From: Uliginosibacterium gangwonense DSM 18521
GTDB taxonomy: Bacteria > Pseudomonadota > Gammaproteobacteria > Burkholderiales > Rhodocyclaceae
Direction: 5' to 3'
DNA: 64,000 nucleotides
Assembly (NCBI RefSeq): GCF_000373965.1
Contig: NZ_KB892868.1
Span: 177,743-241,742 of the forward strand
The notes beneath the pieces are model-generated. The model did no database searches. It was not told where the DNA came from and saw nothing but the letters and a program-made list of their open reading frames with translations. This document shows, piece by piece, positions 1 through 64,000 of this stretch (positions are counted from its first letter, which is position 1; each line of letters starts with the position of its first letter). The position numbers and the translations under genes are program-made.

Positions 1-374
1 AGCCGCTCCATCGGCGGCACCGCCAGCGCGCGGATCGCAGTTTCATCCCGCAGCGGATGGGCAAAGCGCGGCCCCTCGCCTTCGGCAAACGACAGGCCCA
101 GGCCCATGGCGTCCGGCACGGTGAGGATATCGGAGAACAGGATCGCCGCATCCAGCGCGAAACGTGCCAGGGGTTGCAGCGTCACCTCGGTGGCGAATGC
201 GGCATTCCGGCACAAATCCATGAAGCTGCCTGCGTGCGCCCGGGTCGCCCGGTATTCCGGCAGATAACGCCCGGCCTGACGCATCAGCCAGACCGGTGTG
301 TAGTCAGTCGGCTCACACAACAGGGCACGCAAAAAACAATCGTTCTGGATTTGGTTTGACATGTTATCGGTCAT
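1..374 (-). CDS. hemE: Uroporphyrinogen decarboxylase, N-terminal part
   Basis: HemE decarboxylates uroporphyrinogen III to coproporphyrinogen III in cytosolic heme synthesis. The reverse strand reads from an ATG at 374 and runs off the left edge, so only about 124 N-terminal residues are present. The family hallmark [15 protein letters not shown] is visible near residues 29-43, followed by the EVTLQPL and [10 protein letters not shown] segments that line the active site. A second in-frame ATG lies at 362; the upstream one is chosen because the family usually has a few residues before the conserved block. It is divergent from ubiB, with about 150 bases between the two starts. Identification is secure; the C-terminal two thirds cannot be judged. 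Confidence 0.93.
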
Positions 375-522
375 AAATTCTCTCTGAGAGCGTCTATTCT
401 ATCCTTCGTCCGTCCGGCTGGTGACAATCTTTATACACACCGCAGCGAGCCCCTGAAAGTAACGGGAAGTGCGCCAAACTGCTACCATCGCAGCTTCATG
501 TGAAAAACATCGGGCACCTGTC

Positions 523-2085
523 GTGCGTCTCTTTCGCCTTGCCAAAATTGCTTCGGTCAGCCTGCGCTTCGGCCTCGACCAAATGATCCTGGATCGTGCC
601 TCCACCACGCGGGTGGGGGAGTGGATCAGGCGCATCCTGCCACGGCGCACCTTTAGCGAACCCCGTGCCGTGCGCCTGCGGCGTGCCCTGGAAACCCTGG
701 GGCCGATCTTCGTCAAATTCGGCCAACTGCTCTCCACCCGCCGTGACCTCTTGGCCAACGATATTGCCGAAGAATTGGCCAAACTGCAGGACAAGGTGCC
801 GCCGTTTGCTTCCGAACAAGCCGTTGCCTGCCTGGAAGCTGAATTTGGTCGCCCCATCGACGAGGTATTGAACAAATTCGAGCGTACCCCGGTGGCCTCC
901 GCCTCCATGGCCCAGGTGCACTTTGCCGAGTTGCCTGACGGCACCGAAGTGGCGGTCAAGATTTTACGCCCTGGTATCGAATCGCTCATTAGCCACGATC
1001 TGGCACTGCTGGATACGGCCGCCACGCTGATCGAAAAGCTGTGGGTGGATGGCCGCCGCCTCAAACCGCGTGAGCTGGTCGCCGAATATGCGCGCCACCT
1101 CTACGATGAACTGGATATGATGCGTGAGGCGGCAAACTGTTCGCAGTTGCGGCGCAATTTCAAGGATTCACCCTTGCTGGTGGTGCCGGAGGTGTATTGG
1201 GATTATTGCGGGCGCTCAGTCATGGTGATGCAGCGCATGCGCGGCACCCCGATTTCGCAAATCCCCGCGCTGGTCAGCCAGGGCGTGGATTTGAAGGCAC
1301 TGTCGCGTGCGGGGGTGGAAATCTTCTTCACCCAGGTGTTCCGTGATGGCTTTTTCCACGCCGACATGCACCCGGGCAATATCTTCGTCTCCCCCACCGG
1401 ACAGTACATTGCACTGGATTTCGGCATCATGGGCACGCTCAACGAACGCGACAAGGCCTATCTGGCGCAGAACTTCCTGGCGTTCTTCCGGCGGGACTAC
1501 AAGCGCGTAGCCCAGGCCCACATCGAAGCGGGCTGGGTGCCTGCCGATACCCGCGTAGAGGAATTCGAAAGCGCCATCCGTGCGGTGTGCGAGCCAATCT
1601 TCGACCGCCCGCTCAAAGACATTTCCTTTGGCAAGACGCTGCTGCGCCTGTTCCAGACGGCACGGCGCTACCAGATGGAGGTTCAACCGCAGCTGGCGAT
1701 GCTGCAAAAAACCCTCCTCAACATCGAAGGGCTGGGGCGTGATCTGGACCCGGAGCTGGACCTGTGGCAGACCGCCAAGCCTTTCCTTGAACGCTGGATG
1801 AGCGAGCAACTGGGCTGGCGGGCACTACTCCGCCATGTGAAGGAGGAAGCCCCTGGCTGGGCGGCCACCCTGCCGCAATTGCCACGCTTGGCACACAAGA
1901 TGCTAAACAACGATGCGCAGCAGGAACAGCTTCGACAGCAGGCACAGTTGCTCACCACCCAGCGCAGGCAAAACCGCCTGCTGGCAGCATTGGTGTTGGG
2001 CATCTTCGCCTTGCTTGCCAGCGAACTGTATTTTCATTACGAAAAAGCGGCGCCTACGTACAGCCATGCCGTGTCAAAACCCTGA
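523..2085 (+). CDS. ubiB: UbiB-family kinase-like ubiquinone biosynthesis protein
   Basis: UbiB is an atypical protein-kinase-like ATPase of the ADCK/ABC1 family needed for ubiquinone synthesis at the inner membrane. The 520-residue product carries the KxGQ motif (KFGQ, about 65-68), an alanine-rich loop ([10 protein letters not shown]) replacing the usual glycine loop, the VAVK lysine, and a DFG-type metal site (DFGIMGT). A hydrophobic C-terminal segment (about 490-510) is the expected membrane anchor. The frame is open from an ATG at 469, but homologues start at the block RLFRLAKI, so the GTG at 523 is preferred; no strong ribosome binding site settles it. It stands alone, divergent from hemE. 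Confidence 0.9.
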
Positions 2086-2156
2086 TCCAACTCGTATGTT
2101 GTGGGATTTGAACGCAAGGCAGACGCCTGACTGGGTATAATCAGGCCGGGAAGCGA

Positions 2157-2186
2157 CGGCCTCATGTTCAGCAAGACATGGGGCCG
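2157..2186 (+). other. Hairpin between ubiB and the symporter gene
   Basis: An 11-bp stem (CGGCCTCATGT paired with ACATGGGGCCG, one G-T wobble) encloses the loop TCAGCAAG. It is followed by TTGTCTGTGTTT, which is only mildly T-rich. It could be a weak ubiB terminator or a leader structure for the symporter gene, whose ATG is 53 bases downstream. Confidence 0.45.
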
Positions 2187-2239
2187 TTGTCTGTGTTTGA
2201 TCAGGTGCGAGCCTGCCATTGGCTCAAGGGCTAGGTCCT

Positions 2240-3769
2240 ATGTTACTAACCTTTGTGATTTTGTATTGGCTGATTTCCATTGCCATTGGCCTGTATGCGG
2301 CCTTGCGCGTGCATAACACCAAGGACTATGCCGTCGCCAGCCGGGCCCTGCCCTTCCATATCGTCACCGCCACGGTGTTTGCCACCTGGTTTGGCTCCGA
2401 AACGGTGCTTGGCATCCCTGCCACCTTCCTCAAGGAAGACCTGCATGGCGTGGTGGCAGACCCGTTTGGTGCCTCCATGTGCCTGATTCTGGTTGGCCTG
2501 TTCTTTGCCAAGCCGCTCTACAGGCTGAACCTGATGACCATCGGCGACTACTATCGGCTGCGCTTTGGGCGCACGATTGAGCTGATGACCACCTGCTGCA
2601 TCGTGATCTCTTACCTGGGCTGGGTTGCGGCTCAGATCAAGGCGCTGGGGCTGGTGTTCTTCGTGCTCTCCGATGGCGCCGTCTCACAGGAACTGGGGAT
2701 GTGGCTGGGTTCGGCCTCGGTCCTGATCTACACGCTCTTTGGCGGGATGTGGTCGGTGGCCATCACCGACTTCATCCAGATGATCGTGATCGTGATCGGC
2801 ATGCTCTACATCGGCTGGGACGTGGGCTCTTCCGCCGGGGGCGTCAGTGCGGTCGTGGCGCATGCCAGCGCGGAAGGCAAGTTCCACTTCTTCCCGGAAT
2901 TCAAGATCGATGCCATTGTAATGTTCGTCGGCACCTGGATCACCATGATGTTCGGCTCGATTCCGCAGCAGGATGTCTTCCAGCGCGTGCAATCATCCTC
3001 TACCGAAAAGACTGCCGTATGGGCCACCGTGCTGGGCGGCTCGCTGTATTTCATCTTCGCCTTCGTTCCGATGTTCCTGGCCTACTGTGCGGTCATGATT
3101 GCGCCGGATCTGGTGGCCAAGTATATCGATACCGATTCGCAGTTGATCCTGCCCAAGCTGGTGTTGGAAAAGGCCCCCTTGTTTGCCCAGATCATGTTCT
3201 TCGGTGCCCTGCTCTCAGCCATCAAGAGCTGTGCTTCGGCCACCTTGCTGGCGCCCTCGGTCACCTTCTCGGAAAACCTGCTCCGCCCGATTCTGCTCAA
3301 ATTCTGGCCAGACATGACCGACCGGCTTTTCCTGCGCTGGATGCAGATCGTGGTGCTGGTCTTCACCGCCGTGGTCACAGGCATCGCGGTCAACTCCAAG
3401 CTCTCGATCTACGGCCTGGTCGAAAACGCCTACAAGGTCACCCTGGTGGCAGCTATCGTACCGCTGGCCCTGGGGGTGTACTGGAAGCGCGCCACCACTC
3501 AGGGGGCAATCATGTCGATGCTCCTGGGGCTGATCAGTTGGGTGGCTTTAGAGATTCTCGCCGCCAGTGCCAACGCCCCGGCCTGGACACAGGTATGGCT
3601 ACCGCATTTCGTGGGCTTCCTTGTTTCCTTGGGTAGCTTTATGCTGTTCTCCCTCTTGCCACAGCTTGTGACCACCCCGCCCATTCCGGTGCCGGGTGCA
3701 CTCAGCCATGACCACCATCATCCTGTGCACGCCGCCACACTTACCCACCATGCCAGCCACAAGCCCTGA
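2240..3769 (+). CDS. Sodium:solute symporter (SSS family)
   Basis: This 509-residue integral membrane protein belongs to the SSS family (TC 2.A.21), which couples Na+ entry to uptake of sugars, amino acids, carboxylates or vitamins. About 13 hydrophobic segments are visible, starting at residue 1 (MLLTFVILYWLISIAIGLYA). The early KDYAVASRALP stretch and the central FGGMWSVAITDFIQ motif are typical of the family. The tail is histidine-rich (HDHHHP, then HHASHKP), which is unusual and might bind metal. An upstream TTG at 2219 is in frame, but the ATG at 2240 has AAGGG nine bases before it and fits the family start. Substrate cannot be told. A VanZ-like gene follows 54 bases later. Confidence 0.85.
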   Translation: MLLTFVILYWLISIAIGLYAALRVHNTKDYAVASRALPFHIVTATVFATWFGSETVLGIPATFLKEDLHGVVADPFGASMCLILVGLFFAKPLYRLNLMTIGDYYRLRFGRTIELMTTCCIVISYLGWVAAQIKALGLVFFVLSDGAVSQELGMWLGSASVLIYTLFGGMWSVAITDFIQMIVIVIGMLYIGWDVGSSAGGVSAVVAHASAEGKFHFFPEFKIDAIVMFVGTWITMMFGSIPQQDVFQRVQSSSTEKTAVWATVLGGSLYFIFAFVPMFLAYCAVMIAPDLVAKYIDTDSQLILPKLVLEKAPLFAQIMFFGALLSAIKSCASATLLAPSVTFSENLLRPILLKFWPDMTDRLFLRWMQIVVLVFTAVVTGIAVNSKLSIYGLVENAYKVTLVAAIVPLALGVYWKRATTQGAIMSMLLGLISWVALEILAASANAPAWTQVWLPHFVGFLVSLGSFMLFSLLPQLVTTPPIPVPGALSHDHHHPVHAATLTHHASHKP

Positions 3770-3823
3770 GGCGCAGACATCCGCGCCCAGGATGCGGGAT
3801 GACATGAGGATACCGGGCCGCGC

Positions 3824-4915
3824 ATGAATACCGATCAGGCCGTCACCACCATCCTGCTGGCAGGCTCCAACAAGGATACCCACCGCCTGTCCCGCTATTT
3901 GGGCTTTACCTACCTGTGCCTGACGGCCTACGCCTGCCTATGGCCATTTGACGATTACCGCAGCATATCCGGCAGCCCATTGGAATTTCTCTTTCAGGGC
4001 TGGCCGCGTTATTTCATTCTCTCCGACTTCATCGTCAACATTCTGGGGTTTATTCCACTGGGATTTCTCGTTGTCGCCGCCCGCCGTACCATCACCTCGC
4101 GCAGCAACGCTGTTATTACAAGCTTTCTGGTCTGCACGCTCTACAGCTTCAGCCTGGAGTTCTGCCAGAACTATCTGGTCAGCCGGGTCGCCTCAAACCT
4201 CGATCTGACCTGCAACTCGCTCGGGGCTTTGATTGGCGCCCTGGCGGGCCTGCGCTGGCGGCACATCCTGCTGCCCGGAGGCTGGTTTCATGCGTGGCGG
4301 ATGCGCCGCCTGCCTGCGGGGCACCGTGGTGAAATCGGCATGCTGCTGGTATTGGCTTGGTGGCTGACCCAAAGCGAGCCGCTGGCCCCGCTTTTCAGCA
4401 ATGGCGATCTGCGCCCCGTGTTCGATCTGCTTGCCCCCATCAGTTTTTCTGTGCGGCGCTTTGTATGGTTTGAAGCGGCCGGGGTAGCGTTCAGCCTGCT
4501 TGCTTTCGGCCTCTTTATCCGCTGCGGCCTGAAGGGGGCCAGCGCGTGGCTGCTCGGGCTGTTGGTATTGATCGGGGCTGCCATCAAGACCATCGCCACC
4601 AGTTGGTTCGTGATTCCTCCTGACCCACTGTTGTGGGCCTCCCCAGGCGCCTTGTGGGGGATGGGATTGGGAGCCGTGGCACTCGCGGTATGCTGGCGTC
4701 TGCGCCCATCGGTACGTCTGGCGCTGGCCAACCTGGCTCTTCTGCTGGCCACGGTGCTGATCAATCTGGCGCCCGGCAACCCGTTTGAAGAAGCCTCACA
4801 ACACTTGATCCGCAGCGGTCACTTCATCGGTTTTCGCAGCCTGACGCTGGATTTTGCCCTGCTCTGGCCCTTCTGCGCCTTGAGCTGGCTGGCTTTTACA
4901 TCCTCACGCCGTTAG
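3824..4915 (+). CDS. VanZ-family membrane protein
   Basis: This 363-residue protein has about eight to ten hydrophobic segments. The N-terminal half carries the VanZ-like signature: an aromatic-rich first helix ending in LWPFDDYR, then SDFIVNILGFIPLGFLVV and the SLEFCQNYLVSRVASNLDLTCN block with acidic and basic residues inside helices. VanZ confers low-level teicoplanin resistance in enterococci, but most chromosomal relatives have no known role. The C-terminal half is a less conserved hydrophobic extension. The ATG at 3824 follows a weak GAGGATA site. It probably shares a transcript with the upstream symporter and converges on maf, ending seven bases before the maf stop. Confidence 0.75.
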   Translation: MNTDQAVTTILLAGSNKDTHRLSRYLGFTYLCLTAYACLWPFDDYRSISGSPLEFLFQGWPRYFILSDFIVNILGFIPLGFLVVAARRTITSRSNAVITSFLVCTLYSFSLEFCQNYLVSRVASNLDLTCNSLGALIGALAGLRWRHILLPGGWFHAWRMRRLPAGHRGEIGMLLVLAWWLTQSEPLAPLFSNGDLRPVFDLLAPISFSVRRFVWFEAAGVAFSLLAFGLFIRCGLKGASAWLLGLLVLIGAAIKTIATSWFVIPPDPLLWASPGALWGMGLGAVALAVCWRLRPSVRLALANLALLLATVLINLAPGNPFEEASQHLIRSGHFIGFRSLTLDFALLWPFCALSWLAFTSSRR

Positions 4916-4922
4916 GGCCTAC

Positions 4923-5540
4923 TCAGTCCATCAACTTGAAGGCGCGCAGCAGTTCGGATGTTTCAAACAGCGGCAGGCCCATGATGCCTGAATATGACCC
5001 CTTGATTTCAGAGATAAAGGTGGCCGCATATCCCTGGATACCGTAAGCCCCGGCCTTGTCCATGGGTTCGCCCGTGGTGATGTAGCGACGGATTTCATGC
5101 ACATCCAGGGGGCGGAAACGCACACAACTGCGGCTCAAGCGATATTCAAGCCGATCCTCATGGGCGACCGCCACGGCGGTCAGCACATGGTGTTCCTGGC
5201 CAGAGAGGCGGCACAGGATTTCCTCGGCGTGTTGTGTATCACGTGGCTTGCCGATGATCTCGCCTTCAAACTCCAGCGTGGTATCGGCGGACAGCACCGC
5301 CTGCCGTCGCAGACCGCGCCAAGCCACCCGGCGCAAGCCACCTTCAGCCTTGGCAAGTGCGACGCGAACGACATAGGTCTCGACATCCTCATCCGGCAGG
5401 CTTGCTTCGTTGACTTCCTCATCTTCGCGCGGCGGGGCACGAAACAACAGGGTGTCGAAATCGATGCCAATCTGATGTAACAGCTCACGACGCCGGGGAC
5501 TACGTGAAGCCAGATAGATGCGGCGGGAATTCAACAGCAT
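4923..5540 (-). CDS. maf: Maf family nucleotide pyrophosphatase
   Basis: Maf proteins hydrolyse non-canonical or excess nucleoside triphosphates to monophosphates; the YhdE branch prefers dTTP and UTP. The 205-residue product opens with the diagnostic ASRSPRRRELL phosphate-binding motif (about 11-21) and has the catalytic SADTTL segment and IIGKP near 90-105. GAYGIQGYAATFI and the closing GLPLFE are also family features. It is the last gene of a minus-strand run after rlmH, six bases away. The run nadD-rsfS-rlmH-maf is common in betaproteobacteria. The exact branch (YhdE or YceF) is not certain from sequence alone. Confidence 0.92.
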   Translation of the reverse strand: MLLNSRRIYLASRSPRRRELLHQIGIDFDTLLFRAPPREDEEVNEASLPDEDVETYVVRVALAKAEGGLRRVAWRGLRRQAVLSADTTLEFEGEIIGKPRDTQHAEEILCRLSGQEHHVLTAVAVAHEDRLEYRLSRSCVRFRPLDVHEIRRYITTGEPMDKAGAYGIQGYAATFISEIKGSYSGIMGLPLFETSELLRAFKLMD

Positions 5541-5546
5541 GGGCGC

Positions 5547-6017
5547 TCACTCACGATGATAAGGATGATTGTTCAAGAGGCTCCAGGCACGGTATAGCGC
5601 CTCGGCCAGCAGGGGACGAACCATCGCATGGGGCAGGGTCAGACTGGAGAGGCGCAGCTTTTCGTGCGCCTCATCCTTGAAGGCGGGGTCCAACCCATCC
5701 GGCCCGCCAATGACAAAGGCAACATCGTCCCCCGTCTCTTTCCAGCGTGCTAAACGCTGGGAAAGCTGACGGGTAGAGATATCGTCGCCTCGTTCATCAA
5801 GCACCACCAAGCGCCGCCGCGTGGGCAGCGCGGCACGCAGGCGCTCCGCCTCCGCCGCCATCATGGCAGCGGGGGTTTTGCCTGTGGTGCGGGGCTCGGC
5901 CTTGACTTCGACCAGTTCCAGCGGGCAATCACGGGGCAGCCGCTTGGCAAATTCACGAAAGCCCTCTTCCACCCAGCCGGGCATACGCGTGCCGACAGCG
6001 GCAACGATGAGCCTCAT
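5547..6017 (-). CDS. rlmH: 23S rRNA pseudouridine-1915 N3-methyltransferase
   Basis: RlmH is a SPOUT-class methyltransferase that uses S-adenosylmethionine to methylate pseudouridine 1915 in helix 69 of 23S rRNA on assembled ribosomes. The 156-residue length matches the family. Visible hallmarks are the start [14 protein letters not shown], the LDERG turn, FVIGGPDG in the cofactor knot, and the C-terminal [16 protein letters not shown] and NHPYHRE. The start ATG overlaps the rsfS stop as ATGA, so translation is probably coupled. Grouping with the ribosome-silencing factor gene rsfS is typical. Confidence 0.96.
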
Positions 6018-6388
6018 TCCAGCGCGGCGGTCTCGCTATCGACCAGCAGCTTGCGCTTGCGTGCCGGCGTGGTGGCCCACAGTTCCTCAAGGTTGTAATA
6101 ACTACGCACGGCGGGCTGCATGAGGTGGACGATGGCATCGCCTAAATCAACCAGCACCCATTCGCCGGTTTCCTCACCTTCCACGCCGATGATCTCACCG
6201 CCTGCGGCCTTCACCTTTTCCTGCACATGCTTGGCCAGCGCACGGGTCTGGCGGTTGGAGGTACCACTGGCTACGATCACCCGGTCAAACAAAGAGGTGA
6301 GCTTGGTGGTATTGATCACTTCGATATCGACGGCCTTGACGTCTTCAAGGGCGTCAACCACGATCTTTTGCAGCTTGCGAATATCCAT
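6014..6388 (-). CDS. rsfS: Ribosomal silencing factor RsfS
   Basis: RsfS (Iojap family) binds ribosomal protein L14 and blocks joining of the subunits when nutrients run short. The 124-residue product shows the conserved core: [18 protein letters not shown], the ASGTSNRQ segment, then [21 protein letters not shown] and YYNLEELW. These are nearly canonical. It sits 15 bases after nadD and overlaps rlmH by four bases on the same strand, so nadD, rsfS, rlmH and maf most likely form one transcript. Confidence 0.96.
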
Positions 6389-6403
6389 GTAATAAGTAGG
6401 GAA

Positions 6404-7063
6404 TTAATTTCCGTAGAGGTGATGTTGTTGAATATAGTCGAGGACTGCGTCAGGTAGCAAAAAACGTGGACTCCCACCCTGCGCCAGGATGGCACGAATG
6501 GAAGTCGCCGAGATTGCCAACGGTGTCATTGCAAAACTGGCCACCATACCCGCAGGGCGCTTGGCAAGCCGCTCCGGGCGGGCGCAGGCCCGATGATGGA
6601 ACTCTGAACGCAGTGCTTCACCCATGTGCTGCTCATTCAGGGAATAACCGGGGCGCGTTGCCACGGCAATATGCGCCAGTTCGAACAGCTCGCGCCAACG
6701 ATACCACGAAGGCAGCCCCAGGAAGGCATCCACCCCGAGCAACAGCACAAGGGCGTGCTGACTCCCCAGTTCGCTGCGCAGACGCTCCAGGGTGGGCACC
6801 GTATAGCTGGGCAGGTCTGCTCGCACTTCGCTATCGTCCAGCTCGAATTGCGGCAGATCACCCAGTGCCAACTGCACCATGGCCAGCCGATCTTCTGCAC
6901 TGGTACAGGGTTGATCACGATGCCGTGGATGCCCGGCTGGTACAACCCGCACCCGGGACAGCCCCAGTGCCTGTCGCGCTTCCTCTGCAAGGCGCAGATG
7001 GCCGAAATGGATGGGGTCGAACGTCCCCCCCATTACGCCCAGTACGCCATCCTTAGATTTCAT
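6404..7063 (-). CDS. nadD: Nicotinate-nucleotide adenylyltransferase
   Basis: NadD transfers AMP from ATP to nicotinate mononucleotide, forming deamido-NAD in cytosolic NAD synthesis. The start at 7063 places GVMGGTFDPIHFGHLRLAEEA at residues 8-28, containing the nucleotidyltransferase GTFDPIHxGH signature. The C-terminal ISATSIRAIL is the second ATP-binding motif (ISxTxIR). A longer frame reaches 7099 but adds an unconserved leader, so the inner ATG is chosen. That start overlaps the end of the upstream BPSS1780-like gene by 11 bases. The 219-residue length is normal. Confidence 0.94.
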   Translation of the reverse strand: MKSKDGVLGVMGGTFDPIHFGHLRLAEEARQALGLSRVRVVPAGHPRHRDQPCTSAEDRLAMVQLALGDLPQFELDDSEVRADLPSYTVPTLERLRSELGSQHALVLLLGVDAFLGLPSWYRWRELFELAHIAVATRPGYSLNEQHMGEALRSEFHHRACARPERLAKRPAGMVASFAMTPLAISATSIRAILAQGGSPRFLLPDAVLDYIQQHHLYGN

Positions 7064-7829
7064 GGGTCCACGGGTGAGGCCACTCACCAAACACATCACA
7101 GGCGCTTCGATAGAACGCGGCGTAGTACAGCGCCATCCAGAAGACGACGCAGAACGCCATCACCACCATCGAGAGCATGGTGCTCCCCCCTGTGACAGAC
7201 ATCAGCGCCGAGGTCAGAAACCCCGATAGCAGCGAGAATGACAAGGTATATACGGCCAACACCCAGAAATTGCGCCAGTAGGCCACAAAGCTGAAAAACA
7301 GCGCCTTGATGGCAGTCAGCCCGCGCAACCCGACGCAGGGCGCGGCGTACCATGTAGCCATCTCGATAGGCAGGCGGATAAAAAAGAACAGCGCCAGCAT
7401 CTTGAGATAGCTATTGAGAAGCTCGGGCGGCAACTGCTTGCCGCTTTCCACAAACGCCATGAGCCGTACCCCCGCAATGCCACTAATCAGCACAGCCAGC
7501 CAGAGTGCTACCAGATTGCCGATCAGGCGGACGCCGCCAATCGCAAACAAGGGGCGCAGCTTCATGCGGAACCCGGCAAACAGCAGCGCGGGATGGATGC
7601 GGTTGCCCTCGGCCACCTCACGGCTGATGAGGAACATGCCGATTTCCAACGGTGGCAGCACCAGGATCAACGCGGTTTGCCCGATTACTGGCACAAAACC
7701 GAACAGCAAGACCAGCATCGCCACCGTGGAGGCGGCCGAAAAAAACGCCATCGGCATGCGCCGGACCAGGGTGAAGCCTTCGGCAATCCAATACCAGCCG
7801 CGAATGGGACGAAGTTTGTTGGCTTGCAT
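7053..7829 (-). CDS. BPSS1780-type membrane protein (copy A)
   Basis: This 258-residue protein has about six hydrophobic segments and belongs to the betaproteobacterial BPSS1780 membrane family of unknown function. Its opening, RPIRGWYWIAEGFTLVRRMPMAF, is the characteristic amphipathic block before the first membrane helix, and LPPLEIGMFLISREVAEG after the second helix is also typical. The start overlaps the upstream stop as TGATG, so it is translationally coupled to copy B, a divergent paralogue. Two tandem copies before nadD suggest a heteromeric complex or a duplication. Function is unknown. Confidence 0.78.
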   Translation of the reverse strand: MQANKLRPIRGWYWIAEGFTLVRRMPMAFFSAASTVAMLVLLFGFVPVIGQTALILVLPPLEIGMFLISREVAEGNRIHPALLFAGFRMKLRPLFAIGGVRLIGNLVALWLAVLISGIAGVRLMAFVESGKQLPPELLNSYLKMLALFFFIRLPIEMATWYAAPCVGLRGLTAIKALFFSFVAYWRNFWVLAVYTLSFSLLSGFLTSALMSVTGGSTMLSMVVMAFCVVFWMALYYAAFYRSACDVFGEWPHPWTHEI

Positions 7830-8722
7830 CAGTCAACAGTCGGGGTAGGAGCGGTTACACGGTTTTGATCGGCCAATAGATCGCCATAGGCGGCATAGAT
7901 GGAACCCACCATCACGGGGATATAGATCAGCACCCCGAGCAGGCTCAATGGCCCCAACACCAGCACCAGAATGGCCAGATACTGCACCGGCAGATACACC
8001 CAGGCCAGCGACATCGGCGGAATCAGCACCACCACAAAGATCACGTAAAAGCACACCGCCAGCAGGACAATGGAGCCCAGGCTGCGCAAGCTGGCTTTCA
8101 GCGAATAGCGCATGGCGTCCAGCGGAGGGTAGTTGTCCAGCATCACCAGGACCGGAGCAAACAACAGCGCCAGCAGCAAGACCCCCCACACCAACAGGAA
8201 GAGTATCCACAGCACCCCCAGCCCAGCCAGGAAGCTGATGATATCAGCCGCCACGGTACTCACCGCCGTACCCACCGACCAGCCCAGCAGCCCCACCATC
8301 AGGGAGCCGCCCAAGGCGAGCATGGTCAAGAGGTGCATCAACACCAGAGGCAAAGCATAAAAGACCGCAAGCAGGCTCAGGTTGCCAGGGTGGAGGCGGA
8401 AGCCTTCGAACAACATCGCAAACCGCAGGGGGCGTCCTTCCCCTTGGCGCCGCACAGCAAACATCATCCCACCAAGCATGAGGGTGAGCATCAGCAAGGG
8501 CACCATCGGCCCGATGACGGGAATCACCGTACAGAACAGGGAAATGACCAGGATGACGAAGACCCCTGCCGACACCCGCAGCCAAAACCCTGGCTGCCCG
8601 ATGAACAAGGACCAGCCTTTGCCCAGCCAGGTCAGGGCGCGGGTGGCGGGCACCCGGCGAATGCTAGGGGGGCGATGTCTGCCGGACACCCAGGGGGTTG
8701 TTTGTTTTTGCTCTGTTTGCAT
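7829..8722 (-). CDS. BPSS1780-type membrane protein (copy B)
   Basis: This 297-residue paralogue of the next gene shares its architecture: a soluble N-terminal tail of about 25 residues, the ALTWLGKGWSLFIGQPGFW block, then about six hydrophobic helices, including VIPVIGPMVPLLMLTLMLGG. The frame opens at a TTG at 8764, but the ATG at 8722 gives a more natural start; neither has a strong ribosome binding site. The end overlaps copy A by one base. The role of the family is unknown; membrane location is clear from the hydrophobicity. Confidence 0.72.
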   Translation of the reverse strand: MQTEQKQTTPWVSGRHRPPSIRRVPATRALTWLGKGWSLFIGQPGFWLRVSAGVFVILVISLFCTVIPVIGPMVPLLMLTLMLGGMMFAVRRQGEGRPLRFAMLFEGFRLHPGNLSLLAVFYALPLVLMHLLTMLALGGSLMVGLLGWSVGTAVSTVAADIISFLAGLGVLWILFLLVWGVLLLALLFAPVLVMLDNYPPLDAMRYSLKASLRSLGSIVLLAVCFYVIFVVVLIPPMSLAWVYLPVQYLAILVLVLGPLSLLGVLIYIPVMVGSIYAAYGDLLADQNRVTAPTPTVD

Positions 8723-8794
8723 CACGAAAGATGGAAGTAAGGTACGCACCAAGCCTGCGTACAATCAAGAGGTTAACACAGATTGCGCCCCCAC

Positions 8795-14428
<5,634 letters not shown>

Positions 14429-14495
14429 GGGGAGAGCAATCTGTCTGTGTTGTGCCAGAATTGTCTCAGGAACCGACCCTTTGGAGGAGACCACA

Positions 14496-14732
14496 ATGGT
14501 GAATCTTCGATCTCTGCTGACATTTGCCCGACGTGGCCAGTGGGAGGAAGTCCATCAACAGGTACAGGCAGACGATTCGCTGCTGGGCGCATGGCTTCAT
14601 GGCATTGTGCACATTGAGGAGAACGATCTGGACAACGCCCGGCACTGGTACAGCCGTGCCCAGCGCGACTTTGACCACCGTGGCACCGTGGCCGATGAAT
14701 TGGCAAAGCTGGAGAGCGAACTGCTAGATTGA
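14496..14732 (+). CDS. Small conserved-looking protein, function unknown
   Basis: A 78-residue protein starts at an ATG with GGAGGA seven bases upstream, one of the clearest ribosome binding sites in the area. The sequence is soluble and mostly helical; residues 10-60 (RRGQWEEVHQQV, then GIVHIEENDLDNARHWYSRA) look like a single TPR-like helical hairpin. I do not recognise a named family. It is divergent from uvrA, with 67 bases between starts, and converges on the kinase gene. The frame also extends upstream to 14427, but that part overlaps the uvrA start and lacks a site. Confidence 0.65.
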   Translation: MVNLRSLLTFARRGQWEEVHQQVQADDSLLGAWLHGIVHIEENDLDNARHWYSRAQRDFDHRGTVADELAKLESELLD

Positions 14733-14744
14733 CCCGGCTCCGGC

Positions 14745-16169
14745 CTATTTGCCAAACGTGCGTTTGGCCCAGTTCGTCACCCCATTGACCATGGTTTTGG
14801 CCCCCTTGGTGATGTGCTTGGCCGCACCGGCAACACCGTCGTTGCTTTCCCGCTTGCTCGCGTGTGAGCCCGACGACTTCGTAGAGGGCTTGCTGACCGG
14901 TTTGGCAGCAGGTGTGCTGGTGGTTGCAGGTGCCACCACGACGGGCGCGCTTTCAGCCACCACGGGATGAGAAGATGTTGTCACAACAGCTTGCGATGCA
15001 GCCACGCCGGGCTGCAGAGCGGCCTCATCAGACTCCGACACATGCATCCCGACATAGTAGGCAACCCCCACCAGAACCAGCACGACCCCCAGCGCCGCCC
15101 CCAGCGGCATGCGCTGGGAGGCCAAACGACTCAAGGGACTGTCGTGCTTGCCGGAGGACGTCTTTGTTGCCTGAGAGTCTGTATCGTGGCTCTCACGAGA
15201 GCTGTGCCGGGAAGATTTGCTGCGCTTGCTGCGAATACCCAGCAGCAGACGCATTTCCGAGATGTTCTGCGGACGCTGCTCGGGGCGCACCCGCAGGCAT
15301 AGATCCACACCGCTCAGGAATGCCTCGCTGTAGCGCCCAGCGGCCACAGTCACCAGCGGCTCATAGCGGTCTTCCACCACCCGGCTGACCGAAGGGGGCG
15401 GCAGCTTACGGGTGATCATGAAGTACAGCATCACCCCCAGGGTGTAGATATCGGTCCACGCGCCCTGGTTCAGATTCGGCACTTCACCGTATTGCTCAAC
15501 GGGCGCATAACTGTGCTTGACGAACACCGTCAAAGATTGCGTCTGGGTCAGGCCGCTGATCACCCGGCGTGCAGCGCCAAAATCCAGCAGCACAGGGCGG
15601 TCGTTGGGCAACACAATGATATTGTCTGGCGAAATGTCACGGTGGAAGCAGTTCTCACGGTGGATGACTTCCAGCGCATCCAGTACGGGGGAGAGAAAGC
15701 GCTTGATCCACGTTTCATCCAGCGTGGGGCGCTCCTGCATCACTTGGCGCAGGGTCTTGCCCACGTAGTAGGGCATGACCATGTAGGCCGTGCCATTGGC
15801 CTGCCAGAAACGGAATACCTTCACCAGTGCGGGGTGATCAAACTGCGCCAGCAGGCGGGCTTCATTCACAAAGCTGGAACGCCCGGCGGCAAAGGCTTCC
15901 TCGTATTCGGGCGTACGCACCGAGACGGAGCCATCCGGGTTACGCCCGGCCAGACTGACCGGGATGTATTCCTTGAGCGCGACCTGACGATGCAGCGAAT
16001 GGTCATAGGCAAGATAGACAATGCCGAAGCCACCTTCGCCGATCAGGCCGACGATCTCGAATTCACCCATGCGGGCGCCAATTGGCAACGCATTGGGCGT
16101 GTGCGGGGTGGTGTGCGCATGCAACGGAGCGATATCCGCCTGTGTGGCGCTATTGGTCACGACAGCCAT
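14745..16169 (-). CDS. Hanks-type serine/threonine protein kinase with membrane anchor
   Basis: The 474-residue protein has an intact eukaryotic-like kinase domain: glycine loop GEGGFG at 44-49, catalytic lysine 66 in VALKEY, HRD at 176-178 with the bacterial HRDISPDN form, and DFG at 196-198. A Ser/Arg/Lys-rich linker (about 312-350) leads to one membrane helix (about 355-376). Beyond it lies an Ala/Thr/Pro/Lys tail ending AKHITKGAKTMV...RTFGK, which resembles the exported product of the upstream gene. A perfect AAGGAG site abuts the ATG with no spacer; the in-frame GTG at 16160 has ideal spacing and may be the true start. Target proteins are unknown. Confidence 0.88.
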   Translation of the reverse strand: MAVVTNSATQADIAPLHAHTTPHTPNALPIGARMGEFEIVGLIGEGGFGIVYLAYDHSLHRQVALKEYIPVSLAGRNPDGSVSVRTPEYEEAFAAGRSSFVNEARLLAQFDHPALVKVFRFWQANGTAYMVMPYYVGKTLRQVMQERPTLDETWIKRFLSPVLDALEVIHRENCFHRDISPDNIIVLPNDRPVLLDFGAARRVISGLTQTQSLTVFVKHSYAPVEQYGEVPNLNQGAWTDIYTLGVMLYFMITRKLPPPSVSRVVEDRYEPLVTVAAGRYSEAFLSGVDLCLRVRPEQRPQNISEMRLLLGIRSKRSKSSRHSSRESHDTDSQATKTSSGKHDSPLSRLASQRMPLGAALGVVLVLVGVAYYVGMHVSESDEAALQPGVAASQAVVTTSSHPVVAESAPVVVAPATTSTPAAKPVSKPSTKSSGSHASKRESNDGVAGAAKHITKGAKTMVNGVTNWAKRTFGK

Positions 16170-16221
16170 CTCCTTGCAGACTTCTCAACATTGCACCCCA
16201 CCCTATACTCCCAAATAGCGG

Positions 16222-16602
16222 TTATTTGCCACCAAAAGCCTCTTTGGCTTTCTGACCTGTTTCACGACCGATTTCCGCTGCCTTGTGCCCGGCATCCTTG
16301 CCGACTTCGGCGGCTTTATGGCCCACAGCCCGGCCTGCCCGGGCCGCGCCGCGGTAGACCTTCTTGGCCACGGTCGCTACATCCTTGGCGGCATCCACGG
16401 CGCCATGCGCAACAGTTTTTGCTGCCCCTGCCACGGCACTGCTAGCGGTTTTGACGCCATCGCCAACTTCCTCGACCACATTGCTGGATGAGCTGGCCGG
16501 GGTGGTCTCTTCCTGGGCGTCAGCCGTCTGTGCCATCACCGGAGTGACGCACAGCCCTGACAGCATCAGACTTCCTATAAGAATGCGAAAAAATGTGTGC
16601 AT
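16222..16602 (-). CDS. Exported Lys/Ala-rich amphipathic protein
   Basis: This 126-residue protein starts with a signal peptide (about 1-24, cleavage after VMA). The mature part has no large domain: a Ser-rich patch, then repeated amphipathic units with AAK, KKV and HKAAEVGKDAGHKAAEIGRE. Such runs resemble LEA-like or apolipoprotein-like helices that could lie on a membrane or bind an anionic polymer. It lies just upstream of the kinase gene on the same strand, 52 bases away, and shares the VAGAAK and GxK flavour of that kinase's external tail. Function is unknown. Confidence 0.7.
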   Translation of the reverse strand: MHTFFRILIGSLMLSGLCVTPVMAQTADAQEETTPASSSSNVVEEVGDGVKTASSAVAGAAKTVAHGAVDAAKDVATVAKKVYRGAARAGRAVGHKAAEVGKDAGHKAAEIGRETGQKAKEAFGGK

Positions 16603-16695
16603 AACGATACCTCAAGACAGCCCCACCGGATATCACAAAATTTCACGCTTTTCTTTATTTATTTAATTACTCAGGCAATTCGACATCACAATAGC

Positions 16696-16721
16696 AAAAA
16701 GGAGCCCACAGGCCCCTTTTT
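16696..16721 (-). terminator. Rho-independent terminator after efp
   Basis: AAAAAGG and GCC on the left pair with GGC and CCTTTTT on the right across a CACA loop, with one A-C mismatch. Read on the minus strand the hairpin ends in a T run, placing it about 70 bases after the efp stop. The A run on the other side means it could work in both directions. Confidence 0.75.
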
Positions 16722-16787
16722 GACAGACAGACGTAACAATCATTTGGGTCACGTGGTTAAAAAACCAGGCCCCTTGATGCACGTAAA

Positions 16788-17345
16788 TTACTTCACGCGG
16801 TTGCGATATTCGTCGGTACGCGTGTCGATTTCGATCTTGTCGCCGATTTCAACGAAAGCCGGCACAGGCAGTTCGAAGCCGGTGGCCAGACGGGCAGGCT
16901 TCATCACCTTGCCAGAGGTATCGCCCTTCACAGCGGGTTCGGTGTAGATCACTTCACGCACCACGGAGTTGGGCAATTCAACCGAGATGGCCTTTTCGTT
17001 ATAGAACACAACTTCGCACACCAAGCCATCTTCCAGGTACTTGAGCGCATCGGTCATGTTTTCAGCTTCGATCTCATACTGATTGTAGTCAGCATCCATG
17101 AACACATACATGGGATCGGCGAAGTAGGAGTAGGTCACTTCCTTACGGTCGAGCTGGACGAGTTCAAACTTGTCGTCAGCCTTGTAGACGAATTCGGAAC
17201 CGGCGCCGGTGAGCAGGTTCTTGAACTTCATCTTGACCACAGCAGCGTTACGGCCACCCTTGCTGTATTCAGCCTTTTGCACCACCAGCGCTTCAGCGCC
17301 GACCATCACGACATTACCAGAGCGGAGTTCTTGAGCGGTTTTCAT
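16788..17345 (-). CDS. efp: Translation elongation factor P, arginine type
   Basis: EF-P enters the ribosome between the P and E sites and relieves stalling at polyproline stretches. The 185-residue product has the normal three-domain length. The loop that reaches the peptidyl-transferase centre reads SKGGRNAAV, with arginine at position 32 instead of lysine. Known Arg32 forms in Neisseria, Pseudomonas and betaproteobacteria are activated by rhamnosylation by EarP, and the earP gene lies directly upstream on the same strand. The C-terminal signature block ([24 protein letters not shown]) is complete. A clear terminator follows. Confidence 0.97.
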
Positions 17346-17395
17346 AGGACACCCTAAGCGGCGCCCACGAGCGCCTTACAAGTTTACAAAGCCGA

Positions 17396-18544
17396 TCATT
17401 CTAACAAATCCTCGCAAAAAATCAGCAGCTTGGCAGCCAAATCACCATTTTCTTCAAGATATTTCTGCCATGCCTCGGCGGCGGCCTGCAAATCTGGCAA
17501 CGCGGCAAGCAGATCCGGCCAAGCCTGTGCGGCCCCTTGCCCCCCCTCCCAGGCTTGCCAAAACGCGTCCAGGGCTTGGCGGCTGGCCTCATCCATACGC
17601 CGGGTGTAGTGCCCCAGGAATGCGGCCAGCTTGGGCAGATGGGCCGCATCCTCCTGCTGGTAGATGTGCCAGACGAAGGGATGGGCCGCCCACTGCGCAC
17701 GCACAAAGGAATCCTCGCCCCGCACAAAGTTCAGGTCACACGCGGCCAACAGCAGGTCGTAGTCGTCCTGGGGCATAAAGGGAAGTACAGCGACAGTCAG
17801 CCTGCCGCTGTGCCAAACAGGTCCACCTGCCCCCGATGGCAGCCCCTGTGCCCATGCCCGCACCTGGGGCAGAATGCGCCCTTCGGGCAAGGCACAGAAT
17901 ATCTCCCGATCTCCCTGGCTCCAGGCCGTCAGCAAGTCGCCTACCGCAGCATTCTCATAGGCGAACAAAGAAACTTTCAGTGCCTCCGTGGCGGGAGACG
18001 GCACCCCCAGCTTGCGCCAAAACCCGGCCTGCGCCTGCGCATCCGCCCGAAACGCTTGCAGACGCGGCAATAAGGCCGCTTCGCGCAACAGCCCCCCGGT
18101 ACGCGGCGTAAAACCGGGGAAGAAGAAGTGGCGCGTGAGTGGTAGGCGGGGGTGTGGCGAAGGCATGGCATGGCAGCCCTCCACCCAGTCTTCGGCACTG
18201 AGGTATTCAAGATTGATCCACGCGGGCTTGCGAGGCAGTGCGGCCATGGCGGCAATGTAGGCGTCGGGCGGATCGCAGGCAAACGCCTCAATCACGATCT
18301 CGGCAGGCTGGGCCACCGCAGTACGCACATCCCAAGGGCACACGCTAACCCCGGCAAGCATCTGCTCACCCCGCTGCGGATCAATGGCAGGCGCCAAACG
18401 CTGGAAGCTTGCCAGATCATCCACCCACAGGCGTACCGCGAGCCCATGCTCTCCGGCCAGTTGCCGGGCCAGGCGCCAGCACACCCCGATATCCCCATAG
18501 TTATCGATGACTTTGCAGAAAATATCGCAGCGCGTGACGGACAT
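17396..18544 (-). CDS. earP: EF-P arginine rhamnosyltransferase EarP
   Basis: EarP inverts and transfers rhamnose from dTDP-rhamnose to Arg32 of EF-P. The 382-residue protein has a GT-B-like layout. Its N-terminal CDIFCKVIDNYGDIGVCWRLARQL contains the conserved aspartates around the catalytic Asp, and the C-terminal FVRGEDSFVRAQWAAHPFVWHIYQQ carries the nucleotide-sugar binding residues of the family. The ATG at 18544 (MSVTRCDIF) is chosen over a frame to 18601, which would run into the divergent regulator gene. It is followed by efp after 50 bases. The dTDP-rhamnose synthesis genes are not in the window. Confidence 0.93.
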   Translation of the reverse strand: MSVTRCDIFCKVIDNYGDIGVCWRLARQLAGEHGLAVRLWVDDLASFQRLAPAIDPQRGEQMLAGVSVCPWDVRTAVAQPAEIVIEAFACDPPDAYIAAMAALPRKPAWINLEYLSAEDWVEGCHAMPSPHPRLPLTRHFFFPGFTPRTGGLLREAALLPRLQAFRADAQAQAGFWRKLGVPSPATEALKVSLFAYENAAVGDLLTAWSQGDREIFCALPEGRILPQVRAWAQGLPSGAGGPVWHSGRLTVAVLPFMPQDDYDLLLAACDLNFVRGEDSFVRAQWAAHPFVWHIYQQEDAAHLPKLAAFLGHYTRRMDEASRQALDAFWQAWEGGQGAAQAWPDLLAALPDLQAAAEAWQKYLEENGDLAAKLLIFCEDLLE

Positions 18545-18600
18545 GAATACTTTAGCCAGAATGTGGGTTACCCCTTCATTTTCGCAGCACTTGCACCGCA

Positions 18601-19296
18601 ATGGAAAAACAACTCAAAGCCGATATCCGTGGCCTGCTTGGTCGCCTGCCGCTGTTTGCCGCCGTCGATGCCGACTCGCTTGATCTGATCGCCGCGGCCG
18701 CAGGCGAACACCGCTTGGCCCGTGGTGAGGTTCTGTTCCGCCAGGGCTCGCCCTGTACTGGTTTCTATGTGGTGGTGCATGGGCAGATCAAGCTGGCGGT
18801 CAGCGCGCCCAATGGCAACGAGAAGGTGCTGGAACTGATTCCCGCGCACATGAGCTTTGGCGAAGCGGTGATGTTCTTGGAGCGCCCCTTCCCCGTCACC
18901 GCCGAGGCGCTTACCGATTCCCTGGTGCTGTTTATCCCACGCGAACCAGTGCAAGATCTGATCGACAATAACAAGTTGTTCGCCCGCAAGATGCTGGCGG
19001 GCCTGTCAATGCGCCTGCACACGCTGGTACAGGATGTGGAGGGCTACGCGCTGCGCTCCTCCACCCAACGCCTGATCGGCTACCTGCTGCGCGAAGCGGG
19101 CGACGGCGGGCTGGCGCAAGGCTCGCTGGAGATTGACCTGCCGATCAGCAAACAGGTGCTGGCGTCCCGCCTGTCAGTCACGCCTGAAACCTTTTCACGC
19201 ATTTTGCATAACCTCAGCAGTCACGACCTGCTGGAAGTGGAAGGTAAGACGATCCGCGTGCCCGATGTCGCCAAACTGCGTGATTTTGACGCCTGA
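18601..19296 (+). CDS. Crp/Fnr-family transcriptional regulator
   Basis: A 231-residue regulator with an N-terminal cyclic-nucleotide-binding-type beta barrel (about 20-130; GEVLFRQGSPCTGFYVVVHGQIKL) and a C-terminal winged helix whose recognition segment is SKQVLASRLSVTPETFSRILHNL (about 184-206). It lacks the N-terminal cysteine cluster of FNR, so it is not an FNR-type iron-sulfur oxygen sensor. Dnr/NnrR-like heme sensors share this layout, but the ligand cannot be read from sequence. It is divergent from earP with only 56 bases between starts, so the two promoters must overlap. Confidence 0.86.
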   Translation: MEKQLKADIRGLLGRLPLFAAVDADSLDLIAAAAGEHRLARGEVLFRQGSPCTGFYVVVHGQIKLAVSAPNGNEKVLELIPAHMSFGEAVMFLERPFPVTAEALTDSLVLFIPREPVQDLIDNNKLFARKMLAGLSMRLHTLVQDVEGYALRSSTQRLIGYLLREAGDGGLAQGSLEIDLPISKQVLASRLSVTPETFSRILHNLSSHDLLEVEGKTIRVPDVAKLRDFDA

Positions 19297-19390
19297 TATA
19301 TCGGCAAGCACCTGTTTTTGCAGATGATTCGCCCTCATAAAGATACATGCCGACACACCATTAGTTGTCTGACAATGTTAAAATCCGGGC

Positions 19391-20572
19391 ATGCAGCTCT
19401 CACGCAACCAGATCCAGGTTTTCTCGCTCATCGCCGTATCGATCCTCGCCCACGTCACGATGGGCGGCGGGCGGGTGGCGGCCTCCCTCTTCGCACTCAA
19501 GCAACAAGGCTCAGAAACACTGGCCGGGGTCGCCTATAGCGCTTACAGCCTGTTGCCCGCAATACTTTCGCTGCACATGGGCAGGTGGATCGACAAGGTG
19601 GGGCCGCGCCGGGTGATGCGCACCAGCCAGATCATCATGATCGCAGGCTTGCTCCTGCCGGTCGTCTTTCCGCATATAACCACGGTTTTGCTGGCTGCCG
19701 CAGTCGGGGGCTTCGGTTTTGGCAGCTATATGCTGGCGGCCAATGTGGCCGTTGGGCTCATGCCTTTTGCGCAGGAAAACGAACGCGTGGGCATGATCGG
19801 CTGGCTGCAGATGGGGAACTCGGTCTCTGCCGTGGCAGGGCCATCGATTGCCGGGATCGTGATCGACCATTTTGGCTTTCGTGCCGCCTATACCACGCTG
19901 GCCCTGATTGTAGTCTGCAGCCTCATCACCTCGTTCTGCGTGGATGTGCCGGGTGGTGTGGGCGGACACAAAGGCGCCCGGCGGAATGGGGATAGCGTGG
20001 TCAAGATGGTGTTCTCCGACCCGCGCCTGCTTCGCATCTATCTGCTGGCGATGGTGGTCTCGATGTCTTACGACGGCTTCTCGTTCATGACTCCGGTATT
20101 AGGTCAGGAACGCGGCTTCTCGGCGACCACCATCGGCTTGATTCTCTCCTGCTTTGCCGTCGGCACCTTTGCTGTGCGCGCCCTGCTGCCCTGGTTGTCG
20201 CGTCATCTGCCGGAATGGCGGATGCTCAGCTTTGCCTTTGCTACCACCACCACGGTCTTCCTGCTGTTGCCCTTTGCTGTGAATGGCTATGTTCACGCGA
20301 CCCTGGGGCTGATTCTGGGCTTGGCGGCCGGGGTGGGGCAACCCAGCATATTGAGCCTGATCTACCGTGCCATGCCCGCCGACAAGGCCGGAGAGGGTGC
20401 GGGCCTGCGCGCCATGATGGGCAACAGCATGGGGCTGGCAGGCCCCTCAATCTATGGTGCAGTAGCGGGCATGTTCGGTGCGCTACCTGTGTTTGTAACC
20501 ATTGGCAGCATCACCGCACTATCGAGTTGGCAAGCCCGCAAGGGATTCCGCCTGAGCCTGAAGGCTTCGTGA
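19391..20572 (+). CDS. MFS transporter
   Basis: A 393-residue major facilitator protein with twelve predicted membrane helices. The MGRWIDKVGPRRVMRTSQ segment between helices 2 and 3 is the family's motif A (variant of GxLaDrxGrk), and the second half contains the repeat-related RHLPEWRMLSFAF loop. It resembles sugar- or drug-efflux type MFS carriers, but I cannot name a substrate. It starts 94 bases after the Crp/Fnr gene on the same strand and may be controlled by it. No strong ribosome binding site precedes the ATG. Confidence 0.82.
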   Translation: MQLSRNQIQVFSLIAVSILAHVTMGGGRVAASLFALKQQGSETLAGVAYSAYSLLPAILSLHMGRWIDKVGPRRVMRTSQIIMIAGLLLPVVFPHITTVLLAAAVGGFGFGSYMLAANVAVGLMPFAQENERVGMIGWLQMGNSVSAVAGPSIAGIVIDHFGFRAAYTTLALIVVCSLITSFCVDVPGGVGGHKGARRNGDSVVKMVFSDPRLLRIYLLAMVVSMSYDGFSFMTPVLGQERGFSATTIGLILSCFAVGTFAVRALLPWLSRHLPEWRMLSFAFATTTTVFLLLPFAVNGYVHATLGLILGLAAGVGQPSILSLIYRAMPADKAGEGAGLRAMMGNSMGLAGPSIYGAVAGMFGALPVFVTIGSITALSSWQARKGFRLSLKAS

Positions 20573-20813
20573 CATCCAGGCACAGACACTGCGCGACCAG
20601 CGCCTGTATTTTGGTTCACACATATCTACGCATGTTTGCAATAGCAGGCACATAAACTGCTCAAGTTCCCTGCCTGTAAGGCCGAATAGACGTTTTGTCA
20701 CTTGGTTTTACCAAGCAGCTCGGCTATGCCCACATTAAGGCGGCGCTTCTGCACGGCCCTGTGCATAACATCGGCATGGCAACCGAATTCTGATATCACA
20801 AAGAAAGAACGCA
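20573..20813 (+). promoter_or_regulatory. Leader of the chemoreceptor gene, possible sigma-28 promoter
   Basis: This 241-base gap has no credible gene. Around 20661-20688 the sequence TCAAGTTC, a 12-base spacer and GCCGAATA partly match the sigma-28 flagellar consensus (TAAAGTTT, 11 bases, GCCGATAA), six of eight positions in each half. That would suit a chemotaxis receptor, whose ATG is about 125 bases downstream. The match is imperfect. Confidence 0.3.
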
Positions 20814-22694
20814 ATGAATCTCAAACGAAAGTTGCTACTGTTCGTCGTCGCACTGCTGGCGCTCTCGATCGTATTGCTCTCTGCTGTGGCCTATCACAAC
20901 ATGAGCAATGAAATCATCAGCGGCGTGCGCAATGAAATCAAGGCAACCATCATCGGCAACGATGCAGCCCTGGCACGCTGGGTGCAGGCCAAGCGCAGTG
21001 CAGTGGATGCAGTCGCCAGCCGGGTGGCTACCCAACCGGACATCCTGCCCGCTTTAGGGGTAGCCAAGGATGCAGGCGGATTTGAGCAGACCTTCGCCGG
21101 TTTTGCCGATCAACGTATGATCTACAACAACCCGGACAAAAAACCGCCCGAAGGTTATGTACCCGCCTCCCGCCCCTGGTATGCCAAGGCAGCGGGTGAA
21201 AAAGCCAGCACTCTGGTCGCCCCTTATGTGTTCGCCAGCACCAAAAAGCTGGGGGTCACCTTTGGCTCGCCCGTCATCATCAACGGTGAAGTGCAAGGCG
21301 TTGTCGGTGGGGATGTAACCCTGGAAGACGTTATCGCCCAGATTCAAGCCATCAAGCTGCGTGCCGATGGCTACGCCTTCCTCGTCACCCGGGACGGCAA
21401 AATCGTCGCCCACCCGGCAGCGGAATCAACCCTCAAGGCCGTCGACGAAATCATGCCCGGCCTCAATGCCGACCGCCTGCAACAACTTGCCAAAGAAGAC
21501 ACCGTGCAGGAAGCCACCGTCAATGGCCGCACCAGTTTCGTCTCCGTGATGCCGGTCCCCGGCTCGGAATGGCTGCTGGGCACCGTGGTAGATCGTGAGC
21601 GCATCCTGGCCCCGCTCAACCACATGATCCTGACCCTACTGGCGACCGGCCTGATCCTGGGCGGCATCGCAGTGTTGGTCGCCAATGTGGGGCTGACGCG
21701 CCTGCTGGCCAACCTGCGGCGCCTGCACGACGCACTCAACGAAATAGCCTCCGGCGATGGTGATCTGACTCATCGCCTGTCGATCCAGGCCAAGGACGAA
21801 GTCGGGCTGACGGCTCACGCCTTCAACCGCTTTGTAGTCAGCCTGCGTGACATGTTCAGCGAAGTACGCGGCAAATCGGAGGAATTGGGTGGCAACGTCG
21901 GCAATCTGTCACGGGTCATGAAGCTCATCTCGGATGACTCGCGCAAGCAAGCCGATGTGTCTGCAGCAACGGCCGCCACCATCGAAGAGATCACCGTGAG
22001 CATCAACGTGATCGCCGACAGCGCCAAGGATGCTGAGGCCATCGCACACGAAAGCGGCGAAGTATCCACCACCTCCGCCGTCGAAGTGGCCGCGCTCGCA
22101 AAGGGCATTGACGGCATCTCCACCAAGGTCGGGCAACTGGCCGACACGCTGGGGGCACTCGGCAAACGCTCCGGGCAGATCAACAGCATCGTCGGCGTGA
22201 TCAAGGATATTGCCGACCAGACCAATCTGCTGGCCCTGAACGCCGCCATCGAAGCCGCCCGCGCAGGCGAACAGGGGCGCGGTTTTGCCGTGGTGGCCGA
22301 TGAAGTACGCAAGCTCGCCGAACGCACCGGCAAAGCCACCGTGGAAATCGCCGACCTGATCGGTCAGACCGACAGCGACATCACCCAAGCCATCGCAGGC
22401 ATGGAGCATACGCGCGAATCAGTGGCCTCCGGCGTGGCAGATTCTCACCGCGTGGCCGACCGCATGAGCAGCATCCAGCAACAGATCGACCGCGTGGTTC
22501 AAGCCATCCGCGACATTGCCGACGCCACCCGCGAGCAATCCGCCGCCACCTCCGAGATGGCCAAGGCCGCAGAACTGGGCAACCGCGCCGCGATGGAAAC
22601 GGATCAGGCCATCCAGTCGGTCGCGGGCACCGTCGCCGAACTGAATGCAGCAGCCGACATGCTGCGTGGATTGGTGGCGCGTTTCAAACTCTAA
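20814..22694 (+). CDS. Methyl-accepting chemotaxis protein with double-Cache sensor
   Basis: A 626-residue chemoreceptor. A first membrane helix (about 7-28) is followed by a large periplasmic domain (about 35-265) with dCache features, including the RPWYAKA motif and the [11 protein letters not shown] strand. A second helix (about 270-292) leads to a HAMP domain and a long coiled-coil signalling domain. The CheA/CheW-contacting tip is intact ([20 protein letters not shown] then [15 protein letters not shown]). dCache receptors often sense amino acids or organic acids. There is no C-terminal NWETF pentapeptide. It is followed by a strong terminator and stands as a single transcription unit. 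Confidence 0.93.
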
Positions 22695-22724
22695 AAGCCC
22701 CAACCGAGGCTGGACCGTAGATGT

Positions 22725-22756
22725 AAAAATGCCCGCCGAATTGGCGGGCATTTTTT
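22725..22756 (+). terminator. Rho-independent terminator after the chemoreceptor gene
   Basis: A perfect 13-bp stem (AAAAATGCCCGCC with GGCGGGCATTTTT) encloses the loop GAATT and runs into six T residues. It lies 31 bases after the chemoreceptor stop. The A-rich left flank could also serve the minus-strand lipoprotein gene that ends at 22798. Confidence 0.92.
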
Positions 22757-22797
22757 ATTTAAAGCAAGACGGTATCTACCGGGCTAGCGTGGAGGCA

Positions 22798-23280
22798 TTA
22801 AGGTGCAACATTAGGGAATGTGGAAGACGTCACCATTGAACATTCATCCAGAATGACGGGTTGCGCTTCCTTCTCATTCACAATCCTAAAATCTGGGTTC
22901 CCCATCAGCATACCAAATGACATATCAAGCCAAATGTAATAGCTATTCCCAGCTGCGACATCGATCTTTAGCTCCGCATCTTTGTCTGCTTTCGTTTTTA
23001 GTGTATAGCTGCCAGAGGGCAACTCAAGTGCAAAAAAACCATAGCCTGGAATACCCCCCACTTGAATGTCATTTGCGCTAACGGTTAGGAAAAATATCTT
23101 GCCAACGTAGTTGGCTCGATAGATGTAAACAGTCGCTTTGTCCGCGCGCTTTGGAAATGTCTTGGCATATGAATCTTGTTTCGACGTGGCTTTCGTTCCT
23201 TGAATTTGTGGTGGAACGCTTACGCAGCCTGTAATGGCTAGTGCAGCAAGGAAAACACAAATTTTTTGCAAGAAACGCAT
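22798..23280 (-). CDS. DUF2846-type lipoprotein
   Basis: A 160-residue predicted lipoprotein. The signal ends in the lipobox ITGC (Cys19), so it should be lipid-anchored after export. The body matches the DUF2846 pattern: KRADKATVYIYRANYVG, then a beta-rich segment GYGFFALELPSGSYTLKTK, as found in small envelope proteins of unknown role. Its base composition is clearly more AT-rich than its neighbours, and hairpin-rich DNA lies upstream, suggesting recent acquisition. The next gene on this strand is another lipoprotein. Confidence 0.7.
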   Translation of the reverse strand: MRFLQKICVFLAALAITGCVSVPPQIQGTKATSKQDSYAKTFPKRADKATVYIYRANYVGKIFFLTVSANDIQVGGIPGYGFFALELPSGSYTLKTKADKDAELKIDVAAGNSYYIWLDMSFGMLMGNPDFRIVNEKEAQPVILDECSMVTSSTFPNVAP

Positions 23281-23326
23281 GCATAACCCCCTAGGTATCT
23301 ATAAACAGTCGTGAACGAAAACTATG

Positions 23327-23343
23327 GACCGACAGAGTCGGTC
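23327..23343. repeat. Small perfect palindrome
   Basis: GACCGAC, loop AGA, GTCGGTC: a 7-bp stem directly before the larger dyad that begins at 23345. No T run follows, so it is not an ordinary terminator. Confidence 0.55.
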
Positions 23344-23344
23344 A

Positions 23345-23439
23345 GCCTAACTTGTTATAGGGGGCTGTTTTGCTGAATAACATTGGCGCGTGCTCCCTAA
23401 CATGGCACGCTCGACCCAGCCGTGTAGGGAGGGTTAGGC
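23345..23439. repeat. 95-bp imperfect dyad, attC-like ends
   Basis: The segment begins GCCTAAC and ends GTTAGGC, which are complementary and fit the outer attC consensus pair RYYYAAC/GTTRRRY of integron cassettes. Inside, GGCTG (23363) pairs with CAGCC (23417) and GCGTGC (23388) with GCACGC (23405). The spacers between stems are longer and less paired than in a textbook attC site, and no integrase gene is in the window. It lies between two minus-strand lipoprotein genes. Confidence 0.35.
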
Positions 23440-23452
23440 GAAACCGTAACCC
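23424..23452. repeat. Dispersed-type palindrome GTAGGG...GGGTTA/TAACCC
   Basis: GTAGGG is followed by GGGTTA, a 10-base loop GGCGAAACCG and TAACCC. Short palindromes of this form (GTAGGnnGG... with a GnGnAnCC-type centre) are widespread in intergenic DNA of many proteobacteria. A related copy lies at 24744, on the other side of the lipoprotein gene between them. Confidence 0.45.
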
Positions 23453-23497
23453 GTGCATTTTCTTGTTGGCGATTTGCCTACCCTCGCGGGTTGATAA

Positions 23498-23534
23498 AGC
23501 CAACCCACACTACGTGGCTGGGTCAGGGTTGGCT
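23498..23534. repeat. Inverted repeat at the 3' end of the lipoprotein gene
   Basis: AGCCAACCC and GGGTTGGCT form a perfect 9-bp stem around a 19-base loop. The right arm overlaps the stop codon end of the minus-strand gene at 23523. It could act as a weak transcription or RNA-stability element; no T run follows on the minus strand. Confidence 0.5.
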
Positions 23535-24584
23535 GGTCAGCGGCTTGAGTTTGTCGCGGCTGATCCGCAAAGCCTTATCCTCACTCCAGACTACTTCGTC
23601 GTTCAGTGCGTACACCCAGCATTCCGGGTGTTGGGCAAGGCAGCGGTCAAAGAGGGCGTGGGCTTGTTCCAACGATGCATTTTTGGTGGAGTAGAAGCCC
23701 CCCTTTGAACCTGCGACGAGCATCTTGGTTTGCTTGGGGCTGGCCAAATAGGCCTCGTAGCTGCTCCGGTATTTTGCGCTCATCGGGAACTTGTCGATCT
23801 CGTTGATTTGCGCGTAGCCGTTTTGTGGCGTCACCAGAAGCAGCTGTGCGGCCATTGCGCTGGGGACTCGCACCGGTGCAGTGGGCACAGCCATGGGTAA
23901 GGCTTGCGCCGCGACATCGGGCTGTGCCGGGAGACGGAACAATTCCTTACGGATCTTGCTGTCGCAAATGGTCTGGCCGGTCTTGATGTGGGCTTTCAGA
24001 ACTTCACCTTGCCCACCGAATAATTCGTCATATGAAGGGGCGTGGGGCAGATCGTCCGGCACATAACTGCAACTACCCTGGGCGAGGATCTGACCACTCT
24101 TGCCCTCAAACAGTTTGACGGGGACGCCATACATCACGCGGTATTTGCCCCAGTTGGTCGGGTAATAGACGACCATCGTGCCGCTGGGGCCGACATCCAG
24201 CAAGAGCGTATCGGCGCTTTGCTTGCGAGCGAGCTCCTCCGGGTTCAACTCCCCCAGCGGAATGAGATCTGTGGCAATGCGCGCGGAATATCGGTTTGCG
24301 AGGCCCTGGGCGAGCCCTTGAGCGATTTCGGCTGCTGGATCGAGCAGACCGAACTTCGCAATGGCCTGCTTGCCGTTGTTGGACGATATGGCAGCACCGA
24401 TCATGCCGAAGGCTGCGCCACCTGGGGTCAGCGTGCTGAAGGCCATCTCTTCCTTTTTGTGTTCCACAAGCTTGATTTGCTTGCCTTTGAGCAATGCTTC
24501 GGATTGTGGCGCCAAGGGGATCGGTGCGGTTGCGCAACCGGAGACAAGCAGCAGCAGGCCAAGCACAGAAAAGATGAATCGCAT
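23523..24584 (-). CDS. Predicted lipoprotein, function unknown
   Basis: A 353-residue protein with a signal ending in the lipobox VSGC (Cys17), so likely lipid-anchored in the envelope. The N-terminal 200 residues contain a glycine/alanine stretch (GGAAFGMIGAAISSNNG) and a beta-rich segment (ADTLLLDVGPSGTMVVYYPTNWGKYRVMYGVPVKLFEGKSG) like periplasmic proteins that resist proteolysis; the C-terminal part from about 240 looks like a separate small domain. I do not recognise a named family. It sits in a patch with inverted repeats on both sides. Confidence 0.6.
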   Translation of the reverse strand: MRFIFSVLGLLLLVSGCATAPIPLAPQSEALLKGKQIKLVEHKKEEMAFSTLTPGGAAFGMIGAAISSNNGKQAIAKFGLLDPAAEIAQGLAQGLANRYSARIATDLIPLGELNPEELARKQSADTLLLDVGPSGTMVVYYPTNWGKYRVMYGVPVKLFEGKSGQILAQGSCSYVPDDLPHAPSYDELFGGQGEVLKAHIKTGQTICDSKIRKELFRLPAQPDVAAQALPMAVPTAPVRVPSAMAAQLLLVTPQNGYAQINEIDKFPMSAKYRSSYEAYLASPKQTKMLVAGSKGGFYSTKNASLEQAHALFDRCLAQHPECWVYALNDEVVWSEDKALRISRDKLKPLTSQP

Positions 24585-25107
24585 CTCAACTCCAGTGAAA
24601 GACGGGCTCGACGTGGGCCAGCGCTGTGCGTCATGGCCTATTCGCAGAGTGGGGATAGTAACATATCTTTACATGTAATTCGATTGGCATAACCACTCCA
24701 TCTGACGCACCACGTACGGCGCAATCGTGGCATCACCCAAGAAGTAGGGCGCTCTGAGCGAAGCGAACTGCGCCACATGGACAACCCAATTACCATGCCG
24801 TCTATTACGAGGATAAGCCCAAAGCCTCCGGTGCCATTCACTTCGTGAATTGACGCTGCGCTAATAGTTCCCTGCAGCCCCTACGAATGGCCGCTTTCGT
24901 CTCCCGTCATTGACCGTCCGCTCGTAACCAATCTCAGTCCTTCCTTGCTCCATCAACACCTCGTAAGTCATCAAGGCGCGGAGCGAGGGTATTAAAACAC
25001 TCCCACACGGCCGCCAGATTTTCCGTTTTTCTGGGCGTGCGGCATGGCAGATCAGGATATCTCCCTATACGTAAGTCTCTTGCATAAGCATTGGCGTAAA
25101 ACTAAAC

Positions 25108-25121
25108 TGTAACCGCTTACA
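25108..25121. promoter_or_regulatory. LacI-type operator, distal site before pullulanase
   Basis: TGTAACCGCTTACA is a dyad with the central CG typical of LacI-family operators. The same 14 bases occur before the GH13 gene at 47878. With the site at 25253 it could allow DNA looping; the two centres are about 147 bases apart. Confidence 0.65.
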
Positions 25122-25252
25122 CAACTACCCTTTCTCCAGTCTCCCCTGGCACACCTTGCACCTGGATTCGCTTTTTTTTGTTCCTTATAATGCCAAGAAG
25201 CGAAGGCCAAAAGTGCAGTGACGTGTGCATGAGGAACTGAAGAGAGGGTGAC

Positions 25253-25270
25253 TTTGTAACCGATTACAAA
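25253..25270. promoter_or_regulatory. LacI-type operator, proximal site before pullulanase
   Basis: TTTGTAACCGATTACAAA is an 18-base palindrome, symmetric except at the bases flanking the central CG. It overlaps a possible -35 (TTACAA, 25264-25269) with TAATAA 16 bases further on, a good position for repression. It is about 210 bases before the pullulanase start. Confidence 0.72.
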
Positions 25271-25479
25271 CAATAAGTATCTGAATAATAAAAATTTGTT
25301 GTGTCAGCACCGTAAGCTCGCCGACCTGACAAAAGCATCCAGGATCAAACCACAAGCAGACTGGCCTTACACCTCCGTAAAGAGGTTGCGGGTCGCAGAC
25401 AGAAGAGCCCAAGGCTCCAGGTGGTTCCACGGCGTCCGGTATTCCACTGGGCGCCCCAAAAAGGAGGATGGTTGAGATC

Positions 25480-28400
25480 ATGCAATTCACACGTGGCATT
25501 CAACGCCAGTGCATGCACTGGGGTATGGTTGGCGCAGCGGTACTGCTCTTGGCAGGCTGCGGTGGTGGAGGTGGGGGAAGTGACTCTTCTTCTACGACAC
25601 CTTCCAATACGGGCAGTTCGGTAGCAGCGCTCACCCTGCGGGTGCACTACGCCCGCCCGGATGGCGCCTACACGGGCTGGGGCGTTTATTCCTGGCAAGG
25701 CTCCACCCTGAGCACGCCGAGTTGGCCCGCCAATACGCCCTTCAATAGCAAAGACAGCTACGGCGTCTATGTCGACATGCCGGTCGACAAGGCACAGACG
25801 GCCATGTCTTTCCTCCTCACCGATGGTGCGGGCAACAAAAATTGCGGCAGTGACCAGAACGTCAGCTTTGCCAGCAACATCGCCACGGTCGGCCAGGAAG
25901 TGTGGTTCAAGGCCAACGATTGCACGGCCTACACCACCCTGCCGGGTGCGGTGAACCTGGGCTCGGCCAAGGCGATCTGGCTGGATGCCAGCACGCTGGT
26001 CTGGCCGGGGGCGAGCGCGGGCAACACCTATTCGCTGGCTTACTCGGCTCAGGGAACTCTGGCCGCCACCAGCAGCGGAGTGGCCAATGCAGATGCCAGC
26101 CTGGCGCTGACTGTTGCCAGCGCGCTGCCCAGCAATCTGGCGAGCAAGTTCCCGCAATACGCGAGCAATGCTGTTGTACTGACGCTACCCGCCTCGGTCA
26201 GCACGTCCACGGTACAGAGCCTGCTCACCGATGAGGTGGCGGTACTGGCCTCGGACAGCGCAGGCAAGGTTGTTGATGGCACGCAGGTACAACTCGCCCC
26301 GGTATTGGATGCACTCTATGGCAGTGCAGCCAGCACCCAGACCATGGGGCTGAGCTTCAATGCCAGTGACGTACCGACCTTCCGCCTGTGGGCACCCACG
26401 GCAAAATCCGTCACGCTGAATGTGTATGCCAGCGCCACGGCCACCACGCCCAGCACCTACACCATGCAGCATGATGCGGCCTCTGGCGTGTGGAGCTATA
26501 CCGCAGCGGACGCCAGTTGGACCAACAGCGCCTATTACACCTACACGGTGCAGGTCTACAGCCGTGCGGCCAATAGTGGCGCAGGTGCATTGGTGACGAA
26601 CACGGACGTGAGTGACCCCTATGCACTCTCGCTCAATGCCAATGGCGTGCGCGGCATGGTCATCAACCTTGCAGACGCCACCACCGCTCCCAGCGGCTGG
26701 GCCAGCCATGTGGCAAGCGGTTTGCCAGCTATGCTCGACCCGGTCGACAGCAGCCTGTATGAATTGCATGTGCGGGATTTCTCGGCCAATGACAGCAGCG
26801 TAGTCAGCGCCCAGCGCGGCAAGTTTGGCGCTTTTGCCGCTGCCAACGCAGGCGTCACCAATGGCATGAAGCATCTGCAGGCACTCGCCACCGCAGGGCT
26901 GACCCATGTGCACATCATGCCCGCCTTCGATTTTTCCAGCGTCAATGACAGCACTTGTGCCAACCCCAGCATTCCGGCTTCTACCGGTGCCGATCTGGCT
27001 GCAGCCACGGCTGCCGCTGCCGCCGCAGAAACCGACTGCTTCAACTGGGGCTACGATCCGCGCCACTACGGGGCTCCCGCTGGCAGCTATTCGAGCAACC
27101 CGGATGACGGGCTGGCCCGCGTGCGCGAATTCCGCCAGATGGTGCAGGGGCTGCATGCCATTGGCCTGCGCGTGGTGATGGATGTGGTCTATAACCATAC
27201 AACATCCAGCGGGCAGGACAAGAATTCGGTGCTCGACAAGATTGTTCCAGGATACTACCAGCGCCTGGATGCCAGCGGCTCGGTACGCAACGCATCATGC
27301 TGTTCGGATACCGCCACCGAAAACACTATGATGAACAAACTGATGCAAGACACCCTCAAGGTGTGGGCCAACCAGTACAAGGTAGATGGCTTCCGCTTCG
27401 ACATCATGGGCCTGATTCCCAAGCAAGCCATGACTGATGCCCAAAGCATGCTCAATGGCGTGGCACTGGCCGATGGGCGACGCACCAGCAACTCACCCGC
27501 CTTCCTGATGTATGGCGAAGGCTGGTCGCAGCAGAACCTGAGCTTCGCTGGCGCGCAACAATCTGCCATGGCGGGCACAGGGATTGGCACCTTCAACGAT
27601 CGCCTGCGCGACGCAGTACGCGGCGGCGGGCCATTCGATAGTGGCAATTCACTGGTGGCCAATCAGGGCTTTATCTCGGGTCTGTGCTACGGTAGCGGCG
27701 CCTTGCTCAACGGCATCACCAACACGGCAACCTGCGATGGCAGCAGCAAGGATGCAGCCTGGCCGATCCAGAACCGCATCAGTGTTTCGCTGGCAGGCAA
27801 TCTGGCGGACTTCCCGCTTAACGCCAGCACCACCGGCGCTGGCGTGGATTACTTCGGCAGCCCGGCGGGTTATGCCATTGTCCCGCAAGACAATATTGCC
27901 TACGTTTCGGTGCATGACAACGAAACCCTGTGGGACATCAGCCAGTACAAGCACCCGGTGGCCACCAGTACGGCAGACCGTGCCCGCGCCCATGTGGTGG
28001 GGCTATCTACGGTTGCGCTGGCGCAAGGCGTGCCTTTCTTCCATGCGGGTGACGAGTTCCTGCGCTCCAAGTCGGCAGATGGCAACAGCTATAACTCCGG
28101 CGATTACTTCAACCGCATCGACTGGACGGGAGCCAGCAATAATTGGGCGGTTGGCCTGCCAATCGAAGCTGTCGGCACCTGGAGCAACACCACGGTGGCC
28201 AGCGCAGCGCTCGCCCAGATCAATGCGCCGAGCGTGGCGGATATTGCCAACAGTGAAGCGGCATTTGAAGATTTCCTCAAACTGCGCAAGGACACCAGCA
28301 TGTTCCGCCTGAAGACCACGCAAACCGTCAAGCAATGCGTGAGCTTCCCTGACCAGAACATCGGCCAGGTGCACGGCTTGATTGTCATGCAGATATCAGG

Positions 28401-28629
28401 GGCAGCCGGTTGTGGTGATCAGAAGTACAAGAACATCATCGTTCTGATCAACGCCAACAGCGCCGCCCAGAGCTACAAGCTGCCAGCCTTTGCGGGCGCG
28501 GGCACGGTGGCGCTGCATCCGGTGCAGTCAGCGGGGCATGATGCTGTTGTCAAGACCGCGACATTCACCGCTGGCACTGGCACCTTCAGCGTACCGGCAC
28601 GCACCACGGCTGTTTTTGTGCAGAACTAG
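25480..28629 (+). CDS. pulA: Secreted lipoprotein pullulanase, GH13
   Basis: Pullulanase cuts alpha-1,6 branches of pullulan and starch. The 1049-residue product begins with a lipoprotein signal (lipobox LAGC, Cys27) and a glycine/serine linker, so it is probably cell-surface anchored. A CBM41-type starch-binding domain follows (LTLRVHYARPDGAYTGWGVYSW), then a CBM48-like domain (FRLWAPTAKSVTLNVY) and the GH13 barrel. FNWGYDPRHY (about 521), DVVYNHT (567), DGFRFDIMG with the nucleophile Asp (640), YGEGW with the acid Glu (678) and VHDNE (810) are all intact. An AAGGAGG site precedes; the ATG at 25480 is better spaced than the one at 25468. Two LacI-type operators lie upstream. Confidence 0.95.
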   Translation: MQFTRGIQRQCMHWGMVGAAVLLLAGCGGGGGGSDSSSTTPSNTGSSVAALTLRVHYARPDGAYTGWGVYSWQGSTLSTPSWPANTPFNSKDSYGVYVDMPVDKAQTAMSFLLTDGAGNKNCGSDQNVSFASNIATVGQEVWFKANDCTAYTTLPGAVNLGSAKAIWLDASTLVWPGASAGNTYSLAYSAQGTLAATSSGVANADASLALTVASALPSNLASKFPQYASNAVVLTLPASVSTSTVQSLLTDEVAVLASDSAGKVVDGTQVQLAPVLDALYGSAASTQTMGLSFNASDVPTFRLWAPTAKSVTLNVYASATATTPSTYTMQHDAASGVWSYTAADASWTNSAYYTYTVQVYSRAANSGAGALVTNTDVSDPYALSLNANGVRGMVINLADATTAPSGWASHVASGLPAMLDPVDSSLYELHVRDFSANDSSVVSAQRGKFGAFAAANAGVTNGMKHLQALATAGLTHVHIMPAFDFSSVNDSTCANPSIPASTGADLAAATAAAAAAETDCFNWGYDPRHYGAPAGSYSSNPDDGLARVREFRQMVQGLHAIGLRVVMDVVYNHTTSSGQDKNSVLDKIVPGYYQRLDASGSVRNASCCSDTATENTMMNKLMQDTLKVWANQYKVDGFRFDIMGLIPKQAMTDAQSMLNGVALADGRRTSNSPAFLMYGEGWSQQNLSFAGAQQSAMAGTGIGTFNDRLRDAVRGGGPFDSGNSLVANQGFISGLCYGSGALLNGITNTATCDGSSKDAAWPIQNRISVSLAGNLADFPLNASTTGAGVDYFGSPAGYAIVPQDNIAYVSVHDNETLWDISQYKHPVATSTADRARAHVVGLSTVALAQGVPFFHAGDEFLRSKSADGNSYNSGDYFNRIDWTGASNNWAVGLPIEAVGTWSNTTVASAALAQINAPSVADIANSEAAFEDFLKLRKDTSMFRLKTTQTVKQCVSFPDQNIGQVHGLIVMQISGAAGCGDQKYKNIIVLINANSAAQSYKLPAFAGAGTVALHPVQSAGHDAVVKTATFTAGTGTFSVPARTTAVFVQN

Positions 28630-28638
28630 CGTTTCATC

Positions 28639-28662
28639 CCGGTGAGCTTTAGGGCTCACCGG
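28639..28662 (+). other. Hairpin directly after the pullulanase gene
   Basis: CCGGTGAGC and GCTCACCGG form a perfect 9-bp stem with the loop TTTAGG, ten bases after the pulA stop. No T run follows; it may protect the 3' end of the mRNA ahead of the real terminator. Confidence 0.5.
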
Positions 28663-28673
28663 AGTCTCCATTG

Positions 28674-28708
28674 CGCCGCCCGAATCTGCGATTCCGGCGG
28701 CGTTTTTT
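28674..28708 (+). terminator. Rho-independent terminator between pulA and mltA
   Basis: A 13-bp stem (CGCCGCCCGAATC with GATTCCGGCGGCG, one mismatch) with a TGC loop is followed by six T residues, which touch the mltA stop codon on the other strand. It ends the pulA transcript. Confidence 0.9.
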
Positions 28709-30003
28709 CACTCGCCCTTGGGCAGATTGGCGCCCTTGGGCCAGAGCAGCCAGAGCTTGCCTTGCGAGCGCATCCGCCCGGCTTGCGCCCCGGCCTCAGG
28801 GCCAAAGCCCCAGAAAAAGTCGGCCCGCACCCGGCCACGGATCGCCCCGCCGGTATCCTGCGCCATCACAAGGCGGTTCATCGGGGCGCCATCGGGCCGT
28901 GTGGTTGCCAGGAACAGCGCCGCCCCCAAGGGTACGGTACGCGGATCAACCGCCACTGCCCGGCCTGCCATCAGCGGCACCCCCAAAGAGCCTTTCGGCC
29001 CCTCGTTGTTGGCTGCCTCTTCACGGAAAAACACATAGCTGGGGTTGGCGTTGAGCAATTCATTCAGGCGCGCCGGATTGGCATGTACCCAGTTCTGGAT
29101 GCCCTGCATGCTGGCCTGATCGGCGCGCATTTCCCCCTTGTCCGCCAGCCAGCGGCCAATCGACTTGTAGGGGTGGCCATTCTGATCGGCATAGGCAAGG
29201 CGGACGCGGCTGCCGTCCGACAGCTCGGCCTGCCCGGAGCCCTGCACCTGCAGGAATAGTAGTTCCAGCGGGTCTGCGGTCCAGACCAGGACCTTGGCCG
29301 GGAAATGCTCGCCCTGCGCATCAATCTGCGCGCGCGACCAATACGGCAGCACCTTGCGACCTTCAAGGCGCCCACGCAGGCGCATCGACTTGGTTTCCGG
29401 GTAGACCTCGCTCATGTCGATATTGAGCAGATCATCGGGCACACCGAACACCGGCACGGAAAACTTGGCGCTTTTCCAGCGGCTGGCACGGATCAGAGGC
29501 TCGTAATAGCCGGTCATCATCCCCTCAATGCTGCCATCGGGATTGACGATCTGCCAGGGCGCGAGCCACTGTTCAAACAAACTACGCACCTGCGCGCTGG
29601 CAGGCTTGGGCCCCAGAGCCTGGGCTGCTTCGCAAAACCCGATCCAGGCCGCCTTGACCTCCGGCTGACGCATGGCCTTGCAGGAAGCCAGCATGCCGGG
29701 GAAGGCCTGATTCAGCTCATCACGCTGCCAATCGGGCAGGTCTGTCCAGGCGGCTTCACGAAACGGGGCCGCAGCCGGTTGCGACGCGCCCGCCTCCGGC
29801 GTGCCGGGGCACTTGGGGCAGGCCGGACAGACGGGTGTGACAGGGCAGGGTTTGTCCGTTCCCACCGCAGTGGGCGCTGTGGGTGTTTCTGTCACCTGGG
29901 TGGTGACACAGCCGCCCAACATCAGCGCAAGCGCCACCCCCATCGCACACAACACACTTGGGCGCCATGCCTGACGCGAATTGATTTGGTCCATTTCGCT
30001 CAT
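28708..30003 (-). CDS. mltA: Membrane-bound lytic murein transglycosylase A
   Basis: MltA cleaves the glycan strands of peptidoglycan, leaving 1,6-anhydromuramic ends, from the inner face of the outer membrane. The 431-residue product has a lipobox (LGGC, Cys32), a Pro/Cys-rich linker with several CPxC repeats near residues 53-64, then the MltA domain (GMMTGYYEP, KYY-type core) and the C-terminal 3D domain with the conserved aspartates in VMAQDTGGAIRG and RVRADFFWG. The cysteine-rich linker is longer than usual. It converges on pulA. The ATG at 30003 is used; one at 29994 is also possible. Confidence 0.94.
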   Translation of the reverse strand: MSEMDQINSRQAWRPSVLCAMGVALALMLGGCVTTQVTETPTAPTAVGTDKPCPVTPVCPACPKCPGTPEAGASQPAAAPFREAAWTDLPDWQRDELNQAFPGMLASCKAMRQPEVKAAWIGFCEAAQALGPKPASAQVRSLFEQWLAPWQIVNPDGSIEGMMTGYYEPLIRASRWKSAKFSVPVFGVPDDLLNIDMSEVYPETKSMRLRGRLEGRKVLPYWSRAQIDAQGEHFPAKVLVWTADPLELLFLQVQGSGQAELSDGSRVRLAYADQNGHPYKSIGRWLADKGEMRADQASMQGIQNWVHANPARLNELLNANPSYVFFREEAANNEGPKGSLGVPLMAGRAVAVDPRTVPLGAALFLATTRPDGAPMNRLVMAQDTGGAIRGRVRADFFWGFGPEAGAQAGRMRSQGKLWLLWPKGANLPKGE

Positions 30004-30085
30004 TCTCTCTTGGTCGAAACCCTAAGAGCGAAAGTATACTGTCAGGCAGCGGGCAATTTGCCCGATTGCGACAAGGATTTTACTG

Positions 30086-30952
30086 ATGAGTTTGTCCGAG
30101 TTCGAACACCTGATCGACCGTGCCGAGCGTCTTCTGGCCCGCGTGGAAGCCAATCTGCCCCCTGCCCCGCCTGCGCCAGACTGGAACGCCGTAGCCCACC
30201 GCTGGCGTACCCGCCAGGGTCGCGGCTGGCTGGAACCGATCCACCACCTGCAAACCATTCACCTTGCCGACCTGCAGGATATCGACAACCAGAAGAGCCG
30301 CGTGCAGATCAATACGCTGCAATTTTTGCGCGGCCAGCGCGCCAACAATGTGTTGCTGACGGGTGCGCGCGGCACGGGCAAAAGCTCACTGATCCGGGCG
30401 CTATTGACCGAATACGCAGCAGAAGGCTTGCGGGTGATCGAAGTCGACAAGAGTGATCTGATTGACTTGCCCCATATCGTGGATCTGGTTGCCGCACGTG
30501 AGGAACGCTTCATCCTGTTCTGCGACGATCTCTCCTTCGACGAAGGAGAACTGAGCTACAAGGCCCTCAAGAGCGTGCTGGATGGCAGCTTTGCCGCCGT
30601 GCCCGACAATGTGCTGATCTACGCCACCTCCAACCGCCGCCACCTGCTGCCGGAATACTTCGAGGAAAATGCCCGCACCAAGCATGTGGGCGAAGAGGTT
30701 CATCCCGCCGAGGCAGTGGAAGAAAAGATTTCCTTGTCGGAACGCTTTGGCCTGTGGGTGAGCTTCTACCCCTTCAGCCAGGATGAATATCTGGCCATCG
30801 TGCAGCACTGGCTGCAGGAGTTTGGCGTCGCGCTGCAAGACTGGGAGACGATCCGCACCGAAGCGCTGCAATGGGCGCTCTCGCGCGGCTCACGCAATGG
30901 CCGGGTCGCGTGGCAGTTCGCCCGCGATTACGCAGGCAGGGCCAGTTTGTGA
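30086..30952 (+). CDS. DUF815-type AAA ATPase
   Basis: A 288-residue P-loop ATPase of the DUF815 family, whose cellular role is not established. The Walker A motif GARGTGKSS lies at about 93-101, a Walker B-like segment (RFILFCDDLSF) at about 145-155, sensor 1 in YATSNRRHL, and the family-specific EEKISLSERFGLWVSFYPFSQ near 215. It is divergent from mltA (82 bases). The stop overlaps the next gene's GTG as GTGA, so the ATPase and the VanY-type peptidase are translationally coupled, hinting at a shared cell-wall task. Confidence 0.88.
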   Translation: MSLSEFEHLIDRAERLLARVEANLPPAPPAPDWNAVAHRWRTRQGRGWLEPIHHLQTIHLADLQDIDNQKSRVQINTLQFLRGQRANNVLLTGARGTGKSSLIRALLTEYAAEGLRVIEVDKSDLIDLPHIVDLVAAREERFILFCDDLSFDEGELSYKALKSVLDGSFAAVPDNVLIYATSNRRHLLPEYFEENARTKHVGEEVHPAEAVEEKISLSERFGLWVSFYPFSQDEYLAIVQHWLQEFGVALQDWETIRTEALQWALSRGSRNGRVAWQFARDYAGRASL

Positions 30953-31674
30953 ATCAGATGCTTGACGCACAGGCCCTGACCGGGCGCAGCCGCAGCCATG
31001 TGCAGGAATTCGTGCTGCCGGATGGCAGCCATTTCCTGGCCCATGCCCAGGCGGGCGAAGCCTTGCTCGCACTCAAGGCGGCTGCCCATGCAGAGGGCAT
31101 TGAGCTTGCCATCGCCAGCGCCTACCGCAGCTTTGAGGATCAGGCCCGCATCTGGCAACGCAAATGGCATGGCGAACGGATATTGCTGGACGCACAGTGC
31201 CGGCCGATAGACCACGCCTGCCTCGCCCCGGATGCATTGGTGGAAACCATTCTGGAGTGGTCGGCACTGCCCGGCGCCAGCCGCCACCACTGGGGTTGCG
31301 AGTTTGACATCTATGACCGCGCAGCCATGCCATCGGACTACGAGCTGCAACTCATTCCATCGGAATACGCCTCTGATGGCATCTTTGCAGCGCTCACAGC
31401 TTGGCTGGACGCGAACATGGCCCGCTTCGGTTTCTTTCGCCCCTACGATATCGAACGCGGTGGCGTGCACCCGGAGCCCTGGCATCTGTCGTGGGCACCC
31501 TTGTCAGTCCCTGCGCTGGCCGCACTGAGCCCTGATGTGCTGCGCGAATGCATCACCGGCGCCGATCTGGCAGGCAAGGAGGCCATTCTTGCCAAGCTGG
31601 AGAGCATCTACGCCCGCCATGTCTGCCGGGTCGCTTCGCCAGCGTTTGCCTTGCCCGCCCCACCGACAATCTGA
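30949..31674 (+). CDS. VanY-type D-alanyl-D-alanine carboxypeptidase (M15)
   Basis: A 241-residue metallopeptidase of the M15B family that trims terminal D-alanine from peptidoglycan peptides. The zinc-site pattern is complete: SAYRSFEDQARIW, then SRHHWGCEFDIYD (His and Asp ligands) and EPWHLSW (catalytic Glu and His ligand). No signal peptide is visible, so it would act in the cytoplasm or be exported in an unusual way. The GTG at 30949 overlaps the upstream stop; the ATG at 30958 is the alternative. A much longer frame from 30871 lies inside the ATPase gene and is not favoured. Confidence 0.88.
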   Translation: MNQMLDAQALTGRSRSHVQEFVLPDGSHFLAHAQAGEALLALKAAAHAEGIELAIASAYRSFEDQARIWQRKWHGERILLDAQCRPIDHACLAPDALVETILEWSALPGASRHHWGCEFDIYDRAAMPSDYELQLIPSEYASDGIFAALTAWLDANMARFGFFRPYDIERGGVHPEPWHLSWAPLSVPALAALSPDVLRECITGADLAGKEAILAKLESIYARHVCRVASPAFALPAPPTI

Positions 31675-31694
31675 AAATTTTTGAGCCCCAAAAG

Positions 31695-32636
31695 ATGAGA
31701 AAAATCGTTCACGTTGCCGCTGCCGTCATCACCCGGCCAGACGGCACATTCCTACTCGGCCAGCGTGCCCCGGATACTTTCTACCCCGGTTACTGGGAAT
31801 TTCCTGGTGGCAAGGTGGAAGCTGGCGAAACCCCGAGAGACGCGCTGATCCGTGAGCTGGAAGAGGAATTGGGCATCACCGTGGATGCCGCTTGGCCCTG
31901 GCTGACCCGCGAGCATGAATACGAACACGCCCATGTGAGCCTGCATTTTTTCGAGGTGCCACAATGGCGCGGCGAGCCCAGAGACCATGTGCATAGCGCG
32001 CTGATCTGGCAACAGGCGGGGGCAAGCAGTGTGTCGCCCATGCTGCCTGCGAACGGCCCGATTCTCAAGGCGCTGAGCCTGCCGCGTTGCATGGCCGTGA
32101 CCCATGCTTGGCGCATCGGCACTGCGGCCCAGCTTGCCGCGCTGGACACGGCCCTGGCAGCCGGGCTGAAATTAGTCCAGATCCGAGAAAGCGGCTTGCC
32201 GGAGGCTGAACACGACACATTCATCCGCGAGGCGCTGGCGCGTTGCCAGAATGCCGGAGCCATCGCAGTGCTCAACACCACCCCAGAGCATGCCAGACAG
32301 ATGAACGCCAGCGGCATACATCTTTCTGCCCGGATTTTGGCGGGCTGCCAGAGCAGGCCGGATTTTGAATGGGTGGGGGCGTCCTGCCACACCCGTGCGG
32401 AACTTGAGCACGCGGCCAAACTCGGCCTGGACTACGCCCTGCTGGGGAATGTCAAGGAAACCGCCTCACACCCTGGGCGCCCAGGGCTCGGGTGGGATGA
32501 AGCGGCCCGACTGATGGCCCAGCTCCCCATCCCGGTACTACTCATTGGCGGACTTAATTCCAATGACATGATTTCGGCCCGCGAACGGGGGGCACACGGG
32601 CTTGCGATGATCCAAGGTGCGTGGCAAGGCACCTGA
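31695..32636 (+). CDS. Nudix hydrolase fused to a thiamine-phosphate-synthase-like domain
   Basis: A two-domain 313-residue protein. Residues 1-130 are a MutT-like Nudix domain, with a perfect Nudix box GGKVEAGETPRDALIRELEE (then ELGI), which hydrolyses oxidised dGTP in MutT. Residues 140-313 match the ThiE/TenI barrel (LAAGLKLVQIRESGL, then ASCHTRAELEHA and IPVLLIGGLN). Such fusions occur in many beta- and gammaproteobacteria. The ThiE half retains the phosphate-binding end but lacks part of the catalytic pattern, so its activity is uncertain. The ATG at 31695 is where homology starts; a long upstream frame is not coding. Confidence 0.9.
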   Translation: MRKIVHVAAAVITRPDGTFLLGQRAPDTFYPGYWEFPGGKVEAGETPRDALIRELEEELGITVDAAWPWLTREHEYEHAHVSLHFFEVPQWRGEPRDHVHSALIWQQAGASSVSPMLPANGPILKALSLPRCMAVTHAWRIGTAAQLAALDTALAAGLKLVQIRESGLPEAEHDTFIREALARCQNAGAIAVLNTTPEHARQMNASGIHLSARILAGCQSRPDFEWVGASCHTRAELEHAAKLGLDYALLGNVKETASHPGRPGLGWDEAARLMAQLPIPVLLIGGLNSNDMISARERGAHGLAMIQGAWQGT

Positions 32637-32658
32637 AGGCGGCGCCACCCAGAATGCT

Positions 32659-32853
32659 TCAGTGCTGCTCGGGCACCTCGTCTGACAGCGGTTCCTCCTG
32701 CCCGGCAACCCGGTAGGTTTCGCTGGCCCAGGCGCCGATATCGATCAGCTTGCAGCGTTCCGAACAAAATGGCCGATACCGGCTCTCCGGGCGCCATTCA
32801 ACATTGGTGCCGCATTGCGGGCAGGCTACAACCCGCACAGTCTGCTTAGTCAT
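32659..32853 (-). CDS. yacG: DNA gyrase inhibitor, zinc-binding
   Basis: YacG is a small zinc protein that binds GyrB and inhibits DNA gyrase. The 64-residue product has the four-cysteine zinc site as CPQCGTN (CxxC) and [15 protein letters not shown] (CxxxC), with the hallmark DxGxW tail. The start at 32853 overlaps the end of the upstream diguanylate cyclase gene by eight bases on the same strand, so the two are coupled. It converges on the Nudix-ThiE gene, whose stop is 23 bases away. Confidence 0.95.
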
Positions 32854-34639
32854 TACGATTTCCAGAATATTTATCCAGCAGCAGAAGTTCCATGCTGGAA
32901 TCCACCGGATTCCAGCCGCGCTCTTCAGCCATGTGCCAGCAGTTTTTACCATTTGCCTTGGCATGATACAAGGCACGATCTGCGGCAATCACGAGTTCCT
33001 CTGCATCACTGGAGTGATCGGGGACAAATGCGACACCCAGGCTCAAGGTGATTCGCACAGGCATCTCGGCAAAAACGAATTCAATCTGGCTGGCTTTTTC
33101 AATGATGCGTTGGGCCAGCCGCTGCACGCTCTCACGCTGAGCATGTGGGACCAGGATGGCAAACTCGTCGCCGCCGAGGCGGAAGAATAATTCATTGCGC
33201 CGGATCACCGCCTGCAAAGCCTGGGGGACGCGGATCAGCACTTCGTCGCCAGCCTGATGACCAAAGCGATCATTGATGTTCTTGAAGCCATCAAAATCGA
33301 AACTGACCAGCGCCAGACTGGTTCCGCGCCGCAAGGACTCCGCAATATGGCGCCCAAGTTCATGCCGAAAACGCCGCCGATTGAGCAGGCCCGTCAAGGG
33401 ATCGCATTCAGCCATTTCAGTCAGGTGACGCTGGTTTTTCAGGGTTTCGGTCACATCTTCGAAAATCCACACCCGCCCGATGGGGTGGCTGTCGTCTGAA
33501 CCCGCCACGGGGGAGGATTGTTCCCGGATCACCCGTCCGTCAAAAAGCTGTATGTCATACGGCTCACTTCGGTGGTTCTGCTGCATGACGGCTGCCAGAT
33601 GCTCACGATAGGCCTCATCATTCACGCGCAGGTCTTTGCTCAGCTCAAGCAGCACGTCATCGCGCATGCCGACAACTTCCTTGCGATTATTCAGATTCAG
33701 CGTCAGCGCAGCGGCTTGATTGATGTACATGATCCGGTGATCGCGGTCGATGAACAGGATGCCAAATCGCACAATATCCAGCAGGGCCGACAGGCGCATT
33801 CGCTCGTCATTGCTGCGGCCAAGATAATGCTCTTTGAGTGCCTGGGTGCGTTGCAGGGCGGCCACCATTTCAATGAGGCGGGTTTCAGCGTCTTTACGGC
33901 TTTGGATGTCCTGCACCGACAGGCGCACCCCGGCAACCTGCCCGGCGGGGTCAAGCCGGGGCATCAGGCGGCATTGCCCCCAGAAGAAGCTATTGTCCGC
34001 CTGCATCAGGCGTACCTCGATGCGCTCACGCACCACGCCCTGGATGGCTTTGTCGATGTGCTCAAGCAAGGTCGCACGATCCTTGGGATGCACCCAATCC
34101 TCAAGCAAGCCCTGAATGCTTTGGGGTGCCTTGCCACCCGCATTCAGGCGATGCGTGCCCATGGCATTCATCCACTGCACCATGCCATTGAGATCAAGGA
34201 ATACTTCCAGGCCCGGCGCCTCGTCGGCCAACTGCCGGTAACGCTGCAAGGCCGCACAGGTGTCTTCGTAGCCTTGCAGACGGTAGGCGGCCAGGGCTTC
34301 AACAGCCTCGGCCATGCGGTCGTAAGGCGCCCAACCCATGCGCGGGATGTGCAGGGCATTCCACCCCTGGGCGCAGTCTTCCACCTGGGTGGCAAAGCGC
34401 GTCATGATGGCAGTCGAGGTGCGTTTGCCCATTGCAAACCCGGCATGGATCACGACCACGACGGACAGGCAGACAAACAGCGCTCCACTCAACTCCCAGG
34501 CGAGCCCAAGTTGGAAATACGCTGTCGCCCAGCACACCACCCCCGCCAACACCCCACACAGCAGTGCATACATGCTCCGGCGGATCAGCCAGGCACGCAA
34601 TACGCCACTGGGTTCGGAGAGTTGGGCGCGGAGTCGCAC
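32846..34639 (-). CDS. Membrane diguanylate cyclase with two PAS domains
   Basis: A 597-residue signalling protein. Two membrane helices (about 21-40 and 46-66) are followed by two PAS-like sensor domains (about 140-265 and 290-415) and a GGDEF domain. The active site reads RLGGDEF (about 483-489), so synthesis of cyclic-di-GMP is expected. The inhibitory site, normally RxxD five residues before GGDEF, is RRNE here, so product inhibition may be lost. It begins at a GTG 15 bases after the argA stop, with AGGAG 14 bases upstream, and overlaps yacG. Confidence 0.9.
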
Positions 34640-34654
34640 AGCAGTAGAGGTCTC

Positions 34655-36028
34655 CTATAAAGTCTTGATGAACACCTTGGAACGACGTTGAAAGTTGTAC
34701 AGGTCGCGTTTGCGCTCGGGCAGGGCTTCCATGGATTCTTCGCGGAAGCCACGCTCACGGAACCAGTCTTCGGTGCGGGTCGTCAGCACGAAGAGTTCCT
34801 TGAAACCGCGTGTGCGTGCCTCACTGGCAATATGTTGCAACAGGCGTTCCCCCAACCCGGCGCGCCGGTATTCGGGGTTGACCACCAGACAGGCCATCTC
34901 GGCCATGCCATCTTCAGGGAAGGGGTAGAGCGCCGCACAGCCCACCACTACGCCGTCGTGGTCCACCAGCGTGAAGCGTCCGATCTCCATTTCAATCAGC
35001 TCACGCCCACGCCGCACCAGGGTGCCATCGGCCTCCAAGGGCGCGAGCAGTTGCAGCAGCGCCCCGACATCTTCGGTCGAGGCCTGCCGCAGCCGATGCA
35101 GCGGATCGCGCGCCACCATGGTACCCACCCCCTGGCGGGTGAAGAATTCGAGCAGCAGGGCGCCGTCCTTGTCCCGGTCAATCAAGTGGGCGCGGGCCAC
35201 GCCGTTGCGCACGGCCTTGATGGCACGCGGCAGGAAGAGGTGCAGGTCTTCCGTGAGCCCCACCCCGGCGTTGAACATGCGTTCAGCCTCTTCGGCGGTG
35301 ATGGCGTCAATCAGACGGCCATGCCCATCCAGGAGCCCCGGTGCATCGCACAGGTAGATGAGCTTTTCGGCATTGAGCGCGATGGCGACCTGCTCGGCCA
35401 CTTCTTCCATAGCCAGATTGAAAATTTCCCCGGCGGGCGACACCCCCAGGTTGGAGATCAGCACCACGTTTTGCTGATCCAGGTCCGCCGCGATTTCATC
35501 GGCAATCACCCGCCGCACCGTACCTGTGAATTGATAGTCGATGCCATCGACCACGCCAATTGAACGGGCTGTGATGAAGTTGCCCCCGGTCACACGCATG
35601 AAGGCACCCGCCATCGGCGTGTTGGGCAGACCCTGCGAGAGCCGCGCCTCGATCTCGATACGCGTCACCCCGACTGCGGCCTTGACGCATTCCAGCGCCC
35701 GCGCATCCGTCACCCGCAAGCCACGGTGGTAGTGCGATTGCAGGCCACGGCGGGCGACCTCGGCCTCGATCTGCGGGCGTGAGCCATGCACTAGCACCAG
35801 TCGCACGCCCAGCGCGGCCAACAGGTTGCAGTCATGGCAGAGGTCTTCCATCCGCTCACCCTGTGCAACTTCGCCGCCGAAGGCCAGCACGAAAGTCTTG
35901 CCGCGAAAGGTATGGAAGTAGGGCGCGGCATCGCGCACCCAATCGACGAAACGGATGGCCTCTTCGTCGCCCATGCGGACGGCGGCGGACAGATTCTCGC
36001 TGAATACCCGGCTTTCCTTATTGCTCAT
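34655..36028 (-). CDS. argA: N-acetylglutamate synthase
   Basis: ArgA acetylates glutamate with acetyl-CoA, the first step of arginine synthesis, and is normally inhibited by arginine. The 457-residue enzyme has the classical two domains: an amino-acid-kinase-like domain (about 30-300; LAFGGEVAQGE, VLVHGSRPQIE, AGAFMRVTGGNF) and a C-terminal GNAT domain (about 310-450; EMACLVVNPEYRRAGLGERLLQHI with the acetyl-CoA loop). It starts a same-strand run with the diguanylate cyclase and yacG; rsmE lies 36 bases upstream. The functional link to its neighbours is not obvious. Confidence 0.95.
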   Translation of the reverse strand: MSNKESRVFSENLSAAVRMGDEEAIRFVDWVRDAAPYFHTFRGKTFVLAFGGEVAQGERMEDLCHDCNLLAALGVRLVLVHGSRPQIEAEVARRGLQSHYHRGLRVTDARALECVKAAVGVTRIEIEARLSQGLPNTPMAGAFMRVTGGNFITARSIGVVDGIDYQFTGTVRRVIADEIAADLDQQNVVLISNLGVSPAGEIFNLAMEEVAEQVAIALNAEKLIYLCDAPGLLDGHGRLIDAITAEEAERMFNAGVGLTEDLHLFLPRAIKAVRNGVARAHLIDRDKDGALLLEFFTRQGVGTMVARDPLHRLRQASTEDVGALLQLLAPLEADGTLVRRGRELIEMEIGRFTLVDHDGVVVGCAALYPFPEDGMAEMACLVVNPEYRRAGLGERLLQHIASEARTRGFKELFVLTTRTEDWFRERGFREESMEALPERKRDLYNFQRRSKVFIKTL

Positions 36029-36063
36029 CTCTTTCTTTGGCCCATAGGGCCCGACTCAAAAGT

Positions 36064-36786
36064 TCAAAAATCGCCCCAAAGGGCCATCATCGCGGCCATT
36101 GCCGCCATCCCCGCCGTTTCGGTGCGCAGGATGCGGGGGCCCAACGCCACAGGCTTACACCCTGCCGCCTGGGCCTGGGCAAGCTCGGCTTCGCTCCACC
36201 CGCCTTCCGGCCCGATCAATAATGCAACCGGCGCACTTGGCCGAGGCATGCTTGAGAGCCGCGCCCCGCCTTCTGGCGCCAGTATCCAACGTTCTCCGGC
36301 AAAAGGCTGTGCCAGCCAGCGGGACAGGCGTTCCACCTCGCCCACCGCACTCAACTGGCTACGCCCGCACTGCTCGGCAGCACCCACCGCAATCTGCCGC
36401 CAGTGCGCCACGCGTTTGGCGGCACGATCCCCCGTGAGCTTCAACACGGAGCGCTCGGCTTCGATCGGCTGTATCGCCACCGCCCCCAGTTCCACCGCCT
36501 TTTGCACAATCCAATCCATCTTGTCAGCCACGGCCAGGGCTTGCACCAGGGTGATGGCAAGCGGTGCTTCACGCTGCACCTCCAGCTGTGCGCTTAATGC
36601 GACCCCCGGCTGGCCATCCAGCTCCACCAATTCCCCCACGAACTCGCCCCCCACACCGTCGAACAGGATGACGGTTTCACCATAACGCAGGCGCAGTACA
36701 CGCAACGCATGGTGGGCGACCTCGCCAGGCAAGGGCAACTGTGCAGGCGCACTCAGCGGTGGGGGACAATAGAAACGGGAAGGCAT
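36064..36786 (-). CDS. rsmE: 16S rRNA m3U1498 methyltransferase
   Basis: RsmE is a SPOUT methyltransferase that methylates N3 of U1498 in 16S rRNA of the 30S subunit. The 240-residue length fits. Landmarks are the start PSRFYCPPPL, HHALRVLRLRYGE in the PUA-like domain, then ALAVADKMDWIVQKAVELGAVAIQPIEAERSV and the cofactor knot LLIGPEGGWSEAELA with LGPRILRTETA. The ATG at 36786 is used; the frame extends to 36906 but without conserved sequence. It probably starts the run rsmE-argA-GGDEF-yacG. Confidence 0.95.
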   Translation of the reverse strand: MPSRFYCPPPLSAPAQLPLPGEVAHHALRVLRLRYGETVILFDGVGGEFVGELVELDGQPGVALSAQLEVQREAPLAITLVQALAVADKMDWIVQKAVELGAVAIQPIEAERSVLKLTGDRAAKRVAHWRQIAVGAAEQCGRSQLSAVGEVERLSRWLAQPFAGERWILAPEGGARLSSMPRPSAPVALLIGPEGGWSEAELAQAQAAGCKPVALGPRILRTETAGMAAMAAMMALWGDF

Positions 36787-36989
36787 GGTGACAGGATATC
36801 CCAGGTAGCAAACGGAACACCCTATCCGAGGATGGGGATTATTGTAAATGGAGGTTTCAGTAATTTGAGCACTTTGCACTTTCGAGCAGCACAATGGGCC
36901 TCCCAAAAAGGCGATCTGGTCAAGCCACTAGCCTGCAGATGGGCGAAGGCTCTATCATTGGGACACCCCTCTTGCCCTGGACATCCATC

Positions 36990-37787
36990 ATGCCGCTGCT
37001 TGCCCGTGCCCGCGCGCTCGAATCGATCATCCGTGACGTTGCCCGTGATGCGATCATGCCGTATTTCCTCAACGCCGTCCGCGAGCACAAGACCGATGGA
37101 AGCTCGCTCACCCAGGCTGATCTGGCGTCCCAGCAGGCCCTGCTGGAGAAACTGCCAGAACTGGAAGAGGCGCCCATACTAAGCGAGGAAATGAGTACTC
37201 AGGAGCAACTCGCGTGCTGGGAGACAGGTGGGCAGGGAATCTGGTGCATCGACCCGATTGATGGCACGACCAACTTTGCCAACGGCGTGCCGTTGTTTGC
37301 CGTGTCGGTTGCCTACATGGTGGAGGGCGAGACCCAGTATGGTGTGATCTACAACCCCACCACGGACGAAGCCTTCTACGCTGCCCGTGGCTGTGGCGCC
37401 TGGCTCAATGGACGGCGCCTGCCACTGCGTCCCTCCAGCCCGCAACTCAGACTATCGGTGGCAGGCATTGATTTCAAACGGATTTCCGACCGGCTGGCGA
37501 CCGAATTGATCACTCGCCCACCCTACTATTCACAGCGCAATTTCGGCTCCAGCGCCCTGGAATGGTGCTTTGTAGCAGCAGGTCGGCTGGATATCTACCT
37601 GCACGGCGGCCAAGCCCTGTGGGATTACGCGGCTGGACGCCTGATCCTGGAAGAAGCCGGGGGCGCCTATGGCGTGCTCGATGGTGGGCCGCTGGTGGCC
37701 GCCCCGCTGCCCAAACGCGCCGTGGTACTGGCCTCCAACCCGGTGCTCTACGCAGAGTGGCTGGCTTGGCTGCAATCGCACCGCTGA
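36990..37787 (+). CDS. Inositol-monophosphatase family phosphatase
   Basis: A 265-residue member of the magnesium-dependent IMPase superfamily, which includes SuhB, CysQ and histidinol-phosphatases. The metal motifs are intact: SEEMS-type Glu near 66, IDPIDGTTNFANG (about 86-98) and WDYAAGRLILEEAGG (about 210). SuhB of enterobacteria hydrolyses inositol-1-phosphate and also aids rRNA antitermination; whether this one does is open. It lies 11 bases upstream of phosphoribulokinase on the same strand, so the two are probably co-transcribed and a sugar phosphate substrate is thinkable. The start ATG has no strong binding site. Confidence 0.85.
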   Translation: MPLLARARALESIIRDVARDAIMPYFLNAVREHKTDGSSLTQADLASQQALLEKLPELEEAPILSEEMSTQEQLACWETGGQGIWCIDPIDGTTNFANGVPLFAVSVAYMVEGETQYGVIYNPTTDEAFYAARGCGAWLNGRRLPLRPSSPQLRLSVAGIDFKRISDRLATELITRPPYYSQRNFGSSALEWCFVAAGRLDIYLHGGQALWDYAAGRLILEEAGGAYGVLDGGPLVAAPLPKRAVVLASNPVLYAEWLAWLQSHR

Positions 37788-37798
37788 GCAGACAGGCC

Positions 37799-38680
37799 GT
37801 GTCGGTACTCCACCCCATCATTGCTGTCACCGGCTCATCGGGCGCCGGGACAACAACCGTCTCACGAACCTTTGACTGGATTTTCCAGCGCGAAAAGATC
37901 CGTGCCGCCTACGTGGAAGGGGACGCCTTCCACCGCTACGACCGCGCAGCCATGCGGCAGGTCATCGCCCAGGCCGAACAACAAGGCATACGCGCACCCA
38001 GCCATTTCGGGCCGGAAGCCAATCTGTTCGTCGAGTTGGAGGCTCTGTTCTGCGAATACGCGGCCCGGGGCTCGGGCCAGTCGCGTCACTATCTGCACGA
38101 TGACGCAACGGCGGCGCTCCACGGTCGCCCCTCGGGCACCTTCACCGACTGGAAGCCCCTGCCCTCCGATACGGACCTGCTGTTCTACGAAGGCTTGCAC
38201 GGCGGCGTGATCTCCAGCGAAGTGGATCTGACCCGGCACGTGGATCTGCTGATTGGCGTAGTGCCCACCATCAACCTGGAATGGATTCAGAAAACCATCC
38301 GCGATACCCAGGAGCGGGGCTATTCGCAACAGGCAGTCACCGAGATCATCCTGCATCGCATGGATGACTACGTGCACTACATGGTGCCGCAGTTCTCACG
38401 CACCCATATCAACTTCCAGCGCGTGCCGGTTGTCGACACGGCCAATCCTTTTTCCGCCCACGGTATCCCAACGGATGACGAGACCCTGGTGGTGATCCAC
38501 TTCCGCGAACCGCATCAGGTGGACTTCCCCTACCTGCTGGCCACCCTGCCCGGCGCCTGGATGAGTCGGATCAACACCCTGGTGGTGCCCGGCGCGTACC
38601 GCGACATGGCCTTCCAGGTCATCCTCACCCCCTTGATCACGGGGCTGGTTGAACGTCGGCGCCAAGCCTTGCAGGCATAA
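37799..38680 (+). CDS. prkB: Phosphoribulokinase
   Basis: This enzyme phosphorylates ribulose 5-phosphate to ribulose 1,5-bisphosphate with ATP. The 293-residue protein is the proteobacterial class I type: P-loop GSSGAGTTT at 12-20, EGDAFHRYDR with the catalytic Asp/His, FYEGLHGG, the DLLIGVVPTINLEWIQK block and SRTHINFQRVPVVDTANPF. Close relatives include both Calvin-cycle CbbP and the PrkB of non-autotrophs such as E. coli. The start is a GTG at 37799, 11 bases after the phosphatase stop; the long frame from 37562 overlaps that gene and is rejected. Transketolase, GAPDH and PGK genes follow on the same strand, as in cbb operons. Confidence 0.9.
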   Translation: MSVLHPIIAVTGSSGAGTTTVSRTFDWIFQREKIRAAYVEGDAFHRYDRAAMRQVIAQAEQQGIRAPSHFGPEANLFVELEALFCEYAARGSGQSRHYLHDDATAALHGRPSGTFTDWKPLPSDTDLLFYEGLHGGVISSEVDLTRHVDLLIGVVPTINLEWIQKTIRDTQERGYSQQAVTEIILHRMDDYVHYMVPQFSRTHINFQRVPVVDTANPFSAHGIPTDDETLVVIHFREPHQVDFPYLLATLPGAWMSRINTLVVPGAYRDMAFQVILTPLITGLVERRRQALQA

Positions 38681-38945
38681 AGAGAGGCAGATACCCGGTT
38701 TTTTGCCCCAGCAGCGTTGTAAATACACAATTCTGCATTGCAGCAATTTTCAATATAGCAACCTTGAAAACCAATCCAGAAGCCACTCTTATGGCTTCAT
38801 TGAATTGTGCTATTGCACACAAAACAAATTAGTTCGATTTTAAATCAAAATACAGGCTTTACCGCATCGTGAAATAAAGCAGTTTCGACCATAATGCAGT
38901 CCATGCTTGGTCAGACAAAGTCCAAAAAAACCAATTCGCATAGCC

Positions 38946-38972
38946 CGCTTGGCACAAATTTGGTGCCAAGCG
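38946..38972. promoter_or_regulatory. Perfect 10-bp inverted repeat before tkt
   Basis: CGCTTGGCAC and GTGCCAAGCG flank the 7-base centre AAATTTG. It is either a hairpin of the transcript or an operator. The GG and following bases look like a sigma-54 site at first sight, but the -12 GC is missing. Confidence 0.5.
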
Positions 38973-39061
38973 TGATGTTCTCAGGGTTTCGAAAGGAGGC
39001 ACAGGCCGGCAAAATGTAATTTGGCGAGGCTTTCTTGCGCTCCGTCAAGCACGTTTAGCCC

Positions 39062-39088
39062 TTCGCAATAGTAATATTTGATTGCGAA
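39062..39088. promoter_or_regulatory. LysR-type T-N11-A dyad before transketolase
   Basis: TTCGCAAT, an 11-base spacer and ATTGCGAA form a perfect dyad whose inner bases are exactly T-N11-A (T39069, A39081), the LysR-family recognition pattern used by CbbR and others. The centre is about 135 bases before the tkt ATG. Confidence 0.6.
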
Positions 39089-39209
39089 TCTTGAGATGAT
39101 AGGAACAGAGCAATCATGAGACTGATTTCATGAGTCGCTCTCTGACGGGTTTTGCGAGATAATTGCAACCTTGTCCTAACAAACATCAAGGCGCCAGCCC
39201 GCGACTACC

Positions 39210-41225
39210 ATGCAGAATACGCAAAAAGACGACTCCGCGATCTACACCCCCGTCACCAACGCCCTGCGCGCCTTGGTGATGGATGCAGTGCAAAAAGCCA
39301 ATTCCGGCCACCCCGGCATGCCGTTGGGCATGACCGAAATCGCCGAAGTGGTATGGCGCCATCACCTGCGCCACAACCCAGCCAACCCACTGTGGGCCAA
39401 CCGTGACCGCTTCGTGCTCTCCAACGGCCACGGCTCCATGCTGCTGTACGCGCTGCTGCACCTGACCGGCTACGATCTGCCGATCGAAGAACTCAAGAAT
39501 TTCCGCCAGCTTGGCTCCAAGACCCCCGGCCACCCCGAAGTCGGCATGACCCCCGGCGTGGACACCACTACCGGGCCACTGGGCCAGGGTTTGGCCAATG
39601 CCGTTGGTTTTGCGCTCGCTGAGCAGATGCTCGCCGCAAAATTCAACCGCCCCGGCCACGATGTGGTGGATCACCGCACCTGGGTCTTCCTGGGCGATGG
39701 CTGCCTAATGGAAGGCATCAGCCACGAAGTCTCTTCGCTGGCGGGCACCTGGAAGCTTGGCAAGCTGACCGCCTATTACGACGATAACGGCATCTCCATT
39801 GATGGTCACGTCACCGGCTGGTTCACCGACGACACCAAGAAACGCTTTGAAGCCTACGGCTGGCAAGTGATCGGCCCGATTGATGGCCATAACGCTGCCG
39901 CACTGGAAGCCGCCACGAAGGAAGCGATTGCCGATACGCAACGTCCGGCACTGATCATCTGCCGTACCACCATCGGCAAGGGCGCGCCAACCAAGGCTGG
40001 CACGTGTGACTCCCACGGCGCCCCGTTGGGTGCGGACGAAATCGCGGGTGTGCGCAAGGCCATTGGCTGGGAGCATGCTTCGTTTGAAGTTCCCGCTGAC
40101 ATCTACGCCGCGTGGAATGCCAAGGCTGCTGGCGCCTCCGCCGAAACCGCGTGGAACAATGCCTTTGCAGCTTACGCCAAGGCTTTCCCGGAACTGGCGG
40201 CCGAACTCAAGCGTCGCCTGTCGGGCGAACTGCCCGAATCCTTCAAGCAGGCTGCCGCAGCCTTTGAAAAGGCGGCCATCGTCCGTACCGATAGCGTGGC
40301 TACCCGCAAGGCTTCGCAACAATCCATCCAGGCACTGGCGGGTTCCCTGCCCGAGCTGCTCGGCGGTTCCGCTGACTTGGCTGGCTCGAACCTGACCCAC
40401 TGGAGTGGCACCAAGGAATTTTTGCCCGGCGTAGCGGACGCCAACTACATCAACTACGGCGTGCGGGAGTTTGCCGAAGTGTCCATCGCCAATGGCATTG
40501 CCCTGCACGGTGGCTACATCCCCTACACCTCGACCTTCCTGGTGTTCTCGGACTACTGCCGTTCCGCAATCCGCATGGCTTCTTTGATGGGCGTGCGTCA
40601 GGTCATGGTGTTCACACACGACTCCATCGGTGTGGGTGAAGACGGCCCGACCCACCAGCCGATTGAGCACACCGCTTCGCTGCGCCTGATCCCGAATCTG
40701 CACGTCTGGCGCCCCTGCGACCCGGCTGAAACGGCGGTGGCCTGGATCAACGCCATTGAGCGCAAAGATGGCCCCTCCGCATTGATTCTCACCCGCCAGA
40801 ACCTCGCCGTGGTACAACGCGATGATTCGCATCTGGCAAAGATCCGCAAGGGTGGCTACATTGTGTCTGAAGCAGTGGGTGCAGCCCGTGCCGTGCTGAT
40901 CGCCACCGGCTCCGAAGTGGGTGCAGCCCTGGCTGCGCAAAAGCAGCTGGCGGAAACCGGCGTGCCGGTACGTGTGGTCTCGATGCCCTGCAACCGCCTG
41001 TTTGATCAGCAGGATGCTGCCTATCGCGCCGAAGTGCTGGGTGGCGATCTGCCGCGTGTGGCCATTGAGGCGGGTGTGTCGGATGCCTGGTACAAGTACG
41101 TGGGTGGCAAGGGTGCCGTGATCGGCCTGGACCGCTTTGGCGAATCCGGCCCCGGCGGCGCGCTGTTCAAGCATTTCGGGTTTACGCCCGAGAAGGTAGT
41201 CGAAGTTGTCACGCGGCTGCTCTAG
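39210..41225 (+). CDS. tkt: Transketolase
   Basis: Transketolase moves two-carbon units between sugar phosphates in the pentose phosphate and Calvin pathways, using thiamine diphosphate. The 671-residue length is standard. Visible features are the substrate histidine in [10 protein letters not shown], the cofactor motif [12 protein letters not shown] with the downstream DDNGIS (about 157-190), the pyrimidine domain Glu in [13 protein letters not shown] and the [18 protein letters not shown] block. It heads a plus-strand group with gap, pgk and pyk. In cbb operons this gene is cbbT and follows prk, as it does here after a 530-base control region. Confidence 0.97.
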
Positions 41226-41350
41226 GATTCTAGGTTTTACTGTTGATTCGTTCCCGCGTATCTGGCTTTCCCCCGGTCAGGTGAAGCTCGCGTAATTGGC
41301 GGCACGCGTTGAAGGTGGATTTTTTAACCCTTTGATAAATGGAGTATTAA

Positions 41351-42355
<1,005 letters not shown>

Positions 42356-42368
42356 TTTTTGGCTGAGT

Positions 42369-42410
42369 CGGCGGGCTGCACGGTTTTTCCGGCGCAGCCC
42401 GCCGGTTTTT
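42369..42410 (+). terminator. Terminator-like hairpin between gap and pgk
   Basis: An 11-bp perfect GC-rich stem (CGGCGGGCTGC with GCAGCCCGCCG) is followed by TTTTT, 13 bases after the gap stop. It probably reduces read-through so that gap is made in excess over pgk; complete termination would need a pgk promoter for which there is little room. Confidence 0.82.
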
Positions 42411-42439
42411 CGTTTGTTCCACCTGTTTTTTCACTTTCG

Positions 42440-43633
42440 ATGGCAACCATGCGATTCAAGAAACTGACCGAGCTGGACGTCAAAGGCAAACGTGTTTTCA
42501 TCCGCGCCGACCTGAACGTGCCGCAAGATGACTCCGGTGCCATCACCGACGATACCCGCATTCGTGCTTCGGTTCCCTGCATCAAGCTGGCGCTGGAAAA
42601 GGGCGCGGCGGTGCTGGTGACCTCGCATCTGGGACGCCCCACCGAAGGTGATTTTCAACGCGAAGACACGTTGGCCCCCATGGCCGCGCGTCTGGCCGAA
42701 CTCCTGAACAAACCCGTGCGTCTGATCCAGAATTGGGTCGACGGCCGATTTGAGGTCAAACCCGGCGAAGTCGCCGTGCTGGAAAACTGCCGGGTCAATG
42801 TAGGCGAAAAGAAAGACAGCCCGGAGCTGGCCGAACGCATGGCCAAGCTCTGCGATGTGTATGTCAATGACGCTTTCGCCACCTCGCACCGTACCGAGGC
42901 CACCACTCACGCATTAGCACTGGCCGCACCGATCGCCTGCGCCGGCCCCCTGCTCGCCGCAGAGCTGGAAGCACTGTCCCAAGCGCTGCTTGAGCCGCAA
43001 CACCCGTTGGTGGCTGTCGTGGGGGGCTCCAAGGTTTCGACCAAGCTCACCATTCTGGACAGCCTGTCTGACAAGGTCGATCAATTGATCGTCGGCGGCG
43101 GCATCGCCAACACCTTCATGCTGGCAGCCGGTCTGAATGTCGGCAAATCCCTGGTTGAGGCTGATCTGGTGCCGGAAGCCCGCCGCATCATTGAAAAGAT
43201 GGCGGCCCGTGGCGCCTCCGTGCCACTGCCCACCGATGTGGTGGTCGCCAAGGAATTTTCCGCCCACGCACCCGCCATCACCAAGGCCGCAGACGCGGTG
43301 GCCGATGATGAGATGATCCTGGACATTGGGCCAGAGACGGCCAAGGCGCTGACCACGCAACTCAAGACCGCCAAGACCATCGTTTGGAATGGGCCAATGG
43401 GGGTCTTTGAATTCGACCACTTTGCCCACGGCACCAAGGCACTCAGCGAAGCCATTGCCCAGTCGCATGCCATGTCGCTGGCGGGTGGTGGTGACACCAT
43501 TGCGGCCATTGCCAAGTTCGGCGTGGCCCACAAGATCAGCTATATCTCGACCGCCGGTGGCGCCTTCTTGGAATTCCTGGAAGGCAAGACCCTGCCAGCG
43601 GTCGACGCATTATGCAAACGAGCTGACAATTGA
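42440..43633 (+). CDS. pgk: Phosphoglycerate kinase
   Basis: PGK converts 1,3-bisphosphoglycerate and ADP to 3-phosphoglycerate and ATP, and the reverse in carbon fixation. The 397-residue protein has the N-terminal [13 protein letters not shown] motif, the substrate-binding [19 protein letters not shown], and the C-domain nucleotide site [10 protein letters not shown] and WNGPMGVFE with AGGGDTIAA. Starts at 42440 and 42449 (ATGGCAACCATGCG) are both possible; neither has a good ribosome binding site, and a longer frame from 42359 runs through the terminator and is rejected. Confidence 0.96.
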
Positions 43634-43847
43634 TCCCTATGACACTCGGCCAACAGACACTCCGATTTCTCTTTTACTTTCCTGCTCACGCCCGATGAAA
43701 AAGTCTGAAGGCCAGGCTGCAAAACAGCCCTCGAAAAAAACTACGGCAACCCGACGTGCACCTGCCAGTGCCAAGAACACTGCGCCAGTATCCACGCCGG
43801 TAGTCGAACCTGATCCCGCTATTACAGCACCCATTGAAGGAGTATTT

Positions 43848-45278
43848 ATGCAACGCCATACCAAGATCGTGGCAACCCTGGGACCGTCCTCAAACGATCC
43901 CGAAACCCTGGAACGCATGATCCGCGCAGGGGTTGATGTTGTCCGCCTGAACTTCTCGCACGGCAAGGCCGAAGACCACATGGCCCGCGCCCAGATGGTG
44001 CGTGAAGCCGCCAAGCGCGTCGGCAAGCCCGTCGCCATCCTGGCCGACCTGCAAGGCCCGAAGATCCGCGTCGGCAAGTTTGCCAACGGCAAAACCTTCC
44101 TGGAAAAAGGCCAAGCCTTCATTCTGGACGCAGCATGCGAACTGGGTAACGACGAACGTGTCGGCCTGGACTACAAGGATCTGCCCCGCGATGTGAAGCC
44201 CGGCACCATCCTGCTGCTCAACGACGGCGCCATCGTGCTGGACGTTGAAAAGGTGATCGGAGCGGAAATCCACACCCGCGTGCGTTTCGGCGGCGAGCTG
44301 TCGAACAACAAGGGCATCAACCAGAAGGGTGGCGGCCTCACCGCTCCGGCGCTCACCGCCAAGGACATGGAAGACATCAAGACCGCTGCCGCCATCGGCA
44401 TCGAATACGTCGCCGTCTCCTTCCCCAAGACCGCTGCCGACATGTACATGGCCCGCACCCTGTTGCGCGCTGCCGGTAGCGATGCACAGACGATCGCCAA
44501 GATCGAACGTACCGAAGCGGTTGAACCGAACACCCTGCGCGAAATCCTGGAAGCTTCCGACGGCCTGATGGTCGCCCGGGGTGACTTGGCTGTTGAAGTG
44601 GGCGAAGCCGCTGTGCCCGCACTGCAGAAGAAGATGATTCGCGCTTCCCGCGAAGCCAACAAGCTTGTGATCACCGCCACCCAGATGATGGAATCGATGA
44701 TCACCAGCCCGGTGCCCACCCGTGCCGAAGTGTCCGACGTGGCCAACGCCGTGCTCGACGGCACCGACGCCGTGATGCTCTCCGCCGAAACTGCTGCTGG
44801 CAAGTACCCGGTTGAAGTGGTGGAAACCATGGCCCGCGTTTGTGAAGAAGCCGAGAAGTCCTACCCGGTCACGCTGCAACAGGATTTCCTGCACCGCACC
44901 TTCACCCGTATCGATCAGTCCATCGCCATGGCTGCCTTGTTCTCCGCCCACCACATGGGCGCCAAGGCCATCGTCGCCCTGACCGAATCCGGCTCCACCG
45001 CACTGTGGATGAGCCGCATGCGCTCCGGTATTCCTATCTACGCCCTGACCTCGCTGCCTGAGACCGTCAGCAAGGTAGCCCTGTACCGCGAAGTGCACCC
45101 GATCATGATGCCCCGCATCACCGATGACCGCGAACACCTGATGCGCGAAGCAGAAATGACCCTGCTGCGCAACAAGCTGGTGCAACCGGGCGACGTCGTG
45201 GTAATCACCGTGGGCGAACCGCTCGGCCAATCTGGCGGCACCAACAGCCTGAAGATCGTGCGTATCGGCCAGAACTGA
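43848..45278 (+). CDS. pyk: Pyruvate kinase
   Basis: Pyruvate kinase makes pyruvate and ATP from phosphoenolpyruvate. The 476-residue product starts RHTKIVATLGPSS and has VRLNFSHG, LADLQGPKIRVG, the catalytic-lysine region IAKIERTEAV and MVARGDLAVEVG, then the C-terminal allosteric domain ending EPLGQSGGTNSLKI, typical of PykA. The ATG at 43848 has a very good GAAGGAG five bases before it. The frame stays open upstream, and an ATG at 43695 would add 51 Lys/Ala/Pro-rich residues; that start has no binding site. It ends the tkt-gap-pgk-pyk group. Confidence 0.97.
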   Translation: MQRHTKIVATLGPSSNDPETLERMIRAGVDVVRLNFSHGKAEDHMARAQMVREAAKRVGKPVAILADLQGPKIRVGKFANGKTFLEKGQAFILDAACELGNDERVGLDYKDLPRDVKPGTILLLNDGAIVLDVEKVIGAEIHTRVRFGGELSNNKGINQKGGGLTAPALTAKDMEDIKTAAAIGIEYVAVSFPKTAADMYMARTLLRAAGSDAQTIAKIERTEAVEPNTLREILEASDGLMVARGDLAVEVGEAAVPALQKKMIRASREANKLVITATQMMESMITSPVPTRAEVSDVANAVLDGTDAVMLSAETAAGKYPVEVVETMARVCEEAEKSYPVTLQQDFLHRTFTRIDQSIAMAALFSAHHMGAKAIVALTESGSTALWMSRMRSGIPIYALTSLPETVSKVALYREVHPIMMPRITDDREHLMREAEMTLLRNKLVQPGDVVVITVGEPLGQSGGTNSLKIVRIGQN

Positions 45279-45324
45279 TATTCGCGTTCGCTATCTGGCG
45301 CCTTGTGCGCCTGATGCAGTATTG

Positions 45325-45353
45325 AAAAGGGCTGCCTTCGGGCGGCCCTTTTT
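45325..45353 (+). terminator. Rho-independent terminator after pyk
   Basis: AAAAGGGCTGCC and GGCGGCCCTTTTT pair (one G-T wobble) around a TTCG tetraloop, ending in five T residues. The stable tetraloop and T run make this a strong terminator; the A run also suits the converging minus-strand gene. Confidence 0.93.
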
Positions 45354-45376
45354 GTATTTCCTGCGCCCAGCACAGA

Positions 45377-45772
45377 TCAGCTTCTGCGAACGGACACTCT
45401 TTCCAGTGGTGCGCGTGACAGTTCCAGCAAAGGAATCGCCTGTGCCTCAATGCGTGGCGTGCGTTCGCGTTGCGGCAGCCAGCCTTGCTGGAGCATGTAG
45501 CGGATCAGGGCGGCGACCACGGCGGGGCGGTTGAGGTTGTAGCTCAGCGTACCATGGCGGGCGTAGATCACCCCGGCGTCAAAATCCCCCGCGCCCCACT
45601 CTGCATCGCCCTTGAAGACGAGGCGCAAGGCGCTTTTGCCAAAGCCCTGTGCATAGAGGGTCAAAATCTCCTCACACATGGCGCCCTCGGGAGATTCGGC
45701 ATGGTGGTGACGGCGGCGCCACAGGTAAGTCTGCTCATCCACCACAATGCGCCGCATCGGGATTTTGCTCAT
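45377..45772 (-). CDS. Hypothetical protein, function unknown
   Basis: A 131-residue soluble protein, starting MSKIPMRRIVVDEQTYLWRRRHHH, rich in Arg and with a compact mid-region (EILTLYAQGFGKSALRLVFKGD, then GAGDFDAGVIY). I recognise no named family, but the composition and codon use match the local genes, and the frame has a weak GAAAGA site. A frame reaching 45805 adds eleven residues without support. It converges on pyk and is divergent from the membrane protein gene downstream. Confidence 0.6.
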   Translation of the reverse strand: MSKIPMRRIVVDEQTYLWRRRHHHAESPEGAMCEEILTLYAQGFGKSALRLVFKGDAEWGAGDFDAGVIYARHGTLSYNLNRPAVVAALIRYMLQQGWLPQRERTPRIEAQAIPLLELSRAPLERVSVRRS

Positions 45773-45884
45773 TTTTTGTCTTTCAAGCTGAAAACCTGCC
45801 TGCAATTTTACTGATCCGCGCGGGGTGGGGCATGGATAAAGGCATCTGGGTTACACTTTGCCCAAACAGACTTGGAGAGAAACC

Positions 45885-46301
45885 ATGAAAATCACCGGAG
45901 CGGGCGGCACTTCTGGCGGGGTGGGCAGCTTTCTTCTGGGGCTTGTGATGATGTGTGGGGGCTTCTATCTGCTCTTGCACTCGATCATGATCTACATTCC
46001 CTTCTCGCTGGGGGCGCCCCTCTATTACGCGTCAGCCATGGGCGGGATGAGCATCACCAGTGGCATGCTACTGATTCCCCTGGTCTTTGGCGTCGGCATG
46101 GTGTTCTACAATGCTCGCAATCCTTTGGGCTGGCTGCTGTTTGTAGGCGCGTTGGTGGCGATCATCTTTGGCGTGCTGTCAAACATCCAGTTCTCGCTAC
46201 GAGCGATGTCATTATTTGATCTGCTGGTGATCCTGGTGCTGTGCGTGGGTGGACTGGGGCTGTTTTTGCGTTCGCTACGCAACACCAGTAGCCATTTCTA
46301 G
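45885..46301 (+). CDS. Small membrane protein, function unknown
   Basis: A 138-residue protein with a glycine-rich start (ITGAGGTSGGVGS) and four hydrophobic segments (about 14-34, 50-72, 78-98 and 108-128). It has a clear GGAGAG site seven bases before the ATG at 45885, which decides that start over an upstream frame. No named family is recognised. It stands alone between convergent and divergent neighbours. Confidence 0.62.
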   Translation: MKITGAGGTSGGVGSFLLGLVMMCGGFYLLLHSIMIYIPFSLGAPLYYASAMGGMSITSGMLLIPLVFGVGMVFYNARNPLGWLLFVGALVAIIFGVLSNIQFSLRAMSLFDLLVILVLCVGGLGLFLRSLRNTSSHF

Positions 46302-46345
46302 GGCCGTGAAAATAGGGGGCGCCCTGCCCCCCAATACCACCCAAC

Positions 46346-47830
46346 TCAAACGCCTGCCTGATTGCGGGGTTTGAAGAAACGGTAATTGTCATACGGCTCA
46401 AATGGCGCATACACCGCCACGCCGCTGGCTGGCGCTTCGAGCCAGACGCAGCCGCCGCCCATCTTCACCGCTTCACGCTCGGGGTCCATCAGATCACGCA
46501 AAGGCACGCTGCTGTATAGGTGCGGGCAGGGGACGAACACCAGTTCCTTGAGCGGCTTGCGGCTCAGGTTGATGACCACAAAAACAAATTCCCCCAATAC
46601 ATCTGTTTGGCGCACAAAGATCAGGGCGTTACTATCCTGGCGGTCGCTCAGCATGGTCAGGCTCCCGTGTTGCAGGGCGGGCAGCGCGTGGCGCAGCTCA
46701 ACCATCTTGCGCACAAATTCGCGCATGGGCACTTCCCATTGGGCCTCATCCCAAATCATGGCGCGGCGGCAATCCGGGTCGTCCGCGCCTTCCATGCCAT
46801 TCTCTTCGCCATAGTAGATCAGCGGAATGCCCGGCAAGGTGAATTGCGCAGCAATCGCCAGTTGGCGCAGCTTGGGGTCGGGAATCGCCGTGCGTAGCCG
46901 CATGGTGTCGTGACTAGAGAGCATCAGCCAGGATTTGAGCGCGCCTTCATGCCCATAGCCCTGGTAGTAGTCCTGCATAGCCATCGCCGCCTGACGGTGG
47001 CTGATGTCGCCCGCCAGCCAAGCCAGCATGGCTTCGCGGAAGTAGTAGTTCATCATGCCGGTAAAGCCGCTGCCATCCAGCCAGCCACCGGCGTAGGTAA
47101 TCAGCTCACCCAGCAATTGGGATTCGGGAAAGCGCGGGATGATAGCGTCATGAATCCGGCAAGCGGTTTTCAGGCCCAGGTCCTGCGCAGTATCGAAGCG
47201 CCAGCCTTTGATGCCCATCTCCAGATAGTGCGCGAGGAAACTCTTGGGGCCTTTGAAGAGGATGTCTTGCAAAGCCTCGTTTTCGAGATTCAATTCGGCC
47301 AGATACTCGTTCCCCCACCAGCATTCGTGCCGCCCTTTGGCATCGAAGCTGAACCAGTCCTTATAGGGCAGCTCACCGCGCTTGGCCGCCAGGAACCAGG
47401 GGTTACGATAATTCACATGGTTGAGTACGGCATCCAGGATCAGCCCCATCCCCCGGCGATCCAGCTCGGCAATCAGGCGGCGCAGGGTTTTCTCGTCCCC
47501 AAACATGGGGTCAACGGTAAAGAAATCGACCGCATCGTATTTGTGATTGGAGGGCGCCTTGAAGATCGGCGTGAAGTACAGGGTGGTCACCCCCAAATCC
47601 TGCAGGTAATCGAGTTTATCGATCACCCCGGCCAGATCACCGCCGTAGAAGATATGGCCACGGTCGCGGGCCTCCTTCGGGCGCATGGCGGGCATCTCAT
47701 GCCAGGCCCGCGTAGCGTTACCCTTGGCTTGATACATGGGCAGCGCCAGCTTGCTGGCACTGGTGTGGGGAGCACCGATGGCAAAGCGCTCAGGGAAGAT
47801 TTGATACACCACCTCGGCACGACGATCCAT
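46346..47830 (-). CDS. Cytoplasmic GH13 alpha-amylase-family enzyme, neopullulanase or maltodextrin-glucosidase type
   Basis: A 494-residue GH13 enzyme without a signal peptide, so it should act on imported maltodextrins. All four conserved regions are present: LDAVLNH (I), GWRFDTA with the nucleophile Asp (II), LGELI with the acid Glu (III) and LSSHDT (IV). The N-terminal VVYQIFPERFAIG and FYGGDLAGVIDKLDYLQDLG are typical of neopullulanase, cyclomaltodextrinase and MalZ-like enzymes, but the usual N-terminal starch domain is missing. A LacI-type operator identical to one before pulA lies 48 bases upstream of the start, so it probably belongs to the same regulon. Confidence 0.88.
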   Translation of the reverse strand: MDRRAEVVYQIFPERFAIGAPHTSASKLALPMYQAKGNATRAWHEMPAMRPKEARDRGHIFYGGDLAGVIDKLDYLQDLGVTTLYFTPIFKAPSNHKYDAVDFFTVDPMFGDEKTLRRLIAELDRRGMGLILDAVLNHVNYRNPWFLAAKRGELPYKDWFSFDAKGRHECWWGNEYLAELNLENEALQDILFKGPKSFLAHYLEMGIKGWRFDTAQDLGLKTACRIHDAIIPRFPESQLLGELITYAGGWLDGSGFTGMMNYYFREAMLAWLAGDISHRQAAMAMQDYYQGYGHEGALKSWLMLSSHDTMRLRTAIPDPKLRQLAIAAQFTLPGIPLIYYGEENGMEGADDPDCRRAMIWDEAQWEVPMREFVRKMVELRHALPALQHGSLTMLSDRQDSNALIFVRQTDVLGEFVFVVINLSRKPLKELVFVPCPHLYSSVPLRDLMDPEREAVKMGGGCVWLEAPASGVAVYAPFEPYDNYRFFKPRNQAGV

Positions 47831-47877
47831 GATTTCTCGCTATCTGAAAATACGGTTTCAAACCTCATTTAGCACAT

Positions 47878-47891
47878 TGTAACCGCTTACA
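47878..47891. promoter_or_regulatory. LacI-type operator before the GH13 gene
   Basis: TGTAACCGCTTACA is identical to the distal site before pulA at 25108. On the minus strand it lies just after a TTGACT hexamer that could be the -35 of the GH13 gene, so a bound repressor would block the promoter. Confidence 0.7.
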
Positions 47892-48026
47892 GTCAAACAA
47901 TTCCAGCCTGTTAGGGCACTTTTGCAGTAACCACTTTCCCCTATCGACATCTTGCGGCTCTGTTGCTTTAGCGCGCCAGCCCCTACAATTACAGACTCCC
48001 AACAAGTTTGCACTAGGAATACATTC

Positions 48027-48299
48027 ATGGCCCGTATGGTGAAATGCATCAAGCTCGGTATCGAAGCCGAAGGTCTCGATCTGCCACCACTGCCCGGCGC
48101 GCTGGGCAAGAAGATCTGGGAAAACGTCTCCAAGGAGGCATGGCAACAATGGATTCGCCACCAGACCATGTTGATCAATGAAAACCGCCTGAATCTGATG
48201 GACCCGAAAGCCCGCCAGTACCTGACGGAGCAATTGGAACGCCACTTCTTCGGCGAAGGTGCTGAGGCAGCCAGCGGCTACGTTCCGCCCTCCGCCTGA
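48027..48299 (+). CDS. yggX: Fe(2+)-trafficking / oxidative damage protection protein
   Basis: YggX protects iron-sulfur proteins from oxidative damage and may carry Fe(2+). The 90-residue product begins [20 protein letters not shown] with the conserved Cys7, and continues with [26 protein letters not shown] and the family end [19 protein letters not shown]. The frame is open from 47952, but the ATG at 48027 is where homology begins. It is divergent from the GH13 gene. Confidence 0.96.
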
Positions 48300-48416
48300 G
48301 GCAAGCGCCCCGGCTACAGCCGTAGTAGATGAAATCAGATCCAATCACAAGGCACATCCCCATTGTGTGGCAGTCGCCCACCAGGGATGAAGGCCTGTTG
48401 CCACAGGGAGCATGAA

Positions 48417-49160
48417 GTGAACATTTTGGGCGTTGACGTAGGTGGCTCCGGCATCAAAGGGGCAATTGTTGACACCACCAGCGGGAATCTCGTCAGCGAG
48501 CGCATCCGCATTGAAACCCCGCAGCCCGCCACGCCTGAGGCGGTAGGGCTGACCATCAAGGAACTGGCCCGCCAGCATGGCTGGACAGGGCCCATCGGAA
48601 TCGGCTTTCCGGCCGCGATCCAGCACGGGATTGCCCGCACGGCTGCGAATATCGACAAGGCGTTTATCGGCACCTCGGTCTCCGAGTTGTTCTCTACCCA
48701 AACGGGTTGCCCGGTGTATGTAGCCAATGATGCCGATGTGGCGGGCCTGGCCGAGATGCGTTTTGGTGCTGGCAAGGATCACCACGGCGTGGTCCTGATC
48801 GTAACGATTGGCACGGGCCTGGGGACTGCTTTGTTTACCAATGGCCAGTTGCTGCCCAACACCGAGCTGGGGCACATCTACCTGGATAACGGCATCGAGG
48901 CCGAGCGCTTTGCCTCGGAAGCCGCCCGGGATGCCGATGCCCTCAAGTGGAAACAGTGGGGCACCCGCTTCAACCATTACCTGTGCGCGATGGAAGCCCT
49001 GCTCTGGCCGGACTTGGTCATCCTGGGCGGTGGCGCAAGCTCGAAGATGGAGAAATTTGCCTCCCAGATCACCATCAAGGCGCCGGTGGTGCCCGCCAAA
49101 TTTCTCAATCAGGCAGGGATTGTTGGGGCCGCACTGTATGCACAAAGCCAGTTGGGATGA
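48417..49160 (+). CDS. ppgK: Polyphosphate glucokinase (ROK family)
   Basis: PpgK phosphorylates glucose using inorganic polyphosphate, or ATP in some forms. The 247-residue protein has the phosphate loop [37 protein letters not shown] with the catalytic Asp, [11 protein letters not shown] and [10 protein letters not shown], all as in the PpgK branch of ROK kinases rather than ATP glucokinases. The GTG at 48417 has GGGAG six bases before it, which decides the start. It could phosphorylate glucose from starch breakdown by the two GH13 enzymes. Confidence 0.9.
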
Positions 49161-49261
49161 GTGTTCCCAGCGCTGGTTTGGCAACGCTTACCCATAATTT
49201 ATCCTGTGGGCGTGGTCACTTTGCTTTAAAATCAGCGCTTTCATAGCCGGAGTCTGCGTTC

Positions 49262-50158
49262 ATGAGTCAGCCTTTATTCGAGTCCACCATCCAGAGCCTG
49301 CCCTTGTTGGGGCGCGGTAAGGTGCGTGACATCTACGCGGTGGATAACGACAAACTGCTGATTGTGACCTCAGATCGCCTGTCGGCTTTCGATGTCATCC
49401 TGCAAGACCCGATCCCCTACAAGGGCCGGGTACTCACCCAACTGGCGATGTTCTGGTTTGGCCGCCTGGGCCACATCCTGCCCAACCAACTCACCGGTAT
49501 TGCCCCGGAAGACGTGGTCGATCCGCAGGAGCGCGATCAGGTAGCCGGGCGCTCCCTGGTGGTCAAGCGCCTCAAGCCCCTGCCCATCGAGGCGGTGGTG
49601 CGTGGCTACATCATCGGTTCGGGCTGGAAGGATTACCAGAAGACCGGCAAGGTCTGCGGCATTGAATTGCCCGCTGGCCTCCCCATGGCCGCCCGCCTGG
49701 AAAAGCCGTTGTTCACCCCGTCGACCAAGGCCGAGTTGGGCACCCACGATGAAAACATCGACTTCGCCCAATGCGAAGCCCTGATGGGGACGGCTCTGGC
49801 CACCAAGGCCCAGGCCGCTGCCTTGCAACTGTACAGTGAAGCCCGTGACTATGCGGCTTCGCGCGGCATCATCATTGCAGACACCAAGTTCGAGTTCGGC
49901 CTCGACAATGGTGGCACGCTGCATCTGATTGACGAGGCGCTGACGCCGGATTCATCCCGCTTCTGGCCTGCCGAGGGCTATCGTGAAGGCATCTCCCCAC
50001 CTTCTTACGACAAGCAGTTCGTGCGCGATTACCTGGAAACGCTGGATTGGGACAAAACCGCCCCCGGCCCGCGCCTGCCCAAGGATGTGATCGAAAAGAC
50101 CAGCGCCAAGTACCTGGAAGCCTACGAGCGCCTGACAGGGGAAAAGCTCCCGCTATAA
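49262..50158 (+). CDS. purC: SAICAR synthase
   Basis: PurC joins CAIR and aspartate with ATP in purine synthesis. The 298-residue length is of the longer type seen in betaproteobacteria and yeast Ade1. Visible motifs are [23 protein letters not shown], the [19 protein letters not shown] block, then [13 protein letters not shown] and [15 protein letters not shown]. Its 100-base leader contains TAAAAT near 49230 as a likely -10. It is a single gene ended by a strong terminator. Confidence 0.97.
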
Positions 50159-50176
50159 TCGGAACACAACCGACGT

Positions 50177-50205
50177 AAAAATGGCCGACACTGTCGGCCA
50201 TTTTT
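50177..50205 (+). terminator. Rho-independent terminator after purC
   Basis: AAAAATGGCCGACA and TGTCGGCCATTTTT form a long, perfect stem around a very short centre, starting 18 bases after the purC stop. The T run is on the plus side, the A run serves the converging HDOD gene. Confidence 0.92.
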
Positions 50206-50239
50206 ATGGGTGGTGTCGCAGCCAGATCACGCCACCACT

Positions 50240-51097
50240 TCAAGCAGCCAGCATAGCCAAGGCGGCGGCACGCTTGACCCTCGCCTCATCCAGCAGGCGG
50301 TTCATGGTTTCATGCTCCACGCTCTGGAATGCGGCACGACGCTGCTCGACCTGCGCTTCCAATGACAAAGTGCTGAACGGATTGGGGGTGCCTGCCGCGC
50401 TGTTGGCGAGGAAGATCAGGTCGGAGAGCTTATGCGGCGGCCATACGCCGCTGCATGTATCCTGGTTATCAAGCGCTTCAACAATCACGTCCGGCGTACC
50501 CATTGCACGCAACACGGCCTGCCCCACCTGCTTATCCCAATACAGGATGAATTCGGCCAGCTCGCTTTGCTCATGCAGCAACTCGGGGAATTCATGCACA
50601 CGCGAGAGCAAGTAAAACTGCCCGATGTCATGCACCATGCCTGCCAGCATCGCGGTATCGGCCTGGGCATTTTCAAGCTGGATGTTGATTGCAAACGCCA
50701 GCGAGGCCACATCCAGGGAATGGCGCCAGAGCTGTTCAGCCAGCCGGATCACCGGGGCAAACTCGGTCGCCGTGGCCAACTGGTCACCAATCACCGACAA
50801 GGCAAGAATCCGCGCATTGTTGACCCCCACCCGCATCAGCGCCCGCTGCACATCTGTGACCTCAATCCCAGAAGGGTTGTAGAACACAGAATTGGCCATG
50901 CGCAGCAGCTTCACAGACAACACCGGCTCCAGGCTGATCACCTTGGCCACGGCGGTCAGCCCTGCCTCAGACTCTTCCAGGGCACGCCGAATCATCATCG
51001 CCGCCTGCATACTGGTCGGGAAGACAAACTCCCCCGTGCGCATCTCCCGTTCGATCGCTTCACTGAACGCCGCACGACGATCTGTTGTCTCACTCAT
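50240..51097 (-). CDS. HDOD-domain signalling protein
   Basis: A 285-residue single HDOD domain (about 15-220). HDOD domains are relatives of HD phosphohydrolases that usually lost the metal site and serve in signalling. The core is visible as VAKVISLEPVLSVKLLRMANSVFYN, VTDVQRALMRVGVNNARILALS, and AMLAGMVHDIGQFYLL, which keeps an HD pair (His-Asp) in MVHDIG. No output domain is attached. It is divergent from oligopeptidase A. Confidence 0.88.
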   Translation of the reverse strand: MSETTDRRAAFSEAIEREMRTGEFVFPTSMQAAMMIRRALEESEAGLTAVAKVISLEPVLSVKLLRMANSVFYNPSGIEVTDVQRALMRVGVNNARILALSVIGDQLATATEFAPVIRLAEQLWRHSLDVASLAFAINIQLENAQADTAMLAGMVHDIGQFYLLSRVHEFPELLHEQSELAEFILYWDKQVGQAVLRAMGTPDVIVEALDNQDTCSGVWPPHKLSDLIFLANSAAGTPNPFSTLSLEAQVEQRRAAFQSVEHETMNRLLDEARVKRAAALAMLAA

Positions 51098-51187
51098 ACT
51101 GTTGTACTCCGCATCGGTTTTAAGGCAAGCTCAGTCTTGATTTCGGCATAATGAGCCCCGAACTTCAGACTTTCTACCCACACGACC

Positions 51188-53245
51188 ATGATGAATCCAC
51201 TTCTCGACAATTCCGGCCTGCCCCATTTCGACACCATCGTCCCTGAACATGTTGCTCCGGCCATCAGTCAGTTGCTGGCCGAAGGACGTGAGCTGATCGC
51301 CCGTCAGAGTGCCCCGGGCACCCCGGCGACCTGGGCGGATTTCGTTGCCCCGATGGAGACGATGGGTGAGCGCCTCTCACGGGCCTGGGGGGTGATCGGC
51401 CATCTGCATGGGGTGATGGATACCCCTGCATGGCGTGAAGCCTACAACGCAATGCTGCCTGAAGTCACCCGTTATTACAGCGAGCTGGGACAAAACCTTG
51501 CGCTGTTTGCCAAGTACAAAACCTTGCAGGCCAGCGCGGAATACACGCAACTCTCCCCTGCGCGGCAACGCATCATCGATAACGAAGTGCGAGACTTCCG
51601 CTTGTCTGGCGCAGAACTCGCCGATGATCAAAAACCGCGCTTCCAGGCAATTCAGGAAGAACTCGCGGGGCTCGCTGCCAAATTCTCCGAAAATCTGCTG
51701 GATGCGACCAACGCCCATGCCGAGCATATCGAAGACGCCACCCAACTGGCAGGCATCCCGGAAGACGCGCTGGCCGCAGCCCGCGCAGCCGCCGAGCGCG
51801 CAGGCAAACCCGGCTGGCTCTTTACCCTGCACATGCCCTCCTACCTGCCGGTGCTCCAATATGCCGACAACCGTGAGCTGCGGGCACGGATGTATCGCGC
51901 CTACGCCACGCGCGCCTCGGAGTTCTCCGCCGACAAAGGCCACGCCGAATGGGATAACGCCCCACTGATCCAGCGCATCCTGGCCCTGCGTGCCGAGCTA
52001 TCCACCATGCTGGGGCTGGGCGACTATGCCCAGGTCTCCCTGGTACCCAAGATGGCCGACACGCCGGCACAGGTGCTCGACTTCCTGCACCAGCTTGCAC
52101 AACGCGCCAAACCCTTCGCTGAACGCGACATGCAGGAGCTACGGGCCTTTGCGGCCAAGGAACTGGGGCTGGCCGACCTGCAGGCCTGGGATACCGCCTG
52201 GACGTCGGAAAAACTCCGGCAGGCGCGTTATGCCTTCTCCGAGCAGGAGGTCAAGCAATACTTCCCCGAACCCAAGGTGCTCGCCGGACTCTTTGGCGTG
52301 GTCGAGGGGCTGTTTGGCGTCAGCATCCAGGCCGAGCAGGCGCCCACCTGGCACCCGGATGTACGTTTCTTCCGCATTGAACGTGCAGGCAAGCTCATCG
52401 GCCAGTTCTACCTTGACCTCTATGCCCGCGACACCAAGCGCGGTGGCGCCTGGATGGACAGCGCCATCACCCGGCGCCGGACAGCCACCGGCATCCAGAC
52501 CCCGGTGGCCTATCTGGTCTGCAACTTCCCCGCCCCGGTTGGCGGCAAACCCGCCACCTTCAGCCATGACGATGTGCAGACCCTGTTCCACGAAACGGGC
52601 CACGGCCTGCATCATCTGCTCACCCAGGTGGAAGACCTGTGGGTGTCCGGCATCAATGGCGTGGAGTGGGATGCGGTGGAGCTGCCCAGCCAGTTCATGG
52701 AAAACTTCTGCTGGGAATGGGATGTGCTCTCCCAAATGACTGCCCATGTTGACAGCGGTGAAGCCCTGCCCCGCACGCTGTTCAACAAGATGTTGGCTGC
52801 GCGCAACTTCCAAAGCGGTCTGCAGACCGTCCGGCAGTTGGAGTTTGCGCTCTTCGACATGCGCCTGCATCATGAATCAACGGCAACACATCCGCTGGAT
52901 GCGCAAAAACTGATTGATGAGGTGCGGCGCGAGGTGGCAGTCATCATTCCGCCCGCCTGGCAGCGCTTCCCCAACAGTTTTTCGCACATCTTTGCAGGAG
53001 GTTACGCTGCAGGATATTACAGTTACAAATGGGCCGAAGTGCTCTCCGCAGATGCCTACGAGGCATTTGAAGAAGCACGGCAACAAGGCAGGCCCGTGCT
53101 GGACCGCGATACCGGCGAACGCTTCCTTGCGGAAGTGCTTGCCGTAGGCGGTTCACGCCCGGCGCTGGAATCGTTCCGCAAATTCCGTGGGCGCGAACCA
53201 CGGATCGATGCCCTGTTGCGCCACAGTGGCATGGTGGAAAACTGA
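51188..53245 (+). CDS. prlC: Oligopeptidase A (M3 metallopeptidase)
   Basis: PrlC/OpdA is a cytosolic zinc endopeptidase that degrades signal peptides and short peptides. The 685-residue protein has the HExxH site as HETGH at about 468-472 within LFHETGHGLHHLLT, with the third ligand Glu in VEWDAVELPSQFMENFCWEW. The N-terminal LPHFDTIVPEHVAPAI and C-terminal AGGYAAGYYSYKWAEVLSADAYEAF are also diagnostic. Two ATG codons lie at 51188 and 51191. The DUF4124 gene follows 21 bases after it and may share its transcript. Confidence 0.96.
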   Translation: MMNPLLDNSGLPHFDTIVPEHVAPAISQLLAEGRELIARQSAPGTPATWADFVAPMETMGERLSRAWGVIGHLHGVMDTPAWREAYNAMLPEVTRYYSELGQNLALFAKYKTLQASAEYTQLSPARQRIIDNEVRDFRLSGAELADDQKPRFQAIQEELAGLAAKFSENLLDATNAHAEHIEDATQLAGIPEDALAAARAAAERAGKPGWLFTLHMPSYLPVLQYADNRELRARMYRAYATRASEFSADKGHAEWDNAPLIQRILALRAELSTMLGLGDYAQVSLVPKMADTPAQVLDFLHQLAQRAKPFAERDMQELRAFAAKELGLADLQAWDTAWTSEKLRQARYAFSEQEVKQYFPEPKVLAGLFGVVEGLFGVSIQAEQAPTWHPDVRFFRIERAGKLIGQFYLDLYARDTKRGGAWMDSAITRRRTATGIQTPVAYLVCNFPAPVGGKPATFSHDDVQTLFHETGHGLHHLLTQVEDLWVSGINGVEWDAVELPSQFMENFCWEWDVLSQMTAHVDSGEALPRTLFNKMLAARNFQSGLQTVRQLEFALFDMRLHHESTATHPLDAQKLIDEVRREVAVIIPPAWQRFPNSFSHIFAGGYAAGYYSYKWAEVLSADAYEAFEEARQQGRPVLDRDTGERFLAEVLAVGGSRPALESFRKFRGREPRIDALLRHSGMVEN

Positions 53246-53266
53246 ACGGGAATACAGGAGAAGAAC

Positions 53267-53752
53267 ATGAAAAAGGCTTGGCTTGCGATACTGATCGTAG
53301 CGGGGCTGGTATTGAGCAGTTTTGCCAATGCCGAGATTTATCGCTGGGTGGATAAAAACGGCAAGGTGCAATACTCCGACGTGCCCCCCACCGACACCAA
53401 CGCCCAGACCCGCAAACTCAGCACCAACACCATCGAGATGGACAAGCTGCCTTATGACGTGCGCAAGGCGGCTGAAGCTGCGCCGATTACGTTCTACTCC
53501 TCGCCCGACTACAAGGACGTCTGCGACACGGCCCGTGCGCTCCTCAAGGCCCGCAAGCTGCCCTTCACCGAAAAGGTGGTCAAGACCACTGATGACGTGA
53601 AGGACATCGTCAAGCAGATCGGCAAAGCTCCGATGGTGCCCTCCCTCTCGGTGGGTTCCAAGCTGGTCCAGGGCTTCAATGAGGACAGCTGGAACAGTGC
53701 CCTGGATGCAGCAGGCTATCCCAAGCAATTCAAGCCGAAAACGGCTGAGTAA
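53267..53752 (+). CDS. Exported DUF4124/glutaredoxin-like protein
   Basis: A 161-residue protein with a signal peptide (about 1-22, cleavage after ANA). Residues 23-60 are a DUF4124 domain (EIYRWVDKNGKVQYSDVPP), common in betaproteobacterial periplasmic proteins. Residues 75-150 resemble a glutaredoxin fold (ITFYSSPDYKDVCDTARALLKARKLPFTEKVV, then PSLSVGSKLVQGF), but the CxxC redox motif is reduced to one cysteine, so ordinary redox activity is doubtful. GGAGAAG precedes the ATG. Function is unknown. Confidence 0.82.
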   Translation: MKKAWLAILIVAGLVLSSFANAEIYRWVDKNGKVQYSDVPPTDTNAQTRKLSTNTIEMDKLPYDVRKAAEAAPITFYSSPDYKDVCDTARALLKARKLPFTEKVVKTTDDVKDIVKQIGKAPMVPSLSVGSKLVQGFNEDSWNSALDAAGYPKQFKPKTAE

Positions 53753-53774
53753 GCGCACCAACACCCCATCACCA

Positions 53775-53797
53775 AGCCACCTTAGGGTGGCTTTTTT
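53775..53797 (+). terminator. Rho-independent terminator after the DUF4124 gene
   Basis: AGCCACC and GGTGGCT form a 7-bp stem with a TTAG loop, followed by six T residues, 23 bases after the stop codon. Confidence 0.9.
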
Positions 53798-53848
53798 GCG
53801 CCCCTTCCCAGTACATCAAACCCACCAAAACAAATTCGCAAATTTCAA

Positions 53849-53876
53849 TTGCGAATGATTCTCATTTGTATATAAT
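53849..53876 (+). promoter_or_regulatory. Promoter overlapped by a Fur-like box
   Basis: TTGCGA (53849-53854), a 16-base spacer and a perfect TATAAT (53871-53876) make a good sigma-70 promoter. The spacer is filled by GCGAATGATTCTCATTTGT, which has the AATGATnnTCATT core of a Fur box. Fur with iron bound would block this promoter, so expression should rise when iron is scarce. The predicted start is near 53883. Confidence 0.75.
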
Positions 53877-53883
53877 CACCCAT

Positions 53884-53962
53884 GTCGTCGGCTGATCGGT
53901 TGGGGATCGACTGATGACAGGTGGCGAGGGGCTGCCATACAGCGGCAGCCTCTCCTCACCAC
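53884..53962 (+). ncRNA. Tandem hairpins at the 5' end of the Fur-controlled transcript
   Basis: Hairpin 1 pairs 53884-53897 with 53905-53918 (14 positions, one mismatch, three wobbles) around GGTTGGG. Hairpin 2 pairs 53921-53936 with 53944-53962 (GGCTGCC with GGCAGCC, then GAGG with CCTC and GTGG with CCAC) around ATACAGC. They begin right at the predicted transcription start. This may be a structured leader or a separate small RNA; a weak GCCC/GGGC hairpin with a loose T-rich tail follows near 53970-53996. Confidence 0.45.
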
Positions 53963-54053
53963 GTAGCGTGCCCGACCATGGGCCACTCTTTGCTTTCGCA
54001 AGCCAGCGACACCATGTCAGCCAGCCAGCACCTTTTCATCGCAGGAATCACTC

Positions 54054-54161
54054 ATGAAAAAGATGGCTTGCCTCGCGCTTGACATTTTGCGCACAACACG
54101 CTTGACGCACGCATCGCTATCAAATGGCATATCCATCAGCCATACCCACTCACTCTCTTGA
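54054..54161 (+). CDS. Possible 35-residue leader peptide
   Basis: A short frame starts MKKMACLALDILRTTRLTH and has AGGA seven bases before its ATG. It ends 21 bases before the next gene's start. It lies within the Fur-controlled leader, is Ser/His-rich at its end and matches nothing I know. It may be translated or may be chance. Confidence 0.3.
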   Translation: MKKMACLALDILRTTRLTHASLSNGISISHTHSLS

Positions 54162-54182
54162 CCGTACCCCAAGGAGTCATTG

Positions 54183-54479
54183 ATGAATATCGATCCAGAC
54201 ATGGCTCAGACGAGCCCGGCGACATTACTGGCAGCCGCCCTCCACCTTCTGACCTGCTCGGCGGCCCATGGCTTAAGTCGGGCAAAATGCCAAGCGCTGG
54301 TCTTGCAACTGACAACGCTCGCCGAGCGCACCGATACCGATCCGTTGCTGGCACGGACATGCGATGAACTGGCTGACATCTGGTATCGCCTGGGCGAAGA
54401 GCTGGAAGCCCATAAGCAGGAGCAGGCAGTACAGAGCCGCGCCATGGCAGAAAAAATGCAGCAAGCCCTGCTGCACTGA
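54183..54479 (+). CDS. Small helical protein, function unknown
   Basis: A 98-residue soluble protein, predicted almost all helical (TSPATLLAAALHLLTCSAAHGLSRAK, then ELADIWYRLGEELEAHKQEQAVQ as a probable coiled coil). An AAGGAG seven bases before the ATG at 54183 is a clear binding site and selects it over the ATG at 54180. No named family is recognised. It is the first well-supported gene after the Fur-like promoter, 15 bases before hemP, so it is probably made under iron limitation. Confidence 0.65.
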   Translation: MNIDPDMAQTSPATLLAAALHLLTCSAAHGLSRAKCQALVLQLTTLAERTDTDPLLARTCDELADIWYRLGEELEAHKQEQAVQSRAMAEKMQQALLH

Positions 54480-54494
54480 GCGGATTGGCGCGCA

Positions 54495-54683
54495 ATGAAA
54501 GACATTTCGAGCACACCACCCCCGGGATTCAAGGTTACGGCAGAACATGCACAGCCCCCGCAGCCTGCAATCATCCCCAGCCGGGCGCTGCTAGGCCAAT
54601 CCAATGTCATCACCATTGAGCATGAGGGCATGCGCTACACCTTGCGGGCGACACGCAACGGCAAGCTGATCCTCACCAAATAA
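54495..54683 (+). CDS. hemP: Hemin uptake protein HemP
   Basis: HemP/HmuP is a small cytosolic protein linked to expression of heme uptake genes in many proteobacteria. The 62-residue product ends with the family pattern SRALLGQSNVITIEHEGMRY then TLRATRNGKLILTK, in which the LLG, the central IxHxGxxYxLR and the RxGKLILTK tail are diagnostic. The usual neighbour, a TonB-dependent heme receptor, is absent here; instead a ribosomal protein S4 gene follows 34 bases downstream. Its position after a Fur-like box supports iron regulation. Confidence 0.88.
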   Translation: MKDISSTPPPGFKVTAEHAQPPQPAIIPSRALLGQSNVITIEHEGMRYTLRATRNGKLILTK

Positions 54684-54717
54684 ACCATGCCAAAGAAATA
54701 TTGAAAGGATTCAACGG

Positions 54718-55329
54718 ATGTCTCGCTACACTGGCCCCCGTCTCAAAATCATGCGTGCCTTGGGTGTCGATCTGCCCGGCCTATCCCGCAAAACGATTGC
54801 CAACCGCCCACACCCACCCGGTCAGCATGGGATGAAACAGCAGCGCAAATCCGGCTACGGGCTACAGTTGCAGGAAAAGCAGAAACTGCGCTTCAACTAT
54901 GGCCTGTCTGAGCGGCAGATGCGCCGCCTGGTGATCGAATCCCGCCGCGCCAGGGATTCCGCCGGGGCCAAACTGGCCGAACTGCTGGAACGCCGCCTGG
55001 ATAATGTGGTGTTTCGCGCAGGCTTTGCCCCCTCGATTCCTGCTGCCCGGCAACTCGTCAATCACGGCCACTTCAGAGTCAATGGAAAAGCGGTAAATAT
55101 CCCATCCTTCCTAGTGCGCACAGCAGATGTCATCAGCATTCATCCCCGGAGCAAAACCCTGACGATCATTCAGGCCAACCTTGCTGATCCGGCACTGAGC
55201 CGCCCCGCATGGCTTGCCGTAGATGAGGCGCAATTGAGTGCATGCGTCAGCTACCTGCCCGGCCTGGACGACATCCCGTTTCCACTGGAAATGCAGTTGA
55301 TCGTGGAATATTACGCACAAAGGATCTAG
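54718..55329 (+). CDS. rpsD: Alternative ribosomal protein S4, cyanobacterial/plastid-like
   Basis: S4 binds 16S rRNA early in 30S assembly. The 203-residue product aligns along the whole S4: the N-terminal start SRYTGPRLKIMRALG, EKQKLRFNYGLSERQMRRLV, then the S4 RNA-binding domain (ERRLDNVVFRAGFAPSIPAA, RQLVNHGHFRVNG) and the final LIVEYYAQRI. The N-terminal block (RxGPRL, LPGLSRKT, EEKQKLRFNYGLSERQ-like) resembles cyanobacterial and chloroplast S4 more than E. coli S4, and there is no cysteine in that region. Housekeeping rpsD sits in the alpha operon, which is not here, so this is probably a second copy. GAAAGGA precedes the ATG. Iron-linked expression is inferred from position. Confidence 0.85.
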   Translation: MSRYTGPRLKIMRALGVDLPGLSRKTIANRPHPPGQHGMKQQRKSGYGLQLQEKQKLRFNYGLSERQMRRLVIESRRARDSAGAKLAELLERRLDNVVFRAGFAPSIPAARQLVNHGHFRVNGKAVNIPSFLVRTADVISIHPRSKTLTIIQANLADPALSRPAWLAVDEAQLSACVSYLPGLDDIPFPLEMQLIVEYYAQRI

Positions 55330-55665
55330 GGTCTGCTCATCCGCAGGAGGCAACAGAGGCGCTATCACCCTGATCAAGCGGAATTCCACGCTCGCCAGCG
55401 CCTCGCCCCAGTCGGCCTCACACAGACGATGTGTATGAAAAATCCCGACCGCATGTCGCCACAACATCGGCCGACCGGTCAAAAACCATTGCAAAAGAAA
55501 GGGTAAGTGCTGCACATTTGTCCAAGCCCTCCAGCACAACGGGTCTGACGTGCGGCTTGCGCAATCTGCTGTCTGATTCCCTTGTTGAATCGGAAGAAGG
55601 CAGCCAGAATGAAGAAGCCATCGCAATCACCGACGGCCATGAACAAACCTGACAGGAGAGCCTCA
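55330..55665. other. Gap between the S4 gene and the bacterioferritin-like gene
   Basis: This 336-base stretch has no convincing gene. A minus-strand frame (55111-55626) crosses it but overlaps the S4 gene antisense and has no start signal or known motif. A plus-strand frame joins onto the ferritin-like gene from 55582 but lacks conserved sequence. No terminator is visible after the S4 gene, so read-through into the ferritin-like gene is possible. Confidence 0.45.
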
Positions 55666-56121
55666 ATGAACGACCTCGACACAAAAAAAGCCATCGCGGC
55701 ACTCAATTTCATCATGGAAACCGAGCTAGCCGGTGTGGTGCGCTATACCCACTATTCCTTGATGGTATATGGTTATCACCGCATCCCCATCGTCTCGTGG
55801 CTCAAAGACAATGCCGCCGAGGGGCTGACGCATGCACACAAAGCCGGAGAACTGGTGACTTTGCTGGGCGGCCACCCTTCGCTGAAAATCGGCGCCTTGC
55901 TGGAAACAGAAAAACACGATATTGGCGATATTCTACGTGAAAGCCTAGAACACGAGAAAAACGCCCTCAGGGGCTATTACGATTTGCTCAAGATTGCAGA
56001 AAGTACATCCGTGCTGCTGGAAGAATATGCACGTGAGATGATCGTGCAGGAAGAGCTTCACCTGGACGAAGTCAACAAGATGCTACGCAAACCGGGCGAT
56101 ATCTCGCCGTTTGACGCCTGA
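55666..56121 (+). CDS. Bacterioferritin-like iron-storage protein
   Basis: A 151-residue four-helix protein of the ferritin/bacterioferritin superfamily. Candidate di-iron ligands are Glu18 in METELAGVVRYTHYSL, Glu52 with nearby histidines in AAEGLTHAHKAGELVTLLGGHPS, a Glu in the third helix (LEHEKNALRGYY) and an ExxH in VQEELHLDEVNKML. The heme-binding Met of classical bacterioferritin (position 52) is not evident, so heme may be absent. An AGGAGAG site precedes the ATG. Its neighbours hemP and the Fur box point to iron management. Confidence 0.88.
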   Translation: MNDLDTKKAIAALNFIMETELAGVVRYTHYSLMVYGYHRIPIVSWLKDNAAEGLTHAHKAGELVTLLGGHPSLKIGALLETEKHDIGDILRESLEHEKNALRGYYDLLKIAESTSVLLEEYAREMIVQEELHLDEVNKMLRKPGDISPFDA

Positions 56122-56236
56122 GAACCGATCCGCCGGAGGTGCTACATCGGCAGCTCCGGCGGGACAAGGCACCGAAATTTGCACTTTGGCCGCGCATCTT
56201 GCATCATTGCAAGCTTGGTATCCAAGGCCTATTGCC

Positions 56237-56920
56237 ATGCTTCCCTTCGTCAGCATTCTCACCCCTACCGCCAACCGCCGCGCCTTCATCCCGCAACTGC
56301 TGCGCAACTATCGCCGCCAGGATTATCCCGCCAATCGCATGGAACTGGTGGTACTCGACGATGGCGAAGACAGTGTCGCTGATCTGCTGCAAAACCAGCC
56401 TGGCGTGCGCTATATCCGCCTGGACGAGAAAACCCTGCTGGGGCACAAGCGCAACCTGCTGGCCGAGTATGCCAAAGGCGATATCCTGGTGCACATGGAT
56501 GATGACGATTACTATCCGCCACGCCGGGTCAGCCATGCGGTCGCCACGCTCAGCGCCAGTGATGCGCTGATTGCAGGTTCAAGCCTGATGTATGTGTACG
56601 ACTGCACACGCAACAAGCTCTTCCAGATGGGGCCATTCGGCCCCAACCACGCCACCAATGGCACCTTTGCCTACAAGCGCGAATATCTCGCGGATAATCG
56701 CTTTGATGACAATGCAATCATCCGCGATGAAGCCTTGTTTACCCGCAACTTCACCAACCCGATGGTGCAACTGGATGCCTGGCTGGCCATTGTGTGTATT
56801 GCGCATGCGCGCAACACCTATGCCAAGCACTTAAACAACGAGGCCCCCTTCAAACTCAAGGATCTAGTCAAGTGCCCGGAGTCCCTGCGGTTCTACCGTT
56901 ACTCCGCAGGAAAACTCTAG
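56237..56920 (+). CDS. Glycosyltransferase family 2-like protein
   Basis: A 227-residue GT-A fold enzyme. It opens with FVSILTPTANRRAFIPQLLRN, has the nucleotide-sugar loop ELVVLDDGED (about 36-45), and the metal-binding acidic run VHMDDDDYYPP (about 84-94), as in family 2 transferases. The C-terminal part (YVYDCTRNKLFQMGPF, then NGTFAYKREYLADNRFDD) suits acceptor binding. The acceptor is unknown. The frame is open from 56111, overlapping the end of the ferritin-like gene, but the family homology starts at the ATG at 56237. Confidence 0.82.
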   Translation: MLPFVSILTPTANRRAFIPQLLRNYRRQDYPANRMELVVLDDGEDSVADLLQNQPGVRYIRLDEKTLLGHKRNLLAEYAKGDILVHMDDDDYYPPRRVSHAVATLSASDALIAGSSLMYVYDCTRNKLFQMGPFGPNHATNGTFAYKREYLADNRFDDNAIIRDEALFTRNFTNPMVQLDAWLAIVCIAHARNTYAKHLNNEAPFKLKDLVKCPESLRFYRYSAGKL

Positions 56921-56930
56921 CCGGATAGCA

Positions 56931-57398
56931 TTACTTGCGGCCCAATTCATCCAGAACCTTGCTGAGCATCCAGCGATCCAGCTCGCCTTTGGAGACGCAT
57001 GTCAGGGTAATATCCTGCATTGCATCCCCCAGTTTGTATTCCCCCAATACATAGGCTGTCACCAGCACCCGCCCGTCTTCTGCAATCACGCTATAGCTGA
57101 CCCGGGTGGTGGTGCGATTATCCAGCAGGTAGTCGATCCCCATGGTCGAGCCACAATCGGCCTCCTTGGTCGACACCCGGAAATTCTTCGGCGCGGTAAT
57201 CAGCGTTCCAGCCTCCAGATCGCTATCGTTGATCTGGAAGCCCTCTCCTGCCAACACCCGCTTGCTGACCCGCAGCACCTCGGCAGGCTTGACCTGGACG
57301 GGTGCCGACACACGCGGTGCAATCATGGCCGGTGCGCTATACGTTGAAGCACAGGCCGACAACATAAGCGCAATCCCCGCTCCCCATATGTTCTTCAT
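56931..57398 (-). CDS. Predicted lipoprotein, function unknown
   Basis: A 155-residue protein with a short signal ending in the lipobox LSAC (Cys16), so probably lipid-anchored. The mature part is beta-rich (EVLRVSKRVLAGEGFQINDSD, then RTTTRVSYSVIAEDGRVLVTAYVLGEYKLGD) with two cysteines (about 82 and 134) that could pair. I do not recognise a family. It converges on the glycosyltransferase gene, with 10 bases between the stops. Confidence 0.68.
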   Translation of the reverse strand: MKNIWGAGIALMLSACASTYSAPAMIAPRVSAPVQVKPAEVLRVSKRVLAGEGFQINDSDLEAGTLITAPKNFRVSTKEADCGSTMGIDYLLDNRTTTRVSYSVIAEDGRVLVTAYVLGEYKLGDAMQDITLTCVSKGELDRWMLSKVLDELGRK

Positions 57399-57561
57399 CT
57401 TTTCCCCTTTTTAGCACAAGCATTCATATGTCAATATCTTAACAAATCCCCGTTGCCGCGTGCGGGTTTTGCTTTCCTCACACTAGACGGCAACACGCCA
57501 CAGAAACGCATACAATAGACAAAAACCGACACCAATATCCATTCCCCCCGACATTGCCCCT

Positions 57562-58320
57562 ATGAAAATTGCTACCTGGAACGTCAATTCACTCAAAGTC
57601 CGCTTGCCCCATCTGCTGGACTGGCTGGCCGCCGAGCAGGCCGATGTGGTCTGCCTGCAGGAACTCAAGTGTGAAGACAAAGCCTTTCCGCTCGCCGAGA
57701 TTGAAGCCGCCGGATATCACGCCGCATTCAATGGCCAGAAAACCTACAACGGCGTGGCCATCATCAGTCGTGCCGAGGCACAGGATGTGAGCCGGGACAT
57801 CCCCGGTTTTGCCGATGAGCAAAAACGCATCATTGCTGCCACCATCGGTGGCGTGCGGGTCATCAGCGCGTATTTTCCGAATGGTCAGGCACTGGACTCG
57901 GACAAATACACCTACAAGCTCGCCTGGCTGGAGGCGCTGACAGCATGGCTCAAGGATGAACTGGTCCGCTATCCGCAACTGGTGCTGGCGGGCGACTACA
58001 ACATTGCGCCTGAAGAACGCGATGCCCACCCGGACTGGAAAGAAGGCCTGCTGGTCTCGGAGCCGGAACGCACGGCTTTCCGTGCGCTTGTGAACCTGGG
58101 GCTGGTCGACGCCTTCCGGCTGTTTGAACAGGCGGAAAAGAGCTATTCCTGGTGGGATTACCGGATGATGGCTTTTCGCCGCAATTTCGGGCTGCGCATT
58201 GATCATCTGCTGGTCTCGCCTGCGCTGGCGCCACAGGTGACCCGCAGCTGGATCGACAAGGCGCCGCGTAAACTTGAGCGGCCTTCGGACCACACCCCGG
58301 TTCTATTGGAGTGGGCGTAG
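57562..58320 (+). CDS. xthA: Exodeoxyribonuclease III
   Basis: XthA is the AP endonuclease and 3'-phosphodiesterase of base excision repair. The 252-residue protein starts MKIATWNVNSLKVRLPHLL and has LQELKCEDKAFP with the metal-binding Glu, GDYNIAPEERD with the catalytic Asp/Asn, the WWDYR loop and the end LRIDHLLVSPAL with SDHTPVLLEW, carrying the catalytic Asp-His pair. It stands alone; a hairpin follows the stop. Confidence 0.97.
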   Translation: MKIATWNVNSLKVRLPHLLDWLAAEQADVVCLQELKCEDKAFPLAEIEAAGYHAAFNGQKTYNGVAIISRAEAQDVSRDIPGFADEQKRIIAATIGGVRVISAYFPNGQALDSDKYTYKLAWLEALTAWLKDELVRYPQLVLAGDYNIAPEERDAHPDWKEGLLVSEPERTAFRALVNLGLVDAFRLFEQAEKSYSWWDYRMMAFRRNFGLRIDHLLVSPALAPQVTRSWIDKAPRKLERPSDHTPVLLEWA

Positions 58321-58323
58321 GCC

Positions 58324-58357
58324 AACAGCGAACGGAAAACCGTTCGCCAAAGCTGTT
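58324..58357 (+). other. Hairpin after xthA
   Basis: AACAGC with GCTGTT and GAACGG with CCGTTC form a two-part stem, with the perfect 8-bp core GCGAACGG/CCGTTCGC around AAAA. It starts four bases after the xthA stop. There is no T run, so a Rho-independent terminator is unlikely; it may stabilise the mRNA end. Confidence 0.55.
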
Positions 58358-58378
58358 ACACGTCGAAAAACCGCCCAG

Positions 58379-58412
58379 AACTTGCTGTCATTTCCTTGTA
58401 ATACAGCAAGTT
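58379..58412. promoter_or_regulatory. Perfect 10-bp inverted repeat upstream of the symporter gene
   Basis: AACTTGCTGT and ACAGCAAGTT flank a 14-base spacer about 115 bases before the symporter start. It may be an operator or an RNA hairpin. A second, smaller hairpin (GCCCCAA/TTGGGGC, 58468-58488) lies closer to the start. Confidence 0.5.
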
Positions 58413-58528
58413 AAGCCCAATGCCGGGTTTCCGTAGCCTGGCACGTTGGATGCTATTCCTAGCGTGAGCCCCAAGCAGTGATTGGGGCGGATCATAAAGA
58501 CCCACTCCTCGCCAAAGGAATCATTCAC

Positions 58529-59818
58529 GTGAACGCCAATAAGCTCACACTCCGCATCATGCTCGGCATGATCCTGGGTATCGTTGCAGGCTACGCCGTC
58601 AACTCGATGGCCCCGTCCCCTGACGCGGCCAAGGAAATCGCGGGCTACTTCAGTCTGGTCAGCGATATCTTCCTGCGCCTGATCAAGATGATCATCGCCC
58701 CGCTGGTTTTCAGCACCGTGGTCTCCGGCATTGCCAACATGGGCGACAGCAAGGCTGTGGGCCGTGTCGGCGGCAAAGCCATCCTGTGGTTTGTCACCGC
58801 AGCCATCATATCCCTGCTGCTGGGCTGTCTGTTCGCCAACGTCCTACAACCGGGCGCTGCGCTGAACATGCCACTGCCCCCGGCAGACGCCAGCACCAAT
58901 CTGGCCACCAAGTCGCTGACCTTCACGAACTTCCTGCTCAATGTCTTCCCCAAGAGCGTGTTCGATTCCTTTGCCAGCAACCAGATCCTGCAAATCCTGG
59001 TGTTCTCGATCTTCTTCGGGCTGGCGATTGCCGCGCTGGGCAAGAAGGTGGAAACGATCACCAAGTTCACCGACGATGTTGTTCACGTCATGATCAAGGT
59101 GACCGACTACGTGATGCAGTTTGCCCCCATCGGTGTGTTCGCCGCCATGGGTGCGGCCATCTCCACACAAGGTTTGGGCGTGCTGCTCACCTACGGAAAG
59201 TTGATCGCCTCGTTCTACTCTGGCCTCATTGTACTGTGGGCACTGCTGATTGCCGCAGGCTGGATTGTGCTGCGTGAGCGCGTCTTCAAGCTGATGAGCC
59301 TGATGCGCAGCGTGATGTTGCTGGCTTTCTCCACCGCCAGCAGCGAAGCGGCTTATCCCAAGACCATGGAACAGCTGGAAAAATTTGGCGCCTCCAAGCG
59401 CATCACCAGCTTCATCCTGCCGCTGGGCTACTCCTTCAACCTGGATGGCTCGATGATGTATCAGGCCTTTGCGATCATCTTCATCGCCCAGGCCTATGGC
59501 ATCCACATGTCGATTGCCACCCAGCTGACCATGCTGGCTGTGCTGATGCTCACCAGCAAGGGGATGGCCGGTGTCGCCCGCGCCTCCCTGGTCGTGGTGG
59601 CCGCTACGCTGCCGATGTTCCACCTGCCCGAATCCGGCCTGCTGCTGATCATGGCGATCGACCAGTTCCTCGACATGGGTCGTACCGCCACCAACGTGAT
59701 CGGCAACAGCATCGCCACCGCCGTGGTTGCCAAGTGGGAAGGTGAGCTGAGCGCGACCGTTGAAGACGACGAAACCGTGCCAGAACAAGCGCCTGCGCTG
59801 GCCCACGAATCGGCCTAA
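58529..59818 (+). CDS. Dicarboxylate/amino acid:cation symporter (DAACS)
   Basis: A 429-residue sodium- or proton-coupled carrier of the GltP/DctA family, which imports glutamate, aspartate or C4-dicarboxylates. Hallmarks are the serine-rich re-entrant loop AFSTASSEAAYPKTMEQLEKFG, LPLGYSFNLDGSMMYQ, LTSKGMAGVARASLVV and FLDMGRTATNVIGNSIATAVVAKWEGE. The GTG at 58529 has AAGGA nine bases before it and fits the family start (NANKLTLRIMLGMILG), better than a frame to 58478. It converges on the LysR gene and lies next to aspA and malic enzyme, which favours aspartate or fumarate/malate as substrate. Confidence 0.9.
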   Translation: MNANKLTLRIMLGMILGIVAGYAVNSMAPSPDAAKEIAGYFSLVSDIFLRLIKMIIAPLVFSTVVSGIANMGDSKAVGRVGGKAILWFVTAAIISLLLGCLFANVLQPGAALNMPLPPADASTNLATKSLTFTNFLLNVFPKSVFDSFASNQILQILVFSIFFGLAIAALGKKVETITKFTDDVVHVMIKVTDYVMQFAPIGVFAAMGAAISTQGLGVLLTYGKLIASFYSGLIVLWALLIAAGWIVLRERVFKLMSLMRSVMLLAFSTASSEAAYPKTMEQLEKFGASKRITSFILPLGYSFNLDGSMMYQAFAIIFIAQAYGIHMSIATQLTMLAVLMLTSKGMAGVARASLVVVAATLPMFHLPESGLLLIMAIDQFLDMGRTATNVIGNSIATAVVAKWEGELSATVEDDETVPEQAPALAHESA

Positions 59819-60750
59819 GTCCCTTGAACGGCAGAGCCCTTGGGTTCTGCCGTCTCCTCCAGCAGATGCTGCCAGATCATATCCACTATGGGTTTGGTAT
59901 TGTCCAGTGAGCGGTAGACGCGGACATCGATATCGCTCACCCAATCTTCATCCCCCGCCTGCACCAACACCCCGTCATGTATCTCGCGCGCCGCACAGCT
60001 TGCGGGCAGCCAGCCAATCCCATGCCCCTGCACGATCATGGCCTTGAGCGCTTCGGCCATATGGGTCTCGAACGAGCGCTGCAAAAAGCTCGGGTGGCCT
60101 GCAGAAAGCAAAATCACTTCCACGATATGCGCCAGATACGCGCCACTTTCATAGGCCAGGAAGGGAAAGGGCTTGCGCGAATTGCCAGGCAGGCAGAACA
60201 GCGGTTTGCCTTCCGCATCCACGCCGCTGTAGGGCACCACGCGGTCTTTGGCGAGCGAGACGTAGGGGTGGCCGCGAGACTCCTTGATGAAGGGGATCTG
60301 CGGATGGTGATAGGCAATCAGGAAATCCGTTTCCCCCTCGGTCAGCGTCGTCACCCCGTCCTGCACATTCACTGCCAACACGCGGGCCAGCAGCGTCGGG
60401 AAGCGTTCCTTGAGGTGCTTGAGCCAGCCGGGAAAGTAGGTCAGCGACAAGGTATGGGCGACCGCGAAACGCACCGTTTCACCACTCAGTGGGGCCTGAT
60501 CGCGGAGAATCGCACGCATCTCCCGCGTGCGCCGCACCATCTCCTCGGCAAACGCCAGGAATACCCGCCCACCGGGCGTCAGGCGCACGTTCTTGGCCGT
60601 GCGGTCGATCAGCTCGGTGCCCAGCCATTCTTCCAGCCCCTGGATGCGGCGGCTGAACGTAGGCTGGGAAACACTCTGGCGTTGCGCGGCAAGCGAAAAG
60701 CTGCGCGCTTCAACCAGGCAGATGAAGTCTTCAAACCAATCGATATTCAT
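59815..60750 (-). CDS. LysR-family transcriptional regulator
   Basis: A 311-residue LTTR. The helix-turn-helix is in the first 65 residues (FICLVEARSFSLAAQRQSVSQPTFSRRIQGLEEWLG), and the effector domain starts near 95 (RFAVAHTLSLTYFPGWLK). The AAHSLSL-like strand and overall length resemble the HypT/YjiE branch. Its stop overlaps the symporter stop by three bases (CTAA). It is divergent from aspA across a 156-base gap that includes a GAATG/CATTC dyad at 60793-60810, so it most likely controls aspA and malic enzyme. Confidence 0.88.
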   Translation of the reverse strand: MNIDWFEDFICLVEARSFSLAAQRQSVSQPTFSRRIQGLEEWLGTELIDRTAKNVRLTPGGRVFLAFAEEMVRRTREMRAILRDQAPLSGETVRFAVAHTLSLTYFPGWLKHLKERFPTLLARVLAVNVQDGVTTLTEGETDFLIAYHHPQIPFIKESRGHPYVSLAKDRVVPYSGVDAEGKPLFCLPGNSRKPFPFLAYESGAYLAHIVEVILLSAGHPSFLQRSFETHMAEALKAMIVQGHGIGWLPASCAAREIHDGVLVQAGDEDWVSDIDVRVYRSLDNTKPIVDMIWQHLLEETAEPKGSAVQGT

Positions 60751-60906
60751 AACTGAGGTAGATCAAAAAAAACCTGTGACTTCTTTCATTTTGAATGACT
60801 CCATGCATTCTTTGTATGGCGCTAGTAGTAGTCCTCACACCACTCATAAGATGTATTCAAGCCAGTCTTGGGTTGTTGTAACCTACATCCAGCCGAGGAG
60901 CAAATT

Positions 60907-62361
60907 GTGGCGGCAAGCATACGTTTAGAACATGATCTTCTGGGAGACCGTGAAGTCCCTGCAGCAGCTTACTATGGTGTGCATACCTTGCGCGCCCAGG
61001 AAAACTTTCCGATCTCCGGCATCCCCATCTCCACTTACCCCGACCTAATCCGTGCGCTGGCCGAAATCAAGATGGCCGCAGCCCGCGCCAACCTGGAGCT
61101 GGGCTTCCTGGCCCCGGCCAAGGCACAAGTGATCATCGCCGCCTGCGAGGAAATCCGCGCTGGCGCCCTCAACGACCAGTTCGTGGTCGACGTGATCCAG
61201 GGCGGAGCAGGTACCTCGACCAACATGAATGCCAACGAGGTGATCGCCAACCGTGCCCTGGAACTGATGGGCGCCAAAAAAGGCGACTATAACCTGCTGC
61301 ACCCGAACGAAGACGTTAACATGAGTCAATCGACCAATGACGTCTACCCCACTGCGCTCCGCCTAGCGACCTACAACGGCCTGCTGCGCCTGATCGACGC
61401 AATGGGCTATCTGCGTGGTGCCTTCGAAGCCAAGGCAGAAGAATTCAAGCACGTACTGAAGATGGGGCGTACCCAGTTGCAGGATGCGGTGCCCATGACG
61501 CTGGGGCAGGAGTTCTCCACCTATGCCGTCATGCTAGGCGAAGATCAGGAACGTGTCCGCGAAACAACCCGTTTGCTCTGTGAAATCAACCTGGGGGCCA
61601 CCGCGATTGGCACCGGCATCACGGCCCATCCGGCCTATGCGGAAATCGTGCGCCGCCACCTCACCCAAATCACCGGCATTCCGCTGATCACCTCGGTCAA
61701 CCTGATCGAAGCCACGCAGGACTGCGGCTGCTTCGTGCAGATCTCCGGTGTGCTCAAGCGCGTGGCCACCAAGCTCTCCAAGGTCTGCAACGATCTACGC
61801 CTGCTCTCCAGCGGTCCGCGTGCGGGCCTGGGGGAAATCAACCTGCCGCCACGTCAGGCCGGCTCTTCGATCATGCCGGGTAAGGTCAACCCGGTAATCC
61901 CTGAAGTGGTCAACCAGATTGCATTCGAAGTCATCGGCAACGATGTCACCGTTTCTTTCGCAGCAGAAGGCGGCCAGCTCCAACTCAACGCCTTTGAGCC
62001 GATCATCGCCCATAGTCTCTTCAAGAGTACAACCCATCTGGCCGCAGGCTGTCGTGTACTTGCCGACAAATGTGTCGTCGGCATCACCGCCAATGTCGAA
62101 CGCCTACGCAAGAGCGTGGAAGACTCCATCGGCGTCGTCACTGCACTCAACCCCTACATCGGCTACACCCATGCCACCGAAGTCGCCCGTGAAGCACTCA
62201 TTTCAGGACGCGGCGTCTCCGAACTGGTGCTGGAACGTGGCTTGCTTACAGCCGAACAACTCGCGGAAATCCTGCGCCCGGAAATCCTGACGCAACCCAC
62301 GCTGCTACGCCGTGGCACGACTTCCGCACCAACGCTTCAACCTGCTGAGAAACACCCATGA
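60907..62361 (+). CDS. aspA: Aspartate ammonia-lyase
   Basis: AspA converts aspartate reversibly to fumarate and ammonia. The 484-residue protein starts IRLEHDLLGDREVPAAAYYGVHTLRAQENF and has GGAGTSTNMNANEV, the SQSTNDVYPTA block and the superfamily signature GSSIMPGKVNP near 319. HTLRAQENFPISG is typical for aspartase rather than fumarase. The GTG at 60907 has GAGGAG six bases upstream and is chosen over the ATG at 60868. The stop overlaps the malic enzyme ATG as ATGA, coupling the two. Confidence 0.95.
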   Translation: MAASIRLEHDLLGDREVPAAAYYGVHTLRAQENFPISGIPISTYPDLIRALAEIKMAAARANLELGFLAPAKAQVIIAACEEIRAGALNDQFVVDVIQGGAGTSTNMNANEVIANRALELMGAKKGDYNLLHPNEDVNMSQSTNDVYPTALRLATYNGLLRLIDAMGYLRGAFEAKAEEFKHVLKMGRTQLQDAVPMTLGQEFSTYAVMLGEDQERVRETTRLLCEINLGATAIGTGITAHPAYAEIVRRHLTQITGIPLITSVNLIEATQDCGCFVQISGVLKRVATKLSKVCNDLRLLSSGPRAGLGEINLPPRQAGSSIMPGKVNPVIPEVVNQIAFEVIGNDVTVSFAAEGGQLQLNAFEPIIAHSLFKSTTHLAAGCRVLADKCVVGITANVERLRKSVEDSIGVVTALNPYIGYTHATEVAREALISGRGVSELVLERGLLTAEQLAEILRPEILTQPTLLRRGTTSAPTLQPAEKHP

Positions 62362-64000
62362 GCACACATGTAACAACCACCAAGCATATGCCTCTGCTGC
62401 TGGCAGAGCGCGGCAACGAAATCCTCGAAAACCCGCTGCTGAACAAAAGCACCGCCTTCACACTCGAAGAGCGTGACGCGTTCCACCTGCATGGGCTGCT
62501 GCCGGACCACATTGAAAGCCTGGAAGACCAGGTACAGCGCCGTCTGGAATGCGTGCGGGCCCTGCCGAGTGATCTGGACCGCTATGTCTTCCTGCGGGAT
62601 CTGCAAGACACCTGCGAGACACTCTACTTCGCACTGATCACCGAACATCTGGAAGAGCTGCTGCCAATCATCTACACCCCCACCGTGGGCGCAGGCTGCC
62701 AGCAGTTCAGCCACATCTACCGTCGTCCGCGTGGGCTGTTCCTGAGCCTGCCGAACAAGGATCGTCTGGATCAGATTCTGGCCAACCCGCGTTTTGACAA
62801 CGTCGAGTGTATCGTCGTCACCGATGGTGAACGTATCCTCGGTCTGGGGGACCAAGGGGTGGGCGGTATGGGCATTCCCATCGGCAAGCTTGCGATCTAC
62901 TCGGGCTGCGGCGGTATTGATCCGTCGACCACGCTGCCGATCACGCTGGATGTGGGCACCAACAACGAAGAACGTCTGGCTGACCCGCGCTACATTGGCT
63001 GGCGCCATGAACGCGTGCGTGGTCAGGAATACGATGACTTCATCGAAGCCTTCGTGGCCGCCGTCCACAAACGCTGGCCGAAAGTGCTGCTGCAGTGGGA
63101 AGACTTCCACAAGAACAACGCCAACCGTCTGTTGGACCGTTACCGCGACCGCCTGTGCACCTTCAATGACGACATCCAGGGCACCGCTTCGGTTGCGACC
63201 GGCACCTTGTTGTCCGCCATCCAGATCACGGGTGTAGCGCTGACCGAACAACGCATCGCCATCCTCGGCGGTGGTTCAGCCGGCATCGGCATTGCTGATC
63301 TGATCAAGCACGCCATGGTTGAAGCTGGCCTGAGCGAAGAAGAAGCCCGCAAGCGCTTCTACATCGTTGGCCGTCATGGCCTGGTGACCGAACAGACCCC
63401 GAACCTGGAAGCCTTCCAGAAGGCCTACACCCAGGACAGCGCCCTGCTCAAGAGCTGGAAGCTCGACAGCGCCGACAAGGCCATGCTGCTCGACGTGGCC
63501 CGTAACGCCAAACCCACCGTACTGGTTGGCGTTTCTGGTCAGGCCGACTCCTTCAGCGAAGAGATCATCCGCGAAATGGCCCGCCATGTCGCCCGCCCGA
63601 TCGTCTTCCCGCTCTCCAACCCCACCTCCTGCGTCGAAGCCCAACCGGCCAACATCGTGCGTTGGACCGAAGGACGCGCCATCATCGGCACTGGCAGCCC
63701 CTTTGCCTCCATCGACTACGAAGGCAAGACCCACCACTTCGCCCAGACCAACAACTCCTACATCTTCCCCGGAGTCGGTCTGGCTGCGCTGGCGGTCAAG
63801 GCCCGTCGCGTCACCGACGGCATGTTCCTCGCCGCAGCGCGCGCACTGGCGGCCATGTCACCCGCCAAGGACGACCCGCAAGGCAAGCTGCTGCCGCCCT
63901 TGAACGACATGCGCAAGGTCTCGGCCAACATCGCCGTGGCCGTGGCCAAGCAGGCCCGTGCTGAAGGGCTGACCGAGGCTTATACCGATGCACAGATCGA
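62358..64000 (+). CDS. maeA: Malic enzyme (NAD-type), cut by the window end
   Basis: Malic enzyme decarboxylates malate to pyruvate with reduction of NAD or NADP. About 547 residues are visible from the ATG at 62358, and the frame runs off the right edge. It is the long (about 560-residue) SfcA/MaeA type: IIYTPTVGAGCQQFSHIYRRPRGLF, VVTDGERILGLGDQGVGGMG, FNDDIQGTASVATG with the metal ligands, then ILGGGSAGIGIADL and FPLSNPTSCVEAQP. GTGSPFASIDYEGK is also diagnostic. Coupled to aspA, it can pass carbon from aspartate through fumarate and malate to pyruvate. Confidence 0.95.
   Translation, partial: MSTHVTTTKHMPLLLAERGNEILENPLLNKSTAFTLEERDAFHLHGLLPDHIESLEDQVQRRLECVRALPSDLDRYVFLRDLQDTCETLYFALITEHLEELLPIIYTPTVGAGCQQFSHIYRRPRGLFLSLPNKDRLDQILANPRFDNVECIVVTDGERILGLGDQGVGGMGIPIGKLAIYSGCGGIDPSTTLPITLDVGTNNEERLADPRYIGWRHERVRGQEYDDFIEAFVAAVHKRWPKVLLQWEDFHKNNANRLLDRYRDRLCTFNDDIQGTASVATGTLLSAIQITGVALTEQRIAILGGGSAGIGIADLIKHAMVEAGLSEEEARKRFYIVGRHGLVTEQTPNLEAFQKAYTQDSALLKSWKLDSADKAMLLDVARNAKPTVLVGVSGQADSFSEEIIREMARHVARPIVFPLSNPTSCVEAQPANIVRWTEGRAIIGTGSPFASIDYEGKTHHFAQTNNSYIFPGVGLAALAVKARRVTDGMFLAAARALAAMSPAKDDPQGKLLPPLNDMRKVSANIAVAVAKQARAEGLTEAYTDAQI

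Follow-up and report, generated by a model that had tools for sequence, protein, structure and literature searches.

It is well established that bacteria exchange zinc-binding ribosomal proteins under the control of Zur. The zinc-free alternatives controlled in this way are paralogs of L31, L36, L33, S14, S18, and L28. S4 is a primary 16S rRNA binder, which sets an alternative S4 apart from the Zur-controlled paralogs. For S4 itself, Chen, Roberts and Luthey-Schulten listed pairs of C+ and C-(IV) copies in, e.g., Nitrosomonas and Myxococcus, reported the beta/delta C-(IV) paralogs near Cyanobacteria in the S4 tree, and left the regulation of C- S4 paralogs open (PMC3087516). Thermus uS4 bears an Fe4S4 cluster on cysteines that match those of the ordinary S4 described below (PMC6555806; PMC10450194). 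In the literature searched (open-licence papers, among the matches listed), we found no iron version of the Zur-type ribosomal protein swap.

The locus studied here lies on the forward strand of a 64,000-nucleotide stretch of Uliginosibacterium gangwonense DSM 18521, termed the window. A sigma-70-like promoter (TTGCGA-16-TATAAT, 53849 to 53876) and its leader are followed by a short open reading frame (ORF; 54054 to 54161), a gene for a small helical orphan protein of 98 amino acids (54183 to 54479), hemP (62 amino acids, 54495 to 54683; PF10636 at 63.6 bits, cut-off 25), and S4b, a C-(IV)-type alternative to ribosomal protein S4 in which the four N-terminal cysteines are missing (54718 to 55329). 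This hemP was the only one found in the window genome. Farther downstream are a DUF2325 remnant, which is the C-terminal end of a gene in two frames (55460 to 55649; tblastn, E of 4e-9 with the sister gene in a 500-base search space), and a gene for a ferritin-like protein of 151 amino acids (55666 to 56121; PF00210 at 67.2 bits). The latter is syntenic with the sister genomes G011 and G074, where it also lies 3' of S4b and DUF2325. The coordinates and gene set of the first-pass annotation (orphan, hemP, S4, and ferritin-like gene on one strand) were thereby borne out. That annotation had also counted the ferritin-like gene into a Fur-controlled group; the gene is present, but with the DUF2325 remnant between it and S4b, it is uncertain that the two share a transcript. 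A ferritin-like gene is also an odd member for an iron starvation group.

A Fur-like box inside the promoter had been proposed as well, and one sits between the -35 (53849 to 53854) and -10 (53871 to 53876) elements. This predicted operator, GCGAATGATTCTCATTTGT at 53851 to 53869, agrees at 14 of 19 positions with the pattern GATAATGATTMTCATTATC, the Fur consensus against which all Fur-like boxes were scored. Judged by sequence, the S4b operon has a Fur-type operator overlapping its promoter. The core AATGATTCTCATT (53854 to 53866) was the sole match with 0 or 1 mismatch in the window, with 0.07 expected. A stretch of 18 bases, TTGCGAATGATTCTCATT, recurs unchanged in G074 and with two substitutions in G011, and the window promoter aligns with the heme receptor promoters of both sisters. 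A stricter 19-mer test for Fur (at most 3 mismatches) gave no match, a second 14/19 match in the window at 56498 falls inside a gene, and the promoter scan of the window found 1 promoter versus 1.3 expected, which alone is not beyond chance. Within the leader, an HPRE-like element (GCAAGCCAGC..AGCCAGCCAGC, 53998 to 54029), predicted to respond to HemP/HmuP, resembles the printed Chromobacterium violaceum chuR HPRE (PMC9131926), and the same element stands ahead of the heme receptor gene in both sisters. A leader riboswitch was considered and rejected, as the lone Rfam match had an E of 0.36, scored 23.5 bits against a gathering score of 55, and was on the opposite strand.

In both sisters, the Fur-like box is followed by a heme receptor, CobN, ExbB, DUF2149, the orphan, hemP, and then S4b (operon gene families were named on G011 and G031 proteins). 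This hmu-type set of four genes (TonB heme receptor, CobN-like, ExbB-like, and DUF2149) is not complete in the window genome, where the searches covered CobN, hemP, DUF2149, and S4 and found no CobN or DUF2149. The first-pass annotation had remarked that the usual heme receptor was missing. There is indeed none 3' of hemP, but upstream the locus retains a leader of the receptor type, together with a short ORF resembling a receptor start. The G074 leader runs on into GATGAAAAAGATG at the start of its receptor, and the window ORF at 54054 to 54161 (MKKMACLALDIL...) is an apparent remnant of the beginning of the lost receptor. We read the window locus as one from which the receptor-to-DUF2149 part has been lost and in which the promoter, HPRE, orphan, hemP, and S4b have been kept.

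S4b scores 229.7 bits against TIGR01017 (cut-off, 177.2), PF00163 and PF01479 are also above their cut-offs, and the S4 fold extends along the full chain. A second rpsD, which the first-pass annotation had suggested looking for, encodes S4a and lies in the alpha operon, away from the S4b locus. The S4a cysteines (C9-x2-C12...C26-x4-C31) align one to one with those of Thermus thermophilus S4. The CxxC...Cx4C motif was present in 40 of 40 S4a proteins examined, and the four N-terminal cysteines were absent from all 25 S4b proteins. At positions 13 to 16, S4b has RALG and S4a has RREG, and position 21 is G and L, respectively. The genome therefore holds a cysteine-bearing housekeeping copy and a cysteine-free paralog, the pairing of metal-regulated alternative ribosomal proteins, with iron as the presumed metal. 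All 25 S4b copies are 202 to 205 residues long with no internal stops, and dN/dS is about 0.10 to 0.13 versus the sisters; S4b is under purifying selection. By analogy with Thermus, S4a probably holds an iron-sulfur cluster here. We found no report of Fe4S4 on S4 of a betaproteobacterium in the literature searched. Fe4S4 on uS4 is known from Thermus only, and zinc on the S4a cysteines of this mesophile is possible.

The S4 tree, built from 85 of the 128 sequences gathered (every second locus for S4a, others thinned by number) and with a bootstrap that had not settled, places S4b apart from the ordinary S4 of the family, as had been anticipated. Its nearest neighbors in this tree, which was made without cyanobacteria, are stand-alone S4 proteins of Myxococcota and Poribacteria. 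The earlier suggestion of a cyanobacterial or plastid source fared less well. Among the chains of the structure database, plastid S4 (uS4c of chloroplasts) scored below several bacterial S4 proteins. By this comparison and this tree, a cyanobacterial origin of S4b is not supported.

S4b was found in 25 genomes of the family, and 76 of the 101 family genomes sampled had no match at an E of 1e-60, so the paralog is dispensable for lifestyle. Heme or iron uptake or storage genes lie near S4b in 18 of the 25 genomes and in 20 when a ZIP-like transporter is counted. The markers were hemP, TonB receptor, CobN-like, ExbB-like/DUF2149, Bfr/Bfd, or FTR1 genes within -12 kb to +6 kb of S4b where sequence was available, some loci being cut. 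G040 and G097 have the ZIP-like gene only, named by eye, and G072, G047, G093, G035, and G092 have neither an iron/heme marker nor a ZIP-like gene. Gene order was used to pick the operon heads, which lie as far as 11.6 kb from S4b; 860 bases were scanned at each (290 and then 721 in G047). A Fur-like box of at least 14/19 was present at 18 of the 25 heads and missing in G007, G013, G072, G070, G005, G047, and G093; four of these seven loci have a 13/19 match at or near the head. Altogether, 33 Fur-like boxes were found in 481,973 bases versus 0 to 2 in shuffles of those bases, which move two-base blocks and so keep composition but dinucleotides only partly. There were none in 40 S4a loci (144,682 bases). 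Part of the 14/19 matches fall within genes.

Outside the family, the picture is different. Among 369 class-sample genomes, our own included, only three others had an S4b-like gene at an E of 1e-46. These are 48 to 49% identical to S4b, belong to one family, and have no iron gene match or Fur-like box in 3.6 kb. Eight stand-alone S4 loci (L003 to L010, from Poribacteria, Myxococcota, and one further bacterium) likewise gave no iron query match; L003 has a 14/19 Fur-like match, which falls within an ORF 3' of S4, and one Zur-like match lies far from S4 in both L003 and L005. A wider spread of the iron link was rejected, since iron queries went unmatched at the other S4b-like loci.

No gene accompanies S4b more regularly than the orphan, a member of whose family was detected at the S4b locus in 24 of 25 genomes with an iterated profile. 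For this reason, it may aid the S4b swap or assembly. The orphan is under purifying selection (dN of 0.21 and dS of 1.0 to 2.4 versus the sisters), and its AF2 model has a pLDDT of 94. None of the Pfam or NCBIfam models scored it above cut-off, and no PDB fold matched at an E of 0.001. Where relatives carry a name, they belong to Rhodocyclales or to a betaproteobacterial MAG (27 matches; best 120 of 172 in a second search). It may resemble Pseudomonas FagA.

Taken together, the locus is best read as encoding an S4 replacement that spares iron under Fur control and so does for iron what the Zur-controlled paralogs do for zinc. Fur binding, an iron response, ribosome incorporation, the cluster on S4a, and the saving of iron are what we infer for it. 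With iron present, Fur would bind 53851 to 53869 and keep the promoter off. When iron is scarce, the promoter would open and yield a single message for the orphan, hemP, and S4b, and HemP may further boost that message through the leader HPRE. Cysteine-free S4b would then take the place of S4a in new 30S subunits, and ribosomes would be built without filling the probable iron-sulfur cluster of S4a. We think that such a replacement at low iron is the probable role of S4b. The first-pass annotation had already proposed an iron-linked parallel to the Zur paralogs; the second rpsD, the separate tree position, the Fur-like boxes, the heme/iron linkage, the purifying selection on S4b, and a relative (G047, below) in which S4b is the sole S4 found speak for that proposal. 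Its cyanobacterial source is not supported, and its ferritin-like member may lie outside the transcript. A fuller claim is that this is the first iron-sparing ribosome remodeling, in which, under iron starvation, Fur together with HemP at the leader brings in a cluster-free S4 and a dedicated small helper to replace the 4Fe-4S S4. This we put forward tentatively, as a plausible idea that is slightly more apt to fail than to hold. If true, up to four iron atoms would be freed per new ribosome, and 30S assembly would become independent of iron-sulfur supply. It would also explain the persistence of C- S4 paralogs beside C+ copies, give the uS4 Fe4S4 cluster a physiological meaning, and connect iron limitation with the assembly of 30S subunits. 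The S4a/S4b pair in one genome, together with single-S4 relatives, makes the question directly testable.

S4b could instead be a zinc-sparing paralog like the Zur-controlled ones, its location in iron clusters being secondary. C+ S4 is called zinc-binding in PMC3087516, two loci have the ZIP-like transporter named by eye (G040 and G097), and a Zur-like site (9 of 10 to GTTATNNNATAAC) stands at the G020 operon head, beside its Fur-like box. However, this site, at 1 of 25 loci, was the only one in the 481,973 bases versus 1 to 4 in shuffles, which is chance level, against the 33 Fur-like boxes above. No Zur-like site was found in a first scan of up to 6 kb on each side of S4b or in 29,283 bases scanned around the window S4b, and Zur control of S4b was rejected, its sites being at chance level. 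Chen et al. also saw no Zur sites near S4 paralogs (PMC3087516). Given the Fe4S4 on Thermus uS4 (PMC6555806) and the Fur-like boxes at 18 of 25 operon heads, we consider a zinc-sparing role very unlikely. The patchy distribution (no match in 76 of 101 family genomes) and the relatives in Myxococcota and Poribacteria would suit a transferred gene carried along as a passenger of iron clusters, seldom or never used. Purifying selection, the 25 intact copies, and the retention of S4b and its promoter after heme gene loss all argue against such a passenger, as does G047. In this draft genome of 340 contigs, S4b was the only S4 found, and the alpha operon is contiguous (rpsM-rpsK-178 nt-rpoA-rplQ) without S4a; the 721 bases upstream of its S4b held no Fur-like box above 12/19. 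G013, G035, and G090 also lack S4a and were not scored as losses because rpoA/rpsK is also missing or rpoA is at a contig end; G008, in which S4 of any kind is absent, was likewise not scored. G047 appears to be natural evidence that the S4b type works in ribosomes, and we regard the passenger explanation as highly improbable.

S4 is also a regulatory RNA binder, in alpha operon repression and in rrn antitermination. S4b might therefore work chiefly off the ribosome by binding and regulating the heme uptake message; it adjoins hemP, and the HemP family is reported to regulate via the 5' leader (PMC9131926). Yet S4b persists in the window, where the locus has no receptor left and the genome neither CobN nor DUF2149, and no other S4 was found in G047, so a mainly regulatory role seems extremely unlikely. 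A more serious contender, though still an unlikely one, is that iron starvation induces S4b for a reason other than saving iron, to alter how accurately the ribosome decodes, how fast it assembles, or how it responds to antibiotics under stress, with the gene acquired as a C- type and the absence of cysteines incidental. An S4 mutation is reported to alter accuracy and stress resistance in Escherichia coli (PMC8141631). C-(IV) S4 lies inside the alpha operon of many bacteria, so that cysteine loss did not originate as a way to save iron, and C- paralogs of Clostridia rise in sporulation (PMC3087516). Against this, all 40 examinable S4a proteins keep four cysteines, and the predicted switch is Fur and no other regulator. 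We prefer the iron-sparing replacement.

This replacement can be set beside the systems described before. S4b matches the C-(IV) paralogs of Chen et al. (2009) in Leu 15, Gly 21, and the lack of a cysteine cluster and is likewise encoded away from the alpha operon in a genome that also has a C+ copy; that study saw no Zur site near S4 paralogs and discussed zinc and sporulation, whereas S4b here is accompanied by a Fur-like box, an HPRE, and heme/iron genes (PMC3087516). S4a matches Thermus thermophilus uS4 with its Fe4S4 in all four cysteines and their positions, a site that S4b is without (PMC6555806; PMC10450194). In common with the Bacteroidota hmu operon HmuYRSTUV, the operons of the sisters have TonB heme receptor, CobN-like, MotA/ExbB-like, and DUF2149 genes (PMC12583661; PMC10434189), but the sister version, compared without HmuY and HmuT, is joined to hemP, the orphan, and S4b, and the window genome has no CobN or DUF2149. 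A parallel in logic is with the Zur-controlled ribosomal paralogs, which show the same pair of cysteine-free and cysteine-bearing proteins and the same derepression at metal scarcity that is predicted here. Those paralogs use zinc and Zur, whereas S4b is predicted to use iron and Fur.

In the window, which comes from a host genome of 5.02 Mb, the group reported by the first-pass annotation from 53849 onward was confirmed. Reading along the plus strand, a promoter-like element begins at 53849 with a Fur-like box (53851-53869) between its -35 and -10, followed by a leader element at 53998-54029 that resembles a HemP/HmuP-responsive element, a small orphan gene of 98 residues (54183-54479), hemP (54495-54683), a second ribosomal protein S4 gene (S4b, 54718-55329), and a ferritin-like gene 336 bases past S4b. 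The gene upstream of the group (53267-53752) has a DUF4124 domain and a glutaredoxin-like domain, the latter just below its cut-off, and as far as we could see has no relation to the S4b group.

The same annotation took this S4 for an alternative copy, and the genome bears this out: there were two S4 matches at E 0.001, with the other copy (S4a) in a normal alpha operon (rpsM-rpsK-rpsD-rpoA-rplQ). The two proteins are 41% identical over the matched part. The cysteines of S4a at positions 9, 12, 26, and 31 align with those of Thermus S4. S4b has none of these four, and its sole cysteine is residue 176. By the signatures of Chen et al. (accessible text of PMC3087516), S4a classifies by sequence as C+ and S4b as C-(IV). 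The CxxC...CxxxxC pattern, given as the uS4 metal signature in the accessible text of PMC10450194, was present in all 40 S4a sequences that we examined (21 of them taken from genomes with S4b, the other 19 from genomes lacking an S4b match at E 1e-60) and in 0/25 S4b sequences; in the G094 copy of S4b, residue 17 is a lone cysteine.

We scored Fur-like boxes as matches of at least 14/19 to GATAATGAKAATCATTATC or its reverse complement. Such a site was predicted at the operon head in 18 of the 25 S4b loci. All S4b-locus stretches together (481,973 bases) contained 33 matches, a few of them inside genes, compared to 0 to 2 in shuffles, and there was none at 40 of the family's alpha-operon loci (144,682 bases). 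Seven heads fell below 14/19: G013, G005, and G093 had a 13/19 match at the scanned head, G070 had one at -4187, just downstream of its assigned head, and the best match was 12/19 or lower in G007, G072, and G047 (for G047, no box and a best score of 12/19 in 721 bases upstream of S4b). Zur-like sites numbered 1 in the 481,973 bases versus 1 to 4 in shuffles; the single site was at the G020 operon head, adjoining its Fur-like box. Chen et al. found no Zur site near S4 paralogs (accessible text of PMC3087516). We assigned the heads, which lie as far as 11.6 kb upstream of S4b, by following genes on the same strand, so that operon continuity from head to S4b is inferred.

S4b was found at E 1e-60 in 25 of 101 sampled family genomes, the window's genome being among those sampled. 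By tblastn, these loci had a nearby TonB receptor (15/25), hemP (12/25), CobN-like gene (10/25), ExbB-like gene (8/25), or DUF2149 (8/25). Markers of heme/iron uptake or storage, one or more per locus, were present at 18/25 loci, or 20/25 with a ZIP-like transporter counted, and none of these, ZIP-like included, was detected by tblastn at five (G072, G047, G093, G035, and G092). DUF2149 occurred in 24/101 genomes, 12 of them S4b bearing (one-sided Fisher p = 0.0019), and lay within ~11 kb of S4b in 11 of the 12 genomes having both. Instead of genes for heme uptake, L127 (G040) and L128 (G097) have a member of the orphan family downstream of S4b, together with a metal transporter that we judged by eye to be ZIP-like. 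In the iron/S4b clusters at L113, L114, L116, and L119, S4b has a recurrent neighbour, a stand-alone gene for an EAL-domain (c-di-GMP phosphodiesterase-like) protein; the domain was assigned by Pfam on the L116 copy.

The orphan forms a separate protein family. Profile iteration, which can pull in look-alikes, placed members of it at the S4b locus in 24/25 genomes, sometimes two or three. Most were within 1.5 kb of S4b; the only one found in G053 was 8.3 kb upstream, and only G047 had none found at its locus, where a cut stretch was scanned. In several genomes, a single locus has two or three copies that diverge from each other (L112, L119, L120, L124, L117, and L099), which points to a Rhodocyclales family of small proteins with several members in iron clusters.

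Gene order in the sister species G011 and G074 runs from the Fur-like box through TonB receptor, CobN-like, ExbB-like, DUF2149, orphan, hemP, S4b, and DUF2325 to the ferritin-like gene. The G011 receptor scored above the cut-offs of two heme/hemoglobin receptor models, TIGR01786 and TIGR01785, and its CobN-like and ExbB-like proteins are PF02514 and PF01618. The window promoter and leader align with both sisters across TTGCGAAT..TTCTCATT, TATAAT, and a CGCAAGCCAGCG...CAGCCAGCCAGC block, which we liken to the HmuP-responsive element of Chromobacterium violaceum chuR (accessible text of PMC9131926); with G074, the alignment extends into the receptor start. Because this leader aligns with the sister receptor leaders, the receptor-to-DUF2149 stretch was apparently deleted from the window's genome, together with most of DUF2325. 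The deletion would have left a 35-codon ORF beginning like the receptor (54054-54161), and a DUF2325 remnant lies at 55460-55649. Neither a CobN gene nor DUF2149 was found in the window's genome, and the one hemP found is the copy beside S4b.

Compared to the sisters, and with dS values close to saturation, S4b had dN 0.17 and dS 1.4-1.7, S4a dN 0.03-0.04 and dS 0.9-1.0, and the orphan dN 0.21 and dS 1.0-2.4; dN was 0.07-0.09 for the ferritin-like gene, and hemP was looser (dN 0.32-0.35, dS 0.84-0.93, 50-54 codons). From these values, S4b reads as faster evolving than S4a yet constrained. S4b and the orphan are, on codon comparison, retained under purifying selection despite the apparent loss of the heme genes; therefore, S4b seems to be of value independently of heme uptake via the lost system.

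S4b scored above the cut-off of the curated S4 model, and the structure predicted for it can be overlaid on ribosomal S4 across nearly the full length, with low confidence in the N-terminal part. The best evidence that S4b may work in ribosomes is the gene content of G047, a draft-genome relative (contigs C24, locus L196, and C276, locus L197). Its alpha operon is rpsM-rpsK-178 nt-rpoA-rplQ on an unbroken contig, where the window's genome, with rpsD present, has 687 nt between rpsK and rpoA, and S4b was the only S4 found in the assembly, a 95%-complete draft of 340 contigs in which an S4a elsewhere could thus have been overlooked. Chen et al. describe the same kind of S4 replacement in Methylobacillus (accessible text of PMC3087516). 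A divergent gene resembling dksA, read by eye, lies upstream of G047 S4b.

We built a tree of 85 S4 sequences, without cyanobacteria. The family's S4a formed one clade (100/100), and S4b copies grouped elsewhere (100/98), together with stand-alone S4 from Myxococcota and Poribacteria, as two groups rather than one. S4b was likely acquired by transfer. Loci of related stand-alone S4 outside the family had no match to the iron-gene queries. At L144, L145, and L146 (family f152, same class), a stand-alone C- type S4 sits beside scpB-like and pseudouridine synthase-like genes, named by eye, with no iron-gene match.

Long-wavelength X-ray data confirmed an Fe4S4 cluster on Thermus uS4 (accessible text of PMC6555806). 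If S4a, like that protein, were to carry an iron-sulfur cluster, every ribosome made would take four iron atoms and depend on cluster supply. Both the cost and the dependence would be removed by an S4 that lacks the site and is derepressed through Fur. By this analogy, we infer an iron-saving role for S4b. It is possible that S4a holds zinc instead of an iron-sulfur cluster, and also possible that S4b changes decoding. Taken together, we believe that S4b is most likely an iron-regulated, cluster-free S4, a spare for iron starvation.

In the accessible open-licence literature, our searches on Fur or iron in connection with S4, rpsD2, or alternative ribosomal proteins turned up no description of an S4 under Fur or iron control. 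Term searches returned no ribosomal protein in a paper on Nitrosomonas Fur and no ribosomal protein S4 or rpsD in one on Azoarcus BH72. Pairs of a C+ and a C-(IV) S4 have already been described, including in Nitrosomonas and Myxococcus (Chen et al., accessible text of PMC3087516). If our reading of S4b is true, it adds an iron-regulated case to the known metal-regulated alternative ribosomal proteins.
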